A stretch of 32,149 nt of DNA from Oscillospiraceae bacterium (lineage in GTDB: Bacteria > Bacillota > Clostridia > Oscillospirales > Oscillospiraceae): assembly GCA_017502285.1 (NCBI GenBank), contig JAFVVH010000038.1:1-32149 (forward strand), written 5' to 3'. A model generated the notes under the pieces. The model ran no database searches and was not told the DNA's origin. It saw only the letters and a program-made list of their open reading frames with translations. Both the position numbers and the translations under genes were made by a program. Shown here piece after piece: positions 1 to 32,149 of this stretch. Numbering within the stretch: the first letter of the stretch is position 1; every line of letters starts with the position of its first letter.

Positions 1-2
1 CG

Positions 3-1235
3 ACCACCGAGCTGCATAAGGTCCCCGCCACCATCAAGTCCCGCTGTCAGCAGTTTGCGTTCAAACGAATTCTGCCCGGAGATATTGCCGGGCGATTGAG
101 CCATGTGGCGGAGAAAGAAAATCTCGAGCTGACTGGGGAAGGCGCATCTTTGCTGGCCCGGCTGGCTGACGGCGGTCTGCGCGATGCCCTGTCCCTTCTG
201 GACCAGTGTTCCGGTGGCGGCGGTATCATTGATGAGCAAAGAGTACTGGATACGCTGGGCCTTGCGGGCAATGTTGAGACGGCCCGGCTCATGGAACAGA
301 TTGCCGACGGCGACACCGCCGCCGCGCTGGAAACGCTGGGACGTCTATATGCCGCGGGCAAGGACGTGGGAAGCGTGCTGGGCGAGCTGTCCGGGCTGAC
401 CCGCGACCTGCTGCTGCGACGCACCGCGCCTCAGGGAGCGGCGGGGCTGCTCACCGGCGGTTTTGACGAGTCCACTATGCGTGCTCTGGGCGAGCGATTC
501 AGCGCACCCAGACTGATGCAAATGCTGTCACTGCTCCAGCGCACGGCCGGGGAACTGAATCAAAGTCCCAACCGCCGCACCGATGCGGAGCTGGGTCTGG
601 TCCGGCTGTGCGACGTGACGCTGGATGACTCTATTGCCGGACTGACTGCCCGGCTGACCCGGCTGGAGCAGATGGTGGGCAGCGGAGTTCCCGTTTCCGC
701 CAGCCCGGTGACCCCGAGCAAACCTGTTGCGGCCCCGCCTGCGGCAGATGATTTGCCCCCTTGGGAGGAGGAGCGGCCCCTGTTGCCTCCCGAACCGGAG
801 GAAAAGCCTGTGTCCCACGCTGCGCCTGTTCCGGTGAAACGGGAGGAGCCTGCGGCACACAGCGCACCTGCCTGTACGCAAGACGCTGGATTCTGGCCCG
901 AATTTGCAGCCGGGCTGCGGGGGAGCGTGCCTCCCTCGGCCCACCCCTACCTGATCAACGCGGATCTGGTATGCGGCACATGGAAAGATGGAGTGCTTAC
1001 CCTGTGGGTAAAGGATGAATTCACCAAGGCTATGCTCAACCGGCCTGCCATCACCGAGGGCATTGCCAAGGCGGCATCTGCTCGCTTTGGACAGTCGGCC
1101 CGGACCGTATTTGCTATCGGCAGGCCACCGGAAGAGCAAGTGCGGCCAGAGGTCTCCCGGCCTGAGCTCGGCGAGGACGCACTGGACGAGCTGCTGGACT
1201 TTGGGAGTAAATTTGATAATATCGTGATCGAATAA
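3..1235 (+). CDS. dnaX: DNA polymerase III subunit gamma/tau, C-terminal part (5' end outside window)
   Basis: This is the clamp-loader ATPase subunit of the replicative polymerase. The reading frame is open from base 3, and the first residues (TTELHKVPATIKSRCQQF) match the end of the AAA+ module of DnaX, including the SRC motif. The Walker A and zinc-binding parts must lie upstream of the window. Next come the helical lid and the collar domain (to about residue 215 of the visible part), a Pro/Ala/Glu-rich linker (roughly 240-300), and a C-terminal domain resembling the tau tail (WPEFAAGLRG onward). Stop TAA at 1233-1235. ybaB follows after 13 bp with its ribosome site overlapping the end, so the two are co-transcribed. 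Product identity is secure; the true start is not visible. Confidence 0.95.
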   Translation, partial: TTELHKVPATIKSRCQQFAFKRILPGDIAGRLSHVAEKENLELTGEGASLLARLADGGLRDALSLLDQCSGGGGIIDEQRVLDTLGLAGNVETARLMEQIADGDTAAALETLGRLYAAGKDVGSVLGELSGLTRDLLLRRTAPQGAAGLLTGGFDESTMRALGERFSAPRLMQMLSLLQRTAGELNQSPNRRTDAELGLVRLCDVTLDDSIAGLTARLTRLEQMVGSGVPVSASPVTPSKPVAAPPAADDLPPWEEERPLLPPEPEEKPVSHAAPVPVKREEPAAHSAPACTQDAGFWPEFAAGLRGSVPPSAHPYLINADLVCGTWKDGVLTLWVKDEFTKAMLNRPAITEGIAKAASARFGQSARTVFAIGRPPEEQVRPEVSRPELGEDALDELLDFGSKFDNIVIE

Positions 1236-1248
1236 GGAGATGTGACAT

Positions 1249-1602
1249 ATGGCTAAGGGATACGGCGGACGCGGAATGTCCATGGGCGGCATGGGCGGCG
1301 GCATGAATATGAACATGATCAAGCAGGCCCAGAAGATGCAGCAGGAGATGCTGCGCATGCAGCAGGAACTGGAGACCAAGGAGTTTCAGGGTACTGCCGG
1401 CGGCGGTGTGGTCACCGCTGTTGTAACGGGAAGGCGCGATCTGAAAAGTGTGGTCATTGACCCCGAGGCGGTGGATCCCGATGATGTGGAGATGCTGCAG
1501 GACATGATCGTGGCTGCGGTCAACTCTGCCCTGAAGGCGGCGGAGGACGATGCCAGCAGCTCCATGCAGAAACTGACCGGTGGGATGAATTTGCCGTTTT
1601 GA
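1249..1602 (+). CDS. YbaB/EbfC family nucleoid-associated protein
   Basis: A small DNA-binding protein of the YbaB/EbfC family, typically encoded next to dnaX and thought to act on the nucleoid as a dimer. It has 117 residues. The N-terminus is an unusually Gly/Met-rich stretch (about residues 4-24), followed by the family's amphipathic helix (MIKQAQKMQQEMLRMQQELE) and the conserved core with the VVIDPEAVDPDD segment. The start ATG has AAGGAGA at 1234-1240. In many Firmicutes recR comes next; here a terminator follows and recR lies about 24 kb away on the other strand. Confidence 0.93.
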   Translation: MAKGYGGRGMSMGGMGGGMNMNMIKQAQKMQQEMLRMQQELETKEFQGTAGGGVVTAVVTGRRDLKSVVIDPEAVDPDDVEMLQDMIVAAVNSALKAAEDDASSSMQKLTGGMNLPF

Positions 1603-1608
1603 CCCGGA

Positions 1609-1643
1609 ACGCGGGAGTGCCTGTAAGCATTCCCGCGTTTTTT
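1609..1643 (+). terminator. Rho-independent terminator after dnaX-ybaB
   Basis: A 12-bp stem (1609-1620 with 1627-1638, one G-T wobble) closes a 6-nt loop and is followed by six T (1638-1643). It lies 6 bp past the ybaB stop. Confidence 0.85.
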
Positions 1644-1674
1644 CTCATGCAAACAAGGGGAAGGTGGCCTGTAA

Positions 1675-2346
1675 ATGGACAAAAAACTGCTTTGCTCTGC
1701 CACAGCCAAGTTCATACTGGGACTTGTATGTACCGGGGCGCTGCTGTTTCTGCCTGCCGGCACGATATACTTTTCCAATGGATGGCTTCTCATGGCGGTC
1801 ATGTTCCTTCCCATGTTTGTGGCCGGGCTGGTCATGATGAAGGCCAATCCCGCGCTGCTGCGCAGCCGATTGCAGGCTAAGGAGCAGCAGGGAGAACAGC
1901 GGCTGGTGGTGGTACTGAGCGGGCTGATGTTCCTGTGCGGCTTTGTGGCGGCGGGACTGGACTTTCGCTTCGGTTGGTCCGCAATGCCCGGTTGGCTCCC
2001 CGTTTGTGCCGCGGCTGTTTTTTTGGCGGCCTATGGTCTGTATGCCGAGGTACTGCGGGAGAATACGTGGCTGTCCCGCACCGTTCGGGTGCAGCAGGGA
2101 CAGCAGGTGGTGGACACCGGGTTGTACGGCATTGTCCGGCACCCCATGTACGCGGCCACAGTGATTTTATTCCTGTCCATGCCGCTGGTGCTGGGCTCGT
2201 GGGTGTCCTTTGTGGTTTTTCTGGTCTATCCGCTTCTCATTGTAAAGCGCATCCGCAACGAGGAGCAGGTGCTGGAAGCAGAGCTGAATGGCTATGCCGA
2301 CTACAAGGCCCGCGTAAAGTATCGGCTGATCCCTTACATCTGGTAA
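1675..2346 (+). CDS. Isoprenylcysteine carboxyl methyltransferase (ICMT) family membrane protein
   Basis: An integral membrane methyltransferase-like protein of the ICMT/phospholipid methyltransferase superfamily; its substrate in this organism is unknown. The 223 residues contain about five hydrophobic segments (near 10-30, 38-58, 80-100, 105-125 and 170-195). The family signature is in the C-terminal half: GLYGIVRHPMYAA (the SAM-binding RHP motif), then RNEEQVLEAEL and GYADYKARVKYRLIPYIW. A purine-rich ribosome site (GGGGAAGG) precedes ATG 1675 by about 11 nt. trmO follows 15 bp later, so the pair is probably co-transcribed after the terminator at 1609-1643. I see no clear promoter in the 30-bp gap before it. 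Confidence 0.85.
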   Translation: MDKKLLCSATAKFILGLVCTGALLFLPAGTIYFSNGWLLMAVMFLPMFVAGLVMMKANPALLRSRLQAKEQQGEQRLVVVLSGLMFLCGFVAAGLDFRFGWSAMPGWLPVCAAAVFLAAYGLYAEVLRENTWLSRTVRVQQGQQVVDTGLYGIVRHPMYAATVILFLSMPLVLGSWVSFVVFLVYPLLIVKRIRNEEQVLEAELNGYADYKARVKYRLIPYIW

Positions 2347-2361
2347 AAAGGAGGGCTTGCC

Positions 2362-3051
2362 ATGAGCGAACTGTCCCAACTGAAGATCATTGCCCACATC
2401 CGCAGTGATTTTTCCGAAAAATTTGGCATCCCCCGTCAGAGCGGTCTGGTGGAGGAACTGAAGGCAACCGTTGTTTTTGAACCGGAATTTCGCAATCCGG
2501 ATGCCTTGCGTGGGCTGGAAGGGTTTTCCCATCTGTGGATCATCTGGCAGTTTTCCAAGGCGGTGCGGCAGGACTGGTCACCTACGGTGCGCCCACCCCG
2601 GCTGGGAGGCAATGAGCGCATGGGGGTGTTTGCCACCCGCTCCCCGTTCCGGCCCAATCCTGTTGGGCTGTCCTGCGTGAAGCTGGAACGGGTGGAACTG
2701 CATCCGGAGCTGGGGCCGGTGATCCATGTGGCGGGGGCCGATTTGATGGACGGAACGCCCATCTATGACATCAAGCCCTATTTGCCCTATGCTGACTGCA
2801 AACCGGATGCGGTGGGTGGATTTGCCAGCGCACCCAAGGAGGCGACCCTGAGGGTGAACTGTTCGGAGGAACTGTTGGCCCGGGTTCCGACAGACCGCAC
2901 AGACGCTCTGCTGGCTGTACTGGCACAGGACCCCAGACCCTCCTATCAGAACGACCCGGAGCGGGTGTATGGCATGGGCTTTGCCGGATGCAACATCTGT
3001 TTTCGGGTAGATGGAACGGTCCTTACGGTGACAGACATTCAAAATGCTTAA
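2362..3051 (+). CDS. trmO: tRNA (N6-threonylcarbamoyladenosine(37)-N6)-methyltransferase TrmO
   Basis: TrmO (TsaA/YaeB family) uses S-adenosylmethionine to methylate N6 of t6A37 in tRNAs that read ACY threonine codons. The 229-residue length is normal for the family. The N-terminal beta-barrel domain shows GIPRQSGLVEEL, GLEGFSHLWIIWQF and the diagnostic FATRSPFRPNPVGLS segment, followed by GADLMDGTPIYDIKPYLPY. The C-terminal part (residues 150-229) carries the DPRPSYQNDPERVYGM stretch seen in TrmO proteins. AAAGGAGGG lies 8 nt before ATG 2362. The gene ends in a strong terminator shared with a convergent gene. Confidence 0.93.
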   Translation: MSELSQLKIIAHIRSDFSEKFGIPRQSGLVEELKATVVFEPEFRNPDALRGLEGFSHLWIIWQFSKAVRQDWSPTVRPPRLGGNERMGVFATRSPFRPNPVGLSCVKLERVELHPELGPVIHVAGADLMDGTPIYDIKPYLPYADCKPDAVGGFASAPKEATLRVNCSEELLARVPTDRTDALLAVLAQDPRPSYQNDPERVYGMGFAGCNICFRVDGTVLTVTDIQNA

Positions 3052-3086
3052 AAAACGGCTCCATCCAGTTTGGATGGAGCCGTTTT
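3052..3086. terminator. Bidirectional terminator between trmO and the zinc-ribbon gene
   Basis: Perfect 16-bp inverted repeat, 3052-3067 with 3071-3086, around a 3-nt loop. Both arms end in A/T runs, so it can stop transcription from either side. It begins right at the trmO stop and lies 8 bp past the stop of the convergent gene. Confidence 0.9.
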
Positions 3087-3093
3087 GGTGTTG

Positions 3094-3468
3094 TCAGGTC
3101 AAAACCTTTTTCTGCCACGACTTTTTGCCGCACTTGGGACACGTCATATATCTGGTCCTGCCCATGTGAGCAGCACAGAACACCGCCTTTAAGGTGGGGA
3201 CATGTTTGTGGTGACAGTTACCGCACCGGTAATAGCCTGCGATCTGCTCGATTTTCAGCGACCAGATCAATCCGGGAATTATGGCGATGAATCCCAGCAG
3301 GATCAGTACGATTCGAAGCCAGTCTGCCATAGAGATAAGGGACGCGGCAAAAGTAAATGCGAGCAGCATGAGGATGGAGACGGTGATGACCCATACTTCC
3401 AGCGCCAGCAGCCGTTTGGCGGCCGAGCCGGTTTGCGCTGTTTGCGGCCAGAGAGTGTGTTTGTTCAT
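3094..3468 (-). CDS. Two-helix membrane protein with C-terminal zinc ribbon, function unknown
   Basis: I do not recognise a named family. The 124 residues contain two adjacent transmembrane helices (about 22-46 and 52-70) and then a cytosolic-looking tail with two CxxC pairs (YRCGNC near 82 and TCPKCGKKSW near 110), a rubredoxin-like zinc ribbon. An upstream GTG at 3477 would add three residues. ATG 3466-3468 is preferred because GAGGTG lies 6 nt upstream of it and would be consumed by the GTG start. It has its own near-consensus promoter, divergent from the gdpP operon. Membrane-tethered zinc ribbons often serve as sensors or assembly factors, but nothing here shows which. Confidence 0.7.
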   Translation of the reverse strand: MNKHTLWPQTAQTGSAAKRLLALEVWVITVSILMLLAFTFAASLISMADWLRIVLILLGFIAIIPGLIWSLKIEQIAGYYRCGNCHHKHVPTLKAVFCAAHMGRTRYMTCPKCGKKSWQKKVLT

Positions 3469-3497
3469 TGGGAACACCTCGATTCAAAATCACGTTC

Positions 3498-3526
3498 ATT
3501 ATAGCAGAACATATCTTTCCGTGCAA
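3498..3526 (-). promoter_or_regulatory. Sigma-A-type promoter for the zinc-ribbon gene
   Basis: On the minus strand, -35 TTGCAC (3521-3526), a 17-nt spacer and -10 TATAAT (3498-3503), preceded by TGC to give an extended -10. Predicted transcription begins near 3491, leaving a leader of about 23 nt. Confidence 0.75.
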
Positions 3527-3559
3527 CAGGGATATCCAGGGAAAGGATGGTGACAGGAC

Positions 3560-3588
3560 TTGTATTTGTAAACGGAGTTTGATATAAT
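3560..3588 (+). promoter_or_regulatory. Sigma-A-type promoter for the gdpP operon
   Basis: TTGTAT (3560-3565), a 17-nt spacer and TATAAT (3583-3588), with TGA in front for an extended -10. It lies about 30 bp upstream of the gdpP start and is divergent from the promoter at 3498-3526. Confidence 0.78.
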
Positions 3589-3620
3589 AATGTGTCTTAT
3601 TATAGAAAGGGGGACTCCGG

Positions 3621-5606
3621 GTGAATAAAAAACTGAATCATCTGCTGGAGCCCAGCTTTAAATTATACTTTTTCTTTCTAATGCTTTTCGCCCTTGTGTC
3701 GGTGTTTTTTGCACCCTTGCTGGCACTGGTGGAAGGGGTCATCGTGCTGTTTCTGTTTGCTTACTTTCGCCATAGTGGCCGCCGCCGCAAGAAGGAGATC
3801 ACGAAGTATATCGATGCGCTGACCGGCAGTGTGGATGTGGCTACCAAGGACAGTATGGTCAACTCGCCCCTGTCCGTGCTCATCTTCCGCCCGGAGCGGG
3901 ACGAGATCATCTGGAGCAACGAGCGCTTCCTGCAAATTACCGGGGAGCGGGAGAGCATGTTCGACTCCAAGCTGTCCGCCGTTGTGCCCGGTTTTGACAG
4001 CCGCTGGCTCATGGAGGGCAAAAACGAGTGCCCCGGCGAGGTGGAGTTTGGCGGGCGGCGATTTCTGGTGTTCGGACATCTGGTGCGAACCAGCGAAAAG
4101 GGCAGCGGACTGCTGGCCACCACCTATTGGGTAGACGTGACCGATTATTCCCTGAGCCGTCAGCAGCTGCAGGCCACCCGGCCCATTGCCGCGGTGCTGC
4201 TGCTGGACAACTATGAGGATCTGATGAAGAACCTCAACGAGAACCAGCGATCCTTCCTGCTCAGCGAGATCAACGACCGACTGGATGCGTGGAGCGCCCC
4301 GGCCAACGGACTTCTGCGCCGTTTGGAGCGCGACCGCTACCTGTTCATCTTCCAGGAGCAGCATCTGCCCGCGTTCCTGGAGAAAAAGTTTGAGATTCTG
4401 GACCAGGTACATGAGGTGGTCAATCCCAACGGCATCGCGGCGACCCTGTCCATCGGTGTGGGCAAGGATGCGGATACCTTCCAGGAACTGATGCAGTTTG
4501 CCAATCTGTCCATTGATATGGCTCTGTCGCGAGGCGGAGACCAGGCGGTCATCCGCAACCGATTTAACTTTGAGTTCTACGGCGGCCGTTCCACCGAGGC
4601 GGAGAAGCGCACCAAGGTGAAAAGCCGGGTCATGTCCAATGCCCTGTCCGCGCTGATCGCCGACTCCTCTCGGGTGCTGGTCATGGGCCATAAGTTCCCT
4701 GATCTGGACTGCTGCGGTGCGGCGGCGGGTGTGTGTGCCATTGCCCGCAAGTTGGGTGTGCCCGCCCACATTATCCGGGAACTGGGCAACCATCCCTCCA
4801 AGGCCATGGCCGACAAGCTGGCCGGACTGGAGGAGTATAACAACTGCTTTATCGTTCCGCAGGAGGCCATGGTGGTGGCCGACTCCCGCACCCTGCTGGT
4901 GGTGGTGGATACCAACCGGCCCGAGCAGGTGCAGGCCCCGGAACTGCTGGAGTCCTGTAACCGGGTGGCGGTTATCGACCATCACCGGCGCGCGGCGACC
5001 TATATTGACGGTGCGGCGCTGAACTATCACGAGCCCTATGCTTCCTCTGCCTGCGAGCTGGTAAGCGAGCTGGCCCAGTACATTCTGGATCCCGTGGACA
5101 TCCTGCGGGCCGAGGCGGAGGCCATGCTGGCCGGTATCGTGCTGGACACTAAGAACTTCACTCTGCGTACCGGTGGCCGCACCTTTGAGGCGGCGGCTTT
5201 CCTGCGCCGTGCCGGCGCGGACACCGGCGAAGTCAAAAAGCTGTTCCAGAACGATTTTGAGGACACGGTGAACAAGTACGCACTGATTCAAAACGCGCAC
5301 ATTTATAAGCCGGGCATCGCCATTGCTCAGTCGGAGCGGACGGTGGGCCGCGTGACGGCGGCACAGGCGGCGGATGAGCTGCTGAACATTATGGGCATCG
5401 GCGCGTCCTTTGTGCTGTTCCCGGACGGAGAAAGCATTACGCTTTCGGCCCGGTCTATCCGGGACGATATCAATGTGCAGGTCATTCTGGAAAAGCTGGG
5501 CGGCGGCGGCAACGCGGCGGCTGCCGGCGGCCAGGTGACCGGCAAGAGCCTGGACGAAGTAGTGGCAGAACTGGAACAGGCCATCGACCAGTATCTGGAG
5601 GGCTGA
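3621..5606 (+). CDS. gdpP: GdpP-type c-di-AMP phosphodiesterase (DHH/DHHA1)
   Basis: Membrane-bound enzyme that hydrolyses cyclic di-AMP to pApA, controlling potassium and osmotic balance and wall stress. The 661 residues match the family architecture: two N-terminal helices (about 12-52), a PAS-like domain (about 70-170), a degenerate GGDEF domain (about 185-315), then the DHH domain with GHKFPDLDCCG (H357, D361, D363), VVDTNRPEQ and IDHHRR (D453, H454, H455). The C-terminal DHHA1 domain has the glycine loop GGGGNAAAAGG; residue 631 is Asn where family members usually carry His. The start is GTG 3621 with AAAGGGGG upstream. It leads the gdpP-rplI-dnaB cluster typical of Firmicutes. Confidence 0.93.
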   Translation: MNKKLNHLLEPSFKLYFFFLMLFALVSVFFAPLLALVEGVIVLFLFAYFRHSGRRRKKEITKYIDALTGSVDVATKDSMVNSPLSVLIFRPERDEIIWSNERFLQITGERESMFDSKLSAVVPGFDSRWLMEGKNECPGEVEFGGRRFLVFGHLVRTSEKGSGLLATTYWVDVTDYSLSRQQLQATRPIAAVLLLDNYEDLMKNLNENQRSFLLSEINDRLDAWSAPANGLLRRLERDRYLFIFQEQHLPAFLEKKFEILDQVHEVVNPNGIAATLSIGVGKDADTFQELMQFANLSIDMALSRGGDQAVIRNRFNFEFYGGRSTEAEKRTKVKSRVMSNALSALIADSSRVLVMGHKFPDLDCCGAAAGVCAIARKLGVPAHIIRELGNHPSKAMADKLAGLEEYNNCFIVPQEAMVVADSRTLLVVVDTNRPEQVQAPELLESCNRVAVIDHHRRAATYIDGAALNYHEPYASSACELVSELAQYILDPVDILRAEAEAMLAGIVLDTKNFTLRTGGRTFEAAAFLRRAGADTGEVKKLFQNDFEDTVNKYALIQNAHIYKPGIAIAQSERTVGRVTAAQAADELLNIMGIGASFVLFPDGESITLSARSIRDDINVQVILEKLGGGGNAAAAGGQVTGKSLDEVVAELEQAIDQYLEG

Positions 5607-5650
5607 GAGTCCCATTTTAAGAAAATAAACCGAAAACGGAGGATATGGAT

Positions 5651-6097
5651 ATGAAAGTCATTTTGCAGCAGGATGTAAAAGGTCAGGGCAAGAAGGGCCA
5701 GCTGGTGGACGTTTCCGACGGCTACGCCCGCAACTTCCTTCTGGCTAAGAAGCTGGCTGTGCTGGCCACCCCTGAGAACGTGAACACCATGAAGCAGCAG
5801 GAGAAGGCCCGAAAGGCCCAGGAAGCTGCGGAGAAGGCTGAGGCCGAGGCGCTGTCCAAAAAGCTGGAGACCATCACCGTGAAGGTGGCGGCCAAGGCCG
5901 GCGAGGGTGGCCGTCTGTTCGGCGCGGTCACATCCAAGGAAATTTCCGAGGCCCTCAATGCCCAGTTCGGCCTGAATATCGCCAAGGCCAAGCTGGTGCT
6001 GGATGAGCCCATCAAGGCCTGCGGCGGCTACAAGATCAAGGCCAAGCTGGGCTACGAGGTGGTCGGCACCGTCAACGTGATGGTGGTAGAGGCCTGA
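5651..6097 (+). CDS. rplI: 50S ribosomal protein L9
   Basis: L9 binds 23S rRNA with its N-terminal domain and projects a long helix from the ribosome. The 148 residues show the N-terminal MKVILQQDVKGQGKKG fold with SDGYARNFLL, a long charged connecting helix (about 40-78), and the C-terminal domain (LFGAVTSKEI onward). An in-frame ATG at 5645 is only 1 nt from GGAGGA (5638-5643), while ATG 5651 is 7 nt away and gives the canonical MKVIL start, so 5651 is chosen. No terminator separates it from gdpP (44-bp gap) or dnaB (38-bp gap). Confidence 0.96.
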   Translation: MKVILQQDVKGQGKKGQLVDVSDGYARNFLLAKKLAVLATPENVNTMKQQEKARKAQEAAEKAEAEALSKKLETITVKVAAKAGEGGRLFGAVTSKEISEALNAQFGLNIAKAKLVLDEPIKACGGYKIKAKLGYEVVGTVNVMVVEA

Positions 6098-6135
6098 ATT
6101 TGAACCATAACTCCTAACCAAAAGGAGATTTTTCC

Positions 6136-7491
6136 ATGGCAATGCAGGATGAAGAACTGTTGATGCGGCAGTTGCCTCACAGCGTGGAGGCGGAACAGGC
6201 CGTGCTGGGCTCCATGCTCATCGATGCGCGCTGTGTGCCTCAGGTCATTGAGCATCTGCGCCCGGAGGACTTTTATCTGCGCCAGAACCGGGAAATCTAC
6301 GAGAGCATCTACTCCATGTTCAGTTTCTCCGCCACCATTGACCCGGTGACGGTGCTGGAGCATATGCGCCAGCAGGGAGTATATGACGAGAACAACTCCC
6401 GCAATTATATTCTTCAGCTGATGGATACCACTCCCACCGCAGCCAACGTGGGAGAGTACGTAGAGATCGTGAAGGACAAGGCCCTGCTGCGCCGTGTGGC
6501 GGAGACGGCAGGGGAAGTGGGGGCACTGGTGCAGGAAGGCACTGGTACCGGTCACGACGTGCTGGAAGTGGCGGAGCAGAAGATCTTTGCCCTGCGTCAG
6601 GGTCGAGCCGCCCGGGGTCTGACCCCCATCTCCAGCGTCATTTTGAACGTGTACGACCGGCTCAACGAGCTGGCTGCCAGCGATAGCGCCGTCCCCGGCC
6701 TGTCTACGGGCCTTGCCGATCTGGACCGGGCCATCTCCGGCCTGAACAAGTCCGACCTGATCCTGCTGGCCGCCCGTCCCGGTATGGGTAAGACCTCCAT
6801 GGCTTTGAATATTCTGCTCCATGCAGGTAAATTCTCCGGCAAGAGCGTGGTGTTCTTCTCGCTGGAAATGAGCCGGGAGCAGCTTGCCATGCGCCTGATC
6901 TCCAACGAGTCCTTCGTGGACAACAAGAAGCTGGTCACCGGAAAGCTCAACGAGGATGACTGGACCAAGGTGGCTGCCGCGGCCGCCGCACTGAACCAGA
7001 CCCGCATCCTCATCGATGACGACCCCTCTCTGTCCGTGGCGGACATGAATGCCAAGTGCCGGAGAGTGGAGGATCTGGGCCTTGTGGTCATCGACTACCT
7101 GCAGCTGATGCAGTCGGCGGGCGGGCGAAGCTATTCCGGCGAAAACCGCCAGCAGGTGGTGTCTGACATCTCCCGCGCCCTGAAGATCATGGCCAAGGAA
7201 CTGAATGTGCCGGTTTTGTGCCTGTCTCAGCTGTCCCGTGCCAACGAAAGCCGCAGTGACAAGCGGCCTATGCTGTCCGACCTGCGTGAGTCGGGCGCTA
7301 TCGAGCAGGATGCGGATATCGTCATGTTCCTGTATCGTGAGGGCTATTACGACAAGGAGTCAGAAAATCATAATCTGGCCGAGTGTATCATCGCCAAGAA
7401 CCGTCACGGTGAGACCCGGACTGTGGAGCTGCAGTGGCTGCCCGAATATACTACCTTTGCGGGCATCGACCGCACTCATGAGGAGTATTAA
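6136..7491 (+). CDS. dnaB: Replicative DNA helicase DnaB
   Basis: The hexameric 5'-3' helicase that drives the replication fork. The 451 residues are the normal length without an intein. The N-terminal primase-interacting domain (LPHSVEAEQAVLGSML to about residue 105) is followed by a linker and a RecA-like core. The core shows Walker A in RPGMGKTSM, a Walker B in VVIDYLQLMQ, and the C-terminal NRHGETRTVEL motif that DnaB proteins share. AAAGGAG lies about 8 nt before ATG 6136. The stop codon TAA is immediately followed by the tilS ATG, so the two are translationally linked. Confidence 0.97.
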   Translation: MAMQDEELLMRQLPHSVEAEQAVLGSMLIDARCVPQVIEHLRPEDFYLRQNREIYESIYSMFSFSATIDPVTVLEHMRQQGVYDENNSRNYILQLMDTTPTAANVGEYVEIVKDKALLRRVAETAGEVGALVQEGTGTGHDVLEVAEQKIFALRQGRAARGLTPISSVILNVYDRLNELAASDSAVPGLSTGLADLDRAISGLNKSDLILLAARPGMGKTSMALNILLHAGKFSGKSVVFFSLEMSREQLAMRLISNESFVDNKKLVTGKLNEDDWTKVAAAAAALNQTRILIDDDPSLSVADMNAKCRRVEDLGLVVIDYLQLMQSAGGRSYSGENRQQVVSDISRALKIMAKELNVPVLCLSQLSRANESRSDKRPMLSDLRESGAIEQDADIVMFLYREGYYDKESENHNLAECIIAKNRHGETRTVELQWLPEYTTFAGIDRTHEEY

Positions 7492-8895
7492 ATGACCGGT
7501 TACAGCATGCCGGAGGCAGTTGCCCTGTGCCGGGAACACGACCTGCTGCCCCGGGGCGGCCACGTGCTGTGTGCCGTATCCGGAGGGGCGGACTCCGTGT
7601 GTCTGCTCCACTGGCTGAACGGACTGCGGGACGAGTATGGATTTGAGCTGACCGCCGCTCATTATAACCACCAGCTGCGCGGGGAACAGTCCCTGCGGGA
7701 TGAGGAATTCGTGCGCTCCTTCGTGGGCAGATGCTGCCCGGGAGTGGAGTTGGTGGTGGTGGCCGGTGACGTTGCCGCGCAAGCGCAAAAGGACGCAACG
7801 GGCATTGAGGAAACGGCTCGAGAGATGCGGTATGCCTTTTTGTATGAAACGGCCCGACAGGTGGGGGCGGATGTGATCGCCACCGCCCACAATGCCGAGG
7901 ACAATGCCGAGACAGTGCTGCTGCACCTGATGCGGGGCAGCGGCCTGCGGGGCATGACCGGAATACAGCCCCGGCGGGGTACGCTGGTGCGCCCCTTTTT
8001 GACCACTCGCCGCCGGGATATTGAGGGGTATCTGCGTGTTTACGGTTTGCCCCACGTGGAGGACGGTTCCAATGCCGATGAGCGGTTTGCCCGCAACCGG
8101 GTGCGCCGTCAACTCCTGCCTGTATTGGAGGACATGCAACCGCAGTTTGTCTCTCACGTAGGGAAAACGGCCCGGCTGCTGACACAGGATGAAGAATATC
8201 TGACCCGACAGGCCGGACAGGCGCTGGGCCCCGTGGAGGAAATTGAGTGCGGCCTGAGTATCTGTGCTGCTGACATTGCCGGACAGCCGGACGCTCTTGC
8301 CGTGCGCATGGTGCGGCTTTTGCTGGACAGGCTGAACGGGGACGGAGGCAAATGCACGGCCCGGCATCTGCTGGACGTGGTTGGCCTGTGCCGAAGCGAT
8401 GACCCCTCCGGACAAGTCTCTCTGCCCGGAGGACGGCTGGCCCGGCGAGTCTATGACCGGCTGGAGCTGGTGATAGAGCAACAGTCGGAGCGATGGGGAG
8501 AGGAAATGCTCTCTTTGCCCGGAACGCTGACCCTAACCTGGGGAACGATCACCGTGCAGCACAGCGTGTATGAAGGACAGGAGCAAACTCCCTTTGACTT
8601 TTACCTGTCTTGCGGTGATGCGTTTACCGTTCGTTCCCGCCGCACCGGGGACAGGCTGGAACGGCCCGGCCGACCGGGGCGGCTATTAAAGAAAATACTC
8701 ATTGACGAAAAAATTCCACGGCACATCCGGGATACGCTCCCGGTTATGGATTGGGACGGCCGAGTGGCCGCGGTGGCCGGACTCGGCCCGGACCGGGCCT
8801 TTCTGCCTGAAATCGGGCAGGAGTGCTGGCATATCACTTGTATTCCCAATATCGCTCAAACACAGAAAGGATGTTGTTTACATGATGGAACATGA
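7492..8895 (+). CDS. tilS: tRNA(Ile)-lysidine synthetase TilS
   Basis: TilS converts C34 of the CAU-anticodon tRNA(Ile) to lysidine, using ATP and lysine, so that it reads AUA codons. The 467-residue protein carries the PP-loop AVSGGADSVCLLHWL (about 27-41), the AAHYNHQLRG and IATAHNAEDNAETVLLHLMRG segments of the N-type ATP pyrophosphatase domain, and C-terminal domains (about 215-290 and 375-450; the latter has RRTGDRLERPGRPG). ATG 7492 directly abuts the dnaB stop; AGGAG in the dnaB tail (7481-7485) is its ribosome site. Its last 14 bases overlap hpt. Confidence 0.95.
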   Translation: MTGYSMPEAVALCREHDLLPRGGHVLCAVSGGADSVCLLHWLNGLRDEYGFELTAAHYNHQLRGEQSLRDEEFVRSFVGRCCPGVELVVVAGDVAAQAQKDATGIEETAREMRYAFLYETARQVGADVIATAHNAEDNAETVLLHLMRGSGLRGMTGIQPRRGTLVRPFLTTRRRDIEGYLRVYGLPHVEDGSNADERFARNRVRRQLLPVLEDMQPQFVSHVGKTARLLTQDEEYLTRQAGQALGPVEEIECGLSICAADIAGQPDALAVRMVRLLLDRLNGDGGKCTARHLLDVVGLCRSDDPSGQVSLPGGRLARRVYDRLELVIEQQSERWGEEMLSLPGTLTLTWGTITVQHSVYEGQEQTPFDFYLSCGDAFTVRSRRTGDRLERPGRPGRLLKKILIDEKIPRHIRDTLPVMDWDGRVAAVAGLGPDRAFLPEIGQECWHITCIPNIAQTQKGCCLHDGT

Positions 8896-9421
8896 CATTC
8901 AGGAGATCCTGTTTTCCGAAGAACAGCTGGCCCAACGGGTGAACGAGCTGGCCGAGCAGATCAACCGGGACTATGCCGACAAGGAGATTTTGCTGGTCAG
9001 CGTGCTGCGTGGTTCCTTTGTGTTCATGGCCGATTTGGCCCGAAAGATCACCCGCCCCTGCCGCATTGACTTTATGTCTGTATCCTCCTATGGAAAGGGG
9101 AGCACTTCTTCCGGTCAGGTGCAGATCACCAAGGACCTGTCTGAGGACATTTCTGGGTTGCACGTGATCGTGGTGGAGGACATTCTGGACTCAGGCAATA
9201 CCCTGAGCTATCTGCTGCGTCTGCTGGAGCAGCGCCATCCTGCCTCCATCCGCCTGTGTACCCTGCTGGACAAGCCTGACCGGCGCAAGGTGGAGGTGGC
9301 TGTCCACTATTCCGGCTTCACCATTCCCGATGCCTTTGTGGTGGGCTATGGGTTGGACTATGCCGAGCGCTATCGCAACCTGCCCTATATCGGCATCCTC
9401 AAGCCGGAAGTATATTCGTAA
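8882..9421 (+). CDS. hpt: Hypoxanthine phosphoribosyltransferase
   Basis: Purine salvage enzyme that makes IMP and GMP from hypoxanthine or guanine and PRPP. The 179 residues are standard length. The PRPP-binding loop is VIVVEDILDSGNTLSYLL, the flexible-loop region is SSYGKGSTSSG, and GYGLDYAERYRNLPYIG is the usual C-terminal signature. Two ATGs are adjacent (8882, 8885); 8882 is preferred because AGAAAGGA (8864-8871) is 10 nt away. It overlaps the tilS end by 14 bp, implying translational coupling. In many Firmicutes ftsH follows; here a terminator and a convergent gene follow instead. Confidence 0.95.
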   Translation: MMEHDIQEILFSEEQLAQRVNELAEQINRDYADKEILLVSVLRGSFVFMADLARKITRPCRIDFMSVSSYGKGSTSSGQVQITKDLSEDISGLHVIVVEDILDSGNTLSYLLRLLEQRHPASIRLCTLLDKPDRRKVEVAVHYSGFTIPDAFVVGYGLDYAERYRNLPYIGILKPEVYS

Positions 9422-9434
9422 TATGCAGCATAAT

Positions 9435-9471
9435 AAAATGCCCGAACCGATTGTATCGGTTCGGGCATTTT
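9435..9471. terminator. Bidirectional terminator between hpt and the ArsC-like gene
   Basis: Perfect 17-bp inverted repeat, 9435-9451 with 9455-9471, with a 3-nt loop and A/T runs at both ends. It ends the gdpP-hpt operon and also the convergent minus-strand gene, whose stop codon begins 2 bp away. Confidence 0.92.
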
Positions 9472-9472
9472 A

Positions 9473-9805
9473 TCATTTCCAAGTCTCCCAGACCTCCGGA
9501 TGGTAACCCACGGTGGCCTGCTTGCCGTTTCGGACGATGGGGGTATTGAGCAAAGTGGGGTCCTCCAGCAGCTTTTCAAACTTGTCCGCATCATAGGCCA
9601 GGTAACGCAGCAGCACCGCGTCCGGATGCTTCTGGTCGATGAGGGCCTCCAGACCGACCGCGCTTTTGACGCTGGTCAGCTCACCCCGGCTCATGCCGTA
9701 TTTCTTCAGATCCACCGCCTGAAATTTGATGCGCCGCTCCTTGAACCAGCGCTCTGCCTTTTTGGTGTCAAAGCATTTGGATTTGCCGAAAATCTGAATG
9801 TTCAT
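9473..9805 (-). CDS. Arsenate reductase (ArsC)/Spx family protein
   Basis: A thioredoxin-fold protein of the ArsC/Spx/MgsR superfamily. The 110 residues contain the N-terminal FGKSKCFDTKKAERWF segment with a single cysteine at position 11 (CxxT, no CxxC). The C-terminal half reads LLNTPIVRNGKQATVGYHPEVW, where the cis-Pro loop (TPIVR) of the family is visible. Such single-Cys proteins may be arsenate reductases, Spx-like transcription regulators or simply YffB-type proteins; the sequence does not decide. AGGAGG lies 8 nt before ATG 9805. It may be read from the promoter of the small membrane protein upstream, past a weak hairpin. Confidence 0.85.
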   Translation of the reverse strand: MNIQIFGKSKCFDTKKAERWFKERRIKFQAVDLKKYGMSRGELTSVKSAVGLEALIDQKHPDAVLLRYLAYDADKFEKLLEDPTLLNTPIVRNGKQATVGYHPEVWETWK

Positions 9806-9842
9806 AATGGGCCTCCTGAACAGTATTGATTTGTGAATAAAG

Positions 9843-9880
9843 AAGCACCGACCATGTTTGTGACGAGGCCGGTGCTTTTA
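9843..9880 (-). terminator. Weak hairpin terminator after the small membrane gene
   Basis: An 11-bp stem (9843-9853 with 9867-9877, one G-T wobble) with a 13-nt loop lies just past the stop of the minus-strand gene at 9888. The T run on that strand is short (CTTTATT), so termination may be partial. Confidence 0.5.
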
Positions 9881-9887
9881 CTATGTG

Positions 9888-10124
9888 TCAATACTCGGGG
9901 GTGGTAGGATTCTTTTCTTTCTTGAATATGAGCCAGACAAATACGGCACACACAGGAATTGCCAGAATCATGCCCAGAATGAGGCTGGACACCAAGCAGG
10001 CGAAAAAGCCTCCCAATGCTAAACCAATCTTACCTTTGACAGCGCCGCAAATAGCGGGAACGGCGCCGGTCAGTGCTCCTGTGATCAGGGAACCTAAAAT
10101 TACCCCAAAATAGTAAGCGTTCAC
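9888..10124 (-). CDS. Small glycine/alanine-rich membrane protein, function unknown
   Basis: A 78-residue protein made almost entirely of two or three hydrophobic segments (about 5-30, 33-50 and 48-67) with many Gly and Ala residues (GALTGAVPAICGAVKG, GLALGGFFACL), ending in a short charged tail KKEKNPTTPEY. I recognise no named family. It starts at GTG 10124, supported by AAAGGAGGG six nucleotides upstream and a promoter at 10175-10203. The GxxxG-like spacing suggests packed helices and oligomerisation, but no function can be assigned. Confidence 0.65.
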   Translation of the reverse strand: MNAYYFGVILGSLITGALTGAVPAICGAVKGKIGLALGGFFACLVSSLILGMILAIPVCAVFVWLIFKKEKNPTTPEY

Positions 10125-10174
10125 AAAAAGCCCTCCTTTGTCTTTGTGCAGTGCATCGAACTGTGCTTTGCTTT

Positions 10175-10203
10175 ATTGTAATTTATTTCGACAAGAAAAG
10201 CAA
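10175..10203 (-). promoter_or_regulatory. Promoter for the small membrane gene
   Basis: On the minus strand, TTGCTT (10198-10203), a 17-nt spacer and TACAAT (10175-10180), about 50 bp upstream of the GTG start, in an AT-rich stretch unlike its surroundings. Confidence 0.65.
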
Positions 10204-10318
10204 TATTTAAAGAAAGAAGATAAAAGTTTTTGAAGAAAATGGTGATAGAGGCGAGTGCGGTTTATTTTGGCATGGGCCGGGGATACTAAGGGGACGAGGT
10301 TGAAAGGAGCGGTTTGAT

Positions 10319-12661
10319 ATGAAGGCAGTGATCCTTGCGGGCGGGGAGGGAAGCCGGTTGCGGCCCATCTCTTTAGGCAGGCCCAAGGCCATGACACCCC
10401 TGTTAGGCAGACCGGTCATGGAGCATCTGCTGCATTTGCTGCGGCGGCACGGCATTACCCAAATTTGTGTTGCATTGGGACAGCGGGACCGGGCGATTGA
10501 AGAATATTTCGGAGACGGAACACGATTTGGGGTGCAGTTGACCTATAAAATGGAGGACACCCCTTTGGGTACGGCGGGCAGCGCAAAGAATTGCGCCGAC
10601 TTTGTTGACGGTGAGGACGTGCTGGTCATGGGGGCGGACAGTGTGTGCGATCTGGACCTGACCGAAGCCATGGACTTTCATCGGGAGAAGGACGCGCTTG
10701 CTACGCTGGTCATCTGCCGCCACCCCCGACCGCTGGAATATGGCATGGTACTGACGGATGACCGGGGCCGGGTAGAGCAGTTTTTGGAAAAGCCCTCATG
10801 GGGGCAGGTGTTCACCAACATGGTAAACACAGGCATCTATATCCTTTCTCCCGGTGTGCTGGACCGTATTTCTGCGGGTGAGGAGCGTGATTTTGCAAAA
10901 GAGGTGTTTCCGGCCATGCTGGAAAGCGGTGAGGCTGTATATGCCTGCTGTCCGGAGGGCTACTGGCGGGATATGGGAGACTGTGAGAGCTATTTGGAAT
11001 GTGTCTGTGACGCGCTGGGCGGCAAAGTGACATTGGACATGGGACTGGAACAGCGCCAGCCGGGGGTATGGAGCGCCGAACCGATCCCGGATGGAGTCAG
11101 CGTCATCCCGCCCTGCTGGATCGGCCCGGAGGTATATATTGGAAGCGGCAGTCTCATTGGACCTCATGTGGTGCTGGGACGAGGCAGCCGGGTAGGGACG
11201 CGCAGTCTGGTCCAGCGGTCCGTACTCATGGACGCGCAGATAGGGGATCGGGCCACCCTGTACGGCGCGGTACTGTGCCGGGGCAGCCGGGTAGGCGACG
11301 AGACAGTGCTCAACGAAGGTGTAGTGCTGGGCGAAAATACGCTGATAAAGGACCGTGCTGTGCTTATGGAGCGGGTGCGGCTTTGGCCGGGCAGAACGGT
11401 GCAGGAGGGTGGCAGACTGACCCACAGCGTTACCGCCGGAGGACAGATCGGGCCTCTGCGGTTCGGGGACGGCGGAGTGATCCGCGGCATACTGGGTGAA
11501 GACATTGGGCCGGAGTCTCTGTTGGCGCTGGGCCGGGCACTGGGGAGCGAAGGCAAGGTGGCACTGGGCGGATTTGGCGGTGCGGGGGCACAGATGCTCC
11601 TGCGCTCCGCTGCCAGCGGCATCACTGCCGCGGGCGGGACCGCGCTGTATCACGATATGGAGTGCGCCGCGCAGGCGGCATGGCTGGGGGAAAGCTACCA
11701 GCTGCCGGTCAGCCTGTTTATAGAGCAGGATGGGGAAAAGGTATATTTACACCTGTTTGACAGCTGCGGTCTGCCTCTGGGCCGGGGCCGGGAGCGAAAG
11801 CTGGAGCATGCCCTGCTGCGGGGAGAGCCGACGCTGACGGCTCAGCCCGTTGGCAGCTGTGAGCGGCTGCCAACCGGGCCGGGGGACTACGCTCTGGATG
11901 CGGCCCGCCGGGCTGATCTGCGCCGGGTGTCCCTGCGCTCGGTGCGGGTGGCGGTGACCGGGCATACCCCTGCCGACCGGGCTATACGGCTGGTGCTGGA
12001 AAAGCTGGGCTGTCAGGTCAGCGACCAGTGGAAGCGGGGCATCCCGGCCTTTACGGGAAGTCACGGCGGCTTTCGCCTTTCCGCCCGGGACGAGAGTGGC
12101 GCGCTGCTCTCACCACAGCAGCTGCTGGCTATGGTAGCACTGGTGGAGCTGGAAAACGGCGGAGGAAGGCTGGCGGTGCCAGACGATGCCAGTGCGGCGT
12201 TGGAGCTGATCGCTGCCGGCTTTGACAAGACGGTGCTGCGGCTGGGCCGGGACGGAGAACAGGCCAGGCAGCTTTACCGCACACTGCCGTGGCTGCGGGA
12301 CGCGGCTTTTGCCGCCGCACGCTTGTGCGCCCGCATGGCGGCCACCGGGGAGCGGTTGGAGCAACTGTCTGCCAAGACGCCCCGCTTTTCCAGTTGGAAG
12401 CGTGAGGTGCCTCTGGTCCGGGACAGGGGGGAAATCATGCGGGAACTGACCATTCAGGCGGGGCGGGACGCGGTGACCGGAGAGGGCCTGCGCCTGCGCA
12501 GCCGGGGCGGCTGGGTGTATCTGGTGCCTCTGAGCCGCCGGGCGGCGGTGAAGGTGGTGGCGGAAGGACCGGATCTGGAAATGGCGGCCGAGCTGTGCGA
12601 CTTTTATGCCGCGCAGGTCTCCAAGCTGGACGGCGGCCAGCCCGGGCGCAGGACAAAATAA
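10319..12661 (+). CDS. Sugar-1-phosphate nucleotidyltransferase fused to a degenerate phosphomannomutase/phosphoglucomutase domain
   Basis: A 780-residue multidomain protein. Residues 1-235 are a nucleotidyltransferase with the MKAVILAGGEGSRLRP loop, PKAMTPLLGRP and VLVMGADSVCDLDL (the metal-binding Asp region). Residues about 255-370 form a left-handed beta-helix of hexapeptide repeats (IGPEVYIGSGSLIGPHVVLG and following). Residues about 385-780 align by order with phosphohexomutases, but neither the catalytic Ser loop nor the DGDxDR metal loop is visible; FGGAGAQML stands where the Ser loop should be. The family is often annotated mannose-1-phosphate guanylyltransferase; the actual sugar and nucleotide are not determined by sequence. 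AAAGGAG lies 9 nt before ATG 10319. It probably supplies activated sugar for surface polymers, or plays a regulatory role. Confidence 0.88.
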   Translation: MKAVILAGGEGSRLRPISLGRPKAMTPLLGRPVMEHLLHLLRRHGITQICVALGQRDRAIEEYFGDGTRFGVQLTYKMEDTPLGTAGSAKNCADFVDGEDVLVMGADSVCDLDLTEAMDFHREKDALATLVICRHPRPLEYGMVLTDDRGRVEQFLEKPSWGQVFTNMVNTGIYILSPGVLDRISAGEERDFAKEVFPAMLESGEAVYACCPEGYWRDMGDCESYLECVCDALGGKVTLDMGLEQRQPGVWSAEPIPDGVSVIPPCWIGPEVYIGSGSLIGPHVVLGRGSRVGTRSLVQRSVLMDAQIGDRATLYGAVLCRGSRVGDETVLNEGVVLGENTLIKDRAVLMERVRLWPGRTVQEGGRLTHSVTAGGQIGPLRFGDGGVIRGILGEDIGPESLLALGRALGSEGKVALGGFGGAGAQMLLRSAASGITAAGGTALYHDMECAAQAAWLGESYQLPVSLFIEQDGEKVYLHLFDSCGLPLGRGRERKLEHALLRGEPTLTAQPVGSCERLPTGPGDYALDAARRADLRRVSLRSVRVAVTGHTPADRAIRLVLEKLGCQVSDQWKRGIPAFTGSHGGFRLSARDESGALLSPQQLLAMVALVELENGGGRLAVPDDASAALELIAAGFDKTVLRLGRDGEQARQLYRTLPWLRDAAFAAARLCARMAATGERLEQLSAKTPRFSSWKREVPLVRDRGEIMRELTIQAGRDAVTGEGLRLRSRGGWVYLVPLSRRAAVKVVAEGPDLEMAAELCDFYAAQVSKLDGGQPGRRTK

Positions 12662-12684
12662 GACTATACTTTCCATCCAAAATG

Positions 12685-12693
12685 TGGTATACT
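12685..12693 (+). promoter_or_regulatory. Extended -10 promoter upstream of RNase J
   Basis: TGGTATACT (12685-12693) is an extended -10 element (TGnTATAnT class), with no good -35 at 16-18 nt spacing. It lies 24 bp past the stop of the preceding gene and would give a leader of about 200 nt for rnj. No terminator separates the preceding gene, so read-through is also possible. Confidence 0.55.
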
Positions 12694-12699
12694 ACTACC

Positions 12700-12899
12700 C
12701 GGTAATTTGGATTTAAGCGCCTGCGTGCGCCTAAATATAGATGTCTGCCGAAACAGCGGCAGTCACAGCGACAACAGAACACAGCGGCAGGCGAAGGGGA
12801 CTTTTGGTGTTTCGGCGAGGCAGGGCCGGAACACGCGGATCTTCCTGCGCCTGTTTGCCGTGCTCTGTTCCTACATACCCAATGTGAAAAGGAGCAATT
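12700..12899 (+). promoter_or_regulatory. Structured 5' leader of RNase J mRNA with alternative pairings
   Basis: A 200-nt untranslated leader. Hairpin 1 pairs 12711-12720 with 12727-12736 (10 bp, one mismatch). CTGCCG (12745-12750) can pair with CGGCAG at 12757-12762 or with an identical copy at 12785-12790, because ACAGCGGCAG occurs twice (12753-12762 and 12781-12790). GCCGAAACA (12747-12755) is also perfectly complementary to TGTTTCGGC (12808-12816), which excludes the other pairings. RNases of this kind are often autoregulated through their leaders; that role here is inference. No known riboswitch was recognised. Confidence 0.45.
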
Positions 12900-14558
12900 A
12901 TGGCTGAAAAACTGAAAATTATTTCCCTTGGCGGTTTGAATGAGATCGGTAAGAACCTCACCGTATACGAGTATGGCGGTGACATTGTTATCGTGGACGT
13001 TGGCATGGGCTTCCCCGACGATGACATGTACGGCATCGACGTGGTCATCCCCGACGTGAGCTATCTCATCAAGAACCAGAACAAGATCCGGGGCATCTTC
13101 CTTACCCACGGGCATGAGGACCATATCGGCGCCCTGCCCTACGTTCTGCGGGACGTGAATGCGCCTATCTACGCCACCCGCATGACTGCGGGACTGGTCA
13201 AGCTGAAGCTGGAGGAGCACCGCCTGCTGGACAAGACTAAAATGATCACCTGCGAGGCAGGCGACGTGGTCAAGGCGGGCAAATTCAGCGTGGAGTTCAT
13301 CCACGTGAACCACTCCATCGCCGACGCGGTGGCCTTTGCCATCAAGAGCCCGGTGGGCACCGTGATCCACACCGGCGACTTCAAGATCGATGCCACCCCC
13401 GTGCAGGGCGGCATGATCGATCTGGCCCGGTTGGGTGAGTTGGGCAACGAAGGGGTGCTGGCCCTGCTGGCTGACTCCACCAACGTGGAGCGCCCCGGCT
13501 ACACCAAAAGCGAAAGCAGCGTGGGCGCCAGCTTTGACGCGCTGTTCCGCGGCTGTGAGGAGCGCATTATCATCACCACCTTCGCCAGCAACGTGGACCG
13601 CCTGCAGCAGATTATCGACGTGGCCGCCCGCTACGGCCGCAAGGTGGCGGTGACCGGCCGCAGCATGGAAAATGCCATGAAGGTATCCACCGAGCTGGGC
13701 TATATGAACATCCCCGACGGGGTGCTGATGGATCTGGCCCGGATCAAGTCGCTGCCCAAGGACAAGGTGTGTATCATTACCACCGGCAGCCAGGGCGAGA
13801 CCATGTCCGCTTTGAGCCGCATGGCCTTCTCCACCCACCGTCAGGTGGACATTATGCCCGGTGACCGAGTCATTATTTCCGCCAGCGCCATCCCCGGCAA
13901 CGAAAATGCCATCGGCAACGTGATCAACGAGCTGTACCGCAAGGGCGCGGACGTGGTCAACGAGCGCAATCTGGCCCTGCACGTGTCCGGCCATGCCTGT
14001 CAGGAGGAGCTGAAGATCATCCACGCACTCGTTAAGCCCAAATTCTTCATCCCCGTCCACGGCGAGCAGCGCATGATGCAGATCCATGCCAAGCTGGCCC
14101 GAGATATGGGCATGCCTGCCCAGAACGTGATCATCAGCGATCTGGGCCGGGTGATCGAGCTGACCGCAGACAGCGCCCGGCTCAACGGCACTGTCACCGC
14201 CGGTCAGGTCTTTGTGGACGGCTACGGTGTAGGCGATGTGGGCAGCGTGGTGCTGCGCGACCGCAAGCATCTGGCTCAGGACGGCATGATCGTGGTGGTG
14301 TTGTCCATGTCCGGCGAGGACGGCGCGCTGGTGTCCGGGCCGGACATTATCACAAGGGGCTTTGTCTATGTAAAGGAGTCCGAAGGACTGATGGAGGAAC
14401 TGCGTCAGGTGGCGCTGGAGGCGCTTCAGAGTGTGGACGGACGCTATCAGACCGACTGGTCGGCTATCAAGGGCGCCATCAAGGGAGACCTGTCCAACTA
14501 CCTTTATAAAAAGACCAAGCGCAGTCCCATGATCCTGCCTGTCATCATGGAAGTGTAA
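12900..14558 (+). CDS. rnj: Ribonuclease J
   Basis: RNase J is a metallo-beta-lactamase/beta-CASP nuclease with 5'-3' exonuclease and endonuclease activity, central to mRNA decay and RNA maturation in Firmicutes. The 552 residues match the family length. The zinc-binding motif is LTHGHEDHIG (H70, H72, D74, H75). HTGDFKID and DSTNVERPGYTKSE follow in order, then the beta-CASP segment (ITTFASNVDRLQQI) and VSGHACQEELK, then a C-terminal domain from about 450. AAAAGGAG lies 6 nt before ATG 12900. A single RNase J gene is in the window; whether a paralogue exists elsewhere cannot be seen. Confidence 0.96.
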   Translation: MAEKLKIISLGGLNEIGKNLTVYEYGGDIVIVDVGMGFPDDDMYGIDVVIPDVSYLIKNQNKIRGIFLTHGHEDHIGALPYVLRDVNAPIYATRMTAGLVKLKLEEHRLLDKTKMITCEAGDVVKAGKFSVEFIHVNHSIADAVAFAIKSPVGTVIHTGDFKIDATPVQGGMIDLARLGELGNEGVLALLADSTNVERPGYTKSESSVGASFDALFRGCEERIIITTFASNVDRLQQIIDVAARYGRKVAVTGRSMENAMKVSTELGYMNIPDGVLMDLARIKSLPKDKVCIITTGSQGETMSALSRMAFSTHRQVDIMPGDRVIISASAIPGNENAIGNVINELYRKGADVVNERNLALHVSGHACQEELKIIHALVKPKFFIPVHGEQRMMQIHAKLARDMGMPAQNVIISDLGRVIELTADSARLNGTVTAGQVFVDGYGVGDVGSVVLRDRKHLAQDGMIVVVLSMSGEDGALVSGPDIITRGFVYVKESEGLMEELRQVALEALQSVDGRYQTDWSAIKGAIKGDLSNYLYKKTKRSPMILPVIMEV

Positions 14559-14574
14559 TATTATAATGTATCAA

Positions 14575-14607
14575 AGCGCCGCGGCTATGCCGCGGCGCTC
14601 TTTTTTT
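14575..14607 (+). terminator. Rho-independent terminator after rnj
   Basis: An 11-bp perfect GC-rich stem (14575-14585 with 14589-14599) with loop TAT, followed by seven T (14601-14607). Confidence 0.95.
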
Positions 14608-14719
14608 GATTTTTGGGGAACAAAATCGCATTCATGCCGTCTAAGACAGTGTCCGCGGATGAAATATGACACTCATATTGCGGAAATTTTACAGTTGTGT
14701 TACATATCGCAACAATATA

Positions 14720-14748
14720 TTGACGGTGAAATTAAGTTGCGGTATAGT
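14720..14748 (+). promoter_or_regulatory. Strong promoter of the S-layer gene
   Basis: TTGACG (14720-14725), a 17-nt spacer and TATAGT (14743-14748), in a notably AT-rich stretch. Predicted start is near 14755, so the transcript would begin almost at the hairpin at 14758-14789. Confidence 0.82.
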
Positions 14749-14757
14749 ACACGCAGA

Positions 14758-14789
14758 GACAAAGGAAAGGGTCTGCCTTTCCAATTGTC
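14758..14789 (+). promoter_or_regulatory. 5'-terminal hairpin of the S-layer mRNA
   Basis: GACAA (14758-14762) and GGAAAGG (14764-14770) pair with CCTTTCC (14776-14782) and TTGTC (14785-14789) around loop GTCTG, with a small internal loop between the two helices. It sits within a few nucleotides of the predicted transcript start and before AAGGAGG (14798-14804). A stem at the extreme 5' end is a known way of protecting long-lived mRNAs from 5'-dependent decay; that role is inferred here. Confidence 0.6.
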
Positions 14790-14813
14790 AAAATAAAAAG
14801 GAGGAATATCCAA

Positions 14814-17477
14814 ATGAGAAACCTGAAGCGCGCTCTGAGTCTGGCTCTGGCTTCCGTTATGCTGCTGGGCATGATGGTCGTTGGTTCCAGCGCTGCTGCC
14901 TTCGCTGACGAAGCTGACGTCGTCAACAAGGAAGCTGTTACCATTACCGCCGGTCTGGGCCTGTTCGCTGGCACCGACGGCAAGTTCAACCCCAAGGACA
15001 CTGTTACCCGTGCCCAGATGGCCACCATCATCGTGAAGATGCTGTATGGCTCCGAGATCAATGCTGATCAGTTCAAGGGTGCTGGCAGCTTCTCCGACAC
15101 CGTCGCCTTCGAGGGCGGCTGGGCCGAGGGCTACATCAACCTGTGCGCCAGCCTGAAGGTCGTCTCCGGCTACGGCGACGGCACCTTCAAGCCCGGCCAG
15201 GCTGTTACCACCGCTGAGGCCGTGACCATGATCATCAATGCCCTGAAGGTCGACGCCGGCGAGGGCACCTGGCCCATGACCGTTATGGCCGCTGCCGAGA
15301 CCATGAAGCTGTTCGAGGATCTGGCTGTTAAGCCCGGCACCAACGAGGCTCTGTCCCGTGACGCTCTGGCCGGTATCGTTCTGAACGGCCTGAACTACAG
15401 CCCCTCCGACACCAACACCTACACCTACACTACTCCCGCTGGCAAGGTCTTCGAGTTCTCCTCCCTGACCGCTGCTCTGCAGAGCGTGGGCATTGATAAC
15501 GCCGACAACATCGACATCAGCCCCGCTGAGGACACCCTGATGAAGACCGTGTTCGAGGCTACCACCGCCGATGCTTACATTGTTGGCAACCAGGCTACCG
15601 GTCTGGAGTACACCGAGCTGTCCAACGGCCTGTGGCTGAACCTGGAGACCGGTCTGGACATGATCGGCCACTACGTCAAGGCTTACTACGCTGAGGAGTA
15701 TGTTGACGAGGACGAGCCCGGCATCGCTTACTGCGTTGTCGAGAACGCCGAGTACATCAAGGTCGCTGAGGCTACCACCACCAAGAAGGAGTACACCGCT
15801 GCCTTCGGTTCCACCAAGGACCTGACCCCCGCTGAGGGTGCTACCCCCGTGTACTTCAACGGCAACTACGTTGTTGACGCTGAGGGCGAGTTCGAGTACA
15901 ACTACGGCACCTGGGCTGCTGATGCCGGTACCTACGTCATCGGTGATGACAACACCATCATCGCCTACATTGCTCCCGCTTCCATCTATGCTGACAAGGT
16001 CGAGTCCATCAACACCCGCGTTGGCAACGAGTCCATCACTCTGGTTGGCGCTCGCAAGATCAACAACAACGAGACCGAGGACAAGATCGTTGAGTACGAC
16101 GGCATTGCCGAGGAAGACTACGTGACCTACGTGAAGATCGGCACCGGCGCTGACGCCATCTACAACCTGACCAAGGCTGCTTCCGTCCAGGGTCAGATCA
16201 CCCGTACCTTCACCGACGCTGACGAGAACGTCTGCATCGTTGTGAACGGCACCACCTATGTGCAGAAGACCTTCGCTGACAATGATACCGGCCTGGCCAC
16301 CTCCATCACCGACTGGGAAGACACCTACACCGTGTACCTGACCGCCGAGGGCGAGTGGATCGGCATTGAGGGCGTGACCGGCGCTGCCAACGTGTCCGAC
16401 GTCTACTATGTTGTGGGCACCTACGTTGTTGACTCCACCAACAGCTACGGCATCCCCGATTATACCACCTATGCCCAGACCATCGACATGGAGGGCAAGG
16501 AGACCCAGATCATTGTTGACATCGATTCTCTGACCGACGCCGGCGACTTCGCCGAGGCCGATGAGACTGACCTGGATCCTGTTGATCCCGTAGTCGGCAA
16601 GACTGACGCTCAGGCTGGCCTGTACACCTTCGAGAAGGCTACCGGCAAGGCCGGCCGTTCCGGTGTCATGGTTGCTACTGCTCTGACTACCACCGTGGCT
16701 GATGAAGAGGGCGAGATCTACAACGCCACTCTGGATTACACCACTCTGGACAGCAACGCTTTCTCCAGCAAGACCACCGAGGTCGAGGTGGGCGGCGACT
16801 ACGCCTTCCTGACCGCCAACACCAAGTTCATCGTGATCGAGGACAACATGGGCTCCGCTCTGGAGACCGCTGTGACCACCGGCACCATCACCAAGACCCT
16901 GTCTAAGGACGCTGAGATGATCCTGAGCCTGGACGCTGACGACAACAAGATCGTTGAGGTCGTTGTTATCGTTACCTCCGACATGAACGTTTCCTCCGAG
17001 GACATCATCTACATCTCTGCTGATCAGGTTGCTGCTGCTGCCAACATCGGCGCTGGCAAGGTCGACTACTCCGTTTACATGGTGACCGACGGCTCCGTGA
17101 AGACCGGCTTCGTGGCTGACGGCGAGTACGAGGGTGGCTTCTACACCTTCGAGTACGATGCTACTGAGAGCGTCTATACTCTGTATCCCACTTCCGCTGA
17201 GAAGGTCGGTGTTGAGTATAAGGGCGTCATCAACGGTAAGCTGAGAACTGACGACATGCCTCAGGGCTACGATGTCGCCGAAGGCGCTTACATCGTTGAC
17301 ACTCGTGCCGCTAAGGAGATCGAGGACAGCGAGACCTGCGACTACGCCATCGAGACTCTGGCTGATCTGAAGGCTGCTGCCAAGGATCACACCATCACTC
17401 TGGACCTGTTCCTGAATGATGACGAGGAGATCGAGGCCATCTTTGTTAAGACCGTCGTGGAGAACGTTGAGGCCTAA
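14814..17477 (+). CDS. S-layer protein with N-terminal SLH domains
   Basis: An exported surface-layer type protein of 887 residues. The signal peptide has the basic MRNLKRAL start and a hydrophobic core, with likely cleavage after AAAFA (near residue 31). Three SLH-like repeats follow (about 38-85, 95-145 and 155-195; typical pieces are GLFAGTDGKFNPKDTVTRAQ and VVSGYGDGTFKPGQAVTTAE), which bind pyruvylated wall polysaccharide. The rest is a long acidic, Thr/Val-rich beta-type region with few cysteines and no recognisable enzyme motif. Codon use is strongly biased (GCT alanine, CTG, ATC, AAC, AAG) in contrast to its neighbours, which with its strong promoter and AAGGAGG site indicates very high expression. 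Confidence 0.92.
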   Translation: MRNLKRALSLALASVMLLGMMVVGSSAAAFADEADVVNKEAVTITAGLGLFAGTDGKFNPKDTVTRAQMATIIVKMLYGSEINADQFKGAGSFSDTVAFEGGWAEGYINLCASLKVVSGYGDGTFKPGQAVTTAEAVTMIINALKVDAGEGTWPMTVMAAAETMKLFEDLAVKPGTNEALSRDALAGIVLNGLNYSPSDTNTYTYTTPAGKVFEFSSLTAALQSVGIDNADNIDISPAEDTLMKTVFEATTADAYIVGNQATGLEYTELSNGLWLNLETGLDMIGHYVKAYYAEEYVDEDEPGIAYCVVENAEYIKVAEATTTKKEYTAAFGSTKDLTPAEGATPVYFNGNYVVDAEGEFEYNYGTWAADAGTYVIGDDNTIIAYIAPASIYADKVESINTRVGNESITLVGARKINNNETEDKIVEYDGIAEEDYVTYVKIGTGADAIYNLTKAASVQGQITRTFTDADENVCIVVNGTTYVQKTFADNDTGLATSITDWEDTYTVYLTAEGEWIGIEGVTGAANVSDVYYVVGTYVVDSTNSYGIPDYTTYAQTIDMEGKETQIIVDIDSLTDAGDFAEADETDLDPVDPVVGKTDAQAGLYTFEKATGKAGRSGVMVATALTTTVADEEGEIYNATLDYTTLDSNAFSSKTTEVEVGGDYAFLTANTKFIVIEDNMGSALETAVTTGTITKTLSKDAEMILSLDADDNKIVEVVVIVTSDMNVSSEDIIYISADQVAAAANIGAGKVDYSVYMVTDGSVKTGFVADGEYEGGFYTFEYDATESVYTLYPTSAEKVGVEYKGVINGKLRTDDMPQGYDVAEGAYIVDTRAAKEIEDSETCDYAIETLADLKAAAKDHTITLDLFLNDDEEIEAIFVKTVVENVEA

Positions 17478-17521
17478 TCTCAACCTCTGTTGATGGGATC
17501 AAAAACTTAACACAATAAGTT

Positions 17522-17560
17522 CAGCGCCCACTCCTTCGGGAGTGGGCGCTGTTTTATTTT
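17522..17560 (+). terminator. Strong terminator after the S-layer gene
   Basis: A 13-bp perfect stem (17522-17534 with 17539-17551) closes on a C(TTCG)G tetraloop, an exceptionally stable type, and is followed by a T-rich run to 17560. Confidence 0.95.
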
Positions 17561-17858
17561 ATGTGCCCGAGCCGCCGTGAGCAGCGCGGATGGACTGGAG
17601 CGAGGAATACAAACCAAGCAAACAAAGTTTGCTGTTTGTGTTCCGAGTCGCAAGGAAGCCGAGCGTCGCGAACAGGCGAGGCATGTTACCATTATGCGTC
17701 CAAGCACCCGGGAGCAGGCCAATAGACTCCGGAGCGGATGGGCAGAGTCCAAGACTGGACTTGTCCGGTCTGAGTCTGCCCGTAGTCGTAGGAGTTATTG
17801 GCCGTCGCGGAGGGTGCGAGGCGTGTTACTATTTATGCGCCCGAGCCGTATTGAGCAG
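17554..17858. repeat. Gene-free segment with a threefold imperfect repeat and hairpins
   Basis: The 386 bp between the S-layer stop and the next gene hold no convincing gene. Three related copies of a roughly 32-bp sequence occur in the same orientation: about 17554-17584, 17684-17717 and 17824-17858. The common pattern is TTATGYGYCCRAGCC followed by a GAGCAG end. Copies 2 and 3 also share GCGAGGCRTGTTACY just before it. Between them lie a 7-bp hairpin (17617-17623 with 17627-17633) and a long two-part hairpin (17740-17781). Short open frames on the plus strand have no ribosome site. It may be an intergenic repeat family or the decayed remains of an insertion. Confidence 0.6.
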
Positions 17859-17863
17859 GACAC

Positions 17864-18388
17864 TCAGCCGATAGCCAGATAGCGGTAGGTCAGAGTAGCA
17901 TCGTTATATTGGGCCAGTGCGGCATCATTTGTGTACCAGCTGACCGTTTTGCCGTTCCAGATCAGATTCAGGATTATGGTCAGAAAGTTTGCGCCGTATC
18001 GGTTGGTGTCCAGGGAGACGGTGGCGGTGGACGCGCCCCGGATGGCCACCAGAGGGCTCATGGTTTCCGCCGTGGACATGTCCTTTTGATTGTTCGTGCC
18101 CACCGGTTCCGGGGCCACAATGAGCAGCTTTGGTTCAAAGGCGAAGGTGAGGGAGTTTGGGTTTCCCGCGCCGTAGGTGCCGGTGCCCACGTAGCTGCCC
18201 AGAGCGAATTTGGGCAGCGCGGCGGTCAGCGTCTGCTCGATTTTCTGGTCGGCCCCTTTGAGTTCCTCCTTCAGTGCCAGCAGAGCCTGTTCGGTTTTCA
18301 GGTTGTCCTCGTTGAAGTCTGCCATAATCACACTGTCGGACAGTGCCCACTGGTTCAGACCGTAGGTTTGGGTATGATTGCTTGCCAT
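17864..18388 (-). CDS. Orphan phage tail-fibre-like protein
   Basis: A 174-residue protein resembling the small tail-associated proteins of Firmicute phages. Residues 1-40 carry the family's opening pattern (HTQTYGLNQW, then MADFNEDNLKTEQALLAL), followed by a short coiled coil (about 35-60). A beta-rich C-terminal domain starts at FALGSYVGTGTYGAG and continues with LTFAFEPKLLIV and LTYRYLAIG, as in phage structural proteins. The longer frame starts at 18418, but ATG 18386-18388 is chosen because AAGGAGG lies 9 nt upstream. No other phage gene is nearby, so it is a solitary remnant or a domesticated gene. No obvious promoter; two hairpins precede it. Confidence 0.7.
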   Translation of the reverse strand: MASNHTQTYGLNQWALSDSVIMADFNEDNLKTEQALLALKEELKGADQKIEQTLTAALPKFALGSYVGTGTYGAGNPNSLTFAFEPKLLIVAPEPVGTNNQKDMSTAETMSPLVAIRGASTATVSLDTNRYGANFLTIILNLIWNGKTVSWYTNDAALAQYNDATLTYRYLAIG

Positions 18389-18405
18389 AAAATATCCTCC
18401 TTGTT

Positions 18406-18430
18406 TATGATGGGGCAAAAGCCCCTCATA
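18406..18430 (-). promoter_or_regulatory. Leader hairpin just upstream of the phage-like gene
   Basis: TATGA-T-GGGGC (18406-18416) pairs with GCCCC-TCATA (18421-18430) around loop AAAA, with one bulged T. It abuts the ribosome site of the minus-strand gene, so it could act as a leader structure or as a partial terminator of anything upstream. Confidence 0.45.
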
Positions 18431-18446
18431 ATAGGTAGGAACAGGG

Positions 18447-18476
18447 GCAAAGTTGCACGTTTGCGTGCAACTTTGC
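18447..18476. repeat. Perfect 13-bp inverted repeat between divergent genes
   Basis: GCAAAGTTGCACG (18447-18459) and its exact reverse complement (18464-18476) flank TTTG. No T run follows on either strand, so it is not a standard terminator. It lies about 28 bp upstream of the transporter promoter's -35 and may be an operator or an RNA hairpin in the phage-like gene's leader. Confidence 0.55.
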
Positions 18477-18504
18477 TGTGATATTATTTGAATTGCGTCC
18501 GCTC

Positions 18505-18533
18505 TTGACGGGACAGGCGGTGCGTGGGATAAT
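18505..18533 (+). promoter_or_regulatory. Promoter of the cation-efflux gene
   Basis: TTGACG (18505-18510), a 17-nt spacer and GATAAT (18528-18533), about 35 bp upstream of the proposed start codon. Confidence 0.72.
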
Positions 18534-18567
18534 AATTCAATAACAACTTGCTTTGGGAGTGATCTCT

Positions 18568-19746
18568 TTGACAGACTTGCTGATCCGATGGTTCGTACCC
18601 AACGGGGAGCAGACCCGTGATGCCTCGGTGCGAAGGCAATACGGGCGGCTGGCCGGGGGCGTTGGAATTGGAGTGAATTTACTGCTGTTTGCCGTCAAGC
18701 TGTTGGCGGGCATTCTGACCGCTTCGGTGGCGGTGCTGGCGGACGCGTTCAACAACCTGTCCGATGCGGGAACGTCCATCGTTACACTGGTGGGCTTTTA
18801 TCTGGCCGGACAGGAGGCGGATGAAGAGCATCCTTTTGGGCACGGCCGCATGGAGTATCTGGCCGGATTGATCGTTTCTCTGGCCATTCTGCTGGTTGGG
18901 TTTGAACTTGGAAAGTCCTCCGTGGAGAAGATCCTGCATCCGGAGCCGGTGGAGTTTTCCCTGCTGTCCACGTTGATTTTGGCCCTTGCGGTGCTGGTCA
19001 AGCTGTGGCTGTTCCGGTTCAACCGGGCGCTGGGGCGGCGCATTGAGTCTGCCGCCATGCAGGCCACTGCCGCTGATTCCCTGATGGATGCCATCGCTAC
19101 GGCGGTGGTACTGGTCAGCGGACTGATCGGGTGGCGGTTTGGGTGGAACGTGGACGGATGGGTGGGTGTGCTGGTGGCACTGTTCATCCTGAAAGCGGGT
19201 CTGGACGCGGCCAAGGAGACGTTGGACCCCCTGCTGGGCCGTCCTATGGACCCGGAGCTGGCGCAAGACATTGATCAACTGGTGCTGGACCATCCTTATA
19301 TCATGGGCATACACGATCTGGTGTATCACGATTACGGGCCGGGGCGGGCCATGATGTCCTTCCACGCAGAGGTGCCTGCCGACGGCGACCTGCTGGCCAT
19401 CCACGATGTGATCGACCATATTGAGCGAGAACTGAAGCAGCGCAACGGCATTGAAACCGTTATCCACATGGATCCCATCGTGCAGGATGAGGGTACCGAA
19501 CAGCTGCGCAGGCAGATCGAGGGGCTGGCAAAGCAGATGGACCAAAGGCTGACCATCCACGATTTCCGCATTACCGCGGGACCCATTCACACCAACCTGC
19601 TCTTTGATGTGGTGGTGCCCTACGGTTTTTCCATGACCGACGCGCAGGTAAAGAAAGAGTTGGCCCGGCGGGTAAAGGAACTGTCTGACAAGTATTATGC
19701 CGTGATCGAGGTGGACCGCTCCTTCGTGGAGTGCAGGGAACACTGA
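18568..19746 (+). CDS. Cation diffusion facilitator (CDF) family transporter
   Basis: A proton-coupled efflux transporter for divalent metals such as zinc, manganese or iron. The 392 residues contain six membrane helices in the first ~215, with the metal-site motifs ADAFNNLSDAG (helix 2) and AADSLMDAIAT (helix 5) and the HPFGHGRMEYL loop. A cytoplasmic dimerisation domain follows, and a second C-terminal extension (about 300-392) makes it longer than basic CDFs. TTG 18568 is chosen, giving L/MTDLLIR, because GGGAG lies 8 nt upstream; the frame also allows TTG 18553 or GTG 18559, which would place the ribosome site inside the gene. Metal specificity cannot be read with confidence. Confidence 0.9.
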   Translation: MTDLLIRWFVPNGEQTRDASVRRQYGRLAGGVGIGVNLLLFAVKLLAGILTASVAVLADAFNNLSDAGTSIVTLVGFYLAGQEADEEHPFGHGRMEYLAGLIVSLAILLVGFELGKSSVEKILHPEPVEFSLLSTLILALAVLVKLWLFRFNRALGRRIESAAMQATAADSLMDAIATAVVLVSGLIGWRFGWNVDGWVGVLVALFILKAGLDAAKETLDPLLGRPMDPELAQDIDQLVLDHPYIMGIHDLVYHDYGPGRAMMSFHAEVPADGDLLAIHDVIDHIERELKQRNGIETVIHMDPIVQDEGTEQLRRQIEGLAKQMDQRLTIHDFRITAGPIHTNLLFDVVVPYGFSMTDAQVKKELARRVKELSDKYYAVIEVDRSFVECREH

Positions 19747-19785
19747 TTTAACAGATTATTCACCTATATCTGTCTGGGTTTGGTT

Positions 19786-19791
19786 TATAAT
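19786..19791 (+). promoter_or_regulatory. Possible -10 element for the two-component operon
   Basis: A perfect TATAAT lies 50 bp upstream of the response regulator start, but I find no acceptable -35 hexamer at normal spacing. It may need an activator, possibly the regulator itself. Confidence 0.35.
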
Positions 19792-19841
19792 AAGGGCATA
19801 AAACACCTGCGGAAGGCAGAAAGAAAGGTTTGGTGCAGCGT

Positions 19842-20534
19842 ATGGCCAGAAAAGTGCTGATCATTGAGGACGATAACAACATTGCCGAACTGCTTCATCT
19901 CTATTTGGAGAAGGAGGGCTTTACCACCTGCGTGGCCCGGGACGGCGGCAAGGGCGTAGAGCAATTTCGCGCGTTTCAGCCCGATCTGATCCTGCTGGAC
20001 ATTATGCTGCCCGTTATGGACGGCTGGTCTGTACTGAAAAAAGTGCGTGAGGAAGGGGATATTCCCGTCATCATGCTCACAGCCAAGGGCGAGGTGGAGG
20101 ACCGGGTGTCCGGCCTGGAAAGCGGCGCGGACGACTACATCGTCAAGCCCTTTGAGATGAAAGAGGTGCTGGCCCGCATCCACGCGGTGCTGCGCCGGAC
20201 CGGCGCGGAGGAGGACGGCGGAGAGAAAAAGCTGGCCTTCGACAAGCTGGTAGTCAATCTGGACTCCTACGAGTTGCTGGTGGACGGTCAACGGGTGGAC
20301 ACCCCGCCCAAGGAGCTGGAGCTGCTGTTCCATCTGGCCTCTGCCCCCAACCGGGTCTTTACCCGCAATCAGCTGCTGGACGAGGTGTGGGGCTTTGACT
20401 ATTTCGGCGACAGCCGGACGGTGGACGTACACATCAAGCGCCTGAGAGAGAAGCTGGAGGGTGTGTCCCAGCAGTGGTCGCTCAAGACTGTGTGGGGTGT
20501 GGGCTATAAATTCGAGGTGGCCGGAAATTCCTGA
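19842..20534 (+). CDS. OmpR/PhoB-family response regulator
   Basis: A transcription factor controlled by phosphorylation from the adjacent kinase. The receiver domain (residues 1-115) has the acidic pair D10/D11, phosphoacceptor D53 in LILLDIMLPVMDGW, the MLTAKG threonine and the VKPF lysine. The C-terminal winged-helix DNA-binding domain (about 130-228) ends with the usual DYFGDSRTVDVHIKRLREKLE and VWGVGYKFE signatures. ATG 19842 gives the standard MARKVLIIEDD start; GTG 19833 and TTG 19830 are in frame but lie 4 nt or less from AGAAAGG. The kinase gene starts 28 bp downstream, so the two form an operon. Confidence 0.94.
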   Translation: MARKVLIIEDDNNIAELLHLYLEKEGFTTCVARDGGKGVEQFRAFQPDLILLDIMLPVMDGWSVLKKVREEGDIPVIMLTAKGEVEDRVSGLESGADDYIVKPFEMKEVLARIHAVLRRTGAEEDGGEKKLAFDKLVVNLDSYELLVDGQRVDTPPKELELLFHLASAPNRVFTRNQLLDEVWGFDYFGDSRTVDVHIKRLREKLEGVSQQWSLKTVWGVGYKFEVAGNS

Positions 20535-20562
20535 TAAATCAGAAGAAATGGGGTGACGTGGG

Positions 20563-21996
20563 GTGAATACGTTTTACAAACGGCAGATGGCGATGCTGCT
20601 AAGCGTAGTGCTGCTGTCGTTCTTCCTGCTGTCGGGCGCGTTTACCCTGCTGTCCTACCGCTATGTGATCCAGGAGAAAAAGGACTCCATGTCTGCCAAC
20701 GCCCAGTACATTGCTGATTTTACCGGGAACTATCTGGGACAGGGCAACGAGATCCGGGACCGCTATTTTCAGATGTACGTGGCATCTCTGGCCCAGATCT
20801 CGGGGGCACACGTGATGCTCAGTGAGACCACCGGTGAGATCGTTTATGCCACCGACGGCGGTAAGTTTCAGTACATCGACTCGGTTGTGCCCCGGTCCAT
20901 CATCTCCCAGACCACCCGCAGGGGCGGTTATACCGGAATGACCGATCTGGGGGGCATTTACAGCGAGAACCGCTTTCTGACAGCGGAGCCTATTTACGGT
21001 GCCCTTCCCGGCGGCGGGGCGGTGGTGCGCGGGGTGGTGCTGGTGTCCACCAGCGCCTCCGGCATTTCCCAGCTGTGGCGGGCCATGGCCAATATCTTTT
21101 TCTTTACCAGCGTGGTGGTGCTACTGATCTCCATTGTGGCCGGAACCATCAGCTCCGCACGGCAGACCCGGCCGCTGAACGAGATTGCCGAGGCGGCCCG
21201 CAAGTTTGGACACGGGGAATTTGACGTGCGCATCCGGGGTTATGAGCACCGAAAGGACGAGGTGGGCGCGCTGGCAGAAGCGTTCAACAATATGGCAAGC
21301 TCATTGGAGAAGTCCGAGACTCAGCGCAATGAGTTTATTGCCAATGTTTCCCACGAACTGAAAACACCCATGACCACCATTTCCGGCTTTGCGGAGGGGA
21401 TTTTGGATGGGACCATTCCCCAGGAGCGGGAACGGGAGTTTTTACAGGTCATTGCCTCGGAGACCCGGCGGCTGTCCCGGCTGGTGCGCCGCATGCTGGA
21501 CATGTCCCGGCTGAAGGCGCTCAACGAGAACGTGACCGCACAGGAGCAGTTTGACATCAGTGAGGTAATGCTCCGGGTGCTGGTTAGTCTGGAGGGGCGT
21601 ATCACCGGACAGGGGCTGGATGTGGACACTTACATCCCGGAGGAGCCGGTAATGGTATGGGGCGACCCGGACGGCATTACCCAGGTATGCTATAACCTGT
21701 TGGACAACGCGGCCAAATTCGCCCGGCAGGGCAGCAATTTGACTGTACGGGTGGAACGCAAAGACGCAAAGGCGCTGGTTTCGGTGTCCAACTTGGGTGC
21801 GACCATCCCCGCCGAGGAGCTACCCCTACTCTTTGACCGGTTCCACAAGGCGGACCACTCCCGCAGTCAGGACCGGGATGGTGTGGGTCTTGGCCTTTAC
21901 ATCGTTAAGACCATTCTGGGCAATCTGAAAGAAGATATTACCGTAACCAGTGAGGATGGGGTGACCACCTTTACATTTACCCTGTCGCTGGCGTAA
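20563..21996 (+). CDS. Membrane sensor histidine kinase (HAMP-HisKA-HATPase)
   Basis: The sensor partner of the preceding regulator; 477 residues. One membrane helix (about 10-31), an extracellular region of roughly 140 residues without an obvious known sensor fold, and a second helix (about 176-197) precede a HAMP domain (RPLNEIAEAARKFGHGEFD). The HisKA domain contains the phosphoacceptor H264 in NVSHELKTPMTT. The ATPase domain shows the N box YNLLDNAAKFA and a G box DRDGVGLGLYIVK. The start is GTG 20563 with GGGGTGA 6 nt upstream. The next gene, an HtrA protease, starts 13 bp after the stop, suggesting sensing of envelope damage. Confidence 0.94.
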   Translation: MNTFYKRQMAMLLSVVLLSFFLLSGAFTLLSYRYVIQEKKDSMSANAQYIADFTGNYLGQGNEIRDRYFQMYVASLAQISGAHVMLSETTGEIVYATDGGKFQYIDSVVPRSIISQTTRRGGYTGMTDLGGIYSENRFLTAEPIYGALPGGGAVVRGVVLVSTSASGISQLWRAMANIFFFTSVVVLLISIVAGTISSARQTRPLNEIAEAARKFGHGEFDVRIRGYEHRKDEVGALAEAFNNMASSLEKSETQRNEFIANVSHELKTPMTTISGFAEGILDGTIPQEREREFLQVIASETRRLSRLVRRMLDMSRLKALNENVTAQEQFDISEVMLRVLVSLEGRITGQGLDVDTYIPEEPVMVWGDPDGITQVCYNLLDNAAKFARQGSNLTVRVERKDAKALVSVSNLGATIPAEELPLLFDRFHKADHSRSQDRDGVGLGLYIVKTILGNLKEDITVTSEDGVTTFTFTLSLA

Positions 21997-22009
21997 GGAG
22001 AGCGTTGTT

Positions 22010-23224
22010 ATGGAGCAGCAACTGTGGCGGGGAGGAGCGTGGGAACAGCCCGCGCAGCCGGTGCAGCCGCTGATTTTGCCGGAGGTCAAGGGACGTCTGC
22101 GCCGCAGCAGGCACAAAGGCTGGATCATATTCGCAATCAGCCTGGGGCTGATTGCAGCAATATCGATTGCAGCGGTGTTCATGCCCTATATGCAGCTGCA
22201 AGTGATGCTGCCCGGCTGGGAGGATGCGGCCCAAAACAATTCTGAGGAGGATGGGGAGACCACCATCCCCCGGGGCGGCATCGGCAGTGATGTCCGGCTG
22301 GAGCTGCAGCCTGCGGGAGAGCAGGTGCTTACACCGCAGGAAATCTATCAACAGTGTGGCGCTGCCGTGGTTTATATTCAGGCTCGCTATCCCTCCGGGC
22401 GGGGAAGCGCGGGCAGTGGTGTGGTCATGACCGAAGATGGATATATCATTACCAATGCTCACGTGATTACCGGAACGCAGCAGGCACAGGTGGTCTTTCA
22501 GGACAACACGGTCATGGAGGCTGTTTTGGTCGGTGCGCATGCAGACTATGATCTGGCGGTGCTGAAGGTGGACGGAGCAAACCTGCCCTGTGCCCAATTT
22601 GCAAGTTCCGCGGATCTGCGTGTGGGTGATGCGGTGGTGGCCTTGGGCAATCCGCTGGGCAGCAGACTGCGGGGTACTATGACGGAGGGCATTGTTTCTG
22701 CCATTGACCGCAGTGTGGATATGGATGGGGTGACTATGTCCCTGATCCAGACCACGGCGGCCCTCAATCCGGGCAATTCCGGCGGCGCACTTATCAACGA
22801 CCGGGGGCAGGTGGTAGGTATCACCACCATGAAAATGATGTCCCGGTACGATACCATCGAGGGGCTGGGGTTTGCTATCCCAACCCGGCTTGCCAAAACA
22901 GTTGTAGATCAGCTGATCGCAGGCGGAGAGGCAAAGACCCCTGCGCTGGGTATCATCGTTATGTTTGACTATGCCAAATACGGCGGGCTGTGTGTGACGG
23001 GTGTGAACAAAAACAGTGATGCATGGGCCAAGGGCCTGCGTCCGGACGACGTGATCGTGGCGGTCAACGGCGTGCCCGTAACGGACGACAGTGTTCTTGT
23101 GGTTGCAAAGGAAGAACTGGGCGTGGGTGCAAGCCTTAGCCTGACAGTAGACCGGGCGGGCGAGCGTCTGGAGTTTGAAATTGAACTGATGGACGCAAAG
23201 CTGTTTGAGGAAACGGAAAACTGA
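22010..23224 (+). CDS. HtrA/DegP-family S1C serine protease with PDZ domain
   Basis: A membrane-anchored quality-control protease facing the cell exterior. The 404 residues have a Pro-rich cytoplasmic head (1-36), one membrane helix (about 38-58), an acidic linker, a trypsin-like domain with the full triad (H151 in TNAHVI, D181 in DYDLAVL, S257 in PGNSGGA), and one PDZ domain (about 305-390; LRPDDVIVAVNGVPV). AAGGAGA precedes ATG 22010. It is the last gene of the regulator-kinase-protease operon, an arrangement widely seen for cell-envelope stress systems, so its expression is probably controlled by that pair. Confidence 0.94.
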   Translation: MEQQLWRGGAWEQPAQPVQPLILPEVKGRLRRSRHKGWIIFAISLGLIAAISIAAVFMPYMQLQVMLPGWEDAAQNNSEEDGETTIPRGGIGSDVRLELQPAGEQVLTPQEIYQQCGAAVVYIQARYPSGRGSAGSGVVMTEDGYIITNAHVITGTQQAQVVFQDNTVMEAVLVGAHADYDLAVLKVDGANLPCAQFASSADLRVGDAVVALGNPLGSRLRGTMTEGIVSAIDRSVDMDGVTMSLIQTTAALNPGNSGGALINDRGQVVGITTMKMMSRYDTIEGLGFAIPTRLAKTVVDQLIAGGEAKTPALGIIVMFDYAKYGGLCVTGVNKNSDAWAKGLRPDDVIVAVNGVPVTDDSVLVVAKEELGVGASLSLTVDRAGERLEFEIELMDAKLFEETEN

Positions 23225-23228
23225 ACAA

Positions 23229-23263
23229 AAAATCCCTCGCGTCCGCAGGACGCGAGGGATTTT
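23229..23263. terminator. Bidirectional terminator between htrA-type gene and Na/Pi transporter
   Basis: Perfect 16-bp inverted repeat, 23229-23244 with 23248-23263, loop GCA, flanked by A and T runs. It serves both convergent genes. Confidence 0.93.
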
Positions 23264-23265
23264 GC

Positions 23266-25017
23266 TTACTGGGGCAGAGGGAACTGTGCCATATAGGATC
23301 GGTACAGACGGTCAAAGTCCTGATTGTTCTTTTTGACCGAGCCGAGATACTGGTGGGTGTCGTAGCAGTCATGCTGCAGCTGGATGACAGCGGCGGCGAT
23401 GTTGGAGCAGTGGTCGGACACGCGGCGGTAGTCGCTGAGCAGATCGGTGAATACCAGACCGTGCTCTACGCTGCACGCACCCTCCTGCAGGCGCTGAATG
23501 TGCCGGGCGCGCAGGGTGTCGCTGAGATAGTCCACCACCTGCTCCAGCGGTTCTACCCGCAGGGCCTGCACGGGGTCGTCTGCGTCAAAGCACTGTTCGG
23601 TGATGGACAGCACTTCCCGCACCGCGTCGGTAATGACCCGGAATTCGGCCTGTCCCTGCTCGGAGAAGCGGATGCCCTTTTCCGCCATGCTCCGGGCGAT
23701 GATGGCGATGGACAGGGCGTGGTCGCTGATGCGCTCAATATCGCTGATGGAATGCAGCAGTTTGGAGATTTCGTGGCTGTCCTCGGCAGAGATGCGTTGG
23801 CTGGACAGCTTGACCAGATAGGTGCCCAGCCGATCCTCGTAAACGTCCACCATCTTTTCGTTCTCAGCGACCAGTGCTGCGTCCTCCTCCTTGAAGTCGG
23901 ACACGGTGTCCATGGCCTTGAGCATCGATTCCCGGGCCAGAGCGGTCATATCCATGGTCAGCAGCTTGCACTGGCGAATGGCGATGGAGGGGGTGACCAT
24001 AAGACGCTCATCCAGCAGCTGGAACTGGTCCTGCTTGTCCTTTTCCTCGCGAATGGTCAGGTAGGCCAGCTTTTCCAGCAGGCGGGACAGGGGAAGCATC
24101 ACCACGGTACAAGTCAAGTTGAATACGGTGTGCACCTGGGCGATGCCCAGTTCGTCGATGGGCAGGGAGTAGAAGGGGAAACGGATGAGGGCGTGCAGGG
24201 CGTAGAAGCCCAGCAGGAAAACGGTGGTGCCGATAATATTGAAGTACAGGTGGACGGCGGCGGCCCGGCGTGCGTTGCGGTTGGTGCCCACGGAGGAGAG
24301 CATGGCGGTGACACAGGTGCCGATGTTCTGACCCAGAATGATGGGGATGGCGCTGCTGTATGTGACCGTGCCCGTGGAGGCCAGGGCCTGCAGGATACCC
24401 ACCGAGGCGGAGGAGGACTGGATGATGGCGGTCAGTGCCGCACCGGCCAGCACGCCCAGAATGGGGTTGGAGAACATGGTCAGAATATTGGCAAACTCCG
24501 GCACGTGCTTCAAACCGGACACCGCATCGGACATGCCGTCCATGCCGGTCATCAGGATGGCAAAGCCCAGTAGGATGGTGCCGATGTCCTTCTTTTTGCT
24601 GTTCTTGGCGGACATATAGAGGATGACGCCAATCAGAGCCAGAATGGGGGAGAAGGAGGTGGGCTTGAGCAGTTTCATAAGGATGCTGTCACCCTCGATG
24701 GCGTTCAGGCTGAGCAGCCAGGAGGTGACGGTGGTGCCCACGTTGGCACCCATGATGATGCCGATGGCCTGGCGCAGGGTCATTACGCCGGAGTTGACGA
24801 AGCCCACCACCATAACAGTGGTGGCGGAGGAGGACTGGATGACTGCGGTGACGACCAGACCCAACAGGAAGCCCTTGAAAGGATTGGAGGTCAGTTTCTC
24901 GAGAATGGTTTTCAGTTTGCTGCCGGCGCTGCGTTCCAGACCCTGACCCATAATGTTCATGCCGAACAGGAACAGGGCAAGGCCGCCGATGAGGGACAAT
25001 ACATCAAATAAATTCAT
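23266..25017 (-). CDS. Na/Pi cotransporter family protein with C-terminal PhoU-like domain
   Basis: A sodium-dependent phosphate transporter-type protein (NptA/YjbB class). The 583 residues hold about eight to nine membrane helices with the two inverted family repeats, each carrying a QSSSA motif (AVIQSSSATTVMVVG near residue 60 and AIIQSSSASVGILQA near 200). Residues about 340-560 form a helical PhoU-like domain (YEDRLGTYLVKLSSQRIS, ISDIERISDHALSIA), which normally links transport to phosphate status. The direction of phosphate movement in such fusions is debated. The start ATG at 25017 has a GAGGT site about 9 nt upstream and a good promoter at 25068-25096. Confidence 0.92.
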   Translation of the reverse strand: MNLFDVLSLIGGLALFLFGMNIMGQGLERSAGSKLKTILEKLTSNPFKGFLLGLVVTAVIQSSSATTVMVVGFVNSGVMTLRQAIGIIMGANVGTTVTSWLLSLNAIEGDSILMKLLKPTSFSPILALIGVILYMSAKNSKKKDIGTILLGFAILMTGMDGMSDAVSGLKHVPEFANILTMFSNPILGVLAGAALTAIIQSSSASVGILQALASTGTVTYSSAIPIILGQNIGTCVTAMLSSVGTNRNARRAAAVHLYFNIIGTTVFLLGFYALHALIRFPFYSLPIDELGIAQVHTVFNLTCTVVMLPLSRLLEKLAYLTIREEKDKQDQFQLLDERLMVTPSIAIRQCKLLTMDMTALARESMLKAMDTVSDFKEEDAALVAENEKMVDVYEDRLGTYLVKLSSQRISAEDSHEISKLLHSISDIERISDHALSIAIIARSMAEKGIRFSEQGQAEFRVITDAVREVLSITEQCFDADDPVQALRVEPLEQVVDYLSDTLRARHIQRLQEGACSVEHGLVFTDLLSDYRRVSDHCSNIAAAVIQLQHDCYDTHQYLGSVKKNNQDFDRLYRSYMAQFPLPQ

Positions 25018-25067
25018 TTTGGGATACCTCTTTGCTTTCTTCTTTTTTTACTTCTTATCTTTCACAC

Positions 25068-25096
25068 TTATTATTTAAGCAAAACCGGTATGACAA
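25068..25096 (-). promoter_or_regulatory. Promoter of the Na/Pi cotransporter gene
   Basis: On the minus strand, TTGTCA (25091-25096), a 17-nt spacer and TAATAA (25068-25073), in an AT-rich stretch about 50 bp before the start codon. Confidence 0.6.
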
Positions 25097-25160
25097 AATC
25101 AAGGTAAATTCTGCTTGAGATTTTCTGGGGGAAGGGATATTACAACTGTAAAAAATGCAT

Positions 25161-25195
25161 AAAAATTCCGTAGTGCTTTGCACTACGGAATTTTT
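25161..25195 (-). terminator. Terminator after recR
   Basis: Perfect 15-bp inverted repeat, 25161-25175 with 25181-25195, loop CTTTG, with A/T runs at both ends. It lies 10 bp past the recR stop codon on the minus strand and could also stop plus-strand transcripts. Confidence 0.9.
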
Positions 25196-25205
25196 ATGTA
25201 GCGTA

Positions 25206-25808
25206 TCACATTTCACGGCGGCCCTCAAGGGCACGCATAAGGGTGGCATCGTCGGCAAATTCCAGATGACTGCCCACCGGGATGCCGTAGGCAAGGCGGG
25301 TGACCTTGACCCCGAAGTTCTTAAGCAGTCGGGACAGGTACATGGCGGTGGCTTCGCCCTCCGTATCCGGGTTGGTGGCCATGATAACCTCGCGGATAGT
25401 GCCGGCGGCCACGCGCTCCACCAGCGACTTGATGTGCAGGTCGTCGGGGCCTACGTGGTTCATAGGGGAAATGACACCGTGGAGCACATGGTACAGACCG
25501 TTATACTCTCGGGAACGTTCCATAGCCACCACATCTTTGGGGTCAGCCACCACGCAAACCACAGAGGCATCTCTGCGCTGGCTGGCGCAGATGGAACAGG
25601 GGCCGTCCCCCTGTGTCAGATTCTGGCACACGGGGCAGCAGTGGATGGCCCGCTTGGCATCCAGAATAGCCTGGGCGAACTTGGCCGCGTCCTCCTCAGA
25701 CAGGGACAGTACATGGAAGGCCAGCCGCTGGGCGGACTTGGTGCCCACACCGGGCAGGCGGGCAAATTGCTCGGTCAGCGTTTCAAGAGCGGGGGGAAAG
25801 TACTGCAT
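25206..25808 (-). CDS. recR: Recombination mediator protein RecR
   Basis: RecR works with RecO (and RecF) to load RecA at single-stranded gaps. The 200 residues are standard: an N-terminal helix-hairpin-helix (FARLPGVGTKSAQRLAFH), a zinc finger with C58, C61, C71 and C74 (CPVC and CSIC pairs), and a Toprim domain (VCVVADPKDVVAMERS; NPDTEGEATAMYL). The frame is open further upstream, but ATG 25808 has GGGAGG 8 nt before it and gives the canonical start. It lies 25 bp after rpe with no terminator between, and not beside dnaX-ybaB as in many bacteria. Confidence 0.96.
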   Translation of the reverse strand: MQYFPPALETLTEQFARLPGVGTKSAQRLAFHVLSLSEEDAAKFAQAILDAKRAIHCCPVCQNLTQGDGPCSICASQRRDASVVCVVADPKDVVAMERSREYNGLYHVLHGVISPMNHVGPDDLHIKSLVERVAAGTIREVIMATNPDTEGEATAMYLSRLLKNFGVKVTRLAYGIPVGSHLEFADDATLMRALEGRREM

Positions 25809-25833
25809 GACAAAAACCTCCCGTAGAGTAGAA

Positions 25834-26478
25834 TCAGCCTCGCAGAGTCTGGATGGCGGCGGGGATGTCTTCCGCGCCGTACACGGCAGAGCCGGCGACC
25901 AGCACGTTTGCGCCCGCCTCAATGACCAGCGGGGCGGTTTTGGGTGCGATGCCGCCGTCCACCTCCAGCTCACAGGCGGGGTTGTACTTGTTAATGAGCG
26001 CACGTACCTCTCGGATGGTATCAAGCTGTTCGGGCATAAAGGCCTGACCACCGAAACCGGGCTCCACCGTCATCACCAGTACCAGATCCAGCTGCTCAAT
26101 GTAGGGCAGGACGGCCTTGGGGGAGGTGATGGGGCGCAGGGCCACGGCCTTTTTTACCTTGCACTCGTCCATGATGCGCAGAGCCTCGGCAATGCGGGTG
26201 GGATGATCAGCCTCCAGATGAATGGACAGCAGATCGGCACCGGCCTTGGCGAACTGCTCCACGTAGCGCACAGGCTTTTCGATCATCAGATGTACGTCCA
26301 GAAACATGTCCGTGCACTTGCGCAGAGACTGCACCACGGGGATACCGATGGACATGTTGGGGACGAAGGCACCGTCCATCACGTCCACATGGACATAGTC
26401 GGCGGTGGCAATTTTCTTTACATCCCGCTCCAGATTGGCGAAGTCAGCAGAAAGAATGGAAGGGGCAATTTTGATCAT
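25834..26478 (-). CDS. rpe: Ribulose-phosphate 3-epimerase
   Basis: Interconverts ribulose 5-phosphate and xylulose 5-phosphate in the pentose phosphate pathway. The 214 residues form a TIM barrel with the family's metal and catalytic residues: IAPSILSADF at the start, HVDVMDG (H30, D32, D35), DVHLM (H63), MTVEPGFGGQ and EVDGGI. GAAAGGAACG precedes ATG 26478. It is followed by recR at 25 bp. Upstream is a 226-bp GC-rich segment and then the threonine ammonia-lyase gene; no promoter was recognised in that segment, so transcription may come from the ammonia-lyase promoter. Confidence 0.96.
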   Translation of the reverse strand: MIKIAPSILSADFANLERDVKKIATADYVHVDVMDGAFVPNMSIGIPVVQSLRKCTDMFLDVHLMIEKPVRYVEQFAKAGADLLSIHLEADHPTRIAEALRIMDECKVKKAVALRPITSPKAVLPYIEQLDLVLVMTVEPGFGGQAFMPEQLDTIREVRALINKYNPACELEVDGGIAPKTAPLVIEAGANVLVAGSAVYGAEDIPAAIQTLRG

Positions 26479-26704
26479 AGGTATCGTTCCTTTCAGTAGC
26501 GGACAGGTCCGCCGGTATATGTGTCGGGGGACAGCGGCGCGGCATAGGATACAGCACGCGGAAAGATGGGGCGCCCCAGTGTGGCGCCGAAGCCGGGCTG
26601 CTCCAGGTCATGTCCCGGACCGCCCTGCGGCCCGGTGTTTCCGGCCGCCTGCCGCGTTTGAGATACCCGGTGGCCGGGGCGCTTGCTTCGGCCTCCGGGA
26701 GGAA
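26479..26704 (-). other. GC-rich structured intergenic segment, no gene recognised
   Basis: Three short GC-rich hairpins occur in a row: 26570-26575 with 26583-26588 (6 bp), 26615-26623 with 26627-26635 (two 4-bp helices around one mismatch), and 26666-26676 with 26689-26699 (two 5-bp helices around a T-T mismatch). None has a T run, so they do not look like terminators. Two minus-strand frames are open through most of it, but none has an ATG, GTG or TTG with a ribosome site that would give a credible gene. It could be a small structured RNA or processed leader of rpe; no known RNA family was recognised. Confidence 0.4.
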
Positions 26705-26782
26705 TCAGGAGGGACCGTGCTCCTGAGTCAATACCATATGGGCCTGATAACCGGCCTGATGCATGGCATCCAGAATGGCCTG
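26705..26782 (-). pseudogene. Severed C-terminal end of the threonine ammonia-lyase ACT domain
   Basis: Directly after the TAG at 26783-26785 the same reading frame continues for 25 sense codons to TGA (26705-26707). The translation begins QAILDAMHQAGYQ and goes on to AHMVLTQEHGPS, which is how the last helix and strand of the ACT domain look in intact relatives. Its survival without further damage implies that the stop is recent, is read through, or is a sequencing error. Confidence 0.8.
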
Positions 26783-27928
26783 CTAGTGCTCGTGGCCAAA
26801 GGCCTCCAGCGTTACCTTCAACTCCACACCGGACTGGCGGTTGATGTTGACGAACTGGTTGTGGTCCAGCTTGATGATATTTCCATTCTGTTTGGCTACG
26901 ATCTCGGCCACCCGCAGCAACTCGCCGGGGCGGTCGGGCAGTTGAACGGAGAAGGTGAAGATGCGGCCGCGGTTGATCAGACCATGCTGCACCAGAGAGG
27001 ACATGGTGATCACATCCATGTTGCCGCCGGACAGCACGCTGACCACATTTTGGTCTTTGCAGTCCAAATGGCGCAGGGCGGCTACAGTGAGCAGACCGGC
27101 ATTTTCCACCACCATCTTGTGTTTTTCCATCACGTCCAGAAATGCGTCCACCAACTCGCTGTCATCGATGGTGATAATATCGTCCACATTGGTTTGGATA
27201 TAGGGGAATACCAGATCGCCCGGGGTTTTGACAGCAACGCCGTCGGCGATGGTGGATACATTGGGCAGGGTAACCACGTGACCGGCTTCCAGGCTGGCTT
27301 TCATGGAGGCCGCGCCGGTGGGCTCTACGCCGATGACCTTCACGTTGGGATTGAGCAACTTTGCCAGGGTGGACACGCCTGCGGCAAGTCCGCCGCCGCC
27401 GATGGGCACAAGGATCACATCTACATCGGGCAGGGACTGAAAGATCTCGTAGGCAATGGTGCCCTGACCCGTAGCCACATCCAGATCGTTAAAGGGAGGA
27501 ATGTAGGTCAGGCCTTCGTCTTTGGACAACTGCATGGCCTTGGCTGCGGCATCGTCAAAGGTCTCGCCATGCAGCACAACGGTAGCGCCGTAATCCTTGG
27601 TGTTGTTCACCTTGACCAGCGGAGTGGTGGTGGGCATAACGATGGTGGCACGTACCCCCGCGGCTTGAGCGGCATAGGCCACGCCCTGAGCGTGGTTGCC
27701 CGCAGAGGCGGTGATGAGGCCGCGCTGCTTGTCCTCGTCAGACATGGTGCTGATCTTATAATAAGCGCCCCGGATCTTGTAGGCGCCGGTGATCTGCATG
27801 TTTTCGGGTTTCAGGTATACGTTGTTTCCGCAGTTGCGGGACAGGGCGGGAGAGTGGATCAGATTGGTTTCCAGGATCACACCCTGCAACACGCTGCGGG
27901 CGGCCTTGAACCGGTCGAGGGTCATCAT
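26783..27928 (-). CDS. Threonine ammonia-lyase, ACT domain interrupted by an in-frame TAG
   Basis: PLP-dependent enzyme that deaminates threonine to 2-oxobutanoate, for isoleucine synthesis or threonine catabolism. As read it has 381 residues. The catalytic domain is complete: PLP lysine K51 in TGAYKIRGA, the SAGNHAQGVAYAA phosphate-side motif and the PIGGGGLAAGVS glycine loop. The C-terminal ACT domain begins at FSVQLPDRPGELLRVAEI but stops at TAG (26783-26785) right after GHEH. Suppressing that codon would give 407 residues, the usual length of the one-ACT class. ATG 27926-27928 is chosen because AAAAAAGGAG lies 8 nt upstream. Core activity may persist with altered regulation. Confidence 0.9.
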   Translation of the reverse strand: MMTLDRFKAARSVLQGVILETNLIHSPALSRNCGNNVYLKPENMQITGAYKIRGAYYKISTMSDEDKQRGLITASAGNHAQGVAYAAQAAGVRATIVMPTTTPLVKVNNTKDYGATVVLHGETFDDAAAKAMQLSKDEGLTYIPPFNDLDVATGQGTIAYEIFQSLPDVDVILVPIGGGGLAAGVSTLAKLLNPNVKVIGVEPTGAASMKASLEAGHVVTLPNVSTIADGVAVKTPGDLVFPYIQTNVDDIITIDDSELVDAFLDVMEKHKMVVENAGLLTVAALRHLDCKDQNVVSVLSGGNMDVITMSSLVQHGLINRGRIFTFSVQLPDRPGELLRVAEIVAKQNGNIIKLDHNQFVNINRQSGVELKVTLEAFGHEH

Positions 27929-27960
27929 GGGGAAAACTCCTTTTTTGGACATATAACGAA

Positions 27961-27989
27961 ATCATACGCTCGGTGCTGGAGAAAGTCAA
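27961..27989 (-). promoter_or_regulatory. Promoter of the threonine ammonia-lyase gene
   Basis: On the minus strand, TTGACT (27984-27989), a 17-nt spacer and TATGAT (27961-27966). The -35 overlaps the stop codon of the upstream sulfatase gene. Confidence 0.75.
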
Positions 27990-29842
27990 GATTTTCCCTG
28001 TGTATCAGGGCGTTGCGCGGAATAGTTTTTTCCGAACACCCGGTCATAGGTGATGTGCTCCATCGCCTTTGTGAAGGGGGCGATGGAATCTGTGACTTCC
28101 ATGCCAAGACGCACGTTGTAGATTGGGGTAACGGAATGAAAATCCAGCAGCAGATTCATATAAGGGGTGCGGCCAAAGCCGGTGGACATGGCCACTGCGT
28201 TGAGCAGGTTATAATCGGAAATGCGGTTTTCGGTGTTGGACGCAAACAATCCCTTGTCCAAGGTGCGGTTGGAATAAATGAGGAAGGGGGTGGCATACAT
28301 GGTCAGCAGTTCTTCCTGTGTCATACCGTCCCAGGAGTTGAACAGGCCGCTTTCGTTATAGGCCAGATAGTTGGAGCCCAGGGTGGGCATGTGGTCACCG
28401 AAAAAGACCAGCACCGTGGGCCGTTCCCGCTTGTCGATCCACTTGACCAGATCGCCCAGCATCTTGTCCGCGTCGTAAAGTCCCTGAGTGTAGGTGGTCA
28501 GCGCGGTGAGAGCAGGCTCAGACAGGCGGTCGGAACTCACATCGATCTGCATCAAGCTGGGGTCAATGCCCTCGTAGGGCTGGTGGTTCTGCATGGTGAT
28601 GGCGAACAGGAAGGTGGGCTGAGTGGCTTCGTCCATGCACTTTTGGATGGCACGCGTGGTGCTCTCATCGGTAACATAGCCGCGCTTGTACTCGGCATAC
28701 ACCATCTGGGTCATCTCGTCCTGACCGTAGAACTGGTCAAAGCCGATATGCCCGTAAGCGTTGTCCCGGGAATAGAATTTTCTGTTGTAGGGGTGGATGG
28801 CGATGGTGCTGTACCCTGCGTCCCGATAGTTGGATACATAGGAGGAGATGGGGTGGGACAGATAGCGGTACGGGGTGGGCACACTGGGGATATAGTCGCA
28901 GGTCAACCCTGTGAGGATGCCAAATTCCGGCCGCACCGTGCCGCCGCCGATGGCGGTGGTATACAGGCTTCCGCTGTAACAGCGCTTGCTTTTGCGAATA
29001 CGGTCATAATTCTTTAACGGATTTTCCGAAAAGGTCACACCATCCAGAATGCGCGCGTCAAAAAAGCTTTCACTGAGGATGACCACAACATCATACTGCG
29101 GGGCATTTTCTGCGGCGGGGGTGGCTTGATAACCGTCCAGAATGTCCTCGATGGTCTGACGGGAATAGCCCTGGGGCTCCTGTACGTTGAGGCTGAGCAG
29201 ATTGACGGTAAACGCACCCACAAAGCCGTTGGCGTTGTAATTGGAGCTTTGCAGGGCGGAGTCAAACAGGGACATGCCGAATTTGTTGAGCAGGACATCT
29301 GCTTTGTCAATGTTGGAACAGGGCAGCCACATGCACACAATCAGTGCGGCAGCTGCGGGCAGCCGGAGCTTCCAGCTCAGAGGAAGGGCAATGCCCATAA
29401 GGGCCAGAAAGACGACCCAAAGGACCAGTACCGCCCCGCCAAGCCAAAAGGGGACGGGCAGGTCTCCGCTGATGAAGCTGGTCAATTCCCCGGCATTGGA
29501 CAGCATGAGGATGTCCTGGGGCATGAAGTGGTCGCCGTTGAGGGCGGCTTTGGTAAAGTTCACATAGGAGCAAATCAGGCTGAGTGCTCCCAGCAGTCCC
29601 ATGGCCACTGCGGCCCGGCGAAAAATCAGCAGGGCCAGCACAGCCAGCAGAGCGACCACCAGCACTTCGAAAAGCAGGGCGCGGGGGAAATTCTGCGCAA
29701 ACTGAACCACGTAGGACACGTGTCCACCAAAGTTCATATAATCCATGAGCAGCAGGCAGGCGAGGGGGAAGAATGGCAGCGTGAGCCATGCCAGCACCCG
29801 CAGGGGGCGGCAGGAACGCAATATTTGAATGGGTCTTGTCAT
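27986..29842 (-). CDS. LTA synthase-type membrane sulfatase (glycerol phosphotransferase family)
   Basis: A polytopic membrane protein with an extracellular alkaline-phosphatase/sulfatase-fold domain, as in lipoteichoic acid synthases, which transfer glycerol phosphate from phosphatidylglycerol. The 618 residues have about five membrane helices in the first 190, then the catalytic domain from about 260: VVILSESFFD (metal-binding Glu), GGGTVRPEFGILTG (candidate catalytic Thr), and VFFGDHMP (metal-binding Asp-His). ATG 29842 is chosen because GGAGGG lies 6 nt upstream; the frame extends 20 codons further. It may make a wall or lipid-linked polymer rather than classical LTA. A TATAAT-like -10 occurs on the minus strand at 29879-29884 without a good -35. 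Confidence 0.88.
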   Translation of the reverse strand: MTRPIQILRSCRPLRVLAWLTLPFFPLACLLLMDYMNFGGHVSYVVQFAQNFPRALLFEVLVVALLAVLALLIFRRAAVAMGLLGALSLICSYVNFTKAALNGDHFMPQDILMLSNAGELTSFISGDLPVPFWLGGAVLVLWVVFLALMGIALPLSWKLRLPAAAALIVCMWLPCSNIDKADVLLNKFGMSLFDSALQSSNYNANGFVGAFTVNLLSLNVQEPQGYSRQTIEDILDGYQATPAAENAPQYDVVVILSESFFDARILDGVTFSENPLKNYDRIRKSKRCYSGSLYTTAIGGGTVRPEFGILTGLTCDYIPSVPTPYRYLSHPISSYVSNYRDAGYSTIAIHPYNRKFYSRDNAYGHIGFDQFYGQDEMTQMVYAEYKRGYVTDESTTRAIQKCMDEATQPTFLFAITMQNHQPYEGIDPSLMQIDVSSDRLSEPALTALTTYTQGLYDADKMLGDLVKWIDKRERPTVLVFFGDHMPTLGSNYLAYNESGLFNSWDGMTQEELLTMYATPFLIYSNRTLDKGLFASNTENRISDYNLLNAVAMSTGFGRTPYMNLLLDFHSVTPIYNVRLGMEVTDSIAPFTKAMEHITYDRVFGKNYSAQRPDTQGKS

Positions 29843-29929
29843 AAAAAGCCCTCCGGAACAAAAGCATATCCTTATTTTATTATAAATGTACCCGAAATGC
29901 AATGGTCATACGCAGCTCCTGTGGGCATG

Positions 29930-29959
29930 AAAAACTCCGGACACCAACGGTGTCCGGAG
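29930..29959 (-). terminator. Terminator after the SOD-like gene
   Basis: A perfect 11-bp stem (29935-29945 with 29949-29959), loop AAC, followed on the minus strand by five T (29930-29934). Confidence 0.88.
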
Positions 29960-29963
29960 CAGG

Positions 29964-30410
29964 TCATACGGGGCGTATCACGCCACAGGCGATTTTGCTT
30001 CCGGCATTTCCTGCCGGCTGGGAGCTGAAGTCGTCCGGGCCGCTGTGGATGACCACCGTACGGCCCAGTACGTCTGCCAGTTGAAAGCGGTCGGTGAGAA
30101 CGGACAGATAGGCCTCACCTCCATTGGATAGCAGGGGCGGCAGGTCACCTGCGTGGCCGGGGTGGGGAGCGTTTGTGGGATTATAGTGGCTGAGTGTGTC
30201 AGCAAAACCGGTTCCGGTGCAGCTTTCGCCCTGATGGATGTGCAGGGCGAAAAAACCGCATTCATTTTCCCGGGGCAGACCGGACACGTGGGCGGTCACC
30301 AGTACACCATGGGCTGTCTGGCAGAATTGCACCGCGCCGGACAAATTGGGTGCGTCTGCTGATCCCAGCAGCCGGGCTGCGGCCTGAGGGCAGTTGGTGG
30401 AAGGGTACAT
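29964..30410 (-). CDS. Superoxide dismutase-like protein, Cu/Zn type
   Basis: A protein of the Cu/Zn superoxide dismutase family, 148 residues, without a signal peptide, so apparently cytosolic. Metal-ligand positions are recognisable in order: H57 and H59 in GFFALHIHQG, H75 in LSHYNP, H83 and H86 with D89 in HPGHAGDLP, and H122 in VVIHSGPDDF. A disulfide pair is suggested by C64 and C142 (IACGVI). The conserved arginine before the final cysteine in classical enzymes appears as Ser-Lys (NAGSKIACG). Two ATGs are adjacent (30413, 30410); the second is 7 nt from GAGG and is preferred. It follows gluQ by 49 bp in the same operon. Confidence 0.82.
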   Translation of the reverse strand: MYPSTNCPQAAARLLGSADAPNLSGAVQFCQTAHGVLVTAHVSGLPRENECGFFALHIHQGESCTGTGFADTLSHYNPTNAPHPGHAGDLPPLLSNGGEAYLSVLTDRFQLADVLGRTVVIHSGPDDFSSQPAGNAGSKIACGVIRPV

Positions 30411-30459
30411 CATATCACCTCGCCCCAGTTTATGCGGGAGCGGGATGTACCGATACCAG

Positions 30460-31386
30460 TTACAGTCCGAACGTGCCCTCCTGGGCACAGACGAAAAGAT
30501 CGTCCTTGACCACTTTGTTCCATGAGAACAGGGGGATGAGCTGGGCGGGGGCCACAGGTGCGTATTCCGGGATCAGCCCAGCTAGATGGGCCAGACGGCC
30601 CACCAGCTCGGGGGCGGTATAGAGGGATTGGATCTGCCCCAGCTCCATATCCCGGTCCCGCTTGGCCAGCCTCCGGCCATCCGCAGCCAGCAGCAGGGGG
30701 ATGTGGGCATATTCCGGGATGGAAAAGCCCAGCGTTTCATTCAGCCAGATCTGGCGCGGGGTGGAGTCCAGCAGATCCCGGCCCCGAACCACCTGATCCA
30801 CGCCCATCAGGGCATCGTCCACCACTACGGCCAGCTGATAGGCATAGACTCCGTCCGAGCGGCGCAGGATAAAATCACCGCAGTCCCGGTCCAATTGTTC
30901 CTTGTAAGGGCCCTGACACAGATCGGCAAAAGAGATGCTGCACGCCGGGACGGCTATCCGCCATGCGGGACGGCGGGAAGCGGACAGCTTCGCGCGCTCC
31001 TGCGGGGTCAAACGGCGGCAGCGGCCGTCGTAGACTGAGACCCCATCGCTGCGGTGGGGAGCGCTGGCGGCCAGCCGCTCGGCCCGTGTGCAGTAGCAGG
31101 GATAGATCAAACCAGCCTGTTCAAGCCTGTGGAAATATTCGGCATAGATCTCGGTGCGGCGGCTTTGGTACACCGGCTCGTTGTCCCAGTCCAGACCCAA
31201 CCACTCCAGATCACGCATAACTTGATCGCAGTATTCGGGGCGGCACCGGTCCGTGTCCAAATCTTCCAGCCGCAGGACCATGGAACCACCCGCGCTTCTG
31301 GCAGACAGCCATGCCAGCAGGCACGACCACAGGTTGCCCAGATGCATTCTTCCACTGGGACTGGGTGCAAAGCGTCCACAGGCCAT
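30460..31386 (-). CDS. gluQ: Glutamyl-Q tRNA(Asp) synthetase
   Basis: A truncated glutamyl-tRNA synthetase paralogue that attaches glutamate to queuosine 34 of tRNA(Asp). It has 308 residues and lacks the anticodon-binding domain of true GluRS. The catalytic signatures are RFAPSPSGRMHLGN (HIGH-type) and RRLAKRDRD (KMSKS-type). The zinc site of this subfamily is visible as YPCYCTRAER with the later YDGRCRRL. The frame opens earlier, but ATG 31386 has AAAGGAG 8 nt upstream and begins directly at the synthetase fold. The promoter is at 31417-31445; the SOD-like gene follows. Confidence 0.93.
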   Translation of the reverse strand: MACGRFAPSPSGRMHLGNLWSCLLAWLSARSAGGSMVLRLEDLDTDRCRPEYCDQVMRDLEWLGLDWDNEPVYQSRRTEIYAEYFHRLEQAGLIYPCYCTRAERLAASAPHRSDGVSVYDGRCRRLTPQERAKLSASRRPAWRIAVPACSISFADLCQGPYKEQLDRDCGDFILRRSDGVYAYQLAVVVDDALMGVDQVVRGRDLLDSTPRQIWLNETLGFSIPEYAHIPLLLAADGRRLAKRDRDMELGQIQSLYTAPELVGRLAHLAGLIPEYAPVAPAQLIPLFSWNKVVKDDLFVCAQEGTFGL

Positions 31387-31416
31387 ATCCACTGCTCCTT
31401 TCATTATGCTGTTACA

Positions 31417-31445
31417 AGAATAGCACAAAAGGCGGTGTTGAGCAA
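31417..31445 (-). promoter_or_regulatory. Promoter of the gluQ-SOD operon
   Basis: On the minus strand, TTGCTC (31440-31445), a 17-nt spacer and TATTCT (31417-31422) with TGC in front (extended -10). Confidence 0.68.
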
Positions 31446-31450
31446 TAAAA

Positions 31451-32149
31451 TTACACAGGCTCCCGAAGCAATGCGGGTAAAAGGTCGTCGATTTCCGGCA
31501 GGGAGGCCACAGCTCGGCGGATGCCCAGCCGTTGTGCCACCTGGAGCTTCTTGCGCAGGCTCATTTCGTCATCAAATAAAACAAAATGGGCACCGCTGTC
31601 CCGGGACATGTAAGTAAAATAACGGGCACAAAGCTCGTTGGAAAAGAACACGCTGGGTGTGCGCTCCTTCAACTGTCGGGCAAGCTCTTCCCGACTCATG
31701 GGGCGGCCGCTGCACGTGGGCGAGGGCAGGAAGAAGTCCTCTGCCACCCGCCGCAGGTCCAGTGTAATGCGCTCCGGACCGCCGAAGCGCAGGGCGGCAT
31801 CCTGCAGACGCTGGGCCAGAGAGCCGCCAGACAGAGCGGAGGAGATGAGCACTCGAGCCGTTTGGGTGCAGTCTGCGTAAGGCTCTGAAACGTGTAGAGT
31901 CAGCCCTTTTTGAGGGAGCAGTTGGTCCAGATGAGAAACTGCCCGCTCCAGTAAAGGAATGGGACGACCGTCAAATCGGCAGATCACACCCCGAAAGCCA
32001 CGGGCGGAACATTCACGCAGGATCTCCTGACACAGCACCCCGGGCTCTCCCCGGCCGTCACAATCTTTGGAATCCACTACCATCAGTCCGCCCCGCAGGG
32101 GGACGGGTATCCCCGGCCGGAACAGATGTGGGCCCCGGCCCACCCGGTA
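31451..32149 (-). CDS. Unrecognised protein, C-terminal 232 residues (5' end outside window)
   Basis: The frame is open to the window edge, so the start lies beyond it; the GTG at 32143 is internal. I recognise no named family. The visible part alternates predicted strands and helices (LMVVDSKDCDG, RGFRGVICRFDG, GLTLHVSEPYADC, ARVLISSALSGG, ERITLDLRRVAEDFF, GAHFVLFDDEMSLRKKLQVAQRLGIRRAV), a rhythm that fits a TIM-like or glycoside-hydrolase-18-like barrel. The acidic catalytic pair of GH18 enzymes is not evident. It ends at DDLLPALLREPV. gluQ follows on the same strand with its own promoter. Function unknown. Confidence 0.7.
   Translation of the reverse strand, partial: YRVGRGPHLFRPGIPVPLRGGLMVVDSKDCDGRGEPGVLCQEILRECSARGFRGVICRFDGRPIPLLERAVSHLDQLLPQKGLTLHVSEPYADCTQTARVLISSALSGGSLAQRLQDAALRFGGPERITLDLRRVAEDFFLPSPTCSGRPMSREELARQLKERTPSVFFSNELCARYFTYMSRDSGAHFVLFDDEMSLRKKLQVAQRLGIRRAVASLPEIDDLLPALLREPV

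Follow-up and report, generated by a model that had tools for sequence, protein, structure and literature searches.

In-frame stop codons followed by sequence that still resembles the remainder of a protein family are a known kind of observation, produced by ordinary nonsense alleles and by consensus errors in draft assemblies. TAG is also recoded in code-15 phages, and pyrrolysine decoding likewise reads TAG. The threonine ammonia-lyase gene described here resembles the ordinary cases in being seen in a single assembly, in carrying a TAG one base from the commonest codon at the site, in its family-like downstream sequence, and in the normal use of TAG as a terminator elsewhere. Nothing distinguishes it from these cases, and the near-C-terminal position of the stop spares the catalytic domain. 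With the phage and pyrrolysine systems it shares an in-frame TAG beyond which the coding sequence is conserved. However, unlike in those systems, RF1 is kept, other genes end on TAG, the TAG itself is unconserved, and, within an assembly that is 78% complete, no amber-reading tRNA was found and PylS stays below its cut-off. We regard the stop as most likely ordinary in kind, either a nonsense mutation of recent date or an error introduced by the reads or the assembly. Among bacteria, the reassignments known before the screen of PMC8629427 all affect UGA, and that screen added arginine codons (PMC8629427).

The gene lies on the minus strand of a 32,149-nucleotide window, which is the whole stretch of DNA analyzed and constitutes contig 36 of a draft assembly of 1,485,919 bases in 83 contigs, which its make-up suggests is a metagenome-assembled genome of an Oscillospiraceae-type bacterium. 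As assembled, this threonine ammonia-lyase gene (TIGR01127) spans 26783..27952 and comprises, before its TAG, 389 codons when counted from the first ATG or 381 when counted from the one at 27928. A prior reading of the letters without database searches (the sequence-only reading) had reported a TAG at 26783-26785 and then 25 codons to a TGA at 26705, and exactly this arrangement is present. The amber codon, codon 382 (26783..26785), directly follows ...EAFGHEH, and beyond it 25 sense codons (26708..26782, minus strand), QAILDAMHQAGYQAHMVLTQEHGPS, run in frame to a TGA at 26705-26707, which comparison with homologues places near the end position of the relatives. The extent proposed by that reading, 26705..27928, holds for the stop and the frame and not for the start, since the longest open reading frame begins at 27952 and 27928 is an internal in-frame ATG. 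Just upstream of the gene is a promoter-like TTGACT-17-TATGAT (27961..27989, minus strand), identified by consensus match only; three promoter-like sites were found within 25800-28100, against a mean of 1.0 in shuffled sequences. The neighboring genes are open, namely rpe (ribulose-phosphate 3-epimerase, named by sequence; 25834..26478, minus strand), which is intact and next downstream, recR, also downstream, and the gene for a sulfatase-domain protein upstream. A 6.6-kb block around the gene is collinear with a contig of the closest relative among the matches listed, at 79% nucleotide identity. A codon-usage gene caller, trained on the genes of the window with the threonine ammonia-lyase gene included, called 23 genes in the window, of which this one alone ends on TAG. 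The other 22 use TAA (11) or TGA (11), in agreement with the earlier observation that no other annotated gene ends in TAG.

To place the stop in the context of the family, we compared 110 loci, consisting of the best 30 (including that of the window) from 60 genomes and the best 80 of 580 confirmed public contigs. They comprise 101 distinct sequences, 100 besides the window, of which 29 are from the same genus; full, partial, or split matches in the same-genus genomes G004, G009, G018, G030, and G035, together with more distant matches, stand outside this count. At codon 382 the 100 distinct homologues among the matches listed have lysine in 99 cases (AAG in 83 and AAA in 16) and arginine in one (AGG), the latter in the closest relative among those listed, which is 94% identical. 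Within the same genus the counts are 26 AAG, 2 AAA, and 1 AGG (n=29, among the matches listed). The TAG in the window is thus one base away from AAG, the commonest codon of the relatives. Counted with the site codon, the tail is 22 to 26 codons long in the listed homologues, with 25 codons in 63 of the 100 and one copy cut by a contig end. The same stretch is translated in all 100 distinct homologues among the matches listed, which bears out the suggestion that the tail is the normal C-terminal end of the protein, and none of them ends at GHEH, an outcome that the earlier reading had named as one that would speak against an abnormal end. Their own terminators are TGA (54), TAA (38), and TAG (7), with one open. 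As TAG closes seven of these copies, three of them from the same genus, it is a proper terminator of the threonine ammonia-lyase gene in those relatives. In a wider scan of 300 genomes of the family, 81 gave a match at E ≤ 1e-120, the genome of the window included. A stop before the natural end was found in none of the other 80, which partly overlap the 100-homologue set and include two partial matches short of the site. Besides the window itself, the scan flagged a stop in G246 and G237 alone, and in both the TGA concerned proved to be the natural gene end. The end of the gene at TAG is abnormal for the family.

The truncated protein scores 430.1 bits against TIGR01127 (ilvA_1Cterm), a family with one C-terminal ACT-type domain, which is above the cut-off of 378.75 and compares with 437.6 bits for the full protein of the closest relative among the matches listed. 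Its match extends to position 363 of the 380 in the profile, versus 377 of 380 in that relative, and the C-terminal domain stops short of the profile end. The PALP domain is complete (profile positions 4-295 of 295; 275.9 bits); its match through the end of the profile agrees with the suggestion that the catalytic core is spared. With the Pfam ACT model, the truncated protein and two intact relatives all stay under the cut-off of 27 (20.2, 22.4, and 23.9 bits). In terms of the ACT topology, the lost end would correspond to the second (last) helix and the last strand. The genome yielded a single full copy of the gene; the other match there is weak and partial. Both ilvC and ilvD are present, so the putative threonine ammonia-lyase probably serves the isoleucine route. 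Threonine dehydratases bearing ACT-like subdomains are described in the introduction of PMC3901761 as being under isoleucine and valine control. The results of that work further connect both the stability and the specific activity of the enzymes with their ACT-like subdomains, associate ACT with higher activity, and describe single-ACT enzymes as more stable to heat and pH than those with none or two (PMC3901761). Against this background, loss of effector control, of stability, or of both would be a plausible outcome of the truncation. A literature search for threonine dehydratases with a truncated ACT domain found none, and we claim no novelty for this type of truncation.

In this genome TAG is a rare but genuine terminator. 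Among 247 genes called in 312 kb (21% of the genome), 136 end on TAA, 104 on TGA, and 7 on TAG. Of these seven, the genes for MnmA, RsmG, ComEC, and YraN match their family models to or near the model ends, and a fifth, which we take to be GDSL-esterase-like, has no NCBIfam match and is followed by the start of a new gene in the same frame. Five of the seven therefore stop where a gene of that kind would; the other two calls are an apparent antisense shadow ORF and a polysaccharide deacetylase gene without its 3' end. TAG is likewise rare in a complete member of the genus (28 of 585 genes). An alternative count from longest ORFs, in which 36 of 249 ended on TAG, was discarded in favor of the codon-usage caller because the longest-ORF caller takes antisense shadow ORFs, one of which even displaces the threonine ammonia-lyase gene in the window. 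In-frame TAG codons, a count of which the sequence-only reading had called for, were looked for in 30 orthologous pairs that align over 9,491 residues, with 344 kb of this genome set against 800 kb from the complete genus member. The threonine ammonia-lyase TAG is the sole convincing case. A second TAG was flagged as an in-gene stop (L153, query codon 9) and was rejected, as it precedes the likely true start when judged by eye; a smaller comparison of 19 pairs had flagged the same two codons. Of the 24 pairs whose gene end is conserved, this genome closes 13 with TGA, 11 with TAA, and none with TAG, against a single TAG in the complete relative. The absence of TAG among these 24 ends fits its rarity and is compatible with more than rarity, too.

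The 25-codon tail shows no clear decay and retains family-like sequence to a greater extent than expected by chance. Against a leave-one-out family profile it scores 38.5 bits, the 37th lowest of 100 with a median of 42.1; each unconstrained substitution introduced in simulation lowers the score by about 3 bits. The power of this argument is limited, because the tail varies across the group and an intact member of the same genus reaches only 25.7 bits in the same test, so that a few unconstrained changes would escape notice. The codon usage of the tail is gene-like (+10.0 bits over 25 codons, with a gene median of 0.46 per codon), which by itself is weak evidence because positive scores are also obtained for about one-quarter of the sequences that follow ordinary stops (0.25 of 115 for TAA and 0.23 of 73 for TGA). 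In terms of substitution rates, the dN of the tail is 0.20 to the closest relative among the matches listed and 0.34-0.86 across eight other pairs, and dN/dS ranges from about 0.2 to 1 in those of the nine pairs for which dS could be computed. We preferred the profile score over the comparison of rates because every one of the nine pairs shows a variable tail and synonymous changes have almost reached saturation. The lack of clear decay implies that the stop either arose late on the branch or is absent from the organism altogether.

Of the explanations offered in the sequence-only reading, a nonsense mutation and a sequencing error both stand, whereas read-through or recoding of TAG is unsupported: TAG ends normal genes, RF1 is intact (508.7 bits versus a cut-off of 423.25), and neither an amber-reading tRNA nor a PylS above cut-off was recovered from the assembled part of the genome. 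The searches for a suppressor tRNA and for pylS that it had suggested were run on the 78%-complete genome. None of its 31 tRNA matches has a CUA anticodon with which to read UAG, and the best PylS match in the profile search reached 23.1 bits against a cut-off of 178.15; the PylS model gave matches in 13 of 14 control genomes and exceeded the cut-off in only one. The weight of these negatives is limited because the genome is only 78% complete and other tRNAs are missing too, the ARAGORN lists being without tRNAs for Trp, Phe, Ile, and Asn. An amber suppressor or pyrrolysine-type read-through, under which the TAG would be partly translated to yield a short unregulated and a long regulated enzyme, would accommodate the family-like tail and the rarity of TAG as a terminator in called genes and conserved-end orthologues alike, and the suppressor tRNA could be among the missing parts. 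Yet TAG is similarly rare in the complete genus member and ends most of the genes that carry it in the expected place, and the lack of a stop at the site in all 100 distinct relatives listed leaves no conserved recoding signal. We consider such read-through very improbable, and it would be just as surprising if a suppressor in the unassembled fifth of the genome let read-through set the ratio of a short feedback-insensitive to a long regulated enzyme. There is no ground for a new genetic code here. Even less credible is an adaptive truncation, in which loss of the ACT end would have been selected for freeing the enzyme from end-product control, for example in threonine catabolism. The conservation of the rest of the protein (dN 0.032 versus the closest listed relative) agrees with this, as do the isoleucine and valine control of ACT-bearing enzymes and the link of ACT to stability and activity (PMC3901761). 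On the other hand, one case alone provides no evidence of selection, the absence of the truncation from all 100 listed homologues means that there is no parallelism, and, given that ACT subdomains go with higher activity and, in single-ACT enzymes, with higher stability (PMC3901761), a partial ACT domain could equally be harmful.

The choice thus falls between the two ordinary sources, and of these we somewhat favor, by judgement rather than computation, a real and recent nonsense allele. Under this proposal, one codon in the C-terminal ACT region of the sole full copy found would read TAG in place of a lysine codon, a change that would be located in the sequenced strain itself or in its assembly. 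With TAG an ordinary stop in the lineage, translation would end at codon 382, and the product would keep its PLP catalytic domain entire, along with most of the ACT region, and would lack the last residues (22-26 in relatives). Because the sequence after the stop is still family-like, the change would be recent relative to the species split, and its effect would probably be altered effector control or stability with catalysis kept. If instead the stop is an error that arose in the reads, the assembly, or the binning, the organism itself carries a sense codon at this site and makes a full-length enzyme, and the T is a wrong or minority-strain base. Such an error would suit a stop seen in 1 of 101 distinct sequences among the matches listed, and a tail that lacks clear decay and has gene-like codon usage is what is expected if it is translated. 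The assembly is also fragmented (83 contigs, 78% complete) and contains at least one other gene with a lost end, at L144, and the contig name of the closest listed relative gives a coverage of 1.87, which would lend credence to low-coverage errors should the window stem from a survey of that kind. Against an error, only 25 codons separate the stop from the end of the protein, a stretch that a random error would hit with a chance of about 6% (25 of about 406 codons) and in which a real nonsense change would be best tolerated. Moreover, the only other flag in the 30 orthologous pairs was the TAG before a likely gene start, which indicates that the error rate is not visibly high. On balance, we lean modestly toward the TAG base being real, while error is a serious contender to which we assign the smaller likelihood. 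More generally, when family-like sequence continues past an in-frame stop in a draft assembly, the stop should be treated as a recent nonsense change or an error until reads decide. If real, the nonsense allele would offer a natural test of the role of the end of the single ACT domain in a medium-form threonine ammonia-lyase.

Between the threonine ammonia-lyase gene and rpe, directly upstream of the latter, lies a conserved, covarying RNA-like element (26538-26702, minus strand). In 82 of the 110 loci among the matches listed, a count that includes duplicates and short loci, rpe occurs within 600 nt downstream of the threonine ammonia-lyase gene, and 68 of 73 distinct intergenic stretches among these matches keep CCTATG or CTTATG. 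For 36 sequences chosen from the intergenic stretches, that of the window included, the predicted structure comprises 15 pairs, and in 10 of these both sides have changed while the pairing is kept. Of the 15 pairs, 11 form a hairpin and the other four an almost invariant GCGG/CCGC contact, after which comes AUCYUAUG with little variation. Two results speak against a structured RNA: RNAalifold gives a small covariation term (-0.89), and the element in the window folds only modestly better than shuffled sequences (z of -2.01, with 6 of 200 folding as well). In the window and six relatives, no Rfam 15 family reached its gathering score, and at E ≤ 5 there were only chance-level matches; a literature search found nothing. 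A search model built from 24 sequences, with 12 pairs that all fall in the hairpin, detected one copy in this genome. Under strict filters, 10 of the 197 genomes searched from the order gave a match, the present genome among them (three in the training set and seven outside it), with 187 lacking one. All 10 matches are directly upstream of rpe, and in nine of them threonine ammonia-lyase is on the other side, the tenth being flanked by a gene that appears argS-like by eye. As the element is next to rpe in all 10 and once occurs without threonine ammonia-lyase, it seems to be associated with rpe rather than with the enzyme, and it is a candidate for an unlisted leader RNA or small RNA. This element may matter more than the truncated enzyme.

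Some further oddities were seen in the window and elsewhere in the genome. At L144 5681-6301 (G000:C13) of the same genome, a PdaB-like polysaccharide deacetylase, below the cut-off of TIGR02764, stops resembling its family about 60 positions short of the profile end and continues into AT-rich sequence; this is a second broken gene in the assembly, perhaps through an insertion or a misjoin. The window also encodes an SLH-domain surface protein of 887 residues (14814-17477, plus strand), opposite which a reading frame of 927 codons stays open on the antisense strand (ORF 14700-17483, minus strand), and a similar-looking long ORF occurs at L147 1214-2935. Both of these long ORFs look like codon-usage shadows of the kind that mislead longest-ORF callers.
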